Positions 1 to 64,000 of a stretch of 64,000 nucleotides of DNA are shown in pieces. Both the position numbers and the translations under genes were made by a program. The stretch's first letter is position 1; each line of letters opens with the position of its first letter. Source of the stretch: Sycon ciliatum (taxonomy: Eukaryota; Porifera; Calcarea; Leucosolenida; Sycettidae). A model generated the notes under the pieces. The model did not search any database, was not told where the DNA came from, and saw only the letters and a program-made list of their open reading frames with translations. The DNA lies in contig NC_088646.1 in assembly GCF_964019385.1 (NCBI RefSeq), forward strand, positions 11,688,447-11,752,446. Reading direction: 5' to 3'.

Positions 1-538
1 GCATGTGTGACAGTACTCCCCTGTACACTGTACCAGTAGACTGTAGTCCACAGTGAGGGGATGCATCACTGCATGCAAGGGGCAAAGCGTGCGATACGTA
101 GACGCAGTTTTCGAATAGAAGCATAATCTGAATTCAACATGGCGTGAACCCCGGCTTATACGGCCGTAAGCACCTGCTTTTTTACACAACACTACGATGC
201 ACATACACGCACACACCATGTATACGCCCGTCGCAAGAGAAGCACGCAAACTTTCATATGCACTGGATGTGCACCCACAAATTTTAACGCACACACACAT
301 GACATCCGTCGAGCTACCCATTCACTCTGCTACTTGGAAAACATGTTATGGATTGCAAATTCCTGTACAGTAGTCGTAGGGGAAAGAGTTAAGTGGGCAT
401 TGTGTGTGTCGATATCCTATTCCCTATTTTCTTAAAAAGAATGATCCCAGACCAGAGTATAGTCATGTGTACCATTGGGTTTTAAATGCAGTTCTCAAGT
501 ACTTCTTGTATGTGTGTCCTGTTTGTTCTGTTGCATAG
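1..538. other. Sequence upstream of the first visible TRABD exon
   Basis: No coding exon or RNA gene is recognisable here. It has scattered CA-rich stretches. Because the first visible TRABD exon starts at a splice acceptor (position 538 is the G of the AG), this is most likely TRABD intron, with the 5' exons beyond the window edge. Confidence 0.5.
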
Positions 539-2483
539 ACAATGCAGCTGTGTCAGCCGGATATACTCATGCTGGAGATATGTGAGTCGCGTAGTTCTCT
601 TCTACAGCTCACTGATGAGGAGGTGAATGCTGCAGAGGCAGATACAGACTCGGCCGGCAGTTGGGACTTGATGAGACGCTTTATAGAGCAGGTAAGAAGT
701 GCTGCAAAGAACGGCCGGGACAAGCAGGCTAGAAAAAGTACGTTACAACCATCAAGAGTACATAACCTGTGTGCAACTCGACAATCTATCATCAGTCCAC
801 GGCGGATTTTTTTATGACATTGGTCTTTCCCCGTCCAGTTGGGTCACTAATACCACCATCTGTAGCCAGAGACCCAAAAATGCAAAGACCTTGTACACCA
901 CGAATACAGTAGTCGATGCAGAATGGTGGAGGGTACATCCATGTGTCCTGAAGCTGATGAACTGACAACTTATTTACATGGGAAGCACAGAAAGGCATCC
1001 ACACTTGATCATACTTCTGCTGAAAAATGGCGCAATAAAAAAAATTATAAAACCGTTCTTCCGTGGAGAGTCCATTACAGCTCAAGATAGGAGCTGCACA
1101 CTCTTGGTTGTGTAGTCTCACAATCATCAATTGAGTATTAACTGTGGCAAGTATAACCTGAAAGATAAGAACTCCCCAGCTCTAGACTGGCTGACCTTGC
1201 TTTTTCAGACATGCATAATCACTGCAGAGAGTGTATCATCGCTGTGGACACGGGCATGGAACAAGACAAGAATTCTGCTTGCACCTCTCTCGCCTTGAAT
1301 CTAGACTAGTTATGATGATGATGACCGAAGTTCTAGTACGTGTAGTACCGTGCATGTAGTGTAATTGGTTTTTTGTTATGTTTTGTGTTGTGGACGGATG
1401 CTAGTACGTGTGCAGTACCGTACAGTACATTTTAGTGTAAGGGGCCGTCCATAATTATCGATCTTTTACACGAAGAGAAAAAGTTTCGTTTATGGGTGGG
1501 TGGGTCAAGGGGAGTTTCGTTATGAAAAAGATTGATATGTGAGACCTCAAGGCATTCTTGCTGTCAAGTCAATCTATTTTTCGTCCAGGGTGGGTGGGTG
1601 GGTGGGGGAGGGTCCTAACTAAACTTTTTCGTTTCGTGAAAATTATCGATAATGCCGGATAGCCCCTAATCAGGTTTCTTGTTATGTTTTATTATGTGTT
1701 TGTGTTGCAGAAGGGTGCCGTGCAAGGCTGTTTCCAATACTTTTTGACGCGATTGACTCGGAGACTATCTGCCCGGCTTGGTCGCATGGCCGGAGGAGAG
1801 TTCAGAGCTGGATACATAGCGGTAGGAAGTGATGCTGCTGCTTGCTCACTACCTGATTGATTTCTAGTTGTGGAGATTTACAGGCTAACTTGCTTCTTTG
1901 ATGACGATTTAGAGGGCATGGCACAATTGTCATAATTCATGTAGATGTAACGGATGCATTGACTGATACTACATATACATGGCTCTGCTGTTTGGTTTTT
2001 TAGGCAAAGAAAATTCCCCATTGTCGTTTTCATCTTGGAGATCGTCCAATACAAGTAAGTGATTTTAAAATCTGACATGCAGCCATACTTCAAAATTTGT
2101 TGTGTGCTAGTATACATACTAGGCAAGATGAATGCCAATGTACCATATTTCCAGGAGTGCAATGCCCCGTCCCCACCTTCGGGCATAATTTGGGCCACCT
2201 AAGGTACACTTGATATATCACTTTTCGTATCCGGAGTATAATAAGCGATGTTGAGCCTTAACTAGTCCATCCAAATTATTCACTGTACTTCAGCCAGTGA
2301 AGTGCAGTATAATTTGTCTGCATTTTTAATCGGTTGATGACTTTACTGTCTTTAGTATTGTGGGGGAGGGTGTGCACGTGTATGTGTTTTTCTCGTACAA
2401 GTACTCTGTTTAAATGATGTTAGTTATGCTTTTGTGTGTTCTCTGCCTGTCTCTCTTTGTCTCTCTCTCTGTGTCTGTCTCTC

Positions 2484-2516
<33 letters not shown>

Positions 2517-3719
2517 GTCTGTGTGTGTGTGTGTGTGTCTCTCTCTCTCTCTCTCTCTCTTCAGGTGACATTTTCCCGGCTTCTTGGTCAGTTATCCGCA
2601 TTTCAAAAGATCCGTCTCTTTTTTCACATCCTTAGAACTGAGATCAACGTAACGTAAGTAAATGTGCATACCCTTTGCCATTTTTTTGTAGTGCTCATTG
2701 TTCATGTGATCTGTGGTGGGGCTGAGCGAAAAACCATTCTATAAGTACAGTATGTTGCTGCTCTTCTTTTCTAGGCCTGCGTGTCTGTAATTCGCTTATT
2801 TCCCATACATTACAAGCCTTTCCTTTGCAAAGACACGTGCTGAAGTTGATGTGACAGTTGCACAGCTTTGGGTTTGTTGCGTCGTTGGTCTATCATGCAG
2901 TACATGTGACCTGGTTTGTTTGATATTTCTACAGGCCAGAGGATGTAGAGGAGTACAAGAACAAGGACCTCCTCGAGAAGCTGCTGGTTGAGCTCGGCGA
3001 GCAGTTTCCGACGGTGGTGGAAGTTCTTGTGAACGAGAGAGATCGCTACATGGCGTTTCAATTGCAGTGCCTGTGTCGTCAACAGCCGCAACGGGAATAT
3101 GGCAATAACGTTGTCAAGTTTGGTAGGTTGTCTGCTACCCCTTACCCTTGTTTACTTTCATAGCTTTGTACTCATATTCGTTATTCAACTCGTTTGTTGT
3201 GAAAGCCTCCTTCAGCATAATGTGTGCTGGCTGGGAGCAGTTGTAACTTGTAATGCGATCTGCATGTACTTACAGAGGGTGCTGTTTTTCTGCAACCCTA
3301 CTGTCATGAATTGTGAAAGGGGTGTGTTGCTAAGAATCAATATAATCATAATGTGTGCATGTTCAGTATGTCAGCAATTTCCTTTTATTGTGGACCTGTA
3401 GATGGTGAAGCACCTGTCATTGTGGCGGTAGTCGGTATTGGACATGCCAAAGGAATCTCCCAGTACTTCTACGAGCCAATCACCAATATTCGAGAGCTAG
3501 CAAGGTGAGTTTGCAGGGTGTACAGTCATTGTGCCATCATTCAACATTGAGCCTCTCTTCTGTACCGCATTATGCGTACAGTGCTGCTCAATGAAATCCA
3601 ACCGTGTGAGTCAAGTTTCCACCTTGCACCAGTTCCTATCCCAGTGTTCACGGGTATAGGACTGCACAGCGACCCGATTGGCATTGACTCGCTTGGTCGG
3701 ATTTCATTGAGCAGCACTG

Positions 3720-3780
<61 letters not shown>

Positions 3781-4132
3781 TGTATCCTTCCTGCCTGGCA
3801 GTCTTGGAAGAAGGAGTGCGTTGTCACTGGGCTGTAGTAAGTTCATTCAATTGCTGCTTATGCACTTTCATATCAGGCGTGGACTTTTGGCAAGCACCAT
3901 GTTATTGGTTACATGTCATGCATGGTGTTCATACCAGTATTACTTTTGCTTTGTCTGCAGCGTTCCCCGGCCTGTCCCTGCATCAAGGTTATGGGTATAT
4001 ACGAAAAGAACAGCGTTCTACGGCCTCGTTTTCTACGGTGCCTATCGAGTTGGCCGTAGATTCATGCCGGCTGTTGCAATCGGCTGGGCATCTTCACTCT
4101 ACGGGAATATCACAAGGCTCATGGTTAGATGA
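539..4132 (+). CDS. TRABD: TraB domain-containing protein TRABD (5' partial, 7 exons)
   Basis: Exons by splice sites and phase: 539-691, 1711-1821, 2004-2054, 2565-2653, 2935-3122, 3402-3504, 3961-4132 (TGA stop). Together they give 288 residues. TraB-family landmarks appear in order: QPDILMLEICESR at the start, MAGGEFRAGYIA, RFHLGDRPI, a helical region with FQKIRLFFHIL, the NERDRYMAFQL block, and VAVVGIGHAKGI. The C-terminal YGLVFYGAYRVGRR stretch resembles the membrane-associated tail of animal TRABD. Animal TRABD is about 370-380 aa, so roughly 85-90 N-terminal residues, including the first GTAH-type motif, must be encoded outside the window. The biochemical role of TRABD in animals is poorly defined; plant relatives act at mitochondria-ER contacts. 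It is convergent with the arfaptin gene. Family assignment is firm; exon ends are inferred from GT-AG sites with matching phase. Confidence 0.93.
1440..1667. repeat. MITE with about 45-bp imperfect terminal inverted repeats
   Basis: The left end GGGGCCGTCCATAATTATCG and the right end (reverse complement AGGGGCTATCCGGCATTATC) pair over about 45 bp, including the AAACGAAAAAGTTT-type stretch. It lies in TRABD intron 1. Related GGGCCGTCC ends occur near 38645, 49960-50070 and 58606, so it is a dispersed family. It has no coding capacity. Confidence 0.7.
2444..2563 (+). repeat. CT/GT microsatellite forming a splice-site pyrimidine tract
   Basis: A run of CTCT, CTGT and GTGT units ends in (CT)n directly before the TCAG acceptor of TRABD exon 4 at 2565. 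The repeat itself therefore serves as the polypyrimidine tract. Open frames across it (for example 2410-2657) are low-complexity artefacts. Confidence 0.9.
3722..3778. repeat. (CA)n microsatellite
   Basis: Pure CA dinucleotide run of about 28 units in TRABD intron 6. Confidence 0.98.
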
Positions 4133-4742
4133 CGTGAATAGATAGCTGTCTGATGTATGAAACTATTAGTCTCATAGGCACCTCCGACCTGTCATTAGGT
4201 CGGCGTTTTGAAATCTCTTATAATACAATGCTCTTGAAGTAGTCCCGGTGTATGTGTGTGTGGTCTGTGGGTACAGTTCATGCGCTGACATGTGTAATAG
4301 CTCACTGCCATTCATTTTATCAGCAGTTGCTGTTGGTGCTGGGAAGCGCTCAGGTGTACAAAGCCCATGAAATTATGTATGTCTTCTAAACTATTCTGCT
4401 GACTGCCTACTTACTGTAGCCTTTAGTTTTGCCCCATGTCAGTTTTTTACTCCGTGATAACACATTTTTTGTTAGAGACTTTGGTAATCATTGGCTTTCA
4501 ATAGTTTTTTGAAATCAATTTTTAGGAATGCTACTCAATCCGCTTTTCCAGTGATGATCCAAATGATTGGTCCCCAGTTCACACCTGAAGCACCGATGTG
4601 TATTTATATTTATATTAAGGAGAATGGAATGCTCTGTGTTGGTACGTACTTGCCTTCACTCTGTTGAAATACCAGTGAGCAAATCTGCTCTTCTCATTCC
4701 CTGTGCTTGTTTTGCCTGAACTTGTGTCGGTGTCTGGAATGA
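4133..4742. other. TRABD 3' flank
   Basis: This holds the TRABD 3' untranslated region and flank. No exon, RNA gene or repeat with clear ends was recognised. Confidence 0.5.
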
Positions 4743-5048
4743 TACCATAAAAGTCCGTAAATAAGTATCCGCCCGGAATAAATACCCCTCCATAAAAAGA
4801 TACCCCCTCCATCCGTTTCACTTTGTCTCTTGAAGTAAAGTTCAGCCCGATAAACATACTGCCCGAAATAATTACCGGTACGGACCGCACATGCAGCGCG
4901 TAGCACGTAACATGTACATGTACATGTAAAATGACTTCTCCACTACACACAAATCAAATCCGGAAGTTAGTTGGTGCCCGAAAGTTATTACGGGTCTGGC
5001 CACTAAATTCGAAAGTAAGTGCGTACTTATTCACGGACATTTACGGTA
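4743..5048. repeat. MITE, about 306 bp
   Basis: Ends are inverted repeats: left TACCATAAAAGTCCGTAAAT, right (reverse complement) TACCGTAAATGTCCGTGAAT. There is no coding capacity. The next MITE starts only 2 bp away. Confidence 0.75.
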
Positions 5049-5050
5049 CT

Positions 5051-5429
5051 AAGGCTGTGTTTACATGAAGCGTTTCAACCCAGGTTGAGTTCGACCCGGG
5101 TCAGATTTCAACCCGCCATGTACACAAAATGAATGGCGCAATTACATGACGCATTGCGCTTGACCCGGGTTGAAATCAACCCGGGTCAAGAAAATCGTAC
5201 TTCTGTGCGTATCTCGCGCCAGGTTTGAACAGCACTGCAGATGCAAATTTCGCGCGAAAGGATTCACGTGACCATACAGGACTCTAGAAGTGGACTTTTT
5301 GGCGGCATATCAGTATTTCACCCGGGTCAACTGTCTTCATGTAAACGCTCACCTCTTTTGTCTATTGTACAGACTTCAACCCGGGGTGAACTCGACCCGG
5401 GTTGAAATTTCTCATGTAAACACAGCCTT
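5051..5429. repeat. MITE, about 380 bp, with GACCCGGGT sub-repeats
   Basis: Terminal inverted repeats AAGGCTGTGTTTACATGA and TCATGTAAACACAGCCTT are perfect over 18 bp. The body carries several copies of GACCCGGGTTGAAAT in both orientations, giving a multi-hairpin potential. It is non-coding. Confidence 0.85.
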
Positions 5430-5448
5430 TATAAAAAGTTCAACACTA

Positions 5449-5753
5449 AAGCCCGATTCACAATACAACTTTCTGCGGCACGACACGCGATTTGCGACAA
5501 GAAACTGCCTGTCGCAAGCTGTCGCAATGCACCTGTCGCAGAAGTTGAAGAAAGTTCAACTTTTGCGACACGCGACATACACAAATGGAGTACAGTTTCG
5601 ACCCTGGGTGCACGTGCAGTGCACAGTACTACTTCTGCATGAGGATGTCGCAAACATGAAGAATATTGTGAACCGTGTGTCGCTGTCGCAGCTCGTCGCA
5701 TGTGTCGCAAGTCGCTTGTCGCGTCGCAGAAAGTTGTATTGTGATTCGGCCTT
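5449..5753. repeat. MITE, about 305 bp, rich in GTCGCA repeats
   Basis: Left end AAGCCCGATTCACAATACAA pairs with the right end (reverse complement AAGGCCGAATCACAATACAA), and pairing continues through ACTTTCTGCG. Inside are many GTCGCA/TGCGAC units. It is the third MITE of a tight cluster. Confidence 0.85.
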
Positions 5754-6688
5754 AAAGTTGTATGCATGCTGCATGTACTTACCCACATGTTTACTTAAAG
5801 TAGCTTGGTACCACCATTGCATTGTGTCAAGAGTACATCAGCAAAAGTGTGCAGCGAGGGGCGATCTCTTGCACACGGTAGAACCTTTTCTACAGTTGCG
5901 CTCACTGACATCCGACCCAAAGTCCAAACCGGACGCCCTGGACCAGCTTCCGATTACATTACCATGATTACTGTACGTGTAGACGTGTACGTCAAGCAGC
6001 ATTCGTAACGTTACCACTTCCAGGGCGTCATGGGCCATGCAAGTTGAGGGTGCCACATATGCACTGTGGTTCGGATTTCACCGAGCACAACTGTTTTTAT
6101 TGCATCAGTCTTTCGAGGCTCACTGGTGGCATCAAGCATAGCCAGAGATCAGAAGTACGAAGAAAATACTTGCACAAAGGAGCTACGGTACAGCTACATA
6201 GCATATGCACCGCCTTCAGATGAACCGTGATGTACGAAATCTTCGCATACAAATTTATTAGGAAATATTCTTGATTTACAGCACTCGCCCACAGCAGCGA
6301 AGTCAAGGCATACACCACCATCATGTGAACGCTGAATGAGCCGGAGTTATAGAACGATCATAGTGAACATTTCGTTTCAGCATGGTCCTGCACATAAGCA
6401 TGATGACTGCACGACTTGAGTAAAAACCTGTGAAATGCAACGGGACTTGCTTACTAGTACTAGGACACATCTCAGAATACTGGTACTCATCATATCAATA
6501 TCATTCTAAATGTTTGGTTTCTGCTGAGGCAATGGTAGATAGCGGAATAGGAGATTCAGTCGTTCCTCATAGAATGACCCTCCTGGTTTAATATGACTTA
6601 AAAAAGGCCTTCAGTTCAGTTGGGCAGACAACGGATAGCAGAGACACAGGTCATTTGATCATGCCTCGCAATAATGATGCGGGTTTTC
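5754..6688. other. Intergenic, shared 3' flank of TRABD and arfaptin
   Basis: Nothing coding is recognisable. Open frames here have no family resemblance and no splice context. Confidence 0.5.
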
Positions 6689-7720
6689 TCACTCTGGTAG
6701 TGGCGATATCGACGGCGTCTGAGCTGCAGAGCTATCAGAACTGCCATTTCCCTTCTGTTGCGGAACGTACGGAATCAGTGCCAACGGGTGCTCCTCGGCA
6801 GCGGCCAGTTTCGACGTGGCTGGGTCATGCAGTACTTTCGGCGCTTTGATATGGAATTTCTTCAGGCACTCGTGCAATGTGCCAGCTTCTCCAGTGTAAA
6901 ATGCGCACATGGCATTCTGCAGTAATACCAGCTGCTTGCGTACCACCGCTGCCTCGTTCTGCTCCAAGAAGCGCACCCGAACAAGAAACTCACGACGCAT
7001 CGCCCCGAACCTCTCTTGCCGCGGGCGGAATGCTTCCTCGGCCTGTCCCACTACTCGCCGACGATGTTCAACTGCTGCCCCCTTCGTCGCCTCCTTGACA
7101 TACTCAAGGTCATTCCGATACGCGTCATACTCGATTCTCATTGCCTTGTACGCTGGAATCTGCGCTAACAGATCGTCAATCGCCACCTGGATCAGTGTCT
7201 TGATGTTATGGATGAAGCTCTCCAGAGCAGCAATAAGTAGCTGTTCTCGACTAGCAATGTGCATGTTAGCTACTGATGTCAGCTTCATCGTACCATGTAG
7301 ACCGGTCGGTATTTTCGAATTGGCTAAAGACATTTCGTTCAGCAAATAGGAAAGCTCGCGCTGCGTTTCCGACATTGCCTTGAAGTTGGCTCGCATCCGC
7401 ACCGCCTGCTGCAGCAACTTGATGTAGACAGCGCGGACAACTCGCATCTTGCCGACCCTGTCCGTAAGCTGAATGTCGACAGTGCGACCGGTCTTGCCCA
7501 TCAATTCAAGTATGTACTGCTGAGAACAATGCAACTGCAGAGACGACCAGCGTTTGAAGTCCCACAGCCTCTCACCAATCGTCATACCTCCATTGCGTAT
7601 CACGTGCAGTCCCTCATCTCCCTCAGGAAGTACGGGAATTTCATCCAGGTCGATATCCTCGTCACGTTCTTCGGTCATTATGGAACCTGATGCTGACGAC
7701 TCTCCTACAGACGCCATCAT
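6689..7720 (-). CDS. ARFIP: Arfaptin (AH/BAR domain protein), intronless
   Basis: Single uninterrupted frame of 343 aa. Residues of about 50-290 match the arfaptin homology (crescent-shaped BAR-like) domain, with GKTGRTVDIQLTDRVGKM, MSETQRELSYLLNEMSL, MRIEYDAYRNDLEYV, RVRFLEQNEAAVVRKQLVLL and LKKFHIKAPKV all recognisable. Arfaptins bind GTP-loaded Arl1 and Arf/Rac GTPases, sense curved membranes and act at the trans-Golgi. The N-terminus is acidic (EERDEDIDLDEIPVLPEGDE) and the C-terminus is a low-complexity Ser/Pro tail; both are unlike the domain and probably disordered. The start could also be Met2 or Met15. I cannot separate ARFIP1 from ARFIP2; a single ancestral gene is likely. Lack of introns contrasts with TRABD and AUP1 and could mean retroposition or intron loss. 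Confidence 0.93.
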   Translation of the reverse strand: MMASVGESSASGSIMTEERDEDIDLDEIPVLPEGDEGLHVIRNGGMTIGERLWDFKRWSSLQLHCSQQYILELMGKTGRTVDIQLTDRVGKMRVVRAVYIKLLQQAVRMRANFKAMSETQRELSYLLNEMSLANSKIPTGLHGTMKLTSVANMHIASREQLLIAALESFIHNIKTLIQVAIDDLLAQIPAYKAMRIEYDAYRNDLEYVKEATKGAAVEHRRRVVGQAEEAFRPRQERFGAMRREFLVRVRFLEQNEAAVVRKQLVLLQNAMCAFYTGEAGTLHECLKKFHIKAPKVLHDPATSKLAAAEEHPLALIPYVPQQKGNGSSDSSAAQTPSISPLPE

Positions 7721-8782
7721 TCCGGAGCGGCCAAACGGGTGTCCCTAACTTGGTGCACAGTACTGGTCACAGTAGACTCAAGTAGTAGTTTCCTCCTGAC
7801 AGATAGAGCCAAGACGTCCACGACACTACTCTGAAACTTGTAGCCGCTGACGCACAGATCTGTGCTCTCGCGAGACGGAATGTGCAGACAGGAGGGCACC
7901 TTCGGCGCTACCAGAAACACAACGGCAGATAGACGGCAAGGGCTTTCTTTGCGTATGCACTTGCTAGTGAAGAACGTAAGCCGAATAAGACGGCTGGGAC
8001 TGCGGCACTCCAACAAAGAAACCTTCTTTATGGTGGCCTCCGTCACCGCTCAGTTCTCGAGAGCTAGCCGTACATGTACCTTAGTTAGAGTTGAGGATAC
8101 TACTACTAGTAGTAGTAGTCCTGATGAATGTTTTCTAGCAAACTAAAAATAAATCTAAGCCAGTGCAGAAGAGCTAGCAGTGCCTAGTGGTAAGTGCTAG
8201 AGCCAGAGGACAAACCTCAGGCACCTGGCATAAGTGTGGCAACGAGAGAGCTAGAGTCGCGGGATGCTTTCTGAGCACAAGCGCTCCTGCCAAGGCTGAA
8301 AGCACACACGCCAGGGAAGAGAGACTTGAGCAGATCCAAGCCCACCCGCTCCGCCAAAACCTGGCATCTACTCGCAGAATGCCTGAATGGAGCTCCCGGA
8401 GGGAGGTCTATCTGGGGTTTAGCAAACGAGCCTTCTTTTTCATCAATCTGACATAAAAAATACCTAGCGCATGTATATAATTATTAAATTATACGTATGT
8501 ACTGATACGATGTATGTAGCGCCTACTGTAGCGGCTACCGACCGAGTCCGTCCCAAATCCCAATCCATAATCATTACGTCATCCCGCACGAGAAAATAAG
8601 CGATTGAGTATGAAATAATTCGAAAATAAAGTCAAGTAGATGTTCTCGTACTGACTGCCATGTGCCGGAGTGAGTTTTGACGATATGTAATAAGAAGATC
8701 TTTTTGTTTTTCAAACACCCTTCAACTCCTTGAAGTTTGTATCTATCAGTAACAACCCGAGTAGTTCGTATAGCTACTGACA
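7721..8782. other. Divergent intergenic region, arfaptin/COA6
   Basis: This 1.06-kb gap between two head-to-head start codons should hold both promoters and 5' UTRs. No TATA box or other motif can be assigned with confidence. A short ACT/AGT trinucleotide run lies near 8098-8120. Confidence 0.4.
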
Positions 8783-9965
8783 ATGGCAGCACCAGCACGA
8801 AAGGATCGTCAGAAATGTTACGACAATCGCGATCTCTACTTTGCTTGTTCCATGAAAAATGCTCATTTGAAAGATGAGGAGCGGGTGAAGAAGTGCCAGA
8901 AAGAAATGGAACTCTTCACAAAGAGCTGTCCATCTGCTTGGGTAAGCACAACCTACATGTACTCGCTGTGACGTAGTAACTACTAGGCACATGTATCACC
9001 TTTCAAAAATGCAGCTCATTGTCATCTCAAGTTTAAATCGCACAATTATAAAGAGTCACACCACGTCTATGTTGGTTGTAGTACATGCTGAGAGCGTTCT
9101 GTGATAGACGGCCTACATGCAGCACATGATAGGTGCATATAGTCTACCTACAACCTCAACAATGTCAATAGTATGAAAGGTGATGATCTAACGTGTGGAT
9201 GGGTTTGTCCACAGCGAAATTTCGAATGGACATAACCTGAGGCGACGTGACGACATACAGTGAGAAATACAGTCATGTTGATGGCCATCATCAATAGTAC
9301 ATAAACCAGAGGTGTGCAGCTTGACGTCAGTTTTGGGAAAGCAGAATGAATTTGCATCACAGGTCTCTAGCAAGGAAACGTGTGAAACACGAGTAGGGAG
9401 CATGTACACCATCACCATGATCACAGTAGGTGGGGGAGGGGCTGCACCTCCTACTCCCTTAGGCTAGAGTCCTGGATCACCAGAGCCATGGCCCACAATC
9501 ATGACTACAAAGTTGTACACTGTTGTGAACTAACATTACTTGAGATGTATCAACATGACCTCGACCTGTGATCGCCTTCACAACGGTTTACATTGCAAGT
9601 AGTAAAGTACAATAATATGCCCAGCCGTTATACATGCCTCTTCAGGACATGCAACATTCACTTTATGCAAACCCATTCCAGTTTCTCATCCGAAAGTGCA
9701 GTCACGTGTACAGAGTTGTATGAGCGTATGGCATGATGGTACCTTTCTCTCAATGTGTATGTCCGTCTTTGCCACTTCTGGCGTGTGTGTGTTCGGCGTT
9801 CTATTGTGCTGTTGTGATATACAGACCACTCATTTCTTACGGAAGCATACGTATGAGCTAGAGAAAGCACGGTTGGATGCTGATGGCCACTTCAAGCCAA
9901 TGACGGTTGAAGCGATGAAGAAAGAGATGGAGGACCTTGCGCGTCAGCAGGGAGGAAGCAAATGA
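8783..9965 (+). CDS. COA6: Cytochrome c oxidase assembly factor 6 (COA6), 2 exons
   Basis: Exon 1 is 8783-8941 (53 codons) and exon 2 is 9825-9965 (ends TGA). The join is in phase 0 with GT-AG borders, giving 99 aa. The protein has the COA6-type CX9C-CX10C pair: C12 and C22, then C38 and C49, followed by CPSAW and a charged helix (YELEKARLDADGHFKPM). COA6 is a soluble protein of the mitochondrial intermembrane space. It is imported through the MIA40 disulfide relay and takes part in copper delivery to the COX2 subunit of complex IV. The C-terminal tail (EAMKKEMEDLARQQGGSK) is longer than I expect for the human form. There is no N-terminal presequence, as usual for this class. The spacing of the second pair (10, not 9) favours COA6 over COX6B. 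Confidence 0.92.
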
Positions 9966-11048
9966 CGGTCATGAAGAGGACAACTATGCTCTATGCTGAT
10001 ATTTCAGTTTGACCAGGATATTTGCTGGCCTGGTCATATAGGATAGTGCCGCAAATTGTGTTCAATGCCCATGGCCAAGCCCATGTTTTCCAGACTGCAA
10101 GGCACAGGAATCTAGAACGATCATCGCCGGCTTGGTTTATCTGCAGTGTAGTGCTGGTTCGCAGTGTATTTATTGCTGCCGCATTCGCTACCACAGTTGT
10201 TGCCGAGTCTTCCACTGCTGCTGCTGGCGTCGGTGGTGGTAATGCTCACATCTTTGGCAACGTTTCATGCCAAGCAGCAGGGAATTAGCTGAGACATTTC
10301 CAGAACTGTGCAACAGAAAGCCACTCTGCACCCTGCTGAAAGACTATTGCAGAACTCTGGTCTGACCCATCTACTGTACGCACAGTGTGTGCTTATGGCA
10401 CTGTACAATCATGTACAAGGATTTAAGTGACCCCACCTCTCATAAATACGGATGCTGCCGACCAGTAGAAAGTCTTTGCTTCTCAATCATTATTAGCAAC
10501 TAGAATTGAGTGATTGAGTGCTATTTTAACATATTCAATGGTAAAAAAATGGCGTGGTTTATCGGGTTTGTGTTTCATGGAGGAATGCGAAAGCAGTGCA
10601 CTAATCTACATTCTACAATGACTGGTACGAGCCTCATAAGCAGTGTGTAGTGGTATATTATAGCCATAAGCGGTGTGTAGTGGTATATAACCAAGCGGGG
10701 TACTTTGCATGTGTTTGTATGAATGCCTTGCAGCATAAAAAGAGAGAAAAGAAAGCATGCTAGCACTTGTAATATAATGGTAGAGCCAATCATATAACAT
10801 AGAGGTAACGTTACCAATACTTCTCTCGCCAGTGAGTACTTTCCCAAATAAATCATCATTCGGTATTAAACACATGTAGCTGTGGTGCCACTGGCAACAA
10901 TGTCAATGAGCAAACCACACAGCTCGTAGCTACATTGTGACAAAAAAATGCTTGCTGCCACTCAGTACATGTGTGTTTCCGGTGTCGTCCTATTGCTGAC
11001 CAGCAGCTCGCTTCAGGTATCGCCTGTTGAATACATGCATGTGAGCGC

Positions 11049-11124
11049 ACACACACGCACACACACACACACACGCACACACACACACACGCACACACAC
11101 ACACACGCACACACACACACACAC
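11049..11124. repeat. (CA)n microsatellite with CG interruptions
   Basis: CA-dinucleotide run regularly broken by GC steps. Confidence 0.95.
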
Positions 11125-11164
11125 TTGGATTTGTACGGACTCACTGCCAGAAATGAAAAGAGAA

Positions 11165-11480
11165 TACCCGTATTATCTCTAATATAAGCACGGTCCTTTA
11201 TTTTTTTTAATGTACCTCCGCCCCGTGCTATTAATGGAGACGTTCCTTTATTGGAGACTGTTCCATTATTATTTCAACCTCATTTCAGAGGCATGTTGCC
11301 ATGCCAAATTCATGTCAGACACACACATTTCAGGGGTTTTTCGCCGGTACAGATAATGAATTTACACAGTGTGCTTATAATGGAGACTGAGCACTTTGTT
11401 TTTGAATGCAGCCCAAGGTGTTCTATTATTGGAGACGTGCTATTATTGGAGACTGTGCTTATATTAGAGATAATACGGTA
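11165..11480. repeat. MITE, copy 1 of the TACCGTATTATCTCT family
   Basis: Left end ATCTCTAATATAAGCAC is mirrored by GTGCTTATATTAGAGATAATACGGTA at the right end. The body has repeated 'TTATTGGAGAC' units. A second member lies at 50103-50402 with the same ends and the same internal repeat. Confidence 0.88.
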
Positions 11481-11570
11481 CAAAATTGGCTATTGAACCT
11501 CCCAACGGCTAACACGGTAACAGATCTATCCACTATCTGACAAAAGTGCACCTACCAACCGAGCTAGCTG

Positions 11571-11601
<31 letters not shown>

Positions 11602-11774
11602 GCCTTCTTGCGGTGCACATAACCTGGATATTTGGCCGTGCACCGGAAAACTGCAGGAAATGGAATATTTATAGAAACTTTTTTTGAAATTTTAGATTGG
11701 TTGATATCACACGCCAAAGTAAAAAAAGTGGCCGAGTTGATAATATAATGGTCCACGAAGAGATTTTTTCTAGG

Positions 11775-12030
11775 GCTGAGTCGGGTAGCATTTTCTTCAG
11801 GTATCGGGTCCGGGTAGCACGGGTACCCGATCGGGTAATATTTCTATGGTAAGACCACAATGCACACCGGCCCCTTCCCTTGTGCACTGGGTAGACATGC
11901 GTGAATTATTTGTACACGTGCACTGTACATGATGTCATCTGCGACTCTGGGTTTTCGGGTACTATTCGGTATACCCGTCTACCCGAGGTCCTCACGGGTA
12001 GCACGGGTACCCGACTACCCGCGCACACCA
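11775..12030. repeat. CGGGTA-rich palindromic repeat
   Basis: Both flanks carry clusters of CGGGTA/TACCCG, including GGGTAGCACGGGTACCCGA on the left and GGTAGCACGGGTACCCGACT on the right. They can fold onto each other. This resembles the sub-terminal repeats of a non-autonomous DNA transposon, but I could not fix the ends. Confidence 0.5.
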
Positions 12031-12307
12031 CGAATTTTTCTCTAAATGCTGAAGCGGTTTTCTCCCTTGAGTAAATATATTCTTATCCGTCTTCCTTTTT
12101 GCCACTGTAGTCGAAGTTCAATAACCTTTTAAAAGAACCTGTAAGAAAAAAGCCCTGCTGCTTCATCTGCATGCATGCTTGTACTCAGAGTGATGATAAC
12201 CATCAGCATGGACTCATTGGAGTTTACAAATGAGCTAATGGTACTTGTAAAAAGTAGTAGTACAGTAGTATCGCCATCATCGCAACAACAATGGCGAAGA
12301 CGGTAAC

Positions 12308-15300
12308 TTACGCCCGAGAAGCTAATATAAGCTGCTGCTTCTGCTCCTGAAAGCTTAGTATTTTAGTCGCCTTCATTCGGCTGGATTTCGCTGGCGAGGC
12401 CGAACTCTGCAGACAAACACAAGAAAATACATCAAAAGTCCAAAACCACTACTGTGTCAATGCATGGTACAGTATACAACTACGCCAGCAGCAAGAGCTC
12501 TCCAAGAAGTCGAACACTCAAGCAGTTCATTTCAAACGGGTTTGCTACGCCAAGTTAGCGAACGGAAACACACAAAGAGAGAGTATAGTGGTGCAAACAA
12601 CCTCGCCTGGACGGGAACGTACCTTTTTGGGTGTGGCCGCTGGAGCTGCCCGTGTTGGTTGCGCTGGCACATCAATATTCAGCCGTCCTTCTAGAATGTT
12701 ACTGATGGTGGTGTCCACAGACTGAGACGTTGCTGAGTGTGGAAATGCATGAGAGCAACATGCAGATACATTACCGGTACATGAAAAAAATTACTACCCG
12801 GAATAATCAAATCTTCACCTAGGTCTGTACATCTCTCCCCATGCAGCTGGAGTCCACAGACATGTATCTTCACAATTCACAACTGAAGAAGTACACTCAA
12901 ATTTCACCGTAACTTCAACACTCAACACCACCACTGCACTTTTAGGCCAATCATACACCATCACCTCATCAACAGCAAGAACTTTCTCGACAACTCAAGT
13001 GTTGAAGTTTCATTAGGAACGAATTGTCATATTTTGTGGCGAGAGGCCCCACAAGACCACTGATAGCAAGAGCCACGGATAATACCGTTTGTTTGCTCTA
13101 TTCAAACTTAGCTCTCCACGAGCTGTGTACATTGAGGTCAAACTGGACACTACTGAGATCACATATCCAACGCCAGAGCGCTTCAAATGCTACCCATCGC
13201 TGGGTGTCCGAGAAAATTCTCTCCTCGCCAGCCATTTCTCTCTCCTTCATCGTAAACATTTCAAATTCGTTTGCTTGAGTTTCTCTTCATGCTGGCCACG
13301 CGCTCAAAGAATGCCAAGGTGACTCAGCATGTCAGGAGAGGAAATCCCCCGCTCAAGGTGAGTCACTCAGAAATTTTCAACTTTTCCCGTGGCTGAAATG
13401 TTAAGCGCGATATATTTGGAATGCGACATCGCAGCTCTTTGCCGATTGTTGCAATGAAAAGCTGAGCTCTTCGGCTTCTTCCTACATACTTCGTTTTTTG
13501 AAATTCCGTCAAGAATCGATCAAGTTACGAATGTTTTAGTGCGTGCAGATGGAAAATAAAAGAATACTACAGTAAATAGTGGATATAACGTGCCCCTTTG
13601 ATTTTCGATAATTTATCACTATATCCGGTGCATCACTATAGCCGATTTGCATGTATGACTGACACATGGCACATGACTGTGCATGAAATGATGCGTACAC
13701 GCTGGAAAAAGCATGAAAAGCAGCCACGTGTACATGTGGCTGCGTACAGCATACAGGGAAGAATTTTCTCTCAATCACGTCTGCTGCGAGATGCATCCAG
13801 GCAACACTGAATCAGTTTTGGAAGAAATGAACTAAATTTGAAGAACAATTGTTTTGTGATCATCACTCTTGATCAGGATATATGATATTTTCCTGTGCAT
13901 TTGATATGGTTTGCTTCCTGAAACCCATCACAATAAGCGATATATCGGTATAACCGATAATAGTGTGTATAGTGATATTTTAGCTGTATTTTTTGTGATT
14001 CGATTTTGATTTTGGCGAGTTCTATCATTATAGCCGGTATATCGTTACACCCGGTCACTTTATAAACGATACTCACTGTACTACTACTATTGCTAGTTGC
14101 AGCGATTATTTCCGGACTCACCAAGATCTCGAGCAACAATATCGTAGGGTGCGTGAGGGAACACCTCCTGGACTTGCTGCACCATGCGCTCATTAGACGA
14201 CAGACCTGGCATTGCATCATATACTGACATTGTACCTGCAGTGAGCATGCCAAAGAAGAACCAATATTGTGGAAAGGAAGAACATGAGAACAGGTTGGGA
14301 TAGACAATCATGTACAGCATAGCATAGATTAGACTTACATAATAATCATGTTTATAGCATAATCTCTTCCCACAACAAGACACACATGCATGCATGCACA
14401 TGCGTTTGAGGTTGGCTTGACGTTTCACAAGCACACGTGTGTGTGCGTGTGTGTGTGTGTGTGCGCGCGCGCGCGCGCGCGTGTGTGTCGGACCACATCA
14501 CAACGTACCACTCTGGCGTTGTGAGGGTTGTCTCTCCGCACTAGCCCGAGACGATTGGTTTTGAGCTTCTCGCTTCACATGGTCGACGAAATCACGGCGA
14601 GTGTGCTGACACACTGGAACGGACAGGGCGTTGGCCATGACCTGAACAAGAGAAAGAAAAAAAGGAGACGGGAGAAACAGAATAGGTCAGCAATGAACAT
14701 ACAGCACTCTCGGAAGAACGATGAGCCGAAGACCGGACAGGCTAGAATTTTATCAGGTATGGGATGCCTGTATGCACATGGTGGGTCAAACTGTATAGAG
14801 ATTTCTAGATGAAAAATAAGAGCGGCCAAGGCTACGACTGACCTGCCCCGTTCTTCAGCACCAGCCAGTAGTATAGTATGCCTAGAATCAAGAGTAAATA
14901 AGCTCCCAAGAGGGCCACAAGCACCTGGGTGAAGTGTAAGAAGAAAAGCCATGGTGCACAAAGTGAGAACGAGGAGAGGCACATGCCAACATAGAAAGGG
15001 TCTCAAGAGTTGCACGCTCCTGGGAGCTTATGTACTCTTGCTAGTATGAGTAGGATGGGTAGAATCGTGCAATACGGGTACTATGGGTACATGTGCAGTC
15101 ATGACAAAAGAAATCCAACCCATGTGCCGAGAGCAGCGCCAGGGCTCATGCAGCCCTCGGATGGTTTTTTTGGACCGTGCATGTTGTACTAGTAATTGAA
15201 ACGGAAACGCGGAGCTACCTTTGACTCCCGGGGCGGCTTTCTTTGGCCACGACTGTAGTATGGGTACTGTACCTTTGAGATGGGTGTCACAAATGTATAA

Positions 15301-16221
15301 CTATGATCTGATGTAGCTAGGAGCAAATGTAACAGTGAATGCTGCAGAATTAACCCTGTATGCACGGAAAAAATGTACCCAGACTGAATTTGACCTCGAC
15401 TCACCTCAAATTCCATAATTCTCCAGGCCATAACTTTTGTCTCCTTTTGACGATTTTTTCAATCTTAGGCTTCCTGGAAAGCTCATCGCAAGAAGAACAC
15501 ATTGCGCTCACACTTGCCACCACAAGGGTCAAAACGCCTGCGCTACAGCCCAGGATCTTGGTTGCAACGCCAATATTCTGACAGAAGTCGTCTTGTATCA
15601 GCCATTTCGCTCTTCTTGCTCGTAACAACTTCAAAAAAGTTCACAAACTGCTGTGGCACGCCACGAGTCCGTTTGCCATTGTGAACGTGTTTCTACGTCA
15701 CTGCATGCCCACTGGGGAATGATGGGGAAATCCCTCATTCAAATCTGCACACACAGCTATTGAGCGACATTTGCCGTGATTCGACTTTCGACCTTCGTAA
15801 CTCTGGAACCACACATCGGAGCGCTTTAGCGATTGCTTCAGTGGACAGCTGAGAGTTTTCTCTTCGACCTACATATTTTAGTTTTCGAAAATAACCCAGA
15901 AAGGACTGAGTTACTTTCGATTGAAATTTTGAAAAGTTTCGATCCCAGGAGATCGAAAGTTGTACAGTCCGTACACAAAGGGTTAAGCAGCCACAGTAAT
16001 CACATGCAGAAAAGCTATTATTGCCATACCTTTTGAACGCGACTGGAGAACTCCTCATCAGACTCAGCGCCCTCTTTCGTAATTGTAGGCAGAGCCCTGA
16101 ACATGAACAATCAATCATGATAACAGAATAGTAAAGAATTCTTCAGAATAGCACAATGACGAGAGATACTGGTGAGAAGGTCAAACAAAATAGACATGTA
16201 CTGAAGTACTTGTTCTCGTAA

Positions 16222-16263
<42 letters not shown>

Positions 16264-16266
16264 ACT

Positions 16267-16340
<74 letters not shown>

Positions 16341-17098
16341 GAGAGAGACAGAGACAGAGAGAGAGAGAGAGGCACAGAGACAGACAGACAGACGGAAAGA
16401 GATAAAAGAAAATTAAAGACTACTTGTACTGGCAGTGCAGAAGCTAGCTTACCTCACATGAAATGCAGTAAACGGAACGAACAAGAAAAAGAACAAGTCG
16501 GGAATGATGGAGCTGTGGAAATAATGCTGTACACGGAACAACACAGAACAAAGAACCATCAGGTGAGGCATTCAGAGAAGGCTCCGAGGAATGGGAAATC
16601 TGTTTCGCATCTGAAATTCGTGTTGCACACATCAACTCTTTCAGCGAGTACGGTGTGCAGGGTTAGCACTTAGAAAGCAAGTCAGTCCAAGAAGGAGCAC
16701 ATAGTGAAGTTGCAAGGCATATTCTGAGAGCCATTGGAGCACATAGTGAAGTTGCAAGGCATATTCTGAGAGCCATTGGAGCACATAGTGAAGTTGCAAG
16801 GCATATTCTGAGAGCCATTGGAGCACATAGTGAAGTTGCAAGGCATATTCTGAGAGCCATTGGAGCACATAGTGAAGTTGCAAGGCATATTCTGAGAGCC
16901 ATTGCAAGAGGCCACATGTATCCAAGGTAAGCACAACAGAGCTACGTACCGGTGCGATTGGGAATGGTCGCCATGAAGTGATGACAATCTTCACGCAAAT
17001 GCAATGGAAAAGTAAGAGCAAAAAAACACATAAGCACACACAAATACACTAGCCCTCCTAGCAAACATAACTAGCCAACACTGGATGAACACACACAC

Positions 17099-17139
<41 letters not shown>

Positions 17140-20100
17140 ACATACACTTCTAAGTGGAAAGGATTGAGAAAAGGTCTCATTCAATAGACATCATAAGGTC
17201 TCAAACAGCACCATTACCAAGAAGACAGGGCTACCATGTCCTCAAAGCGAACATGTACCAAAGTGCACCAACCCACAGCGGCCCAATTACATCTGCAACA
17301 AACTCACCGGTCGAACACTGGACTGTACGGAAAACGGCCATTGTCTGTAAGATGATACAGAAGACAGGGCAAGACATACAAACCATATCAATATACGAGT
17401 ACAAGTTCTAGGCATTCAGTACTCTCACCATCTCCACTGATGTAATCTGTATGATCAAAACAGCTGCATGGAGGAATTGATGCCAGTGTCTTATGCAACT
17501 ACATGTATTTGTACCTAATTGAAGTCATGTAACTGGTGCGGTGAACGAGGTCAGCCAAAGAGTGCATGTGTTGTGTGGAGTACGGATTCAATGATGAACA
17601 ACTTTAAGGTTGCATCAAGGGACAGTCGTGTATGACAAAATATCAGTGCACTACAGACAGGAGGACTTACTTGAATGCCATCAGAGCTGTACCAGTGTTC
17701 ACACCATTCTCAGGGTGTGTTAGTACGGGCAATGATGAAGTATCTACAAGGAACAAGAACTCACGCACGCACAAGCACACACACACACACACTCACGCAC
17801 GCACACACACACGTGCACCCACACATCCACACACATGCACACAAATCCAGTTTTAAGCATGCACATCAAGATCAACAAACCGACAGAGTACGCATAGTCC
17901 ACCTGGTGAGAGCACAGTCCGTGGCACATGTCCTCTATCTCCTCAACTCAACTATACAAGCCAGAGCTCAACATACATGGCCGCCATACAGCATAACAGA
18001 GGTATGAAAATTTGTTCATCTCCCCATGAAGAAATAACGAAAGACCTTTCTACCCAGTCGTATGCCACTGATCAGACTGACAGCAAGTCCCCCCCCATGA
18101 TCGACATTCATATTTGGGCCATGTGACTTCTGCAACCCCGATCGTACAAAGAGAGAGAGAGAGAGCCCTGTGAGGTGAATGCCTGTTGATTGGCGTTATT
18201 GTGCCACATGTTGCAATACCTTGCAGGTGGTTTTGTAACCGCTCGGTGAGAGGTACTGGTCCCTCTGACACAGCATACGGACCATGGCCCATGGTATTAT
18301 GCATTACAGGACATCGCGATGGCTCAATGACCTAACAGATAGAGAACAAACAAAGAGCACAGGCAAAATTGCAGAATGGCTCAGACCACGCAGTGGTTGC
18401 CAGCTATTCTGGATTATATGAAGAATGCGATGTCGAACATATCAACGTGTTTGGCCTAGTTTCCTAGCATGTGACAGCTTTTTTGTAGTGAATAATTTAT
18501 GTTTTATTTTGTTTTTGTGCGTTTTCATGCGCATGCTTGTATAAAATAGCCCGTGTTACCCTTCAGCCAGTTGGCCTTTTGTATTGCGAGCGTTGGAGAA
18601 CATAAGGGCGGGCACGGGTGGGACGTTGATATGTTCGACATCGCATTCTTCATATAATCCAGAATAGCTGGCAACCACTGCGTGGTCTGAGCCATTCTGC
18701 AATTATATTTCAGAATGCTCTGTCTCCATATCAACGTGATTTTGTAGCTTTACTGTCAGTGGTTGACAGCGTCTTTTGGCGGGATAGGACCGCATTGGCA
18801 AATGAGATATCATGTTGAGGCTTATAGTAAAATTTCTGGAAGACAGACTGACTACTCCAGTCAGCTGCTTTCAGGATTTCATTTGTTGTGACGCCGGAGT
18901 CGGCAGCGGCCGAGGCAGATGCACCCCTTGTGGAGTGTGCCTTGAAGATAGATGTATCAATACCTGCTTGTGAGAGGCAGGATTTAAGCCACCGTGCGAC
19001 CGTAGAGGAGGTCACCGCCTTGTGAGGCCGAATGGTCGCAAGGAATACGCGAGTCTCACCCGAGCGGTGAGGCTTGGTTCTTTGTTCGTATTCCATCAAG
19101 GTTGTGACCGGGCAGAGTTTAGCCTCATCCGGAAATTTAGCAAAGAAGAATTCAGTCAGAGGTCTCGATTGTCGAGACTGTTTTGCGAGGGCACCTGTTT
19201 GAAAGGTTACGCCTTCTGGAGAGAAATGTTGAAATTTAATATCAAGATTTGCTAAATCAACCGACCGGGATGGTCGAGTTAACGCAAGTAGCATGGCAGT
19301 TTTGTGAGCAAGACTGCTCAGTGATAAGTCATTGTTATTGCCCAAAGATACAATATATGACAACACCTGGGCAACATCCCAAGTGGTACTATATCTGGGC
19401 TGTGGGGGTCTTTGGTGGAAAACTCCCTTTAGGAGTCTTATGACCAGGGGATGCTGTCCAGCATCATAGCCATCAATTTTATCATGGGCAGATGAGATTG
19501 CAGAGCGGTAGTTATTGATAGATCTATACTGGTAGCCGTCTTTGAAAAGAGACGCCAGAAAGTTGATTATGACAGAGACATCACTTGAAAAGGGATCTGA
19601 GTCCCGTTCAGAACACCAGCTACTCCATTTGTTAAACAAGGAATCATACGTCTTACTAGACTTCTCTCTCCACGATGCGATGAGGAGGTCTGAAGCCTCT
19701 GTTGAAACTTCATTGCTCGTGAACTTTTTCCGCAGATGTTCCACGCGGCTAGACGAGGGTTTATGTCGGGTCTGTTCACACTGTGTGTGGGTTGGATGAG
19801 GTTGTCCATCTCCGGTAGGAGGAGTGGCTCTGCTATTAACAGCTCCAGCAGAAGCGGGTACCATGGCTGACTGGGCCACACCGGGGCAACCAGTATCACC
19901 TGCGCTTCTTGCTCCTTGACCTTGGCTAAGGTTCTGCCGATCAGGTTCCATGGCGGATTTGCATATCCGTGATATCTGGTCCAATCCAGAGAAAATGCAT
20001 TCGTTTCCATTGCCATGGGGTCTGGCCGCCAGCTGGCAAATAGCGGAAGCTGGTGAGTCAGCCGAGATGCAAACAGGTCCACGTCCAGGGGGCCCATGAT

Positions 20101-23100
20101 CTTGTTGATTACTTGAAAAACTCTTGGATGAAGCATCCAGTCTGATCTGTCTTTCATCGTCCGCGATTCCTCGTCCGCGACTACATTCTTGGATCCTGCC
20201 AGGTGGGTCGCCTGCAGAACTATCTGCCTTTCCATGCACCATGACCACAGATCTCGTGTTAGATGGTTCAGGGTCGCTGACACGGTTCCCCCGTACTTGT
20301 TGATGTACGTCAATGCTGTTGTGTTGTCCATTCTCAGGAGTATTGTAACATTTTTGCGAGATTTCGCAAAGGTTTTCACAGCCAGAAATGCTGCCAGCAG
20401 TTCGAGACAATTGATGTGCATCTCTCTTTCCGAGTGTGTCCAAGGTCCACCCGTGCGGTTGCCCTGACACACCGCACCCCAACCAATTGTCGACGCGTCT
20501 GTTTCTATCACCAGGTCTGGTTTGGGAGACAAAAGGTTCCGGCCGTTCCATTCTGATAGGTGATTTATCCACCAAGATAGCTCGTTCAGAGCTTCTCTTG
20601 TCAGCGGACACGGATGATTGTAGTCCTGACGGCCCTCCTCCAAGGAGTCTTGGAGACAGTTTTGAAGGTTTCTGTAAAACAGAGGAGCTTGCGGCACTGC
20701 TTGTGCTGCATGGTTCAGTTTGCCCAAAAGGCGAGAAACCACAATCGCTGATTGATGAGGCTCCTGATGTAACTTTCTTGCCTCTGCACGAGTTTTCTTC
20801 AATTTCTCGCCTGGGAGTTTCATTGTCATGGTTTCTGAGTTTATCGTGAAACCAAGAAACTCTACTTCCTTGCTGGGAGTGAGTTGCGACTTCGGGAAGT
20901 TCACCACGAATCCCAGATTTTGCAGAAGGAAAATCAGACCGCCCGTGTGGTCGATTGCTTTGCTTTGGCTGTCTGCCATGATCAAGATGTCGTCTATGTA
21001 GATTATCAATCTCAGACCGAGGGATCTCAGAACGACTACTACTGCTCTGGAGGTCTTGGTAAAGACCCACGGAGCTGACGACAGACCGAAGGGCAGGCAA
21101 TTGAACTGGTAGAGTTTGTTCTGCCACACAAAGCGTAGACAGTTTCGATCGTTCAAGTCCATTGGGATCGTGAAGTAGGCATCCTTCAGATCGACTTTTG
21201 TCATGAAGTCTCCCTGACGAAGCAGGTCTTTCAGCATGTGAATTCCCTCCATTTTGAAATGGACTGGTTCTATGAATTGATTCAAGGCTTTGAGGTTTAT
21301 TATTGGCCTGATGGCTCCGTCCTTCTTTGGGACTGCAAAGAGTTGAGAGATGAAACTGGGGGGCTCCGCTCCCATTATTGTGGGCATTGAAACTTCTGAA
21401 ATTGCCCCTTTGTTGATCATCGAGATTACCTCGGAAGAGATTTTTGTTCTCTCTTCCTCTCGAAACACAATCTCTCGTGGAGGGTGAGCCTGAAAAGGTC
21501 TCTGCAACCACTGAATCCTGTACCCTTGAATACAGTTCAAGACCCACTGGTCTGAGCTTATTGCCTTCCAATTCTCTGCAAACATTGCTACTCTCCCCGC
21601 AACTTGGGGTCGTTGAAACACAACAGTCTCCGTCATGTCTTTGACACACATTTGTTTCAGAGCACTCACAACAGAGGACATTGGATAAGGTTGAGCAACT
21701 TTTATTTCCTTTAGAGGAAGGGGTAAAGGCGATGCATTCTCTGAGCTCACTTGCTGGGCTCGCGGCTCCTGTCGCTCTGGTTGAGTGGTTTCCGGTTGCC
21801 GCCGAACCGGAACTGATTGCCGTGACCGTTGTAGGGTCGAAAACGGCTGGTGTTGTTGAAGTTGCCCCGACTCGAGTGGCCTCCCCGAGGGGCACCGGTT
21901 CGGCCTCCACGAAAAGACAAGCCAGGTGAAGACTTGCCACGAGTGGAGCTGGAGGCTTGAGAGAGACACTTGATCTCCTCGTTCCGTTCTTTGGCTCTCT
22001 TGGAGAAGCCCTCTCCGAACAACTGAGGGGCAGACGCCTTGTAGATGGGATCATCCTCAGCCATGTCGGCGAGATCCCGATTCATGCACATGATTGCATT
22101 TCTTCGCCTGTCTCTGTTCAGGTACATATTGGCGTTGCCGATAAAGGCCAGAGCAGTCCTGCATGCCTCAACGGCCTCCCCCGCGGTCAGGGTATCCTTT
22201 TGTGCCTCTTCAAGCACGTGAGTCAAAGGACCCACAGCGTCAAGGAGCAAGGCCTGTTGCTTAGACAGGGCCTTGTCACGCGACTTCGTCGCAGGGTGAA
22301 GACGAGATTTAATCATCTTGTCCATCAACGGCGGGGTAGCCACGTCAATCCGTGGACGCCCGAAACGACTACGCCATTGGCGTCGAACTTCGTTCGAGGT
22401 GGAAGCAGTAAAATGCTCTTGAAAAAACTCCAAGGTTTCCGAAGACACCTTGAAGTCTGTGCCAGACTTGTCCAACACATTTGAGTCCTCCATCTCCTCC
22501 TCGGACTCGTAGTCTGACGGAACGTCAGCATTGCGGGTTTTACCCGGGGTTGATGAGGCGCTTGGCGCCAGAACGGAAAACGAGGCACTTCGTGCCGGGT
22601 TGGACATTGGTCGAGCCGCTTCCAGAGCAGACACTCTCTCCGCAATGTCAGACATATTTGATCCAATATGCTCCACCACCTGCGTCACCTTCCCAAGCCG
22701 GGAGATCATCTCCGTCATCAATTGTGTCTGCGATGGCTGACCAGCAGCATCAGACGCGTTATCAGTGACATGATCCATGATGAGAATGGAATGCAGGCGT
22801 TCAGCAGATAAGCAAACAGGAGGCGATTTCAAGCGAGCTAGAAAAAAGGCCAACTGGCTGAAGGGTAACACGGGCTATTTTATACAAGCATGCGCATGAA
22901 AACGCACAAAAACAAAATAAAACATAAATTATTCACTACAAAAAAGCTGTCACATGCTAGGAAACTAGGCCAAACACGTTGATATGGAGACAGAGCATTC
23001 TGAAATATAATTGATGATTCATGGGACAACATCTTTACAGTGACCAATATGGTTCAGTGGTGTATACAATCAACTACATTTGCACAATGTGACAATGGGA

Positions 23101-26051
23101 CAAGCAACATATTGCACAAATTGAAAACACACCCACCATCACCGCTGAAACCCAGAATGATTTGGATTGGCTTCGCACCATTCCACTCCCATTGGTGCAC
23201 TGTTATGCACAGCGATATCAGCACCCATTGCCAGATGCAAATACTAGTAACTTTCCGTTACTCAGGAGTACCCACACTCAGCCTGGTAAATGTATCATTC
23301 ATTTCTACAACATGATTAATAGCATCTCCTCATCGTTACCAAGCTCATGTTACATCTCGTACAGCAGGAGGAAAGCAGCTAATGCCATCCTCGAATTCTA
23401 ACGCATTCCGGCTAAAGAATCAAAGCCTGCCAACTCACCGCAACGCAGGGAAGGAGACTTTCCACAATACAGTGGTCGAGTAGTGTGACATGGTTCGCCA
23501 CAAGTACCTGAGTGAAGTGCAAGAAGAAGCCATAGCGCACAGAGTGAGAATGAGGAGAGGCACATGCCAACATAAAACCATGCACCTTGACTCAGGTGCA
23601 GAATGTAGAGTTGCAAAAAGGCAAGGTCACAAGTCGGGTCAAACAAGACAATGCAGGCGTGCAGGCATGCATGATATACAGCTATGTAATACAACACTTA
23701 TCCATCCACACTTCTCTCTCTCTCTCTCTCTCTCTCTGTCTCGCACACCCATAAGCGCTCCCCAAAAACACACACATATACACATACACACACAACCTGT
23801 GCGATTGGTGCAAAATAAAAGTAAGTGCGTTCAGCTAACCTTGGATGACTGCTCCTCCTCAGCGCCGAAGCCCTCTGACGTGACGACTAATCCCAGGCCA
23901 GGCTGAACACCACGAAACCACCACCTAGTGGTAACACCATGATGCCATATAGTAAATAGGGAGCAAGTCCTACTGGCAACGAATACCAATGGCATGTGCA
24001 TCTAGGAATACTAAAGCAAGTACAATAACAGCTGCATATGTATTATAAATGACAATTCGCCGGTAATGACAGAACTTTTATGCTGGGAGCAAAGTCCCAT
24101 CTAACTGCGTACACTGAACTTCACATATGGCGACTATGCAAGCAATGGCAATTCGCGAGAAAACCATTTTTTCTTCTTTGAATGAATGCACAACACCAAG
24201 GACTGTGTGCAGGCAAATAAGCACGCACTAGCAGCATGTTGGTGTGAGTAATCAGCCTGAGTACCAGGCTGTACAAAGATTCTTTTCAGTGCGCTTCCCT
24301 CGAATATTGATCGCTGTTCCTGCTCATTGAAATATGAAAATTTCATATAAAATTTCGTGAGTAAAACACTTCGTAAGTACTTCGAAGTAAGGACATTGCC
24401 GAATGGCATTTATATAATACAGTCTGTATCGGCTATAGCGTACCCTTTTGATTTCCGTGATTTTATCACTATAACCGATGCATCACTATATGCGATACGA
24501 TGGATTTTTTTCGATCGACACATGAAAGGCAAGGAAATACTTCCAGCATGGCGTTTTGACAAATGAGCATGCTGCATAGATGACAGTGCCCGCATTTCCA
24601 TAACAAAATTATGTTATGTACGTGTGTGCTGTATCACTATAAAAATAAGCAACGTGAAGAAAGTAAAAAGATTGGGCCCTTGATATTATTGCAACATGTA
24701 TTTTAAAGTTATCACTATAGCCGATTATAATGTAGCGTGTTATGCATGTTTTGATTCTTTGTTGCCATCATAATATCCGATATATCATTACATCCGATAA
24801 TATTGGTTATAGTGATATTTGTACTGGATAAAATACGTTTTGCTTTTGATACTTCGTACCAATATCACTGTAGCCGATATATTCTTATATCCGGTCACTC
24901 TATAGCCGATACAGACTGTACTCGCAAAGTTGACTGTTTGAAGTTCAGCCCTCACCATCGTCTACACGGATTTCAAAAGCGTCGACCTCCATTTTGAAAA
25001 CATGGTGGCCGGCCGCGCTACCCGTAGTCGCACGTGCCCACCGCGAGCTTTGAGCTAAAGATCATGTCGCCCACTCATTTTCCTGTGTTTCCCCATTTCT
25101 TCGAACTCGCTCAGCTTTTGCTTCAGCTTTTGCTTCAGCTTTTGTTTCGCTCGCACTCGTGCTTCAGCTCCACGCTGTAGTCTGAGTTTAGTTCTCTTGT
25201 CTTCTTCCAGCAGAATACTGCAAACTCTACAGCACGTCGAGCTTCTCCTAGAAGAGTTTCTTTTGCGTCGAGGCAGACTGTCGATCGTTTCAGTCCTATC
25301 TTACCGTCGTCTCATGAGCGCCCGAAAGCAACAGTATCTATTTTCTTGGCGTTCCATTTTCTGGCGAACTCATTCACCTACTACTTCTTCCTTTATGAAA
25401 GCTTCAGGTGGCTGAGTTCTCCCACTAGCGACAATCATGCCTTGGAAAAGAACAGGATATTTCTAAGGTATATACAGCCAGTGCAGTGATGTCAGTGTAC
25501 TGCACTGCAAAAATCACCTGCATGTACTCCGCGTAGTTGTTGTTTGTTTTGTCGAGAAAGAATCCCTTTCGCACTCGCGCGGGCCGCGAGGGCGCAGCAC
25601 GGAAACGGGTCTATTGAATTCATTTCTTGGTCGATTTTGACAACCAATACGTCGTTGTTTTTCTTTTTTCACTGGCTATCCTTTCTCCGCTTCCGAATTG
25701 CGATGCCGTCCACCTGTAAAGCCTTGAAGTGAAACGAGTGGAGGCCGGTTTCGGAGGTAATTTTCGGCCAAACAGCAATCAAATCGAAAAATTCGAAGCG
25801 GACGATCTGTTGGAATCTATCGAAAGAAGACGTTGGTCCATAAAAAATCTTTGGAAACTACACCGTATGAACCAAGGAATTACGGTAAGTTTGAGAATTT
25901 TGGTACATTAGCTGTACGCTGATTGGTCGATTAGCGCGACCGTTGAGAAACGGGCCAGTGACGCTTTGTACAGCGTTGGTGAGGGCTGAAGTTTATCATG
26001 CATTTCCAAAAAAAGGTGCACCCAAAGTTAACACATACAAACACATACAAA

Positions 26052-26143
<92 letters not shown>

Positions 26144-26308
26144 CCGTACTAACCGTCTTAGCGGAAGGCTTTTCGGAGCTACTCGAAGGAAGAGCCACAG
26201 TTGTAGGAAGAGCAAGAGCCGGAGAACAGCCAGGACAATGCCAAATGGTGTGTACAGTAGCAGACCAAATGTCCACACTAAGGATGTATCTAGCAGCCTG
26301 GAGCACAT
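12308..26308 (-). CDS. AUP1: AUP1-like lipid droplet/ERAD protein, 13 exons
   Basis: Exons in transcript order: 26308-26154, 23924-23840, 23507-23439, 18331-18220, 17743-17671, 17344-17308, 16988-16950, 16526-16453, 16096-16030, 14641-14509, 14235-14122, 12732-12623, 12406-12308 (TAA). All joins keep phase and give 388 aa. Order of parts: a long hydrophobic hairpin (LLLYTPFGIVLAVLRLLLFL), an acyltransferase-like block with NHVTLLDH (the NHxxxxD motif kept), HPENGVNTGTALMAF, WPFSVQSSVRP, a second hydrophobic stretch (DLFFFLFVPFTAFHV), GAESDEEFSSRVQK, a CUE domain (ERMVQQVQEVFPHAPYDIVA ... VDTTISNILEGRL) and a short C-terminal helix (SFQEQKQQLILASRA). AUP1 sits in the ER and lipid-droplet monolayer, binds ubiquitin through CUE and recruits the E2 UBE2G2 by its C-terminal helix. 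That helix looks about a dozen residues shorter than in vertebrates. Start Met at 26308 is a choice; the frame stays open to 26392. Intron 3 carries a whole DIRS element. Confidence 0.9.
13568..14080. repeat. MITE, copy 1 of the TATAGCCGATA family
   Basis: Begins TACAGTAAATAGTGGATATA and ends with ...ACGATACTCACTGTA. The body repeats 'TCACTATA(T/G)CCG(G/A)TG' in both orientations. Its partner with much better ends lies at 24418-24920. It is in AUP1 intron 11. Confidence 0.7.
14440..14488. repeat. (GT)n/(GC)n alternating purine-pyrimidine tract
   Basis: GTGTGT runs into GCGCGCGCGCGC and back to GTGTGT, just downstream of the donor site of AUP1 exon 10. It could form Z-DNA. Confidence 0.9.
14887..15012. 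repeat. Copy of the AUP1 intron 2/exon 3 boundary plus a short dispersed repeat
   Basis: From about 14919 to 15000 the sequence matches 23495-23580, the 3' splice site of AUP1 exon 3 and the intron before it, at roughly 85% by eye. The match includes GAGGAGAGGCACATGCCAAC. It stops about 12 bases into the exon, where an AAGCTCCCAAGAG-type repeat begins. That repeat also occurs inverted near 15005-15045 and near 58097. Confidence 0.7.
15350..15986. repeat. About 637-bp non-autonomous element, TTAACCC family
   Basis: Starts TTAACCCTGTATGCACGGA and ends TCCGTACACAAAGGGTTAA, an imperfect terminal inverted repeat. The body shares 'GAGCTTTCCAGGAAGCC', 'AAAGTTATGGCCTGG' (reverse orientation) and 'AGCTGAGAGTTTTC' blocks with the copies at 55092-55711 and 60723-61327. 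It is in AUP1 intron 9. Confidence 0.8.
16227..16400. repeat. (CA)n then (GA)n microsatellite
   Basis: About 20 CA units are followed at 16268 by a long GA run with GACA interruptions. It is in AUP1 intron 8. Confidence 0.97.
16694..16903. repeat. Minisatellite, exactly 5 copies of a 42-bp unit
   Basis: The unit starts GGAGCACATAGTGAAGTTGC and ends GAGAGCCATT. Copies look identical by eye. Because 42 is a multiple of 3, reverse frames read as a 14-residue repeat without stops, which is an artefact. It is in AUP1 intron 7, transcribed as pre-mRNA. Confidence 0.97.
18441..18580. repeat. DIRS inverted terminal repeat, 3' side
   Basis: Reverse complement of 22844-22984. Shared blocks include GTTTGGCCTAGTTTCCTAGC and TTTTCATGCGCATGCTTG. 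By eye the two arms are nearly identical, which suggests a recent insertion. Confidence 0.95.
18624..18738. repeat. DIRS internal complementary region (circle junction)
   Basis: Bases 18624-18704 are the reverse complement of the left outer end (18367-18447). Bases 18701-18738 are the reverse complement of the right outer end (22975-23012). They overlap at AATT. This is the template thought to guide circularisation of DIRS cDNA. The recombinase stop codon (18731-18733) lies inside it. Confidence 0.93.
18731..22054 (-). CDS. DIRS tyrosine recombinase frame (domain in the last ~340 residues)
   Basis: The frame is open for 1107 codons, but only the C-terminal part (about residue 765 on) looks like protein under selection. 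It has a SAM-like N-terminal helical domain (EASDLLIASWREKSSKTYDS ... YRSINNYRSAISS) and the catalytic core: Arg near 927-930 (ALTRPSRSVDLANL), HxxR at 1040-1043 (HSTRGASAS) and the Tyr nucleophile at 1076 or 1077 (FQKFYYK). The recombinase joins circular element DNA to the target. The first 700 or so codons overlap the RT frame in another phase and are Ser/Arg/Asn-rich; they are probably a shadow of RT. How translation of this frame starts is unclear, as in other DIRS elements. Confidence 0.88.
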   Translation of the reverse strand: MIPSTRRLPLSCSERASPREPKNGTRRSSVSLKPPAPLVASLHLACLFVEAEPVPLGEATRVGATSTTPAVFDPTTVTAISSGSAATGNHSTRATGAASPASELRECIAFTPSSKGNKSCSTLSNVLCCECSETNVCQRHDGDCCVSTTPSCGESSNVCRELEGNKLRPVGLELYSRVQDSVVAETFSGSPSTRDCVSRGRENKNLFRGNLDDQQRGNFRSFNAHNNGSGAPQFHLSTLCSPKEGRSHQANNKPQSLESIHRTSPFQNGGNSHAERPASSGRLHDKSRSEGCLLHDPNGLERSKLSTLCVAEQTLPVQLPALRSVVSSVGLYQDLQSSSSRSEIPRSEIDNLHRRHLDHGRQPKQSNRPHGRSDFPSAKSGIRGELPEVATHSQQGSRVSWFHDKLRNHDNETPRREIEENSCRGKKVTSGASSISDCGFSPFGQTEPCSTSSAASSSVLQKPSKLSPRLLGGGPSGLQSSVSADKRSSERAILVDKSPIRMERPEPFVSQTRPGDRNRRVDNWLGCGVSGQPHGWTLDTLGKRDAHQLSRTAGSISGCENLCEISQKCYNTPENGQHNSIDVHQQVRGNRVSDPEPSNTRSVVMVHGKADSSAGDPPGRIQECSRGRGIADDERQIRLDASSKSFSSNQQDHGPPGRGPVCISADSPASAICQLAARPHGNGNECIFSGLDQISRICKSAMEPDRQNLSQGQGARSAGDTGCPGVAQSAMVPASAGAVNSRATPPTGDGQPHPTHTQCEQTRHKPSSSRVEHLRKKFTSNEVSTEASDLLIASWREKSSKTYDSLFNKWSSWCSERDSDPFSSDVSVIINFLASLFKDGYQYRSINNYRSAISSAHDKIDGYDAGQHPLVIRLLKGVFHQRPPQPRYSTTWDVAQVLSYIVSLGNNNDLSLSSLAHKTAMLLALTRPSRSVDLANLDIKFQHFSPEGVTFQTGALAKQSRQSRPLTEFFFAKFPDEAKLCPVTTLMEYEQRTKPHRSGETRVFLATIRPHKAVTSSTVARWLKSCLSQAGIDTSIFKAHSTRGASASAAADSGVTTNEILKAADWSSQSVFQKFYYKPQHDISFANAVLSRQKTLSTTDSKATKSR
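19567..21969 (-). CDS. DIRS reverse transcriptase, RNase H and methyltransferase-like protein
   Basis: Open frame of 800 codons. Reverse transcriptase occupies about residues 170-385: KVDLKDAYF (first catalytic Asp, 260), LPFGLSSAPWVF, then YIDD at 324-327 and FLGFTINS. RNase H follows with the acidic residues D491 (IETDAS), E522 (NCLELLA), D548 (RMDNTTA) and D599 (VADEESR). A Dam-like N6-adenine methyltransferase segment comes next, with DVDLFASR near 630 and the NPPW motif at 671-674. The function of that domain in DIRS elements is not known. No stop or frameshift interrupts the catalytic region. The N-terminal 90 residues overlap the gag frame, so the real start may lie downstream of the first Met. 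Confidence 0.94.
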   Translation of the reverse strand: MSLSSLQLHSWQVFTWLVFSWRPNRCPSGRPLESGQLQQHQPFSTLQRSRQSVPVRRQPETTQPERQEPRAQQVSSENASPLPLPLKEIKVAQPYPMSSVVSALKQMCVKDMTETVVFQRPQVAGRVAMFAENWKAISSDQWVLNCIQGYRIQWLQRPFQAHPPREIVFREEERTKISSEVISMINKGAISEVSMPTIMGAEPPSFISQLFAVPKKDGAIRPIINLKALNQFIEPVHFKMEGIHMLKDLLRQGDFMTKVDLKDAYFTIPMDLNDRNCLRFVWQNKLYQFNCLPFGLSSAPWVFTKTSRAVVVVLRSLGLRLIIYIDDILIMADSQSKAIDHTGGLIFLLQNLGFVVNFPKSQLTPSKEVEFLGFTINSETMTMKLPGEKLKKTRAEARKLHQEPHQSAIVVSRLLGKLNHAAQAVPQAPLFYRNLQNCLQDSLEEGRQDYNHPCPLTREALNELSWWINHLSEWNGRNLLSPKPDLVIETDASTIGWGAVCQGNRTGGPWTHSEREMHINCLELLAAFLAVKTFAKSRKNVTILLRMDNTTALTYINKYGGTVSATLNHLTRDLWSWCMERQIVLQATHLAGSKNVVADEESRTMKDRSDWMLHPRVFQVINKIMGPLDVDLFASRLTHQLPLFASWRPDPMAMETNAFSLDWTRYHGYANPPWNLIGRTLAKVKEQEAQVILVAPVWPSQPWYPLLLELLIAEPLLLPEMDNLIQPTHSVNRPDINPRLAAWNICGKSSRAMKFQQRLQTSSSHRGERSLVRRMIPCLTNGVAGVLNGTQIPFQVMSLS
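21747..22871 (-). CDS. DIRS gag-like protein
   Basis: Open frame of 374 codons at the 5' end of the element. It has no strong family motif but the composition expected of a DIRS ORF1. A short coiled-coil-like stretch (MTEMISRLGKVTQVVEHIGS) is followed by a helical middle (KSRDKALSKQQALLLDAVGP) and an Arg/Gly-rich nucleic-acid-binding tail (RGGRTGAPRGGHSSRG). The first Met (22871) lies inside the terminal repeat; the second, at 22778 (MDHVTDNASDAAG), is the more natural start. It overlaps the other two frames at its 3' end. Confidence 0.8.
   Translation of the reverse strand: MLPFSQLAFFLARLKSPPVCLSAERLHSILIMDHVTDNASDAAGQPSQTQLMTEMISRLGKVTQVVEHIGSNMSDIAERVSALEAARPMSNPARSASFSVLAPSASSTPGKTRNADVPSDYESEEEMEDSNVLDKSGTDFKVSSETLEFFQEHFTASTSNEVRRQWRSRFGRPRIDVATPPLMDKMIKSRLHPATKSRDKALSKQQALLLDAVGPLTHVLEEAQKDTLTAGEAVEACRTALAFIGNANMYLNRDRRRNAIMCMNRDLADMAEDDPIYKASAPQLFGEGFSKRAKERNEEIKCLSQASSSTRGKSSPGLSFRGGRTGAPRGGHSSRGNFNNTSRFRPYNGHGNQFRFGGNRKPLNQSDRSREPSK
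22844..22984. repeat. DIRS inverted terminal repeat, 5' side
   Basis: Reverse complement of 18441-18580. It would contain the element's promoter, as it directly precedes the gag frame. Confidence 0.95.
24418..24920. repeat. MITE, copy 2 of the TATAGCCGATA family
   Basis: Ends are perfect over 21 bp: TACAGTCTGTATCGGCTATAG and CTATAGCCGATACAGACTGTA. The body repeats 'TCACTATA(A/T)(C/G)CGAT' units. It is in AUP1 intron 1. Related to 13568-14080. Confidence 0.9.
26053..26142. repeat. (CA)n microsatellite at an exon border
   Basis: About 45 CA units start 12 bp beyond the donor site of AUP1 exon 1 (exon ends at 26154), so the pre-mRNA carries a long GU run right after the 5' splice site. Confidence 0.97.
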
Positions 26309-26756
26309 GGGAAAGCAGCGACCAGGAATGACAACCCATCTCAAACTAGTACTGCAAGACCGTGTACAGACATGCACACCGAGTGTGCACAAGTGCTTGA
26401 ATGATTACGGAGTGGCCTTTAACCATACTCTACATGTACATACGTGAGCAGTCCTACAAACTCACTTTGTTGGCCAACGTCCGTCAAGGCAAACAGAAGC
26501 TGACACCGGCACAGGACCCATGTCCTCAATGAATTTTTCATCATTCATTCATTGATTAACTTTCATTAGGGAATTGTTGGCATTACTGTCGCATCATGCA
26601 ATGTCTTATGCATTATTCTTGGGCACGTGTAACCCTTGCATTACGCAGATTCCGTGCACCGCCACATGTACACAACTGCGCAGTACTCAAAGATTGGAGT
26701 CTGCTGTTACCTTTACACATGTTTCTCTTTTATTTATTTTACTTCCTTGTCCTATC
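26309..26756. other. AUP1 upstream flank
   Basis: Probable 5' UTR and promoter of AUP1. The AUP1 frame stays open to 26392, so the protein may start further upstream. Nothing else is recognisable. Confidence 0.45.
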
Positions 26757-26764
26757 AATAATAC

Positions 26765-27354
26765 GGTAATCATGCAGTTTAGGGTCCCAAATTATTTCGC
26801 ACTTTCCCAGTGTTCAGTGTACTGTCACACGCGTTTTCAGTGTACTTTCACTATGCTTCTTCTTTTCTCGTGTGAAAGTTTTGTTTCCTTTGTCAAAGTT
26901 TTGTTTCCTGTGGATTCTGCCTGGCTCACGCATCATCTCTGACGGCTGGGCCGCATACGCGCAGATCAGGAACATCGACGGTGGCGTATACCAGCACGAT
27001 GTCGTCGTCCACGACGACAACTTTGTTGATCCGGACGACCGAACGATCCACACCAACAACGTGGAAAACATGTGGATGCGGGCCAAGCGCCAGCTGAAGC
27101 GCAACTTCGGCACCTCGCGAGAGTTGTTCCCGACGTACCTCTGCGAGTTCGTGAGGAGACAGAGAGTTCGCGCGGAAGACAACACGTTCGGCTCCCTGCT
27201 CCGCAGTGTTCACCAGCAGTACCCAGTCTGATCTGTCCTCGGTTTTCATGAAAATAAAGTTCATGATGTGAAAGTACACTGAAAACGCGTGTGACAGTAC
27301 ACTGAACACTGGGAAAGTGCGAAATAATTTGGGACCCTAAACTGCATGATTACC
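26765..27354 (+). mobile_element. Merlin-type DNA transposon, internally deleted
   Basis: 590-bp unit with terminal inverted repeats of about 85 bp that match nearly perfectly. They begin GGTAATCATGCAGTTTAGGG on the left and end in its reverse complement at 27354. The flanks carry the 8-bp direct repeat AATAATAC (26757-26764 and 27355-27362). Merlin elements make 8-9 bp duplications and encode a transposase related to bacterial IS1016/ISXO2. Only the C-terminal part of that enzyme remains. Confidence 0.92.
26920..27231 (+). pseudogene. Merlin/ISXO2-like transposase, C-terminal remnant
   Basis: About 104 codons in the Merlin element, ending in TGA at 27229. Recognisable are RIISDGWAAYAQIRNIDGG (second catalytic Asp in SDGWAAY), IHTNNVENMWMRAKRQLK (third acidic residue, Glu, in NNVENMW) and a closing helix (FPTYLCEFVRRQR). 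The N-terminal DNA-binding part and the first catalytic Asp are missing, so it cannot be an active enzyme. GC content is visibly higher than in the flanks. Two direct repeats of 'AAAGTTTTGTTTCCT' (near 26875-26910) mark the probable deletion junction. Confidence 0.88.
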
Positions 27355-27362
27355 AATAATAC

Positions 27363-28588
27363 AATACTAGTATCCTAAAGAACCCGAATACTACAATTAC
27401 AACTGAAAAATCGTCGCCAGAATACAATGCATCATGCCAAGAACAACACGAGAATGCTGATTACTGTGGCTGGGTCAAAATCCACGACCGCAGCTCAGGA
27501 CAATGGGCAAGTCACAGATTTGATAATTATTTAAAAATCACACTACAGTCAAGGAGCAAAACTAAATATTTCAATACAGACCTCCTCCGGTGATAAAGTG
27601 ATGAGATATCAACTGATGCCGTCGACATTGCTGCCAATGCACCTCAAGCTCTGTCTTCTCGGTGACACAAATTTCAGTAGAGCACCGTTTCTCCCAAACC
27701 AGAGACGGAAAATAGCTACAAAGTCATGTAAGGCCACGCGCGAGCCACCAAGCTAAACGATTGCAAAGATACACTGGAGAAGCCTAAAAACTCAGCAAAT
27801 TACTTGCTGCACAAAGAGGTTCATGCAGGACTTCCGCTTTGCGGAACCTCTCTAAAAAGAGTCCAATGTCTGTAGTCTTTCTTCGTTTGTGCTACTTTCT
27901 TGTCATTTCGCTGCTCAACTCATCGATCCACAAAGAAAAAAATAATGATGAGATTCGAAAAGCAAGATCGATCGCGTGCTTGATTTGGGTCGTGCGCCAC
28001 GTGCTACTTCGTTTGATCAGCTGTGCAGTAAGTGCACACGTACACTGCATTATACGCATTACCTGATTACGCAATGCGTAGTTGCTATGTCCGAAAACGA
28101 CTCAGTGGCGTGACACTGATACTGATAGCCGCATAATCGCATATGCTTGCAAGGGTGATCAACTGATCATGTCCCCCCCAACAAGTCCACGATCCAGTCA
28201 TCCCATCGATCCTCAACCAGGCCAGGCCAGGTGACGAGCCTGAGGTCAACTCGTCCAGAGAAGTGAAGCCACTGTCGTCTGTGACGAAAAAAAACGTTCA
28301 CTCTTCAGCCTACCTGCCTACTTTGGCAGCTTCATCAGAACTATGTATTTTGTAAATTGGTATCAACTTACTACTATCTAGTCTTTTTCGTTAGATTGCA
28401 AGCGAGTGACTATAGTATTACATGTACTAGTGTACTAGTAGAGTTTACAGCCCGATCAAGGTTATACTCTGTCGCACTTTATTTGTGTACCTGACCAGCG
28501 ACGACCGTATCGCGAAGCGTAGAGTGTCACCACTTCCAGAGGATCAGGAATCCTCTTGCTCGTATTCACATTCAGGTCCAGAAAAAAA
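27363..28588. other. Upstream flank of the saposin-like gene
   Basis: No gene recognised. The part next to the start codon should hold the promoter. A possible splice acceptor (ATTCAG, ending at 28575) just before the ATG hints at a non-coding first exon. Confidence 0.4.
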
Positions 28589-29026
28589 ATGTTGGGGAGA
28601 TCTTTCCTTATGCTAGCAGCTGTGGTCCTGCTATTGGCGTTGCCCTTGGGCACCATGGCTCAAGAGAGACCTGACCAGGTGGAGCCCAATGAGGGAAAAC
28701 AGGCAAAAGAGGTGGACTTCAATCTTGGAGCATCCAACACAACTTGTACATTGTGCGAGTTTGTGATGAGTATCATTCAAGGACAGATTTCAGCCAATTC
28801 AAGTCAAGCAGACATCATCAAGCTGCTTGACAACTTCTGCGAGAAATTCATGCCGGTAACCATTAAACAAGAGTGCGAAGACTTTGTTGCTGACTACGGA
28901 AATGCCATCATTCAACTTATTGACCAGAAGATTGACCCTCAGCTGGTGTGCCGGGAGATCAAGCTATGCCCACACGAGCAGCAAATTGGCAGAAAGCAGC
29001 AGCGAAAATCCGTCTCTGTGAATTGA
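28589..29026 (+). CDS. Secreted saposin-B domain protein
   Basis: 145 aa in one exon. The Met at 28589 is chosen because it gives a clean signal peptide (LGRSFLMLAAVVLLLALPLG, cut near TMAQ). The upstream in-frame Met at 28556 would bury it. After an acidic linker comes one saposin-B fold with all six cysteines in order: CTLC pair, NFC, QEC, LVC and KLC, with the usual spacing and the amphipathic helices between them. It ends in a basic tail (GRKQQRKSVSVN). Saposin-type proteins bind or perturb lipid membranes, in lysosomes or as secreted effectors. An Asn-X-Ser/Thr site (NTT) lies just before the first cysteine. I cannot assign it to prosaposin, pulmonary surfactant B or an antimicrobial saposin. 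Confidence 0.88.
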   Translation: MLGRSFLMLAAVVLLLALPLGTMAQERPDQVEPNEGKQAKEVDFNLGASNTTCTLCEFVMSIIQGQISANSSQADIIKLLDNFCEKFMPVTIKQECEDFVADYGNAIIQLIDQKIDPQLVCREIKLCPHEQQIGRKQQRKSVSVN

Positions 29027-31163
29027 ACAGAAAGCAGCATATCATGGTGCCATGTCTATTGGTGACTTTGGCACCCAAACCTCTACTGGCCGGCATGGAT
29101 ATTAGCAGGGTGTATGCGACCCTGGCTATGTTAGTCTGAAGTACGCACACAGTAATACACTTGTCTTGCACGGGTGGCAAGGTGGTAGTAGTTATATATG
29201 CTTTCCTTTCTTCCTCCTCTTTCTTCCTACAGAAACCAGGCCCCATTGTTAAGCTCCCAACGCCTTTGGTCAATATTTCTAAAATATAATCAATCAGTGT
29301 GAATCTGTAACGGTCGGTGTGTATGCACGAGGGTGTGCGGACGCATGTGTGTCACTTCCACCCTTGCATCAGCCACCGGAAGCAGCCGATTCAAGGTTGT
29401 TCAAGTGATGCGACCCTATCAATGGTTGAACCCATGCGGTACTACTACAAACCCTCCATGCTTGTCTGAATTATTGCTTCAACTTGCTTGCAGTATAAAT
29501 TGGCCATGAGAAATCCTGCAGAGGTGAAAAGGCCCCTGTAGGTTGAAGTTCAAGAAACTGCCGGCCCAAAACTTTCCCATACCCCCTACCAAGCTGTGAA
29601 AACAGCCGCAGAAATAGCAAGTGTCATTGTCGGTAAGCAAGGAGTGGGGGGGGGGGTTGGCAACTCTGGCCAGCTCAGAATGGAGATGTGCTTTGCGAAG
29701 CATTGGATTTTATATGTACTTCGGGTCTCAGGATCATTACTGGGTTATTAGCGGCAAATTTCAAACTGGATGGTGCAGCACCTACTGAGCAAAAAAGGCC
29801 CCATCCTACTGGGGTGTGACACAGCAAAATTGAGTATGGCGTATCTCCAATTGCTATAACAATCTGTACTTCACTTTCGCTTGTACATGTAGTATGACTG
29901 TGTACGTTAAGGTACGCATAATTGTATTTTGGATTGCAGGATAATATGTTCTTCTGTTCAGTGTCGATACCACCTCCAGCAGATTTTTCCAAGCTACATG
30001 TACAATGCTATACTCTGGTGAAAATCACTCCTTCAAGAAACGCCAATCTGAATCAAATCAAACGTCAAAAGGCCATATTATTTGAAATCTTCATTGTTGA
30101 ACAATATTATAAAGTGCAATTGTACAGTACTCCCGAGTCTTGTCTAAGCCAGGGTCATACTGTAATACGCTACAATTAGCTAGGGACAGGTATGCTGGTC
30201 TACAGTAGTGACATCTCCCAATTTCAAACTGGCGGCAATGTTCTATTGTGGACAGACAGGACTAGTGAAGTGGCGGTGTTGATGTGTCCTTTGGGATTTA
30301 TCTAATCCACTACACCTCAGCGCTCTGAACACAATGTCTTGCACGTAGTAAGGTAGTGTGGCATGTTTCTAATAATTATGGCTTTATCAGCACCAACAGA
30401 CTACTAAAAAGAGCGGAGGGAAATCGATTGTTCCCTTGAAAGAGAAGAAATCCAAGCAAGTCTAGCTCAGCTCATTGCCAAATGCAAGCAACAGCTCACC
30501 AGGACAGCATCGAGTGGCATAGGCATATTGACCATAGCTCACAGCTCTTCAAGACACTGACAGCAAAGTATTTTGTTGTGGTAGTGCTGCTGTTGCAACT
30601 TGCTGAAACGGCAAAGTGTGGAAAACAGCAGCATGCCAACTGGGAAACTTTAGAAAGCTGATAACTCTCCAGAGTTCTCGCCTTTACTCCTCTGTGCTGT
30701 ACTTGCGAAACATGCGTCTTCTGCACGGAGATACTTGTCGCTGCAATCCAAAGACGAGGCAATAATTCTGTTCCCGTACAGACCGTCCATCCAATAGGCA
30801 AAGCTAACTTGTTCAAACCACACAAACACACACACACACATACATACGCACACACACACACACACACACACACTCTCTCTCTCTCTCTCACTTTCACATA
30901 CGGCATTTGAACTGTGCGGTTAGAAAAGTATGGTCATGGACTCTTCTTGCTCTCAACTTCAGAAAGGCTGGTTAGCTGCTCGTTGTGCAGAACGATGTAC
31001 TGTCGCGATGTGTGGGATAGCACCAGTCAGCAGGAAGAGCCATGGTAGATCCATCCAGGTACATGTACCAGTAGAAGCATCAATTGGAGAAGAGAGTGTG
31101 GCTATAGTTCGATGGAGTGAACAGCTCTTGCATCAACGTTCATGTACTGAGGACCTACATCCC
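29027..31163. other. Convergent intergenic region, saposin-like/GTF2H5
   Basis: Shared 3' flank. It holds a short G run near 29647 and a CA/CT microsatellite at about 30825-30890. I see no exon, RNA gene or transposon with clear ends. Confidence 0.5.
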
Positions 31164-31379
31164 TTATTCGGTGGCAAATGAATACGAGTTCTCTCTCATT
31201 AGTCCGTCGATTTTTTCCTGCAAACGAGGCACCATGCCTGATGCGATGAAAAGATGTGTATCATCCAAGTCCTCCAAGACAAACTGTGCACCCAGTGCAC
31301 GAGTAGCATCTAGATGCAGAACAAATTGCTTGATGGCTGGGTCGCACTCAAGCAGGGTGCCTTTGGTGACGTTTACCAT
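31164..31379 (-). CDS. GTF2H5: TFIIH subunit GTF2H5 (p8/TTDA)
   Basis: 71 aa in one exon, the same length as the human protein. MVNVTKGTLLECDPAIKQFV, then LGAQFVLEDLDDTHLFI and a C-terminal helix (PRLQEKIDGLMRENSYSF) align along the whole family. p8 is the smallest TFIIH core subunit. It pairs with p52 and stimulates the XPB ATPase in nucleotide excision repair and transcription initiation. The frame is open 18 codons upstream, but the Met at 31379 gives exactly the conserved N-terminus. FAM136A starts 434 bp away in the opposite direction. Confidence 0.95.
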   Translation of the reverse strand: MVNVTKGTLLECDPAIKQFVLHLDATRALGAQFVLEDLDDTHLFIASGMVPRLQEKIDGLMRENSYSFATE

Positions 31380-31813
31380 TGCGAGGCTTTCGAGGGGGAA
31401 GCTGCTGTTCAGGAGTATGTGTACAAGCAACACTACACAAGACTCACAACCGAGACAAAGATCCTATAGATTGTTGTGTACTTGCAGTGCGAACAACAGG
31501 CAAGAGTCGACAGCTGCAGCTGGGTAGTTTCGAGTTTTGTGTTGTGCTTTGTCTACATCTACACGTCTGTTGTCTTCACAAGATCTTTCTTCTTTCAAAA
31601 AAAATCCACACTTTTTACTTTTTTTTATCACACTTTTTCAGGAAAGTCAAGTCGGGGTTTCCCCGTCGGAGTTATGCAACACGATAGTTTTGTGCTTTTT
31701 TGCTCCACGTGCCGTTGATCAGTACAGTGTGATTGTGCAGTGTGAGTAGCCTTATCTGTTTTTGTTTGAGTTTCGGTATTGCTGGCTTGAGAAGATCTCG
31801 AAGTATTGACACT
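31380..31813. promoter_or_regulatory. Candidate bidirectional promoter, GTF2H5/FAM136A
   Basis: Only 434 bp separate two head-to-head start codons. Both promoters and 5' UTRs must fit here or overlap the genes. A T-rich stretch (about 31580-31640) is present. No named element can be assigned from sequence alone. Confidence 0.45.
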
Positions 31814-33833
31814 ATGGATTCAGCTATCAATGATCTGCAGAAGCGTCTTGGAGATGCCGTATCAGATACCTTGAGTGTCGTGGAAAGGGATGGACTGCGT
31901 CGTCTGCAGGTAAGCAGCAGCATCCAAGTGTGTTTGCTAGATTGCCACAATGTGCTACAACTTACAAGTGGATGCATTGTATTTTAATTTTTAACGTTAT
32001 AATTATACTTCTTCTTCTTCGGTAACATAAGTATGCAGTCTACTCAAGACTATAGACAGCATATGCAGGAACGAACTACATGTAAACTAATAATAAGAGA
32101 CACAAGACCAAATCGTCCTGCAAACTGTGTCCGCGCAAAACCAGCGGAGCTCGCCTGGGGAAAGATAACATAATGCATGTTGAGTTCCTGATAAGCTGGA
32201 ACAACATCTAGCCGGCCGTTGGAACTGCGAGCGTCATAGCATACGATACATGAGATTAGATGTCCTTCACACTGCAGGAACCTCATGGCCATTTCTGACT
32301 TGCCAGCCAGCTCTTTCTCCACAAGCTCTCAGCACGCGCTTGTGATCGTGGCTTCGGCAAGCTTCCGCTCAACAAGCGAAATGAGTTCTGTGCCGGCATG
32401 ACCATAATCTTTTCCCAACTTCAGATAGCTTGCCTCCTATATATACCTGTATTTAAAAATATTATTTAAAATATGGCTGTCATCACCCAGTTCGGATGGA
32501 ACACAAGGTCGAAACCAGGCAGTGCAATAAGCGAGTCTGATTGACGTGTCAAGCCAAGTCTTGGTAATGCATAAGATGTCCAATGCGTGGTAATGAATAA
32601 CTGATAATCGTATGTATGCAGACGCTTGCTCCTTATGCCTAAGATAGTGATATGGTGGATACAGTATTGAGAAGAATACATACTGATGCGTTGGTAGCAT
32701 CCTTCCCATGAGCTGGTGCACAGCAGGAATGAGGTGACAAGCGCAGGCATGGGATGGCTGCCGGAATGGAGCCAGTCATGCTCGCTGTAAATCCATCGCC
32801 TCACCCCTATGCAGATTGTAATAGGACCTTGGCAAACTCTCCTGACATTGCTTTGCCCTTGTCCATGATAGTGTACTTGGTCAGAGTGCAGTGAACTTTG
32901 GGCTGCTGGAGCTTACGAAATAATAGGTTACTAAGGTTAGGCATTGTTTCATGTAGACTACTGCTCAAGAGTAGGTTTGTGTGAAACGTAGATTTGCGTG
33001 TTTCCAAGTGCTGGCCAGAGTATACCGCGCAGAAGGTTCATTTGTCAACACTAGTTCGTAGATGTGATCCATCATGGATAGAGCTTAGTGTGAAACTTTC
33101 TTTTGACCTGCAGACCGATATGTACAAGTGCAGTGCACGGTGTTCCGAGGATACTAGCATTCCATCAGAGCGCGTGCAGACCTGCATTGAAGGCTGCGGT
33201 CGCGTTCTGCAGAATTTCCACGAGGAGGTGTCTCGCGAGCTTGAAACATTCCAGGTATGTGCATAGAGTGACCTGCATTCTGCATGTTGTGTGTTGCTTG
33301 CTTGGCTTATCGAGGCTGTCCAGTGTTTTGTGTATTGCTATCTGGACAGGTGGTGAGTTAGCTCACCATTCCGAATCTCAGGCTACATGCGTGTTTTCAA
33401 TGTCTTACTCAAAACAACCTGCTGTTATGTGCGTGAATGTTGGTCATCCCACGCGGTTTGCGAAAGTGCTGTGTGGGTTTCCACATGAGCTCCCTGTGGT
33501 ATATTTGATATGGCTAATTCAAGTGCCCGCTGTTGGTCATTGATCACAAGATATAATACGTTACTTTTTTTAAAGGTGTCTTGTGCAATTCTGCTCACGT
33601 GTGTGCATCGTATGCGTGTGTTACATTGACAGAACCGATTTCAGCGATGCGCAATGGACTGCCAGGATAAGGTCCGTGATGCTGGCAGTCTACCGTCAGA
33701 CTCAGAATTCCAGAACAAAGTGCTTACGTGCCTGACAAAGTGCACAGACGATCACATCAAGCTTGTTGGGCCAATGGGCAAGCGCCTGGAAACTTCCATG
33801 AACAAAGCAGTCCGGGAAAAACTGCCACACTAA
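31814..33833 (+). CDS. FAM136A: FAM136A, mitochondrial CX3C protein, 3 exons
   Basis: Exons 31814-31909, 33114-33254 and 33633-33833 (TAA), all phase 0, give 145 aa. Human FAM136A is 138 aa. Four CX3C motifs appear in order: CSARC, CIEGC, CAMDC and CLTKC, in the spacing of FAM136A/YBR-type twin CX3C proteins. The N-terminus (MDSAINDLQKRLGDAVSDTL) is helical. The family is located in the mitochondrial intermembrane space and is thought to be folded by the disulfide relay; its precise function is not settled. Intron 1 (1.2 kb) contains a LINE endonuclease fragment and another unassigned reverse-strand remnant. Confidence 0.95.
32050..32420 (-). pseudogene. Unassigned coding-like remnant
   Basis: Reverse-strand frame 32322-32050 reads like real protein (KSEMAMRFLQCEGHLISC, then RLDVVPAYQELNMHYVIF). 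The stretch just upstream continues in a shifted frame (GTELISLVERKLAEATITSA). I do not recognise the family. It lies inside FAM136A intron 1 and looks like a broken transposon or retroposed gene piece. Confidence 0.35.
32470..32600 (-). pseudogene. Non-LTR retrotransposon endonuclease fragment
   Basis: The reverse-strand frame contains HALDILCITKTWLDTSI, which matches the 'hDILCITETWLD' block of APE-type endonucleases in LINE elements. The catalytic Glu of that block is replaced by Lys. Only this short piece is preserved. Confidence 0.55.
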
Positions 33834-35912
33834 CTTATTTTTCTTCATGTTTAGTTCAAACTACTTGTCACATTGACTTGGAAGCAAACCTGGTTGTTTT
33901 TGCTCCATTGTTCCTAGGCCTGTTATTTTTCAAACATACTTCTCTGAGTATCTTTAACTACTTTAATACCTCATGAAATCATTAGTTTGTGTCATGGAAT
34001 TGTATCAATTCGATGTGTTTCCTGGTTTGTACTGGAAATTATCATGTATCCTGAATACAGGTTTGAGTACGCGCATTTGTGAAAATGAAGGGGTGAAGAT
34101 GGGTTAGAGTATGTGTGATGGAAGTGGTCAGTGCCAGACCCTATCTATGATTCATGACTGCTACAGTCACCGTGTTCAAAGAAATCTTATCTCGCGAGTC
34201 GTTTAGAGAGGTTCCGGGGTACGATTTTCCGTGCCAAAATCCGTATGGGCGCTACGGATTTTTTCCAGGCGTGCTCCATACGATTTTTCGGCACGGAGAA
34301 TCCGTGTGGACTGGCTTTCACAAGAACCATGTTTCGTATGGAGATTTTGTGTCATCGGGTGCAGAAAGATTTTTCGCGTACAAATTTGGCACGAGAAACA
34401 TCGATTTTCCGCGGGAAGTTTTGATTTCGGTACAAATTTTCAAAATGAAAAGGCATAGCGCGGGAATGTGACGTGTTTGCGATCGTCACCTAGGCAATGA
34501 CGGCAAACACATACGTTCCGTACTCCGGAACATTTCACGCCTCAAAAACGACGTAAAAAAATCCGTAGCGCCTCTACGGATTTTGGCACGAAAAATTGTA
34601 CTCCGGAACCTCCCTATTAAGTCAGCACTCTGTACACTGATGCACACACAGTACACATGTATGGTAGTGCCAAGACTCGCCCAAGAGTATTATTGGGGGC
34701 TTATAATTATACTCTTGGTAGTGTTCGCAGGCGAGAGGTTGACTCACGTGACGAGCAGCTCTGGAGTATATGACTTCTTTGTAGAACACCTGACAGAAAT
34801 GAACATGCAGTACTGTATACAATTACAATGTACATCAATTAGGGACACGTGGCGTGCCGGTATGGAGAGAAGGCAAAAATGGAACTAATGTGAGTTCTGC
34901 TCGCAAGCTGCAAATTCCAGTTACAAAATTAATGCAACTGTGGGATCCGGGTCAGTGTACTCTCAAACATTGTGACCACAATAATAGAAAAGCTAACAGG
35001 ATCGCTTTTCTGAATATTTCATAGCTGGACCGCATTTGCCACTTTGGGCCATCAGGTCAAGGCTGCGATTGCTGATGCTGTTATGTGTGTTGCATGGGCC
35101 GCAGATCATGTAAAGCGTTCAGACCAAGGAGTCGTAAACATACAATGTTTTTTTACGAGGTGAAAGCATCTCATTTCAGGTACTGGTCACATCTCCCTGC
35201 TTTGCATGTAGCCAAGGCACACAACACACCACTCCATATTCCACAAGATTGTTCTAGCAAGAAAGTTCATCGGAAAAATGCAGGCAAGAAGCAATTGGAA
35301 AATGTAATATAATTTCGTTGCGAAGCAATTCGGTAGAATATTCCAAATGGCTAGATGAAGCTGAAGCACACAGCAAGCTACATACACATACACAGAAACT
35401 GGTGTAGCTCGAGTACACACAGTTAACACCGTCTCGGTGTCTACCAAATACACACAAAGATACCTAGGCTAGCGAACGATGATAAGATAAAACTGCAGTT
35501 GGTCCAGCCATTTAAATTTCATGGATGATTCATGTCATAAAATATCAGAATTTCAAACTTTTCGGAAAAGGATTATTTTTTTGGAAGGGGTGTGTAGGTT
35601 GGACAAACATTATTCAATTTATACGACAAATCTAATGAATTCACGCCACCGACACACACACATACACACACGTGCACAAGCAGGCACACACGAGCGCGCA
35701 CACACACACACACATGCACGCAGAAAGAGTCCATGACGAAGGAAACCGCACACTGATCAACACACTGGTTCGTACAGTGGCAAATACAGCTTGCATACAA
35801 GTATGGATGTACCCGGGCACTTCAGCATGTTCCACGGAAGAAGACTCGGGCTTGTTGATCGGATCAAACTTGGTAAGCATGTGTATATGCCAGGAACAGT
35901 TGGTTACTCGTG
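33834..35912. other. Convergent intergenic region, FAM136A/TMBIM4
   Basis: Shared 3' flank. It contains a 411-bp inverted-repeat element (34205-34615) and a CA-rich tract (about 35653-35715). Nothing coding is recognised. Confidence 0.5.
34205..34615. repeat. Inverted-repeat element with about 60-bp ends
   Basis: Left end AGAGGTTCCGGGGTACGATT, right end (reverse complement) AGGGAGGTTCCGGAGTACAA. Each end also carries its own hairpin: AAAATCCGTA, a GC-rich loop, TACGGATTTT. It is non-coding. Confidence 0.88.
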
Positions 35913-36662
35913 TTAATTCTTGTTGGCCTCGTTCAAGAGGCGCAGGATTTCCAAGAACAGATTGATGATGTCCAAATAGAGATTGATGGACGCCAAAATG
36001 TACTCCTCGGGAGACAGCTTGTGCATTAGCATGTGTGTATCGAAGATGATGAACAGGCTGAACAGGAATGCACCACCAGCAGCCATCATCATCTCCAAGG
36101 TCTCGCTGTGCAGGAATATTTGCATGACGCCAGCACCGATCAGAATCCAGAGGGCGGTGAAGAGGCCAGCGTACCAAGCACTAAAGTCTCGCTTGCTCTG
36201 CAGCGTGTAGATTGTGAGCGCAATGAACACTGTCAGTGTGAGCATAGCAGCTTCGGCCACGACCTTTTGGTCATAGAATGTCACAACTGTGCCCACAGTG
36301 TAGGATTCAACTAGCGTGAATGCAAACAGGAGATACATGTTAGTTGGCGTTTCATGACGCTTGGCAATAAGGGAAAAGATCAGAATGAACGACAGGCCCA
36401 TGGCCAGGTACAGCGCTGCTGGAGTGCTCTGCACGAACGACTTGACAGTCTTGCTGGCCATGAATAGCACGCAAACCAGCGTTGTGAGAGCAAGCTGAGC
36501 AGTCAGAATGCAGTAAACCTTCCGCAAGAATCCCATACGAATAGCGACAGCGACACTGCTCACAGAGCCCTCCATGCTGACCTGCGCCTCAACGTCAAAA
36601 GCGTCCGCGTTTCGCTTGCCCTTTCCATCTCGGACGGGTCCACCCCAAGTGCTAGTGGCCAT
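35913..36662 (-). CDS. TMBIM4: TMBIM4 / Lifeguard 4 (Bax-inhibitor family)
   Basis: 249 aa from the Met at 36662; human TMBIM4 is 238 aa. An in-frame Met at 36746 would add 28 non-conserved residues. Seven hydrophobic segments follow the conserved FLRKVYCILTAQLALTT start. Family blocks: RHETPTNMYLLFAFTLVES, VVTFYDQKV, TIYTLQSKRDFSAWYAGLF, the Asp in FSLFIIFDTHMLMHKLSPEE and the Asp in INLYLDIINLFLEILR. In bacterial and animal relatives, these two Asp residues form the pH-sensing pair that gates Ca2+ leak. TMBIM4 resides in the Golgi and ER and dampens Ca2+ release and cell death. Intronless here. The UBE3C start lies 700 bp away in the opposite direction. Confidence 0.95.
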   Translation of the reverse strand: MATSTWGGPVRDGKGKRNADAFDVEAQVSMEGSVSSVAVAIRMGFLRKVYCILTAQLALTTLVCVLFMASKTVKSFVQSTPAALYLAMGLSFILIFSLIAKRHETPTNMYLLFAFTLVESYTVGTVVTFYDQKVVAEAAMLTLTVFIALTIYTLQSKRDFSAWYAGLFTALWILIGAGVMQIFLHSETLEMMMAAGGAFLFSLFIIFDTHMLMHKLSPEEYILASINLYLDIINLFLEILRLLNEANKN

Positions 36663-37362
36663 TGCAGAATGTACAGTTTTCAAACGAATTTGCTCGACTG
36701 GACCAACTTCCAAATCAAACACGCCAGGCGAAAGGAAAGCCGGCAATTAATTCACCACCACAGATAGAGAGTGTCGTGTAGTTTTGGAACGAACAAGGTT
36801 ACGCTCACGACCCCTGCCAGGCGGATGTCAGACTTCAGCAGACCCTAGTACAAGCGCCTTCCTCGTTTCAGTCTTTTTGCTCCTGCTCAGGCGCTGCTAT
36901 GCTGTTTATGTTCAGCCTTCCTGTTTCTGCAAAATGTCAACGTGCAAAACAATCAAAGTCATCAAGAAAATGAATTCGTCTTGTGACATCATTGGGATAG
37001 ACGGGTACCATGACGACGTGAAGGCGTCATGTCGCTCAAGTCTTTCGGTTTCATGAGATCACAGAATGTACTGATGTACGAGATACGCCGAGAAAAATCA
37101 AATCCCAAAGGCAAAGTGAATGACTCTGTGCCTTGGAAATCTAGTCTCTTCTCAGACTTTTCTCCTACCTTCTCTTGTACATGCCCATATGGCTGAAACT
37201 GTCTCGTGTCAGCCCTTTTCTCCTCTTTGTCAGACATGCCGGTTATAACTAAGTGTAGCGGGTGCTGGTGATTTTATTTCGTTGTGATTGGTGAATGTTC
37301 ATTATTCGGTGCTGAGAACTATTTCAAGTGAAGACTTCTTGTTCGCGATCCACACGGAAACG
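36663..37362. promoter_or_regulatory. Candidate bidirectional promoter, TMBIM4/UBE3C
   Basis: A 700-bp gap between head-to-head start codons. It should contain both 5' UTRs and promoters. I could not identify a TATA box or a specific factor site. Confidence 0.4.
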
Positions 37363-40300
37363 ATGTTCTTCAACGGCCAGCACCGGAAAACTCCCGTTGT
37401 TTCGTTAGGGGGAAACAGCAAACTGGTAGGAACAGCCTTCAAAAGAAAATATTCCCTGGACATACGAAGTCTGAAAATGCGAACGATTGCAGAAAACCTG
37501 ATGTTGATCGATACTCGAATTTTCATTCATTTTTCATTGCTGATAGTTTCTTGCTTCTGGAGATGCCACAATCAGAAGCTATGCAATAACTGTTCCCCTT
37601 GAAATGCTTCTCAATTGATGCGTGCGCTTACATGCACACAATTATGTACATGTGGGCGACCCATCATGAACCTAAATTGTTCTTTAGTTAATGTAATTTC
37701 ACATGATGTAGCATTGTATGTTCAAAGAAAAAGAAATTTTATAATACCAAACCAAATTACTATCTTAGAAGTGACCTAGTCTTCCCGAAAACTATTGAAT
37801 ATTCGTAATTGATGCACAATAATTTAATGCAAACACTTTCCAATAAGTCTTGTTCCACAAAGAAGATCGAATAGAATGAATAGGAAATAGGATATATGTA
37901 CATCACTTCAGTTAAAGTGCCATCCAGTGAAATTCAACCTCATGCAAATAGTGTCAGGCACTGCACAGCCCTAGTATCCTGTATTGCACAGACACTGGGC
38001 TGTGCACTCGGGCACAGTACTGCTTTGCTTGTGCCCGGTGGAGGCCAATGTCACTAGCTAGCACTGGAGCGTCATGGGGCCTTGCTGACGTAATGTCAAA
38101 CCTCGACCAATGGCATTGATGTGCTTTTCACAGACTTGCTACTCCTTGCTTTGGTGTAATTAAAAGCTGGGCTGCACGTTTGATGTATTCCGCTGTTTTA
38201 TCCAGACCAGTCGCCAAGCTCTCTTGAAACGTGCTGCAGAAGAGAGAAGGAAGCGTCAGGTAAGAATCAGTGCTCATGTACGATGTCCAGCTTTGGGTGC
38301 TGCTCTTTGATACAGCAGTCGCACATACGCTTGACTTCGGAGTGTCTCCCCGTTTTCTGGATGCCTTGGTGCAGAAAGGTACCTGGAATGGCGAACACAC
38401 AGCGAACTGTATGAGTAGCCAAAGTGGGTGCACAGAAGTAAAACGTAGAAAGTTTTTGATGTTATAGTATCCCTTGCACTGTAGGGAAGTAGCTGGCGCA
38501 GGCCCAACCAGTAAATTCCCGCTTGGGTTGAGTTTCCATCCGTTGGTTGTAAACTGAAGTATGTATTAGCACCTATCCTTGGCTACTCTGAGTTGTTCTG
38601 CACCTAGTTGATGATCAATTGGACAGGAAAAACTCTGGCCACAAGGGGCCATCCACAATTGTCGCCATTTATCACAACAGTGAAAAACATAGACATGCTG
38701 AGACCCCCCTCCGAACCATACACACATCACATAGTACTTGAAGTAAAACCATTATGAGAATTTATGACTGCCATATACAGTATACTAGTAGGCCATGTAC
38801 AAGTAATGGAGTTTTTCACCCTGGGAGTGTTCAAATCAATGTACCCCTGCCTGTACCGTACTTTTTGTATGGTCGTGGTAGATGGTGAAAGTTATGGATG
38901 GCCCATAATATTGTGTGTGTACTTTGAAGTACGGCTTATTTCCTACGGTCCTTAGCACATGGTATTAGATAAACCTTGTTTTGTTGAAACATGTCAACCA
39001 ACAACATGTTTCCTTAGCACTTGTATCTGAATTACAATGCATTACTTTTGCACACTGCTGTACATGTATGCCTTTTTTTGGTTTGCTGGCTTGTAGGAGC
39101 AGCAGCAGCACCAAGAGTGCGCGTCGAGAATTCAGCGGTCTTGGAGGTCACATCGTGCTCGTCTAGCGTTGGTAGGTTTTGCAAACTCAAAGTACGTGTA
39201 CTGACATTTGTGTGTGGTTGCGCCATGATATACAAAACTAGCCTGGATTTTAAAGCTACTAGTCAAGGCCTACTGTCCGAACCTACTTAGCTGCCTTTGT
39301 GTCTCACCAGTAGGCACAAAGATAGTTACTGTAAAAGCAGAAATTTTCGGTGGTGTAATATTTTCGGTATTCTCCAAAATCGGCGGTTCGGTGGAGGGAA
39401 ATTTTCGGTAAAACCCGGTTTCCAGGTAAGTGTACTAATACTACATGTATACAGTACCGGTTCTACCGAAATTTTCGGCGCGTTTTATTTTCGGTAAAAA
39501 TTATCGGCACCGAAGCTACCGAAAATAAAACACCACCGGAAATTTCTGCTTTTACAGTACACTACCCCTGTCTAGTTCTTTTGTGCTTCTGTGCTGTTGT
39601 GGCCTTATCTCCTTGTCACGCAGCCTGTACACTAAGCCTGTGTACTGCGTGATCTGTTGCAAGCCACCGTCTTGTACATGTCTGTGCATACCTGCTTGAA
39701 ATATCAGTTAGCATGTTTGTGTGTGTGTGTGTTTGTGGGTGTGTGTGTGGGGGGGGGGGGGGGGGGAGGGGGAGGGGGACTGTACTAGATTGAAACTATG
39801 GTATTACAATTCACCTTGCTTTTTCTCTATTATCTGCCCCTTTCATGTCAGGAACGGCAGCTACACGCTGAGTTCTCCACTGCCCTGCAGTCGCTGACTG
39901 CATCCCGGGCGCAGCAGCCTGTGACAGCCACTGCACTTGGCAACCTCATGGTGCACCTGGCTGTTCTGTATGATGATTCAAACGACAGTGCCCAGCAGCT
40001 GGTTAGTGCTGTCGTATCCTGACAGAATGCCTATTGTTAGCATATGCCCACTCAGTAATACGTTTCTACTTTCTCGGGTGTCTTTCCTTTGACGAGTACA
40101 CTGCAGCACTGTCTTTTACATGAATATCAAGAGATTTTCAAGTATGCTGTGCGTTTGAAGAAAGTGCAATCAAAAGCATGTGGTACATGACACATTGGGC
40201 ATATGTACTCTGTTGTGAACCGATCTGAGTTTGTCTTCAAGTATGGGACATTTGATCAATCTTACATGGGCATTCACTCCCGAATAAACGTGATACGTTG

Positions 40301-40880
40301 GGTCGCTCATCATGCGCTGGCACCCTGGAGGTTGATACGTGTAGTGTAACTAGCTCTTCATTGTATGCATCTCCTGTTCCCCCACTTTAGTATTAATTCA
40401 TATCATGTCCTCTAATAGTATTTCCATTGTGTTTCTGCTGCCCAGATTCAAGTTTGCTCTGTACTACTGCGTCATCAGAAGTGCTTCCAGGCAGACATTC
40501 GAGCTAAGCCAGCGAACTGGTCCATTCGATTGAAACAATTTGTTACTGTGGTTGTCCGGTATGTGTTGTTATAGTTGTGTGTGTGTGCACGCGCGCGCGC
40601 GCGCGTGTGTGTGTGTGTGCATGTGCATGTGATGCAATCCCAGCACAATAACTATGACTTCTGCTGTAGCATCGCTATCATCGCCTCTGGCGATGGGCGT
40701 CAAAAGGTGTGTGCATGTATGTGTGTGTACGTGTGTATGCATGTTTGCTAGTATCTGCATCGGGACATGCCAGATAAATACTTCAGGTAATTTTGTTAGC
40801 GTACGGAAGCCCCTGATGTCTGCAATCTGTACTTCTGGTATGTGCACACACATGCATGCATGCACGTACACACACACACA

Positions 40881-40944
<64 letters not shown>

Positions 40945-40954
40945 TGCGCACACA

Positions 40955-41011
<57 letters not shown>

Positions 41012-44000
41012 CTTGTGTGCAAGCGTGTGCGTGTGTGTGTGTGTGTGTTGCTATTGTGCTCCCTTCTTATAAAGTTGTTGCATGGTTTGTTGATTGTTGC
41101 ATGGTTTGTTGATTGTTGCATGCTTGTAGATTCCTGAGGCAGTACGCCACATCAGATAGTGTATCTATTTCCTCACCGCTGCGGTTGCTGGAAGTTCTAC
41201 TTGACCCAAAGCCTTACAGCAATGCCAACACTGCAGTGCAAGGCCAGGTGGAAGACATGGTGTCGTCGTTGACGGTTCTTATTTGCCACAAGCAAGGTAG
41301 GTGTTTTCTTTTAACAGTCCCAGTATGTAAAGCGCAACTAGACCCAGATACATGGAGTGAAAATGAGTACATTTCCCAAACCTGGCTAGAATTTGTAGTG
41401 CATTGTACTGCATGCTTGCGCACGGCCGGCAAGCATGGCTGTACGTGCACAACTGTACCAAACAATTATGCATATGGAAAGGGTTGTTCAAAAGCATAGT
41501 CATTTTAGTAAAGAGAAAGGACCAATAAGTTACGAGTTATGAGTAACAGTCCACCACGGTAACACTATCAGACTGTGTAATATCTCTTACCTTGGTGGAC
41601 TGTTACTCATACCTCGTAACTTATTGGTCCTTTCTCTTTACTAAAATACTATTGGCTCAACATCCGAGTTAAAATAAGCATAGACATTTTGATAACCGCA
41701 ATCTATAAGACAAGCTGAATCGACATGTGTGTATACATTAAGGCGACACTGCGGCAATGAAAACGTGCTTTCAGCGTAAGATTCAGAACATCTATCTGAG
41801 GCTGGGTGTATCTCAATTTAAAACATTTAAACAAAGTGGTAAGTGGTCACTGCAAATTGCCCCTTGATATGGTATCTTATAAACGTATTACCTCTATCTG
41901 CGGACTGTACTGTTTCGTCATTGGTGGTCTCATCTAACATGTTATTCAGATTTGTAAACACTCTTGCCCATGGAGATCAGTAACTCGTGTAGTATCCTGT
42001 GTTGCTGTGTTGATTCGTTCCGTTCCGCTCAGGATATTTTTCCACCATGTTGAGTCTTCTTGTCAGCAAGCTGCCTGCGCCAGTCGAGTACTCCTCTCGT
42101 TCTCCATCTCCGTTTGCCCAGGCTCTACTTGGTGTACTGCTCTTGCCGTTGCGGATAGTGGGTTCTCATCGGTGAGTGGACCTCTGTGATGTACTTGCAT
42201 GCGCTACTCTCCTACACTACTTATACACCGTGTGCTGAAGATAATGATAGAGTTTTGTAGAAAGCAACGTAAAGCCCAAACCCCAGTTATGCTACTGTAG
42301 TCCCGCCGTTAGCTCCCAAACTATCTTGTCCTGTGTGAGGTGCGTTATGGGCAGGGATTCAGGCCAATTCTTAAACTCTATTTTCCCGAAATTAAATGTT
42401 CCTATTCAGCTCTCTTGTAGGTTCATGCGTTCATGTTTTTGAGTGTACTATTGGCTATAAGTGAATATATTCCTGTCTTCTCCTGCAGGGACATTGTTGT
42501 TGAGCAGCTCTGCAAGGACCTGCTACCGCTAAGTTGTCACCCGGTTGTTCGCCTGTATGTCCTACCTGCCCTTTCGGACCACCTGTCCCTGTCTGAACTG
42601 GTGCGTGCGTCTCCTGCCATCAGCACTATCGGTGAATGCACCTCCACCCCGTCGATTCCATCCACAGATATTGGTCCTGCTGCTGCTCCTACACACCGAT
42701 CTTCTAAAGTGTGTCACAGTATTTTCCCGTCGAGACAACCGGTTTGTTCCGAGTTGCCGGCTAACCCTACAGGCTGGGCACTGTACAGTCTACTGCAGGT
42801 TGTTGAGCAGTCTTACTTGGCACAGCGTAAGTCTCTGCTTATCTGCTGATGAAATTACTTCCAGGTAGCACCACTGTGCACTTGCTTCCTTTATAGTAGA
42901 AATCTAGCACCAATATGCCCTTCCTTTCATGGTATAGAAGTTAGGCAAATTACGTCATGGTAGTGAAGCAGCGGATTCGCTTATGGGCGCTAAGTGTACA
43001 ACGTGAGTCGGCGGTTTCGCTTCAGCTATCATCGCCACACCATGCATTGCCAAAGCCTCTCAATTGATCATGTTATCACATAATCTCTGTAGACCTAGCG
43101 CCAATATGCACTTCCTTCCCTAGGCTGAAATCTAACAGCAATATGCACTCCCTTCCCTGCTATGAATCTAACAGCTATATGCACTCCCTTCCCTAGTTTG
43201 AATCCAACACCAATATGCTTTCCTTTCGCTAGTATAGTATGAATCCCACACTCCCTTTCACAGGGTAGCACTTGGCACATGATCACACTGATCAAACTGG
43301 TCATACTGCGCTGAGCTTGGCACATGTCAATTATACCTTGCTGTTAAAGTGTCACGCAGGGTGCTGGGTTTCACAGCTCATCTCATGATCGATACATGTA
43401 CTGCGATATGTTATTGCTCCATTGGTATATCAACTGGTGTTCATGAAGATCCTAACCTTTCCTCTGTCATCACAATAATTGCCCAGAAGATGGATCTTGT
43501 CAGAAATTTAGTTTTAGTCAAGTGCAGTGAAATTTCAGGCAGTGTGTTCCAAATTTTCTCTTTCCATCGTGGGGTTACAGGGGAGCCACACGCAGTTCTC
43601 TAATGTGCTTTTCTTGATTTGTTGATTGCCTCCTTGCAGAGACGGATGCGTCACAGCTGGTCAGTGATATGTCTGTACTGTTAGAGGCGATCGCCACCGC
43701 AATGCCAGCGATAGCCCCAGCCGGTAAGGCCAGCATGTTTCACACGTCATCGCAATGCATTACTAGTGTTGGAGTGTTCCAGGGATTGATTGGATTCATC
43801 TAGGACCTGGAAGCTCTATCTGTATGCTTACTGCATGTGCTATTAAAGTACCGCCAGCGTTGTAATTTATTTCACATGAGCTTGTGAGCTGCTTATCTTC
43901 CTTTTCTTGCGTGTATTGTGTGTTGATATATCATTAGTGGTGTATGGTGTGCAGTATTGTGTGGTGACGTTATTATTTGGAGCGCTGGTATTATAGACAT

Positions 44001-47000
44001 CATTGGAGATGGCTGACAACACTTTTTTTCTGGCCCTTTGCAGAAACGCCAAACGTAATGGTCGAGGACACTGCACGAGGTGTGGAGAACATGCAAATGG
44101 ACGACTCCGATAGCGAAGCTGAAAACACCTGGAGCTCTCCAGAAGCGGTCAGCACTGTACTTGTTGTGATTGTTTTAAGTTGTTAATGCTAGGAAAGGAG
44201 ATTGATATGGAATCTTGTGTCTGTCATAAGGGTAATTTCTAGGTCTCATGTACACTCACAGCTTCATACCTGATGTTGGTGCTTGACTAAGTTTGGACTT
44301 CACTACAGCCACAGCTGTGGAGTGTATCACTTCTACTGCATGCATTAGGATCTCATTGAAGTGTTTGAAAGGTTGCACTAAGTTGAGGTGGCTCATACCC
44401 ATATCGGAAAATAAAAACTGAATACTGTAAAACATGTAATTTTCGGTGCAACTTTAATTTCGGTGATTTCGGTAGAGAAACCAGGCACCTAAAATCAAAC
44501 TACACCTAAACGGCACTAGAGTATGCACTGTATGTGAAGGGAACGCTGGACCTAATTCTACATTACACCTACTTGTAAAACCTAGCAGGTCCCTGGCACC
44601 GGAATTTTAATGCACCTAATATCACATGTTTTACAGTATTCCTAGTACTGTTAGTCTGTTACTAAAATACTGCTTACCCAGCAAGACGAGACAACATCAG
44701 GCGGATAACACCGTCCATTCAGTTGATCCTTTCTGGTTTCTGCATCTGTGTACCTGGTACACTCATCAGCGAATGCGATTGTCCGCAGTAGATACATTTG
44801 CGTTCCATTTTCACAGTGTTTGCTGCCATTGAGTGTGCCACGTGTGTCGTTGGTTTGTATGGTCGGTCCCTTAGTCGTTCGTTTCCGCCGGTAGCTGCAG
44901 CTTCCGCTGCTTCCATTCCATCTAGGTAGTGGTTCATTGCATCACGTAGACTTAGCACTGTCCATTTCGTGGTAGTGCCTTTTTCTAATTCTAATTGAGA
45001 CATAACTGATTTGGGTAATTTGGAGGTAATTGGCGGAATGAATAGTGCCTATGACGTGTCCTCATGTAGTGCACCTTGACTTCTGATATTTGCCTCGACG
45101 TCATTCAGGAATTTCCGCAATGATTCTTTTCAGCTAGACGGTTTTTCCAAATCGACTAGTGCCAAGTTATCATTTCCTTTTCCACATCCTCCCATGGCGC
45201 TGCAGGAACTTCCTTGCCATCTCTGAGAAGAATCGTTTTGCCGCTTGCACGACCAAGTGTCAGTTTCGTGACTTCGGAAGCTCTCTTGTTAATTCCGCAT
45301 GTCGGAGTCATGTACCTGCGAAATGATTGCCTTGTGTCAGCCACATGACAGGCAGCAATCTGAGCAATTTGATACCCTTGGCCAAGCCCAGTGGTCTCAA
45401 GGTCAAAGACAAGTTGGTACACTGGTTCGCGAATGGCAGGTGGAATTTCCGTTGTGTCCATATCAATGTGTGCAACTGAACTCCCGGATTGATACTGCGT
45501 CCCTTCTCTAACTTCGTTCGATGCTTGCGATGATTTCCGGTTGGCCTTCAGTTCTAATCTGCGCCGGCAAAACTGTCTTGTCGACTTCCTCGATGTGTGC
45601 CTTTGCTTAGCGGATTCGATGGAGTTTGCATGCGCCTGTGTGTGACTGCCCGGAGAGAGTCCTACCGACTCATTCACAGTGCATACATACGATGCTCCTA
45701 TGTTCTTCGAGGCCACCCCACAACCAAGCCGGAAATTGTATGCTTCGGACTCTCCGAAAAGCAATCTCTTGGGTGCCACGGTCGCAAAGGTTGAATTCAA
45801 AGATTCGCTGTGGTTTGAACTACCGCATGGAGCCAGTTTCTCAGCTGTTGTTTGCCTGCTTTTCAAACAGCTCCTCCAAAAACTTGCACAATCCCGGCGA
45901 CTGTAGGGGCTTTCTGCGAGGTAAACCTTTGTACTGGTATTTCGTGGGATCCGGTAGCTTGCGTGCCTTGCACCATTCACCACAGAGATCATGGGGGCCA
46001 TACAGGTGGTTGGTGACATTCAGAAGACTGCCTCGCCCTCAGTCGGCAATGCTTCATCATCCTGGGAACACAATGTAGGATTGTTTGATCTTGCTCAGCG
46101 CTGTCGTAATCGTAATTTTCAAGTCCAGGGGAAATCTATGACTTTCACTGATTTCACCGCGCCACAAATTCTTCAGCGACGAAGAGGCTCCAGAGGAGGG
46201 CTTCCTAGGCCGAACCATCTCGTCAAATTATCCACAACCTGAGCTCGGGCACAAGTAACTTGGCTTCTTCACACAATTTGAAGGCTTCTGACTGCATTTG
46301 ACAAGAATGAAGTTCAAAAATATTTGAGATGAAATTCGCGCGACTTCGATTCCGTGATCGAAGTTCACCGAATGCGATGATTAAAGGGGAAGTTAAGGGG
46401 GTTCGGGACAGTTAGGCCCAAAAATTTAATTTCAACATCAGCCCAATCTGACATCAGGTTTGAATAGGTACAGCCTTATATTTTCGCTTAGTAACATCAG
46501 TTTTTCAATTGCCCGAATAGGTCTTGCCAAAAACACAATTTTCCTTGATGACACAAAATGACACAAAATCCCAAAATTGATGAGAAATCGTCCATAACAT
46601 CAGTTAGGACAGAAAATATGACATAAAATTTAACAGACTGTTCGAGGTATTGACTAAGATGATATCAACACCGAAAAATGTACACTTTGGTTGACGATGG
46701 GATCCAGGTCGTCATTTCCTGGAGAAGAACAAAAATACGCAAAAAATGAAACTTTGAATATTTTTTGCAGCTTATTTTTGAGTTTGCCCCATATGTGGAT
46801 ACTTCAAACACGTTCTATAAGTGGGTTGGAACAGGTTTACCGCGGCGAAAATAGGGGTCACCGTGCATATTCTGGAGAAAAATCCAAAAAACTGTCAAAA
46901 TTTGCCTAAAATTGGTAAATTCACGTATCTACATGTATATTGCTTGTACTTCTCTGCTGCTGCTTTGGTCATAGCTTATTGGATTTTTGGCTGTTAGGTG

Positions 47001-50000
47001 TTGCATAAACTCACTAGAGCCCTCGGCGTTCAGAACAATACAAGGATGGATAGCTGAACTAGTAAATTTGCCGGAAAACCCTGGGTGCACGCATTATCGA
47101 TAGGTACTTTTCTCCATGATTACTCTCCTGTTGGCACTTGGTTGTGATACATGTACATGTAGCTATGATAGCGCTTAGCACTGCCCCATATCAAACTACA
47201 ATGAAAGCTGACATGTTGGAACGAATCAGACAACATTGAGTCCTCTTGTTCTTCAACTATGTGAGCTAGAACGTGTCCCCACACTGGCAAAAATGATGGT
47301 ATTTTACGGTGCGCACAAACAAGTGAAGCACTGTGCCACAGGGCGTTCCTTACAGTTGGGTTGCTGCTGGTTCTTCGCTAGGTGTTCAGCCACCACTAAT
47401 ATAATATTCCTTGAGACTGTCACCCGCTTCTTACCTCCGACTTGCTCCTTCATCAGTCTGGAAATGGCTGGCTCACCACTTCGTTTGTAGGACAAGACAA
47501 AGTGCTTCATCACCAACCCACTGGCAGCTGCCCGCACTGCAACTGATTTAGAGAAGCACGTTGCTTGGACCAACGGTTGAAGGGTGGCCAGCCGCTTTTG
47601 CTGATGTTCTGCAAACTCCATCGCCGAACATGCTGATGCAAAAGTGACAGAGTGCTACAGGATACTGGCATCAGGGCGAGCTTCGACAATTTCAGCTAGG
47701 GCCGCAACATCCGCAACAGCATCATGAGCAGCGAACTCATTCCCAACGATGAACTATAAATCAATCTGAGGCTGTAGCTTGGGAGCTCCGGTATCGCGAT
47801 TTAGTGATCAGAGTGTTCACCAATCACAAAATGCACACCATTGACACACACATCCGTGCACACATACACACACACACACACACACGCACACACACGCACA
47901 CAAACACACACACACATGCATGCTCTCACACGCAATAGAACACACGCGCGAGTACACACACATACATTCACGCACGTGTGCGTACCCACCCACATGCATG
48001 TGCACACTCATGTGCATGAGTGGAGATGCCCGCATACACATGTCACACCAACATGCCCTGGGAGCGGTCATGCACGTGTGTATAGTATGTGTGCGAGGGC
48101 ACGTCCACATGAGTGCATGCTCATACATGCGCATGGTGCACACATGCACAAACATGCAGGTCTATGCAAACACACAGACGCTCGCGGCCGCCGCGCATAC
48201 AGTGTGCTCATACATTTCCATAGCCATAGGGTGGCAATGACTCGCAAATATCATGAATAAATCTTATGAGATTGAAAAACGCACTTACCCAAAGCAGCTT
48301 TGGTGTTGCTTGTGGAAGCAGGGTGTTGAGCAGTTACAGGGCTATCTGTATCTATAAAATTCTCCATCCCACACTGCTGACACGGAATGACAAGTACGCT
48401 GCCCAGGTTGTACCTCTTCTCTTCAACGCAATCAATGAGCGCCAGAGGTTTGCCACATCCAGGATTCTGGCACGCAGACAATCCCACAGCCAGATACCTG
48501 AGATGAACGATTCGTCGACCGTGAAGAGGGGCACTGAACGACCTCTTCGCGGGAGTCGAATCCAGTGGCGTTAGTGATGGAGATCGCCCATTCCGTTTTT
48601 CAGGAACTCGATCGATTGTTTGAGTTTGCGAAGCGTCCCCCTCCTCGGCTTCTTGCATCGTCCAGTACGCAGAATGAGAGGCCGCGTCGTGGGTGACGGA
48701 TTACTCTCCCGCGTCTTCATCTCCACGACACGTCGGCAGGAGAACCGAGCTATCCAAAAACCGCCAATGTCAAAACAAATCCGCAAGTCCACTAGTGGCT
48801 GAGCTTCTTCCTCAAATCTTGTCTCGACTCGAGCACGCGCTGCGAAGCCATGGTCAAACTATTTTCTGTGCATGATCGCGTCCCATTTTTCCACTCCGAA
48901 AGGCATTATTTTTCAAAAAAAAATTCGGAAATCCAACATGGCGCTAACCGTCGCGAACCTCCTTAAGGTAAAAATTAAAATTTCACCAGTTGTAGTCTTC
49001 GGGGTGCTGAGTCGAATGGTCTTGGTCCGAGAAAGCTGAAACGCTCCCTTCCTACTTGAATCCCAATCGAACTCGCGCACTTCCACCGAAACTGGGTGAC
49101 TGCGCCCTACTAGATGGGGATTTGTATGCAAAATGTCACTAAAAGCGCCATTTCGTTGTTATAAAAGCACGGATGACCGCGATTGGCCCATATGCTGTAG
49201 TCTTTTGGACGCTGAGTCGACTGGTTTTGGTCCGAAAAGGCTGCGATGCAGCGTTCCTCCTATATTCCCAATCGAACATGGTTGAAGAAGCGGTCACGTG
49301 CTCCTGCGTACACCAGTCACCTGGTCACCGTGCCTGCAGGGTACAGCTTACTAGCCTGTTTGACCTTTTTTGGGTGCAGTCCTGTCACTCGAGTTGAACC
49401 TTGGTGTGAAAGTTGTCGCCTGCTGGCGTGGTGACCAGGTGATTTGGGCACCCAGGAGCACGCGACCGCTTCTTCAACCATGTTCGATTGGGAATAAAGG
49501 AGGAACGCTGCATCGCAGCCTTTTCGGACCAAAACCAGTTGACTCAGCCTCCAAAAGACTACAACATATGGGCCAATCGCGGGCATCCGTGCTTTTATAA
49601 GAACGAAATGGCGCTTTTAGTGACATTTTATATACAAATCCCCATCTAGTAGGGCGCAGTCACCCAGTTTCGGTGGAAGTGCGCGAGTTCGATTGGGATT
49701 CAAGTAGGAAGGGAGCGTCTCAGCTTCCTCGGACCAAGACCATTCGACTCAGCACCCCGAAGACTACAACTGGTGAAATTTTAATTTTTGCCTTAACTTC
49801 CCCTTTAACACCTTATCGTCCAAAGTCTCTGAAGTGTGTCGTTATTCTTGTACTGCATGTTGTACCTGGTTGGAACCACTGTCCTGTTTTCGCCAACTCA
49901 TTGGCTCAGGTAAAGACACCTATAGCACGGTGAAGACACCTATAGCACAGTGGGAGGGACTAATGTGTATGTCAAACATTTTTTATACATTCTGAGGGGA

Positions 50001-52565
50001 GGGAGGGAGGAGTTGGGTTGAAACGAAATTAGTTCGTTTTGTGATAAAACATTGGTATTTACGGACGGCCCTTAATCTGATATTGTTTTGCTCATACACG
50101 AGTACCGTATATTCTCTATTATAAGCGCCGTGTTTATATTTTTTCAACACCCCTCTACCCCGTGCTTATATTGGAGACCGCGCTTATATTGGAGACCGTG
50201 CTTATATTGTTTCAACCAATACATCCATACGGAGCAAGAAGAAATACATGCTGGATATCATGCATGCAGCATTGATTTCCACCAAGACCGTGCTAATAAT
50301 AGAGACAGTGCTTATAATGTTTCGAAAGGTGCTCACAGTGTGCTAGTATTAGAGACTGTGCTAGTAATGGAGACCTGTGCTTATAATAGAGAATATACGG
50401 TATGTATCTGCTGTGGTCGTGTTGCTTTTCCTTGACAGGTGCTGGCACCGCGCATTGCAAAGTATCTACACATGTTCTTCCTGCAAGGGCAGTGTGAGCG
50501 GCTGCTGACGAATTCCGACCTGTGCCGTACGATTGTCAGGCTCATCGACAGTACCAGTCACGCTAATGGCAAGCTGAACGGGTAAGTAAGCTACAGCTGG
50601 CCTGGGTGGTGATCATGGTCATGTGATGAATCCTTACCAGAAAATCTGTCACTACTTCAAAGTAGTGGAACTGCACAGCCGGAGACTGCATTGTGTGAGC
50701 CAGGTTTATGACAGTCAAGACGGGCCCACTGTACGGAGTGTCAGATACGAAAACCAACTCCACTGTACAGAGTGGCAGACACGAAAACCAACTCCAGGCC
50801 GATTTAAAATCATGTTCAAGCCTGAATTTGGCCCAAAGTTGTGTTTGCAAAGCAGAGCGTCTCCTTTTGCTCTGGATGGACTATAGTGTACACACTAGTA
50901 GTATATCAGCCTAGTTAGCCTGTAAACCTCTTGGTCAGGATGCTCCTGTATGTAGCGGTATGGTATGGTGAGGGCCTTTCTCGTAATCAAGTACTGGTAC
51001 ATGGGATAATAATTGCAAGTGGCCTAACTATTTTCTTTTCTTGCATTCTCTCTTTATCTCTCGTATGAAGGCAAATCTTCAAAGGACTTACGTCAATCTG
51101 TTCTCACTACCTGCTGTATAAACCGTCTCGATTCCGCCAATCAAAGTAAGTCCTGCTACACTGTGTATGTATGTGGGTGTGTGGGTGTGTGGGTGTGTGG
51201 GTGGTTCATGTCAATACAGTCAACCTTGCGAGTAACAACCCTCGGTCGTGCATGAGAATGTGTTGTTATTCGTGAGGTTGCAAGTATGCAGTCAACTATG
51301 CAGTCAAATGGTTGCTAGGTCTGAAGATTGTGTCGTTTTTCATGAGTTATTATTCACAAGGGTGACTGTACTCATGTTATTCACAAGGGTGACTGTACTC
51401 AATGCCCTGATGATGCCCAATGGGCGAAATATTGGCAATCCTTTCATTCATCTTGTGCAGCTGAGAGCCTCTTCGGGGAATGGAGGTGTTTGCAAGTGGA
51501 AAGAAAGCACTGCAGTGAGCAGGGAATTACATTATAATAATAATAACAATGCCCTGGTAGAAACTGATTGGCCATTGCATTGGCAATAAGGTTGTGGTTT
51601 GTTTGAGTGTGTCATTTCGGAGCTTTCACTTCTCTGTTGTTGTCCGACGTTCAGGCTGTTTGAAGACTTGTGCTATCGACCACGGATATTGCGCGAGTTG
51701 TGGAGACACATCAGTACTTGTACGCTGTCAGCACCCAGTGGGTGAGTGTTGTCCTGGCAGTGAGTACATTTTAATTGTCTGTAGTCAGTGCAGGGCAGCA
51801 GAAGCAGCACACTGATTTTACCCAGTATATGTAGCTATGCAAAAGACCTTACGTGGTGTCGTCTGGTGCTAGCCAGGGTCCTCATTGCTTTCTTTCGTCT
51901 ATTTGTATGTGTTTTGTTTGTTTCTGATCAGTGACAAGACATTGCTGCTGGACTTGATCAAGAACAGTGTGTATAGTCCGGCACCGAGTGTGGCCAAGTT
52001 CTTTGTCGACCACATCTCAACGTTCTGTGCTCTCCTGATCGTGCACTTGTCGCAAGTGGACGCCGACGCCTTCAGGACCGGCAACATGGTGTTCTCCATA
52101 GGCGAGTTGAGTAAGATCAGCGCGTCCTTGCTGGACGTCAGCCTGTCTCTGCTCCGCTCGGACACACTCGGCGTTACCAAGATCGTCGCCGAGTGCTTGG
52201 CACTGGACCTGGCCGTAGTGGGCCGCTTTGCCACACTGCCTGCATTACACACACAGCAGCGCTTGATGTCTATGCCAGCAGCACAGAAACACAGCAGCAG
52301 TGTAACACCGTACTCATGGGCCATGTGCTTTCAGGTGAGAACTGTCTCTAATGTCTTTGCTGTGTTGTGATTTGTGTTCATCATTCTCATTTTCAAACTG
52401 TGTAGCAGCGAACTTTGCATGCACAAAGTCTGAACTACCCCGTGACACGAGCAGTTGACGTCCTAACCTTGGTGTAAAGCACTATTGCATGCTGAGATGT
52501 CAGGAAATGTAACACAACCATGTGTATGTGTATGCTTGTGTGTGTGTGCACGCCTGTGTCTGCAT

Positions 52566-52638
<73 letters not shown>

Positions 52639-54253
52639 GTGTGTGTGTGTGTGCGTGTGTGTGTGTGCGTGTTGATTGCATTCCTCAGCTGATGTCCAGT
52701 TTCTTACGCTACCTCCATGCTCGTGATAAACGTACACCAGTGTTCCACCCTATCCACTGGCAGATCAGACAGTCCCAGTTTGACTTTGACAATTTTGCTC
52801 TGGTAAGGATAAGAGATAGGGTTATGTTTACTTAGGACATTGGTCAAGGCCAAGTGAAAATGGCTTGTGAATTTGCGACTTTATTTATTTACTGCGTGCA
52901 TAGACATTTTCTTAGAATTCATGCCACTCCAACGCATACAACCATTTACTCTTTACTTACTCTCAACACTCGCACCACATAATATTTTTGTTGCTAAAAT
53001 ATTCACTTCCCGTCGCCTGTCTGCGGCAGCTCTGATGTAATCCAAGAAGTTTGCCATGGCAGACACTTTTGCAGAAGCTGCATGAAACGTGCATGTGTTG
53101 CAATGCTGAATGCAATAGTCCCTGGTTGCATCTTGTTTATGCCTTTGTGGTGCACGTTACATGTCTTGCTGAGCTGCGTTTTTCACTGAGTGCTGTGTTG
53201 GTGATCACGTGCCCTTGCAAATAGGTGGATCCTTCAAAGGTCTTCCCTGAAGGTAGTGAAGGTGAGTCGAGGACTGCAGTGTATGTGTGTGTGTGTGTGT
53301 GCATGGTATACACCTCATCAGTATATCATGCCCTGTATTGGACTGTGTGTTGTACACATCTATAGCGCTACTCAGTTGCCATGCCCACACCTTGGGCGTC
53401 TGCATGCAGTCATACGTGTTCCGCTTCGCCACGGGTATCAAGTACACGTCATGCAGCACGATGTGTGCCGTGTGTTCTCTAAATGTGCCCAGTCCGAAGT
53501 ATGAATGTTCTAAGCTGTACATAGGCCCGGTGCCAATCTCCTACACTCAGGGTCTGATCAGTATTCTCTCATTTCAGTGGGACATTGAATTCATTTCATG
53601 TCTCAATTCTCAATTCAATTGATGTCTCAATTCATTTCATGTCTCAATTCTCAATTCAATTGATGTCTCAATTCTCAATTTATTTGATGGGAAAGTCTAT
53701 GTAGGAAAGAAGCCTGTGTATGAGCCGTACTGTCCATTGGCACTTCTTGGGCTTTTGTCGCACTCTTTGATTGCAAGTTATGCGAGTTCTAATGGTGGTC
53801 TCTGTCTTCATCTATCTACGCAGGTGTAACTCCAGCAACGATGGCCTCTGCTCAGACGGTCATCATTCTGCGAACAATGCCGTTTGTGACCCCGTTCATG
53901 GAGCGCGCTCGGGTATGGCATATGGATTTCTTCTCGGCGGTTGCGTTGTGAAAATTAATCTCATTCAGGCTAAAATTCACCATGGCTGCTGAGCAGCTCT
54001 CCCTGTGTCGAGTTACAGTGGCAGGAACACAGTATATGAAGTCTTCACGTTTTGAGATGTTGCGGCAGAGGTCATGATTATTCGGTAAAATAAAATAAAA
54101 ACTTGATCACTGTCTGGAGAGTGGTAATAGTTATTATGCGTATCATCAACAGCAGTGTCCTCACTGTGGTCACTAGTGGTATATGAAGGACGTGTTGCTA
54201 GGCTGAGAGTGCACTGTGCTGCTGCCGGTGCTGGGTTTGGGGTGAAACGCCTA

Positions 54254-54296
<43 letters not shown>

Positions 54297-57200
54297 CGTG
54301 TTGTACATTGTGCGCTGTAGTTGTTCCTGGACCTCATGCTTCAGGACCGGATGACGCTGGAGCATTCAGTGTTCCGTGAGTTTACCATTCGCGTCCGTCG
54401 CAGTCACGTCTATGACGATGCTTTCTCACAGCTCAGCCCCATGGCAGGTAGGCAGAACATAATCGATGCTCTTCTTTATCTTCTTTCGGGTTTGCATTGT
54501 ACTGTCCAGTGGTACGGTGGGTACAGTAGTATAGTGGTGATAACTGAATGCCGACCCCTGGATGTTTTACGTACGAGTGCTACAGAGCTAAAACGAATTG
54601 TAGCGAGTACTGTACATGCACTGTACATGCATGCTGGTATGCCAGCAAAGCGTGATCCTGATAGGACTAGAGTTGATTTTTTTCTCTCGCTTCAATTTGC
54701 TTTCCGTGCCTTTTTGCAGTCCCAGACCTGAAGACTGATCTGTCCATTCAGCTGTTCAACTTCCAGGATCTCAGTGAAGCAGGCATCGATGGTGGCGGTG
54801 TGTTAAGGTTAGTACTATTTTCACACTCTACTTCACCCAGCATACATGTACCTTGCTATGCATTTGTGTATCTACGTGCCTGGGTGCACCTGTTGAGTCC
54901 AGGACTTCCGGTGCGGTTACTGGCCAGCTGTCAGCTATCAGGGCCTCATTGCCTGCTTTTCGTGTTGGTCCTCTCATTGGTGCCACGGTGTCTTGTTCTT
55001 TCAGGGCTGCGTCAGTTCTCTTGTTGTTCACCTAGTGGTGCGTCGGCCTACATGAGTCAGGCACTGATTCCTATTTAGCATTAGCTTAGGTCTTTTAACC
55101 CTTTATTGGCTGGCCTATACATTGATCGAACACCGATGTTCGATGGGGTAGACATTTTGAAATTATCGTAACTTGGTCAAATCTCGGTCTTTCGTAGAAA
55201 TCGAAATATGTAGGTCGAAGGGAAAACTCTCAGCTGTCTCCTCAAACAATTTTCAAAGCGATACAAAGAGCGGTTCTTGAGTTATAGCACTCGTAATGTT
55301 GGTCCCGGGAAATTTGCGCTCAGAGCTCGATGTGTGGGTCAACGGCCGGGATTTTCCCTGCTTACGTCACCTGTTGACAAGACTACACTGATTCAACTTC
55401 AGAAGCAGGTTCCCGGGAGTCTCACGAAAAATTTTGAGTTTGATACGAGCAACAGGAGTGAAATGGTGGATAGAGATAGATCTCGAGCGTGGGCCCAGCG
55501 CTGGTGGGCCTTCCCTGGCTTGCAGCGCTGGGCCAGTGCATCCCGTGGAGTCGAGTGTACGCTCATTGCGCTCCTCTCGCCAAGGCCTTTCCAGGATGCC
55601 CAAGATCGTGGAATTTGTCCAATGCAAACTAAAGTTACGTCCAATTTAGGTACAGGTTTGTCGATTGCGTGGGCTTGTTTGTATTTTAATCGGCCAATAA
55701 AGGGTTAAAAGTAAAAATAAAATAGAAAAGAAAAAGGACCAAGGAACTACAAGTTACTCTATAATGTCCACTAACACCACCAGTTACTAAACAATCAGCT
55801 CATGTGATAACACGATTGGTCCTTTTTCTTTTCTATAAATTTATCCTTGGCTCTCCACCCGAAAAAAAGTGAAAACTGACATTCATCATCATCACCATTG
55901 CGTTGCTTGCTTGTCGTGTTGTCCACCACCACCACCTGTAGGGAATTCCTGACCATCTTCGTCCAGGAAGCGTTTGACAGCACTCGTGGACTGTTTGTGT
56001 ACACCGACGACAAGCACATCTATCCTAATCCAGCGGTGAGTTTTGAGAGAAGAAAACTGTGTGCCAGCACTCGGGTACGGGTCATGGCACGCTCACGTGT
56101 AACTCCTGACCATCTTCTTGGTGTTGGCTCCCAGGATTTCAGCTCTGACCTGGTTAGGGTTTGATATGTGGTGTGTGGTACGACCCCTGACGGTACTTCT
56201 AACACCCAAGCTAGAATCTGACTGAAGCAGCCTTGGGCATTTTCAACATATTGGAATCGTGTGCCCATTGTCTACCTATCTGCAGACAAAACTGTATTAT
56301 AGCGATAATACAATGTACAGTGTTGATCAATGAAATCCGGTCGCGTTCCTCAAGTTTGCGCCATGTGTCTGAGCCCATTGTGCGTGTGTGTGTGTGTGTG
56401 TGCGTGCGTGCGTGTGTGTGTGCGTACATGTGCATGTGTGTGCGTACATGTGCATGTGTGTGTGTGTGGGCATGCTTGCATGTTTGTCTATGTGTATGTG
56501 CGCATACTTACTCATGCGTGATCTACACAGGTTTATTCGCTTGGCATGTATAACGATCCAGCTATTCACTATCACTTCCTGGGTAAAATGCTTGGAAAGG
56601 TGAGCAGTGCACTATTGGTCTCTGCCGCGCACTTGTGTAAACCGTGTTTGCTCAATACAGTCAACTTGGCTAATAACGACTGCGGATATAACGACAATTC
56701 GCGAATAATGACCGAATTCCCATGCCCGGAGCAAAGTCCCATCCAACTGTATTTATTTAACTTCGGATATAACGACTATCTGAATAACGACAATTCGCGA
56801 ATAGCGACATGCTTTTAGTGCCCCGAGGTAGTATTCACTGCTTGAACAAGGACTTTCTGGGCTTTTGACAGCTATTTCAAGTACCTGTCAGTCAAGTACA
56901 TGTACCTGTCATGCAGAAGTACCAGAACTTATAGCTATGGTGATGGATAAAGAAAAGAAAATGCAGCCAAGGGGGGGGGGGGGGCTTTTTCTTCCTTTTT
57001 TATTTTGCTTCAAACGTGTTGGATTTACCAGCACACCTACATGCATGTAGTTGTACATGATTGTAAAGTCATCTTCATACATGTACATGTCCCTGGCCCT
57101 GTAGATGGCTCAAAAAGGCATATTTTTCATAATATTTCCCTTGCATATGGAATTTTTAGTTCCTTTCAACTGCAATATGAAAATAAAGTACACATTGACA

Positions 57201-59532
57201 TAGAGCAAGAAAAGAGCTTGATTTTGATATGCATGTCATGAAGAGTGCATAAACAACTGTTTATGGACTCTTGATGTCATACTATACAAAATATGGGCGC
57301 ACATACATTCAAATGGGACTTCGGTTATAAGTACACTTTTCTGATGCCCCGCCGAATGTCGTTATTCGCGAAGTTGACTGTAGTGGGATGTCGCCGATGT
57401 ACTGTATGGGCTTTGTGGAGTTGTGTGAAGAATCACAGCTGATTTCATGAGAGCAAGCGGTGTGTTGGCCGGCTGCACGCCTGTTGAGCTTTCCCACTGG
57501 CATTGGCTTTGCACTTCTCCTTTATCCTCTATGTAAAAAAAAAGTAAATGATTGTGTCCGTTCCCGAAGGGAACTCACGACGGCCGCTAACACCCATCCT
57601 CTATGTAGAACCTTTTATTCCCGTCTCGTGTTGTAATTGCGTGTGTGTGCGTGTGTGTGTGTTTTTTGTGTGTGTGCGTGTGTTTTGTGTGTGTGTTTTG
57701 TATGTGGTGTGTGTGGTGTGTGTGTGTTTGTTTGTGTGTGCCACTGGTCTCTATTGTTGTGTGTTGGCATGAGAAGGTGTTATTTGAGAACCTGCTGGTG
57801 GACTTGCCGTTCGCCAGTTTCTTCATCCAGAAAGTAATTGATGGTGCATCCGCACCGTTGTCGCTAGACCACCTTGAGTCACTTGATCCGGAGGTTTACA
57901 AGTAAGGAGGCATCATGGCTAATGCTGTGCATGCAGAGTGTATTGCTCTTGTCTATGTTGGATATTCTGCTCTTGTCCGGTGTACATTGGCTATACTGTC
58001 TGTAGGACAAGTATGCATTGTGGTGCTGTATGTCCTGTAGTGTATGTACTGCGCTGTTATATGTAAGATGTAGCAAGAGTAAATAACTTAAAATAAGCTC
58101 CCAAGAGTGTGCAACTCTGCATACAGGGTCTCCGATGGCAGAAACTCACATCACGTGTTTCAGGTATGTTTCGTACTACGTACAACGAAGGCCAGCGTGT
58201 GCGCAATTCCGAATGTCTGTCATGATCATGCTGAGAACTCGCATACGCTGAGTGGGATTCTGTCGGGGAGTGCTATTGTGATTGCTCCGCTGCTCATGTA
58301 CAATGAGTATTTTCGTAGCATTTTGCCTCCAGTTCGAGAGTATCAAGCTTGATAACCATAGCTACGGTTTTGTGACAAATCGGTGTGCTGTTTGGCTTCT
58401 GTACAGGAACCTGTTGTACATGCGAGAACATGAGGACGGTGTGGCGGATCTCTTCTTGAACTTCACGGTTGTCAATACGAGCCTTGGGAAGGCCGATGTT
58501 GTTGAACTGAAACCAGGCGGCGCCAACATTGCTGTGACTCGTGAGAACTGTGCCGAGTACATTGCCGCTGTGGCTAATTACAAGCTCAATACCCAGGTAA
58601 GGTGCAAGGGACCGTCCGGGGTTACGGATCGTTTTTATAAAACGAAAAGTTTTTTGTATTTTTCAGCCCCACCCACCCACCCATCTTTTCTGCAGGTATA
58701 ACGAATTCCAATAAAATATTGATGTCAATTTTCGACACCCAGAAGTGACTGGGCTTTCTCCATCTGCATTTGATAATTATTTTCAAAATGAAACTTAATG
58801 GGCAGCTTCAGCCTTTCACATGTCCTGGAGGTGAGCAGAGAGCTCGGCGCACTTTCTCTTCCCTACTGAGTACCTGAAGGGCTTCAATACACAAGCAGAT
58901 AGTGTAGTTCAATGATTTTTCAGTAGGACCTATTTTGTGTTTCGGGCCAGTTGTTGAAGTTGTCCCATATTTTCCATGCTATGCACCTCGTGTGCTCTTT
59001 TCCCAGCTTCATATCTGCTCTATTATTTTTATGTGTGTGCGCGTGTGCTTGCGTGCATTTTTTGTTGTGTGTAGCTTGAAAGCCAATGTGCAGCATTTCG
59101 AGAAGGGTTTGCATCAGTTGTCAACATCTCTTGGTTGCGTCTGTTCACAGCATCTGAAGCTCAGGTTAGATATGCACTAGTGTACACCCCACTAGCAGCT
59201 CAGCCTGGCCAATATCACTGATGTGCACTAGTGTACATCCCACTAGCAGCTCAGCCTGGCAACTATCACTGCTAGCTAGTGCCCAGTGTCCAGTGGGGGT
59301 CCCCTCTGCCATGCATTGTGCTGCTGTGTGTACTTGTATGCTGCTACACAGTACACTGGAACATTTCCACATTATCTCTGTATGGTAGAAGTGTGCTTGT
59401 AAGACATACTGGGACAGGTAAAGACTCTGGACTCAATTCCCCCTGAGCCATTTCAGAGAAGTAATGTGTTATATGATATCAGTGCTTGGCCGTACTGTAC
59501 TGTGCAGCATTGGCTTGACAGCTGTCTGTATT

Positions 59533-59573
<41 letters not shown>

Positions 59574-62500
59574 TGTGTGTGTGTGTGTGCGCGTGTGCGT
59601 GTGTGTGTACATGTGGATGTGTGTACATGCGTACACATGTGTGCGTACGTGTGTTCATATTCACGGGAATTTTTCTTGTGCGGCCTTGATCAGATCTTGA
59701 TATCCGGTGCACAAGTTCCTCTTGATTTGGAGGATTTACAGAACAACACCCACTACTCAGGTAAGAACTCTCACAGCAGTACTCACTGTACTGCCAATTG
59801 TTGTAACTACTGGACTAGTACATGCACTAGTGCTGCAGCATTTTGTGTCGTTTACTTCACTACAATTCTGGGCGCAGAAATTCGACATCGTGAAGAAAGT
59901 ATCTCCGCGTTCAAGTGCATTGAGTCGTGTGGGTTGCTTTAAGGCCGCGTAGCACCCGACGATATTTTATTCATGAGGTCGAATTTCTCTGCCCAAGACT
60001 TTACTTGAGCCGTCTGTAATTACATGCACCCTCATATGCATGGACAGCACACATCTAACCAATATTGTGGAACTCCTACTAGTATCTTGAGCTGCTATGG
60101 AGAATTTTCTCCCTTACATTTCCGGCGGAAGAATGATCAAGTGTGTATGTCTTTCTGCACTTATCATGAACAATATTGTATGATCAAGTGTGTATGTCTT
60201 TCTGCACTTATCATGAATCAAGTGTGTATGTCTTTCTGCACTTATCATGAACAATAGCAAGTGTACATAAGTTACATAACCCCCTAGAGTGTTCAAAACC
60301 AGCTATGGGGTCTGCGATGGCAGAACTTCACATCGCATGGCAAACCCGTTCACATTGTTTTGCACCCTGTGCGTGATGGATAAAGGGCTGCACACAGCCC
60401 TGCTTTTTGTTCAACTCTCTGCTGGTCACGTCAGCATTGCAACATGTTGCCTATTGTGTTGTACATGTACATGTACCTGTAGGAGGCTATCACGAGACTC
60501 ACCCGACCATTCTGTTGTTCTGGGACGCTGTGAAGACATTCACCAACGACCAGCTGCATCTTCTGCTCAAGTTTGTTACAAGCTGTTCACGTCCTCCTCT
60601 GTTTGGATTCAAGGTATTGGATTACAGCTGTTGTTTACCTGGCCAGAATGTTACTATGCTGTTAGGAGTTTGTTGTCACTCATGAGTAGTCATCAGTACC
60701 AAGAGTACATGTACAATGTCCATTAACCCTTTAACCGTCAGACCATACATTTGTGGGTCGAATTCGACCCATCATTTGAAACACTCGCACTGGAATGATT
60801 TTTTACCCACGATAGAAAATTTACTATCGATTCGGTCGCGAATTTTCCAGGCTTTCTGTTGCAGAAATCCGCGTTGAGCTACGATGTAATGGAGGAGAGT
60901 TATCAAGCTCTGAGTACTGCACGCTTGTCACTTCCGCTGCGCTGGGCGCGCGGCTAACGTCGTCACGGGATTTCCCCGTTTCTTCACGCGCTCTGTGACT
61001 GTTGCTCGCGACCAACGTATTCCACACGAAATGCTCGATCTTTCAAAAAAAATTTGAACACTCTACGATGAAGGAGACGGCCATGGCGGAGTTTTGAACT
61101 TGTCCTTTGCATGCCTGGCGTTGAGACGACGTCGCTGCGTTCCAGCGCTGGTTGTGTGACTGCTGAGGCGAAGAATGTGGTATCATCGTGCTGGTCTCGT
61201 CCAGAGCTTTCCAACGAGCCCAAGATTATAAAAATCGAGTGAGTACAACTAAAGTTATGACCTGGCAAAGTTGAAATTTCGTTCGGCGTTTCAATGGGTG
61301 AAATTTATATGACGGTTAAAGGGTTAACAAGAATTTGCAACTCCGCAGCTGGTATGGTCCATGGTGGATTTTTTTGTTGACATCACCTTTTTTTCAGAAC
61401 CTTAGACACATGTCGTACAAAGCACGCGCAAAGCATGCACTGGAAGACGGCTTTCATCGCGAGTTTGTGTTTTTGCCGCTTTCACGAAAATTCAACTTTT
61501 CTCCTGCTTCTATAGCTGTTTACCGTAATCGTAGTGCGAGTTTAGTGAAACCCTGCCGAGTTCACGTGGCCACAGACTCCGATAGTGCATGTCTCGTACG
61601 GGATGACTCATGATCTCCAGAAAAAGTGACGTTGTGGGCCAAACCATGCAGAGTTGCTTGTTTTTGTTTTTTTACAAGAAAACCAAAAGCCATCATGGTG
61701 CAAACGCCAGCAAAAACGCACAGAGATACACATAGCGACGATTTGTATCTAACTACTGTTGCTAGTACAAGTACACGTACGGACATGCATATTGTTAGAT
61801 TGACAGCATGAAACAAGTTGGAGGACACTGTGTTCGGAAACTCCACCTTGTTTCATGCTGTCAATCTAACAATATGCGTGAACTATAACAAGGTTTATCT
61901 AATACTAGTTTTGAACTAGTATTGGGTTATAATACAACCCAACAGTACGCTTGTACGTGAAATATAAACCGACATACAAACCGAGGCGAAGCCGAGGTTT
62001 GTATGATGGTTTATATTTCACGTACAAGCGTACTAGTGGGATGTATTATACTTATGCTGACCTTCATACAAACTGACAGTCAACTAACTTCTTCCTGTTT
62101 CTATGGTGGCGGTCTATATCAGTATATGGGGTTTGTATGGGGTTTGTATGAGGTTTATATGGGAAATATAGGCCTCGTAAAAGACCTCGGCGGACCTCGG
62201 TCTTTTACTCGGCCTATATTTCCCATATAGACCTCGTCTTGGTCAATATCCTATACATATAATACTAGTACGGACATGTAGTACTAGTACGGACATGTAC
62301 TGGTGTAGCCATCTTATGAACCATAAATCATAGAATCTCTTTCAGTAAAAAAAAGAACCACTAAAACAAGAAACTGAAGGCGAACATGGTACATGTGTCC
62401 GTGTGTGTGCATGTGCAGGATTTCCATCCGCACTTTGCTATTCACAACGCGCTGAGCAGCGAACGCCTGCCTACAGCCAGCACGTGCATGAACCAGCTCA

Positions 62501-62586
62501 AGCTGCCGCCGTACGAAGACCTGGCGACACTGCGTGACCGTCTGCTATACGCCATCACGTCTGGAGCTGGCTTCGAACTGAGCTAA
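37363..62586 (+). CDS. UBE3C: HECT E3 ubiquitin ligase UBE3C, 27 exons
   Basis: Exons: 37363-37425, 38206-38259, 39097-39171, 39852-40001, 40446-40558, 41130-41296, 42033-42171, 42489-42826, 43640-43723, 44044-44147, 50439-50581, 51071-51145, 51655-51741, 51932-52334, 52689-52802, 53225-53261, 53824-53912, 54321-54447, 54720-54807, 55942-56035, 56531-56599, 57777-57901, 58407-58596, 59075-59164, 59694-59760, 60483-60613, 62419-62586. Phases all match; the total is 1127 aa (human 1083). It opens with [17 protein letters not shown], then a basic helix and an IQ motif ([17 protein letters not shown]). The C-terminal half is a full HECT domain: [46 protein letters not shown] and the active-site Cys 1095 in LPTASTCMN, ending FELS. 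UBE3C extends K29/K48 chains on proteasome substrates. Intron 10 (44148-50438) is a 6.3-kb transposon sink. The exon 10 donor (GTCAGC) is weak, so its end is less certain. Confidence 0.94.
39329..39557. repeat. Tc1/mariner-like MITE, TA-flanked
   Basis: Ends CTGTAAAAGCAGAAATTT and AAATTTCTGCTTTTACAG, each flanked by TA, the duplication typical of Tc1/mariner elements. The body is full of 'ATTTTCGGT'. A relative with CTGTAAAACATG ends lies at 44425-44636. Confidence 0.88.
39719..39780. repeat. GT repeat followed by an 18-base G run
   Basis: (GT)n turns into an uninterrupted G tract with further GGG groups, about 90 bp before UBE3C exon 4. It could form a G-quadruplex in DNA or pre-mRNA. Confidence 0.9.
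40868..41048. repeat. (CA)n then (GT)n microsatellite
   Basis: About 140 bp of CA units followed by a shorter GTGT run, so the two halves can base-pair. It precedes UBE3C exon 6 by 80 bp. Confidence 0.95.
41502..41647. repeat. Hairpin MITE, GGACCAATAAG family, copy 1
   Basis: Near-perfect palindrome. Left arm ATTTTAGTAAAGAGAAAGGA and on through GGACCAATAAGTTACGAG and AACAGTCCACCA pairs with the right arm over about 62 bp, leaving a loop of about 20 bp. It is in UBE3C intron 6. A diverged relative lies at 55723-55835. Confidence 0.92.
43092..43240. repeat. Degenerate minisatellite, about 37-bp unit, 4 copies
   Basis: Units follow 'AATCTAACAGCAATATGCAC' plus 'TCCCTTCCCTAG'. A fifth, separate unit is at about 42899. 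It is in UBE3C intron 8. Confidence 0.85.
44425..44636. repeat. Tc1/mariner-like MITE, TA-flanked, second type
   Basis: Ends CTGTAAAACATGTAATTT and (reverse complement of the right) CTGTAAAACATGTGATAT, flanked by TA on both sides. The body has 'ACCTAA' and 'TTTCGGTG' motifs like the 39329 element. Confidence 0.87.
44719..45150 (-). pseudogene. BEL/Pao retrotransposon gag remnant
   Basis: Reverse-strand frame with [20 protein letters not shown], an in-frame TAG, then [34 protein letters not shown] and a zinc-knuckle start CIYCGQSHS. This order (RSL/LG block, KLP, 'W.l..Lr..l', CxxC...H) is that of BEL/Pao gag. The second Cys half of the knuckle is lost and no pol follows. It is in UBE3C intron 10, antisense to the gene. 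Confidence 0.75.
45156..46060 (-). pseudogene. Mutator-like transposase C-terminus fused to a DEDD exonuclease (broken)
   Basis: The reading starts near 46060 in one frame ([20 protein letters not shown]) and shifts into the frame 46019-45156 for [40 protein letters not shown] and [13 protein letters not shown]. These blocks are those of animal Mutator-like transposases. The same frame runs on, after an acidic linker, into [20 protein letters not shown], the ExoI motif (DxE) of a DEDD 3'-5' exonuclease, then [11 protein letters not shown]. The exonuclease is cut off before ExoIII. The frameshift and truncation make it a pseudogene. It adjoins the BEL/Pao remnant. Confidence 0.78.
46061..46384. 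other. Intron 10 spacer
   Basis: Contains a possible upstream continuation of the transposase remnant but no block I can recognise. It ends at the TTAA (46381-46384) that borders the next unit. Confidence 0.4.
47304..47750 (-). pseudogene. Exonuclease ExoIII end and C-terminal domain, with a premature stop
   Basis: Starts at an acceptor (TTTATAG) and reads [20 protein letters not shown] (the ExoIII HD...D motif of DEDDh exonucleases), [12 protein letters not shown], then an in-frame TAG, then a long open tail ([36 protein letters not shown]). Such a tail follows the exonuclease domain in the transposon-borne proteins I know of this type. It complements the truncated exonuclease at 45156 but lies upstream of it on the minus strand, so the two are from different copies or a rearranged one. 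Confidence 0.7.
47800..48240. repeat. CA-rich imperfect microsatellite region
   Basis: CACACA runs mixed with ACATGCAC and CATGTGCA units. No gene. It separates the exonuclease remnant from the N-terminal transposase exon. Confidence 0.8.
48289..48658 (-). pseudogene. Mutator-like transposase N-terminal exon
   Basis: Reverse-strand frame ending in a good donor site (GTAAGT at 48288-48283). It carries the zinc-binding block [20 protein letters not shown], then [20 protein letters not shown], the CxxC...CxxC arrangement found at the start of animal Mutator-like transposases. A basic leader in another frame ([18 protein letters not shown]) precedes it, hinting at a frameshift. The next exons with the catalytic core are missing. 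Confidence 0.65.
48964..49798. repeat. Giant hairpin, arms of about 365 bp
   Basis: Arm 48964-49330 and arm 49430-49798 are near-complete reverse complements with a loop of about 100 bp. Shared blocks include TTAAAATTTCACCAGTTGTA, GGGTGACTGCGCCCTACTAG and AAGAAGCGGTCACGTGCTCC-like segments. The right arm ends in the TTAA-bordered terminal repeat; the left arm ends in CTTAAGG, so its outer end is probably eroded. Confidence 0.93.
50103..50402. repeat. MITE, copy 2 of the TACCGTAT family
   Basis: Perfect inverted ends TACCGTATATTCTCTATTAT / ATAATAGAGAATATACGGTA. It has several 'CTTATATTGGAGACCG' internal repeats like the copy at 11165-11480. It sits 36 bp before UBE3C exon 11. Confidence 0.92.
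51215..51397. repeat. MITE, TACAGTCAAC family, short copy
   Basis: Left end TACAGTCAACCTTGCGAGTA, right end GTTATTCACAAGGGTGACTGTA present twice (to 51370 and to 51397). A long family member is at 56656-57382. Confidence 0.75.
52534..52674 (+). repeat. (GT)n microsatellite before UBE3C exon 15
   Basis: About 140 bp of GT units with GC interruptions, ending only about 15 bp before the exon 15 acceptor. It displaces the usual pyrimidine tract. Confidence 0.97.
53590..53690. repeat. Short tandem repeat of TCAATTCATTTCATGTC units
   Basis: Repeats of 'TGTCTCAATTCTCAATTCAA' and variants, AT-rich, in UBE3C intron 16. Confidence 0.9.
55092..55711. repeat. About 620-bp non-autonomous element, TTAACCC family, copy 2
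   Basis: Ends CTTTTAACCCTTTATTGGC and GCCAATAAAGGGTTAAAAG are perfect over 19 bp. The body shares the 'CCTTTCCAGGATGCCCAAGAT', 'CAAACTAAAGTTA' and 'AAACTCTCAGCTG' blocks with 15350-15986 and 60723-61327. It is in UBE3C intron 19. Confidence 0.9.
55723..55835. repeat. Hairpin MITE, GGACCAA family, copy 2
   Basis: Ends TAGAAAAGAAAAAGGACCAA and TTGGTCCTTTTTCTTTTCTA are perfect over 20 bp. Internal 'GTTACT' and 'GTCCAC' echo copy 1. It lies only 12 bp from the previous element. Confidence 0.88.
56656..57382. repeat. About 727-bp element, TACAGTCAAC family, long copy
   Basis: Left end TACAGTCAACTTGGCTAATA, right end (reverse complement) TACAGTCAACTTCGCGAATA. It contains 'AATAACGACAATTCGCGAATA' direct repeats and a 14-base G run near 56972. 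There is no coding potential. It is in UBE3C intron 21. Confidence 0.87.
60135..60257. repeat. Three tandem copies of a 35-46 bp unit
   Basis: Each unit reads ATCAAGTGTGTATGTCTTTC followed by TGCACTTATCATGAA. The flanking 60076-60170 sequence is an inverted match to 985-1096 (GATCAAGTGTG..., GAGCTGCTATGGAGA), so a dispersed repeat has expanded here. Confidence 0.88.
60723..61327. repeat. About 605-bp non-autonomous element, TTAACCC family, copy 3
   Basis: Ends TTAACCCTTTAACCGTCA and TGACGGTTAAAGGGTTAA are perfect over 18 bp. The body shares 'GAGCTTTCCAACGAGCCCAA' and 'ACAACTAAAGTTATGACCTG' with the other copies. It also has the small palindrome GGGTCGAATTCGACCC. It is in UBE3C intron 26. Confidence 0.92.
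61788..61877. repeat. Hairpin 1 of a three-hairpin cluster
   Basis: Arms of about 30 bp (GCATATTGTTAGATTGACAG ... and its complement) with a 30-bp loop. It is in UBE3C intron 26. Confidence 0.92.
61944..62034. repeat. Hairpin 2 of a three-hairpin cluster
   Basis: Arms of 43 bp (AGTACGCTTGTACGTGAAAT ... ACAAACCGAGG) with only about 5 bp of loop. It is almost a perfect cruciform. Confidence 0.95.
62151..62234. repeat. Hairpin 3 of a three-hairpin cluster
   Basis: Arms of about 40 bp (AGGTTTATATGGGAAATATA ... GACCTCGG) with a loop of about 4 bp. It shares the 'TTTATAT' and 'CGAGG' theme with hairpin 2. Confidence 0.93.
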
Positions 62587-63602
62587 TAGTTTCACGTCCG
62601 TATCCTATTCCCCATTGTGCCCTGTGTCTAGTGTGTCTTGTCACAGGCACTATACAGTACACGTACCATTATAAATATTACCGTTCCAGCCAGCCAATCT
62701 CATGAACTGTATCATCATATCCTGAAATCATGCATATCCCGTCATTTGGCAAGTCTCTGGTAGATTGCCGTCCACATTGTGTCATCGTGCATCAAAATGT
62801 TCTATCCAACATCTACAACACGTTCAACACCAAATTGCTTTTTATCTGCTCCACAGCCGTTGAACGGTACCCTTACACATATAGTTTGTCATTGGATTTA
62901 TCTTAGCTTTCCTGATTTCTTTTCAAAGGATGTGCTTCCTTACATCATTGCCTGTCATGTATGTTCCTTATATAAAGACAGTCGCTGCTGCGCCTATTTA
63001 TTTCTAAGGTTAAAATCAAAGATGTGATAATGCGCGTGAGAGAGAACGGGCGGATGAGCGCAGAAATAACTAGCGTACAGAAACTCAACAGGAAAATATG
63101 GAAATTTCATGGGAACGATCTCTCACCGGAGCTGGAGGGGATCCTGGTTCTCAGGGTCAATGAGATATGGGTCCCATATTTGGGGATGAGAGTCAATATG
63201 GCAGTAATTATGGCAGGAAGTTTCCTGAATGCGTCTTAGATGATGTTAAAAAAAGTATGTTCAACTGGAGAAAATAATAACTGCAAATTTCTTCTTCAGC
63301 AGGACAAAATGAAAGATCATGCACGCTGAGAGAGTGCTTGCCAGCAAGAACACTCGCCAACTAGCCTTGTGTGATGCAAGAGTAACAGTAACCGTAGCCT
63401 AGTGTGATGATGTAACAGTAACTGTTGGTGGGGCAGTAGTACATGCATAGTAGCTAGTGTGCTTGGAGCAGACATGTACAGCTAGAATGTCAGTATACCA
63501 TGCAGGCCTTCCCGTGAATGACCTCAGGTTCTTGCAAGCGGTAGCTGTGAGTCTCACAGATCCCAACTGAATAAGTGAGTCTCCCAGATCCCAGATGAAG
63601 TC
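62587..63602. other. Convergent intergenic region after UBE3C
   Basis: Shared 3' flank with the last gene. A short direct repeat, 'TCTCACAGATCCCAACTGAATAAGTGA'-like, occurs twice near 63550-63630. Nothing else is recognised. Confidence 0.5.
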
Positions 63603-64000
63603 TCACAGGTCCCAACTGAATAAGTGATGCTTGATAAGCATATCACGGACACTGTCCTTCAGTGGCTGCGATACCTGGACATCACAGTAGCAACAACAAA
63701 ACGTCACGGAAAACATGACGGTGAGTAAAGCAACAACACAGCTACATGTATCACTAACATCCCAGTAGTATGGACAGGAAGTTGCCACACACAACACACA
63801 ACACACACAACACACAACACATACAATAACCAGCATGACGGTGGTGCACAAGCGTCACATACCTGAAGCAGCAGGGACTCATCCCTCACAGTCACCAAGC
63901 ACCGATTGCATTGTATTCCATTACCAAGTTGGCAACCACATTGCATTGCAACATGTGCCACATATTCCATTACCACACATACACACACGCAACTGGTAGA
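63603..64000 (-). CDS. 3' end of an unrecognised gene (2 exons, partial)
   Basis: The last exon is 63674-63603 (VSQPLKDSVRDMLIKHHLFS, ending SWDL and TGA). The exon before it ends at 63863 with a good GTATGT donor and reads MEYVAHVAMQCGCQLGNG and CNRCLVTVRDESLLLQ, open to near the window edge. Both borders are phase 0. Several cysteines (CGC, CNRC) suggest a metal or disulfide site. I do not recognise the family. The gene runs out of the window, convergent with UBE3C. The two-exon structure with consistent phase and conserved-looking sequence is the reason to call it real. Confidence 0.55.

Follow-up and report, generated by a model that had tools for sequence, protein, structure and literature searches.

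The window, a stretch of 64,000 nucleotides from Sycon ciliatum (NC_088646.1), carries on its minus strand an AUP1-like gene, two exons of which (23507-23439 and 18331-18220) fit in phase across an intron of 5107 bp (18332-23438). Within this intron, also on the minus strand, lies a DIRS1-like retrotransposon of 4639 bp between two ATT cores (18370-23008). Counted up to the C that precedes the shared A, the element covers 18371-23008 (4638 bp), which are the figures of the preliminary description; its statements that element and host gene share one orientation and that the host splices across about 5.1 kb hold as well. The name AUP1 is our assumption from the order of motifs: the only Pfam-confirmed part of the protein is a CUE domain (22.6 bits, cut-off 21.1), the acyltransferase part gave no Pfam match, and in the PDB the CUE domains of AMFR and AUP1 were weak matches (E 0.06-0.63). 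By a simple score, the donor of the host intron (5.1, next 4.4) ranks first in the stretch, and so does the acceptor, narrowly (6.2), as the next best (5.8) lies inside the element. We therefore dropped the idea that the element necessarily breaks AUP1 splicing, while the margin at the acceptor is small.

The ends of the element show the anatomy of the DIRS1-like group. The conserved parts of the left (22844-22986) and right (18438-18580) inverted terminal repeats, 143 bp each on the minus strand, are identical at 143 of 143 bases, in line with the near-identity described before. The outer 22 bp of the left repeat, up to 23008, are unlike the right end, which has an outer extension of its own (18370-18437). 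An internal complementary region (18623-18741, minus strand) matches both outer ends, as had been claimed: it is complementary to the 3' end at 82/82 positions (18623-18704 with 18367-18448) and to the 5' end at 41/42 (18700-18741 with 22972-23013), the mismatch being the third base from the edge and the two halves overlapping at 18700-18704. The core common to both host/element junctions has three bases, ATT (18367-18369 on the right, 23009-23011 on the left), and not AATT as first proposed, for the preceding left base is T in the nearest copy, L009. ATT borders both ends in all four full copies of family A, to which the window copy belongs, with the rearranged copy L013 (AACT at its right end) as an exception; in seven copies of a second family (B) it is found on the left in 7/7 and on the right in 3/7. 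Assignment to PAT or Ngaro elements was rejected, because these require split direct repeats; the repeats here are inverted, and 17800-23800 contains no direct repeat longer than 25 nt. A TATAAA motif at 22879-22884 (minus strand), 57 nt ahead of the splice junction discussed below, may act as the sense promoter. Its mirror image lies at 18540 on the plus strand, and antisense RNA could start from there.

All three coding frames are open on the minus strand, as the preliminary description had stated. The gag frame runs from an ATG at 22778 to a stop at 21747 (343 aa) and gave no Pfam match. The frame for reverse transcriptase (RT) and RNase H is open at 22050-19567 (827 aa stop to stop, first ATG 21681), and that for the tyrosine recombinase at 22081-18731 (1116 aa stop to stop, first ATG 22054); the catalytic part of the latter occupies the last ~390 codons, the remainder being open frame over RT. 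RT matches RVT_1 (6.6e-24), two RNase H models reach 0.0016 (RT_RNaseH) and 0.0038, both under the cut-off, and both domains align to PDB entry 8r0s, with Ty3 RT also among the best PDB matches of the RT. The two thus share a single frame, as in DIRS1-like elements. No Pfam family was found in the region after RNase H (19567-20230), and no -1 slippery heptamer for a gag to RT shift in 22081-21741. The motif DLFASR...NPPW in the tail of the RT frame may be methyltransferase-like. Despite a Phage_integrase match under the curated cut-off (5.7e-5) and no match in the PDB, the recombinase frame can be assigned as in DIRS1-like elements, and its translation contains the HSTR motif named in a section of PMC3266345. 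At the sensitivity used, there were no relatives of the element in IMG/VR and GTDB genome contigs and none of the recombinase among phages. RT/RNase H, recombinase, inverted repeats and internal complementary region together bear out the earlier identification as DIRS.

The overlap of open reading frames in DIRS elements has long been known. Here, open-frame tests show the recombinase frame to be open across RT well beyond chance. Between family A and one B copy (L016) the recombinase frame has 45.6% amino acid identity in the overlap, with changes mostly at the RT third position; the overlap thus looks to be maintained as an open frame and not for its sequence, an indication that is weak because the B comparator is defective. 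Family C (L029/L034) was ruled out as an intact comparator by a large internal deletion. Held open over RT in this way, the overlap looks selected here and not accidental. According to the parts of PMC3266345 concerned with animal DIRS1-like elements (Piednoel et al., 2011), half of 28 elements have a long ORF overlap, and ATT is the commonest of the termini in Table 3. Measured against these elements and Dictyostelium DIRS-1, as covered there, the window copy is alike in its three ORFs, RT/RNase H, tyrosine recombinase, inverted repeats, internal complementary region, ATT termini and long ORF overlap, and the sizes of element, repeats and internal complementary region fall within the published ranges. 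What sets it apart is a leader intron conserved in its family, together with a probable retrocopy of spliced RNA; the main text of PMC3266345 nowhere uses the word "intron".

Searches of the window with blastn and tblastx revealed no further copy. In the genome there are three more full-length copies with the same three open frames, 0.09-0.45% different from the window copy, and three other close copies which are partial or rearranged. The nearest, L009, has 4 differences in 4638 bases; L010, L011, L012 and L014 differ by 0.21-0.45%, and L013 by about 0.8-0.9% (BLAST). L010 and L014 each lack one end and L013 has an internal gap, which we rejected as a second spliced intron, since its border bases, judged by eye, do not start with GT. 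Three bases occur in both the window copy and L009 but in none of the others compared, and two more are private to the window copy within this set. The proposal of a recent insertion is therefore upheld by the nearest copy and the identical repeats, and a genome search yielded close copies, not only old and diverged ones. The label "intact" applies to the three frames but not to the whole element, from which a leader intron is missing.

All six close copies (L009-L014) contain, between left repeat and gag, a leader segment of 117 bp (118 bp in L013) that is absent from the window copy. It starts with GTAAGT, includes CTAAC and ends with TTGTAG. At the junction (22827-22828, minus strand) ...CTCGCTTGAA is joined to ATCGCCTCC.... 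Because of these borders and because the gap can be placed in one way only (GAA/GTAAGT...TTGTAG/ATC), the segment looks like a spliceosomal intron. The intron is present at 17 of 18 other loci that were retrieved for core similarity; seven further loci carry it whole at the same place, which is not an independent count as they were chosen by a match to the exon-donor pattern. That pattern occurs at 37 genomic places versus one for a reversed control. Across four subfamily groups the introns are 80-118 bp long and 33-53% alike, and GAA or AAA/GTRAGY and GTAG/AYY are kept. Low intron identity is no proof by itself, because the untranslated sequence past the acceptor is equally diverged between groups (28-62% alike); the GT-AG borders kept in diverged copies and the precise absence in one copy point to a spliceosomal intron. 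The branch-like CTAAC is present in A and most B copies, and absent or altered in L023, L027, L029, L033 and the C/E and D leaders. As the nearest copy L009 keeps the intron, the loss in the window copy looks recent when shared and private bases are counted.

Judging from these sequence comparisons, the window copy is most likely a recent DIRS1-like insertion made from a reverse-transcribed, spliced sense transcript. RNA polymerase II would start close to the inner edge of the left repeat, about 30 nt past the TATA motif, and produce a transcript with a short first exon and a leader intron that the host spliceosome could remove. Since the intron persists in diverged subfamilies, intron-holding RNA, unspliced sense or antisense, would be the main template and carry most transposition. 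For the window copy, spliced RNA would have been the template. The right repeat and the internal complementary region would have supplied the missing outer left repeat, and the recombinase would have integrated the DNA circle at an ATT within the AUP1 intron. In four A and seven B copies, the match between left and right repeats stops at one common point, which lies 39-41 nt past the TATA-like motif and 15-16 nt short of the donor. At a site with a T/G variant, both repeats of any one of the seven B copies, which belong to a defective family, carry the same base. Both are expected if one repeat is rebuilt from the other. Family B moved recently, probably in trans. Against a spliced template stand several points: CTAAC is not universal, the window copy is the only intronless copy known, and one leader site (T in the window copy, C in L009 and L014) misfits a simple pairing of window copy and L009 unless it was rewritten or changed twice.

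Why the intron is otherwise retained could also be explained by an antisense RNA from the right repeat, unspliceable and the usual template, with the window copy as a rare product of sense mRNA. The same TATA motif points inward from the right repeat, promoter activity of the DIRS-1 right ITR is described in part of PMC4482531, and a similar idea was proposed for Penelope in a passage of PMC3846280. As unspliced sense RNA accounts for retention just as simply, we regard an antisense template, which would be compatible with our main reading, as rather unlikely. Alternatively, the element might have arrived with its intron and been stripped of it afterwards at the same site, through gene conversion templated by spliced RNA or cDNA. 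PMC12065846 takes up transcript-templated repair, yet this scenario needs an extra event and leaves little time in so young a copy, and we hold it to be very improbable. An ordinary DNA deletion of 117 bp would have to match the intron borders by chance. Deletions do occur in the family (L010, L014, L013), but this one has a unique placement, no microhomology and exact GT-AG borders which recur across subfamilies; 18 of the 4638 possible 117-bp deletions of L009 have GT-AG borders and only one, the observed gap, combines a strong donor with YAG, so that chance deletion is barely probable. An assembly or polishing error is scarcely credible, for although near-identical repeats are error-prone, six near-identical copies kept the segment, and an error that takes out exactly one GT-AG unit would be improbable except where polishing had drawn on RNA reads.

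The family of the window copy resembles Penelope-like elements with introns, in the portion of PMC3846280 that treats them, in keeping introns while transposing; those belong to another retroelement class with a different RT and endonuclease. Splicing of retrotransposon RNA and separate RNA pools, both of which may have a counterpart here, are described for BARE1/BARE2, copia and Ogre, which in contrast are LTR elements, and defective BARE2, carried by BARE1, resembles family B (PMC3735527).

The broader interest of the locus lies in the template of these elements. As far as is known, it is chiefly their anatomy that indicates an RNA stage in the movement of DIRS elements. A genomic copy that lacks exactly one intron would be natural evidence for a spliced RNA template, and the template strand of this event would have been sense. 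The leader intron kept across subfamilies raises the matter of how an element that copies RNA escapes intron loss. Tentatively, the intron might be a sorting device as in retroviruses, with RNA that retains it going into packaging and copying, the spliced form serving as messenger, and the window copy as a rare escape in which the messenger was copied. If so, the window copy, having lost the intron with whatever signal this held, would be a poor or dead-end parent, and a retrovirus-like split of RNA fates would exist in a tyrosine-recombinase retrotransposon.

The DIRS1-like retrotransposon in the intron of the AUP1-like gene is best read as a spliced retrocopy of an intron-bearing element. 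Between left repeat and gag, all six other close copies (loci L009-L014, together with the window copy called A copies) carry 117-118 bp of the form GTAAGT...TTTCTAACC...TTCTTGTAG, which the window copy lacks entirely. Compared with its nearest relative, L009, the gap has a single possible placement, exactly at the segment borders; 18 of the 4638 possible 117-bp gaps in L009 have GT-AG ends and only one combines a strong donor with YAG. We consider it highly probable that this segment is an intron and that RNA was the route of its loss. The loss most likely occurred on a short branch, since three bases are shared by the window copy and L009 but by none of the other copies compared, and two more are private to the window copy; a fourth site instead groups L009 with L014, not with the window copy.

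The preliminary description of an intact-looking DIRS element in an AUP1 intron was borne out for the open gag, RT/RNase H and recombinase frames, the inverted repeats and the internal complementary region, and also for the ends at 18371 and 23008, the right one gaining one base (18370) if the core is ATT. Intactness holds for the frames and fails for the leader, where the intron of the other A copies is missing. RT has a clear Pfam match (RVT_1, 6.6e-24) and is also supported by PDB sequences, RNase H (0.0016) and recombinase (5.7e-5) are recognisable under their Pfam cut-offs, and neither gag nor the supposed methyltransferase tail has a Pfam match.

A search for copies more than 98% identical had been proposed, and full-length relatives at 99-100% are indeed present in the assembly (538 Mb, 313 contigs). 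Using a 2-kb element core as query, with 40 of 62 first-look candidates scored, we found at least 63 core matches, a lower bound; among them are five full-length ones at 99-100%, including the window copy, and three more 99-100% pieces from two loci, while the longer remaining matches have 67-70% and the identity of short ones reaches 94%. Once flanking sequence was included, L009, L011 and L012 proved to be full length, whereas one end is missing from each of L010 and L014, and L013 has undergone rearrangement. The start and stop places of the three frames agree across the four full copies, except that the L011 recombinase frame is 27 bases longer. The window copy differs from L009 at 4 of 4638 bases, from L011 at 19 of 4636 and from L012 at 21 of 4638; the difference is 0.09-0.69% over all 15 pairs of six A copies, excluding L013 (99.1-99.2% by BLAST). 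ATT stands on both sides of all four full copies, whose flanks look unrelated by eye, and is also found before the left end in L010 and L014; the right end of L013 is AACT.

The leader intron is present in 17 of the 18 loci of the core-similarity set (L009-L026; six A, twelve B or B-like, B being a second, diverged family), and L015 has no recognisable leader within the fetched stretch. This count leaves the odds of the intron reading unchanged, because the argument rests on the six closest copies. Across the genome the exon-donor pattern was matched 37 times (30 times exactly, 7 times with a single mismatch; 12 of the 37 counted by pattern match alone), its reversed control once. Seven leaders chosen by matching this pattern (L027-L033), hence not an independent test, all hold a complete intron; the DIRS leader of L027 (G000:C2:13606350-13607350) has an 80-bp intron twice in tandem. 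Across eight aligned representatives of four groups (A/A', B, C/E, D), the intron measures 80-118 bp with 33-53% identity between groups, and GAA or AAA/GTRAGY and GTAG/AYY are kept. The untranslated stretch 3' of the acceptor is about as diverged as the intron (28-62% identity), the 40 bases upstream of the donor less so (49-95%), and a branch-like CTAAC is present only in A and most B copies.

The replication route that we propose builds on an inferred transcription start, 3' end and packaging. The left repeat holds TATAAA at 22884. Left/right repeat identity runs to 39-41 nt past the TATAAA-like motif and stops 15-16 nt before the donor (four A and seven B copies), and a T/G variant within the repeat is the same base left and right in each of seven B copies, as expected if the left repeat is rebuilt each cycle. 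RNA would start near the point where identity ends, the left-repeat part upstream of it would be rebuilt from the right repeat each cycle, and the internal complementary region, whose overlap with the conserved repeats is 11-12 bases at either side, could supply the ends absent from the RNA; a spliced sense RNA taking the same route would give the window copy. The one left-right difference of L009, 32 nt past the TATA start, would coincide with the presumed RNA start or fall just beyond it; the six of L011, upstream of that start, are most simply later change. The TATA motif also occurs in the right repeat at 18540 (+), pointing into the element, so that the recombinase gene may also be transcribed in antisense, as in DIRS-1.

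Long ORF overlaps are reported for half of 28 DIRS elements in PMC3266345, and the open overlap found here therefore lends support to a trait already known. The recombinase frame is open across 648 RT codons outside gag; synonymous RT-codon shuffles gave a mean of 24 stops in it, recombinase-frame codon shuffles 8.8 in the RT frame, and zero stops in 0 of 10000 either way. Controls gave 10 and 14 stops in the gag N part (9.5 and 15.6 expected), 10 and 26 in the recombinase core (9.5 and 21.1) and an excess in the third frame over RT (55 vs 44.2). Over the last 100 gag codons the RT frame is open (4.5 stops expected, zero in 30 of 10000 shuffles), a hint that translation of RT begins 5' of its first ATG (21681), and the recombinase frame is uninformative (0.9 expected, zero in 2587 of 10000); no slippery heptamer for gag to RT was found. 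As judged by comparing A with a single B copy, the overlapped recombinase part seems to be conserved as an open frame more than in its sequence.

The core of family B (L016-L026 and L032) is about 69% like A; outer ends are mostly 93-96% alike, the body about 68-73%. Among seven full B copies the divergence at aligned bases is 0.07-0.96%, not counting gaps (up to 283 columns), and only three of them have ATT at the right end. Frames were read in twelve B copies and shared lesions compared in five; in all five the RT region is broken and the recombinase is short of about 150 residues. We infer that family B was recently mobile, most likely moving in trans with the enzymes of an intact relative. 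It would thus resemble BARE2, a defective partner that moves in trans with BARE1 according to the passage in PMC3735527, the intact relative being the presumed helper.

The host gene comprises minus-strand pieces in AUP1 order, which we take to be AUP1-like from their motifs. Four AUP1-like exons (23507-23439, 18331-18220, 17743-17671 and 17344-17308, all minus strand) could be linked, their phases and splice sites being consistent; the CUE domain is above its Pfam cut-off and the joined acyltransferase part has no Pfam match. The described intron of about 5.1 kb at 18332-23438 was confirmed (23438-18332, 5107 bp); without element and one core it would be about 465 bp, and the remainder 3' of the element is 38 pyrimidine-rich bases (18369-18332, ATT included). 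When splice sites are scored in a simple way, the donor of AUP1 ranks top in the stretch and its acceptor narrowly so (6.2 vs 5.8 at 21333 inside the element). Sense AATAAA occurs at 21706, 21301 and 18508, which may cause some transcripts to end prematurely. Within the gene, a 42-bp tandem repeat has five perfect copies (16694-16904). The stretch 23440-23600 (-), around the start of exon 23507-23439, seems repeated about 8.6 kb downstream at 14835-15027 (-), with similar translations (FYVGMCLSSFSLCA...). An IS1595/ISXO2-type transposase ORF (26770-27228 (+), DDE_Tnp_IS1595 8.2e-9) lies upstream of the presumed N-terminal piece.

Searches among open-licence papers, a set to which the classic DIRS papers do not belong, brought up no title or opening of an abstract on introns in DIRS elements, and the word "intron" is absent from the main text of PMC3266345, PMC9210276, PMC3783388, PMC2685390 and PMC6681497; the passages on introns in PMC5890265 and PMC8547959 concern host genes or virophages. 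Splicing is known in copia, BARE and Ogre (passage in PMC3735527), and introns in Penelope retroelements (passage in PMC3846280). Introns in retroelements as such are already known; the element belongs to a known kind, and its leader intron, recognised here from DNA, is a less usual trait.
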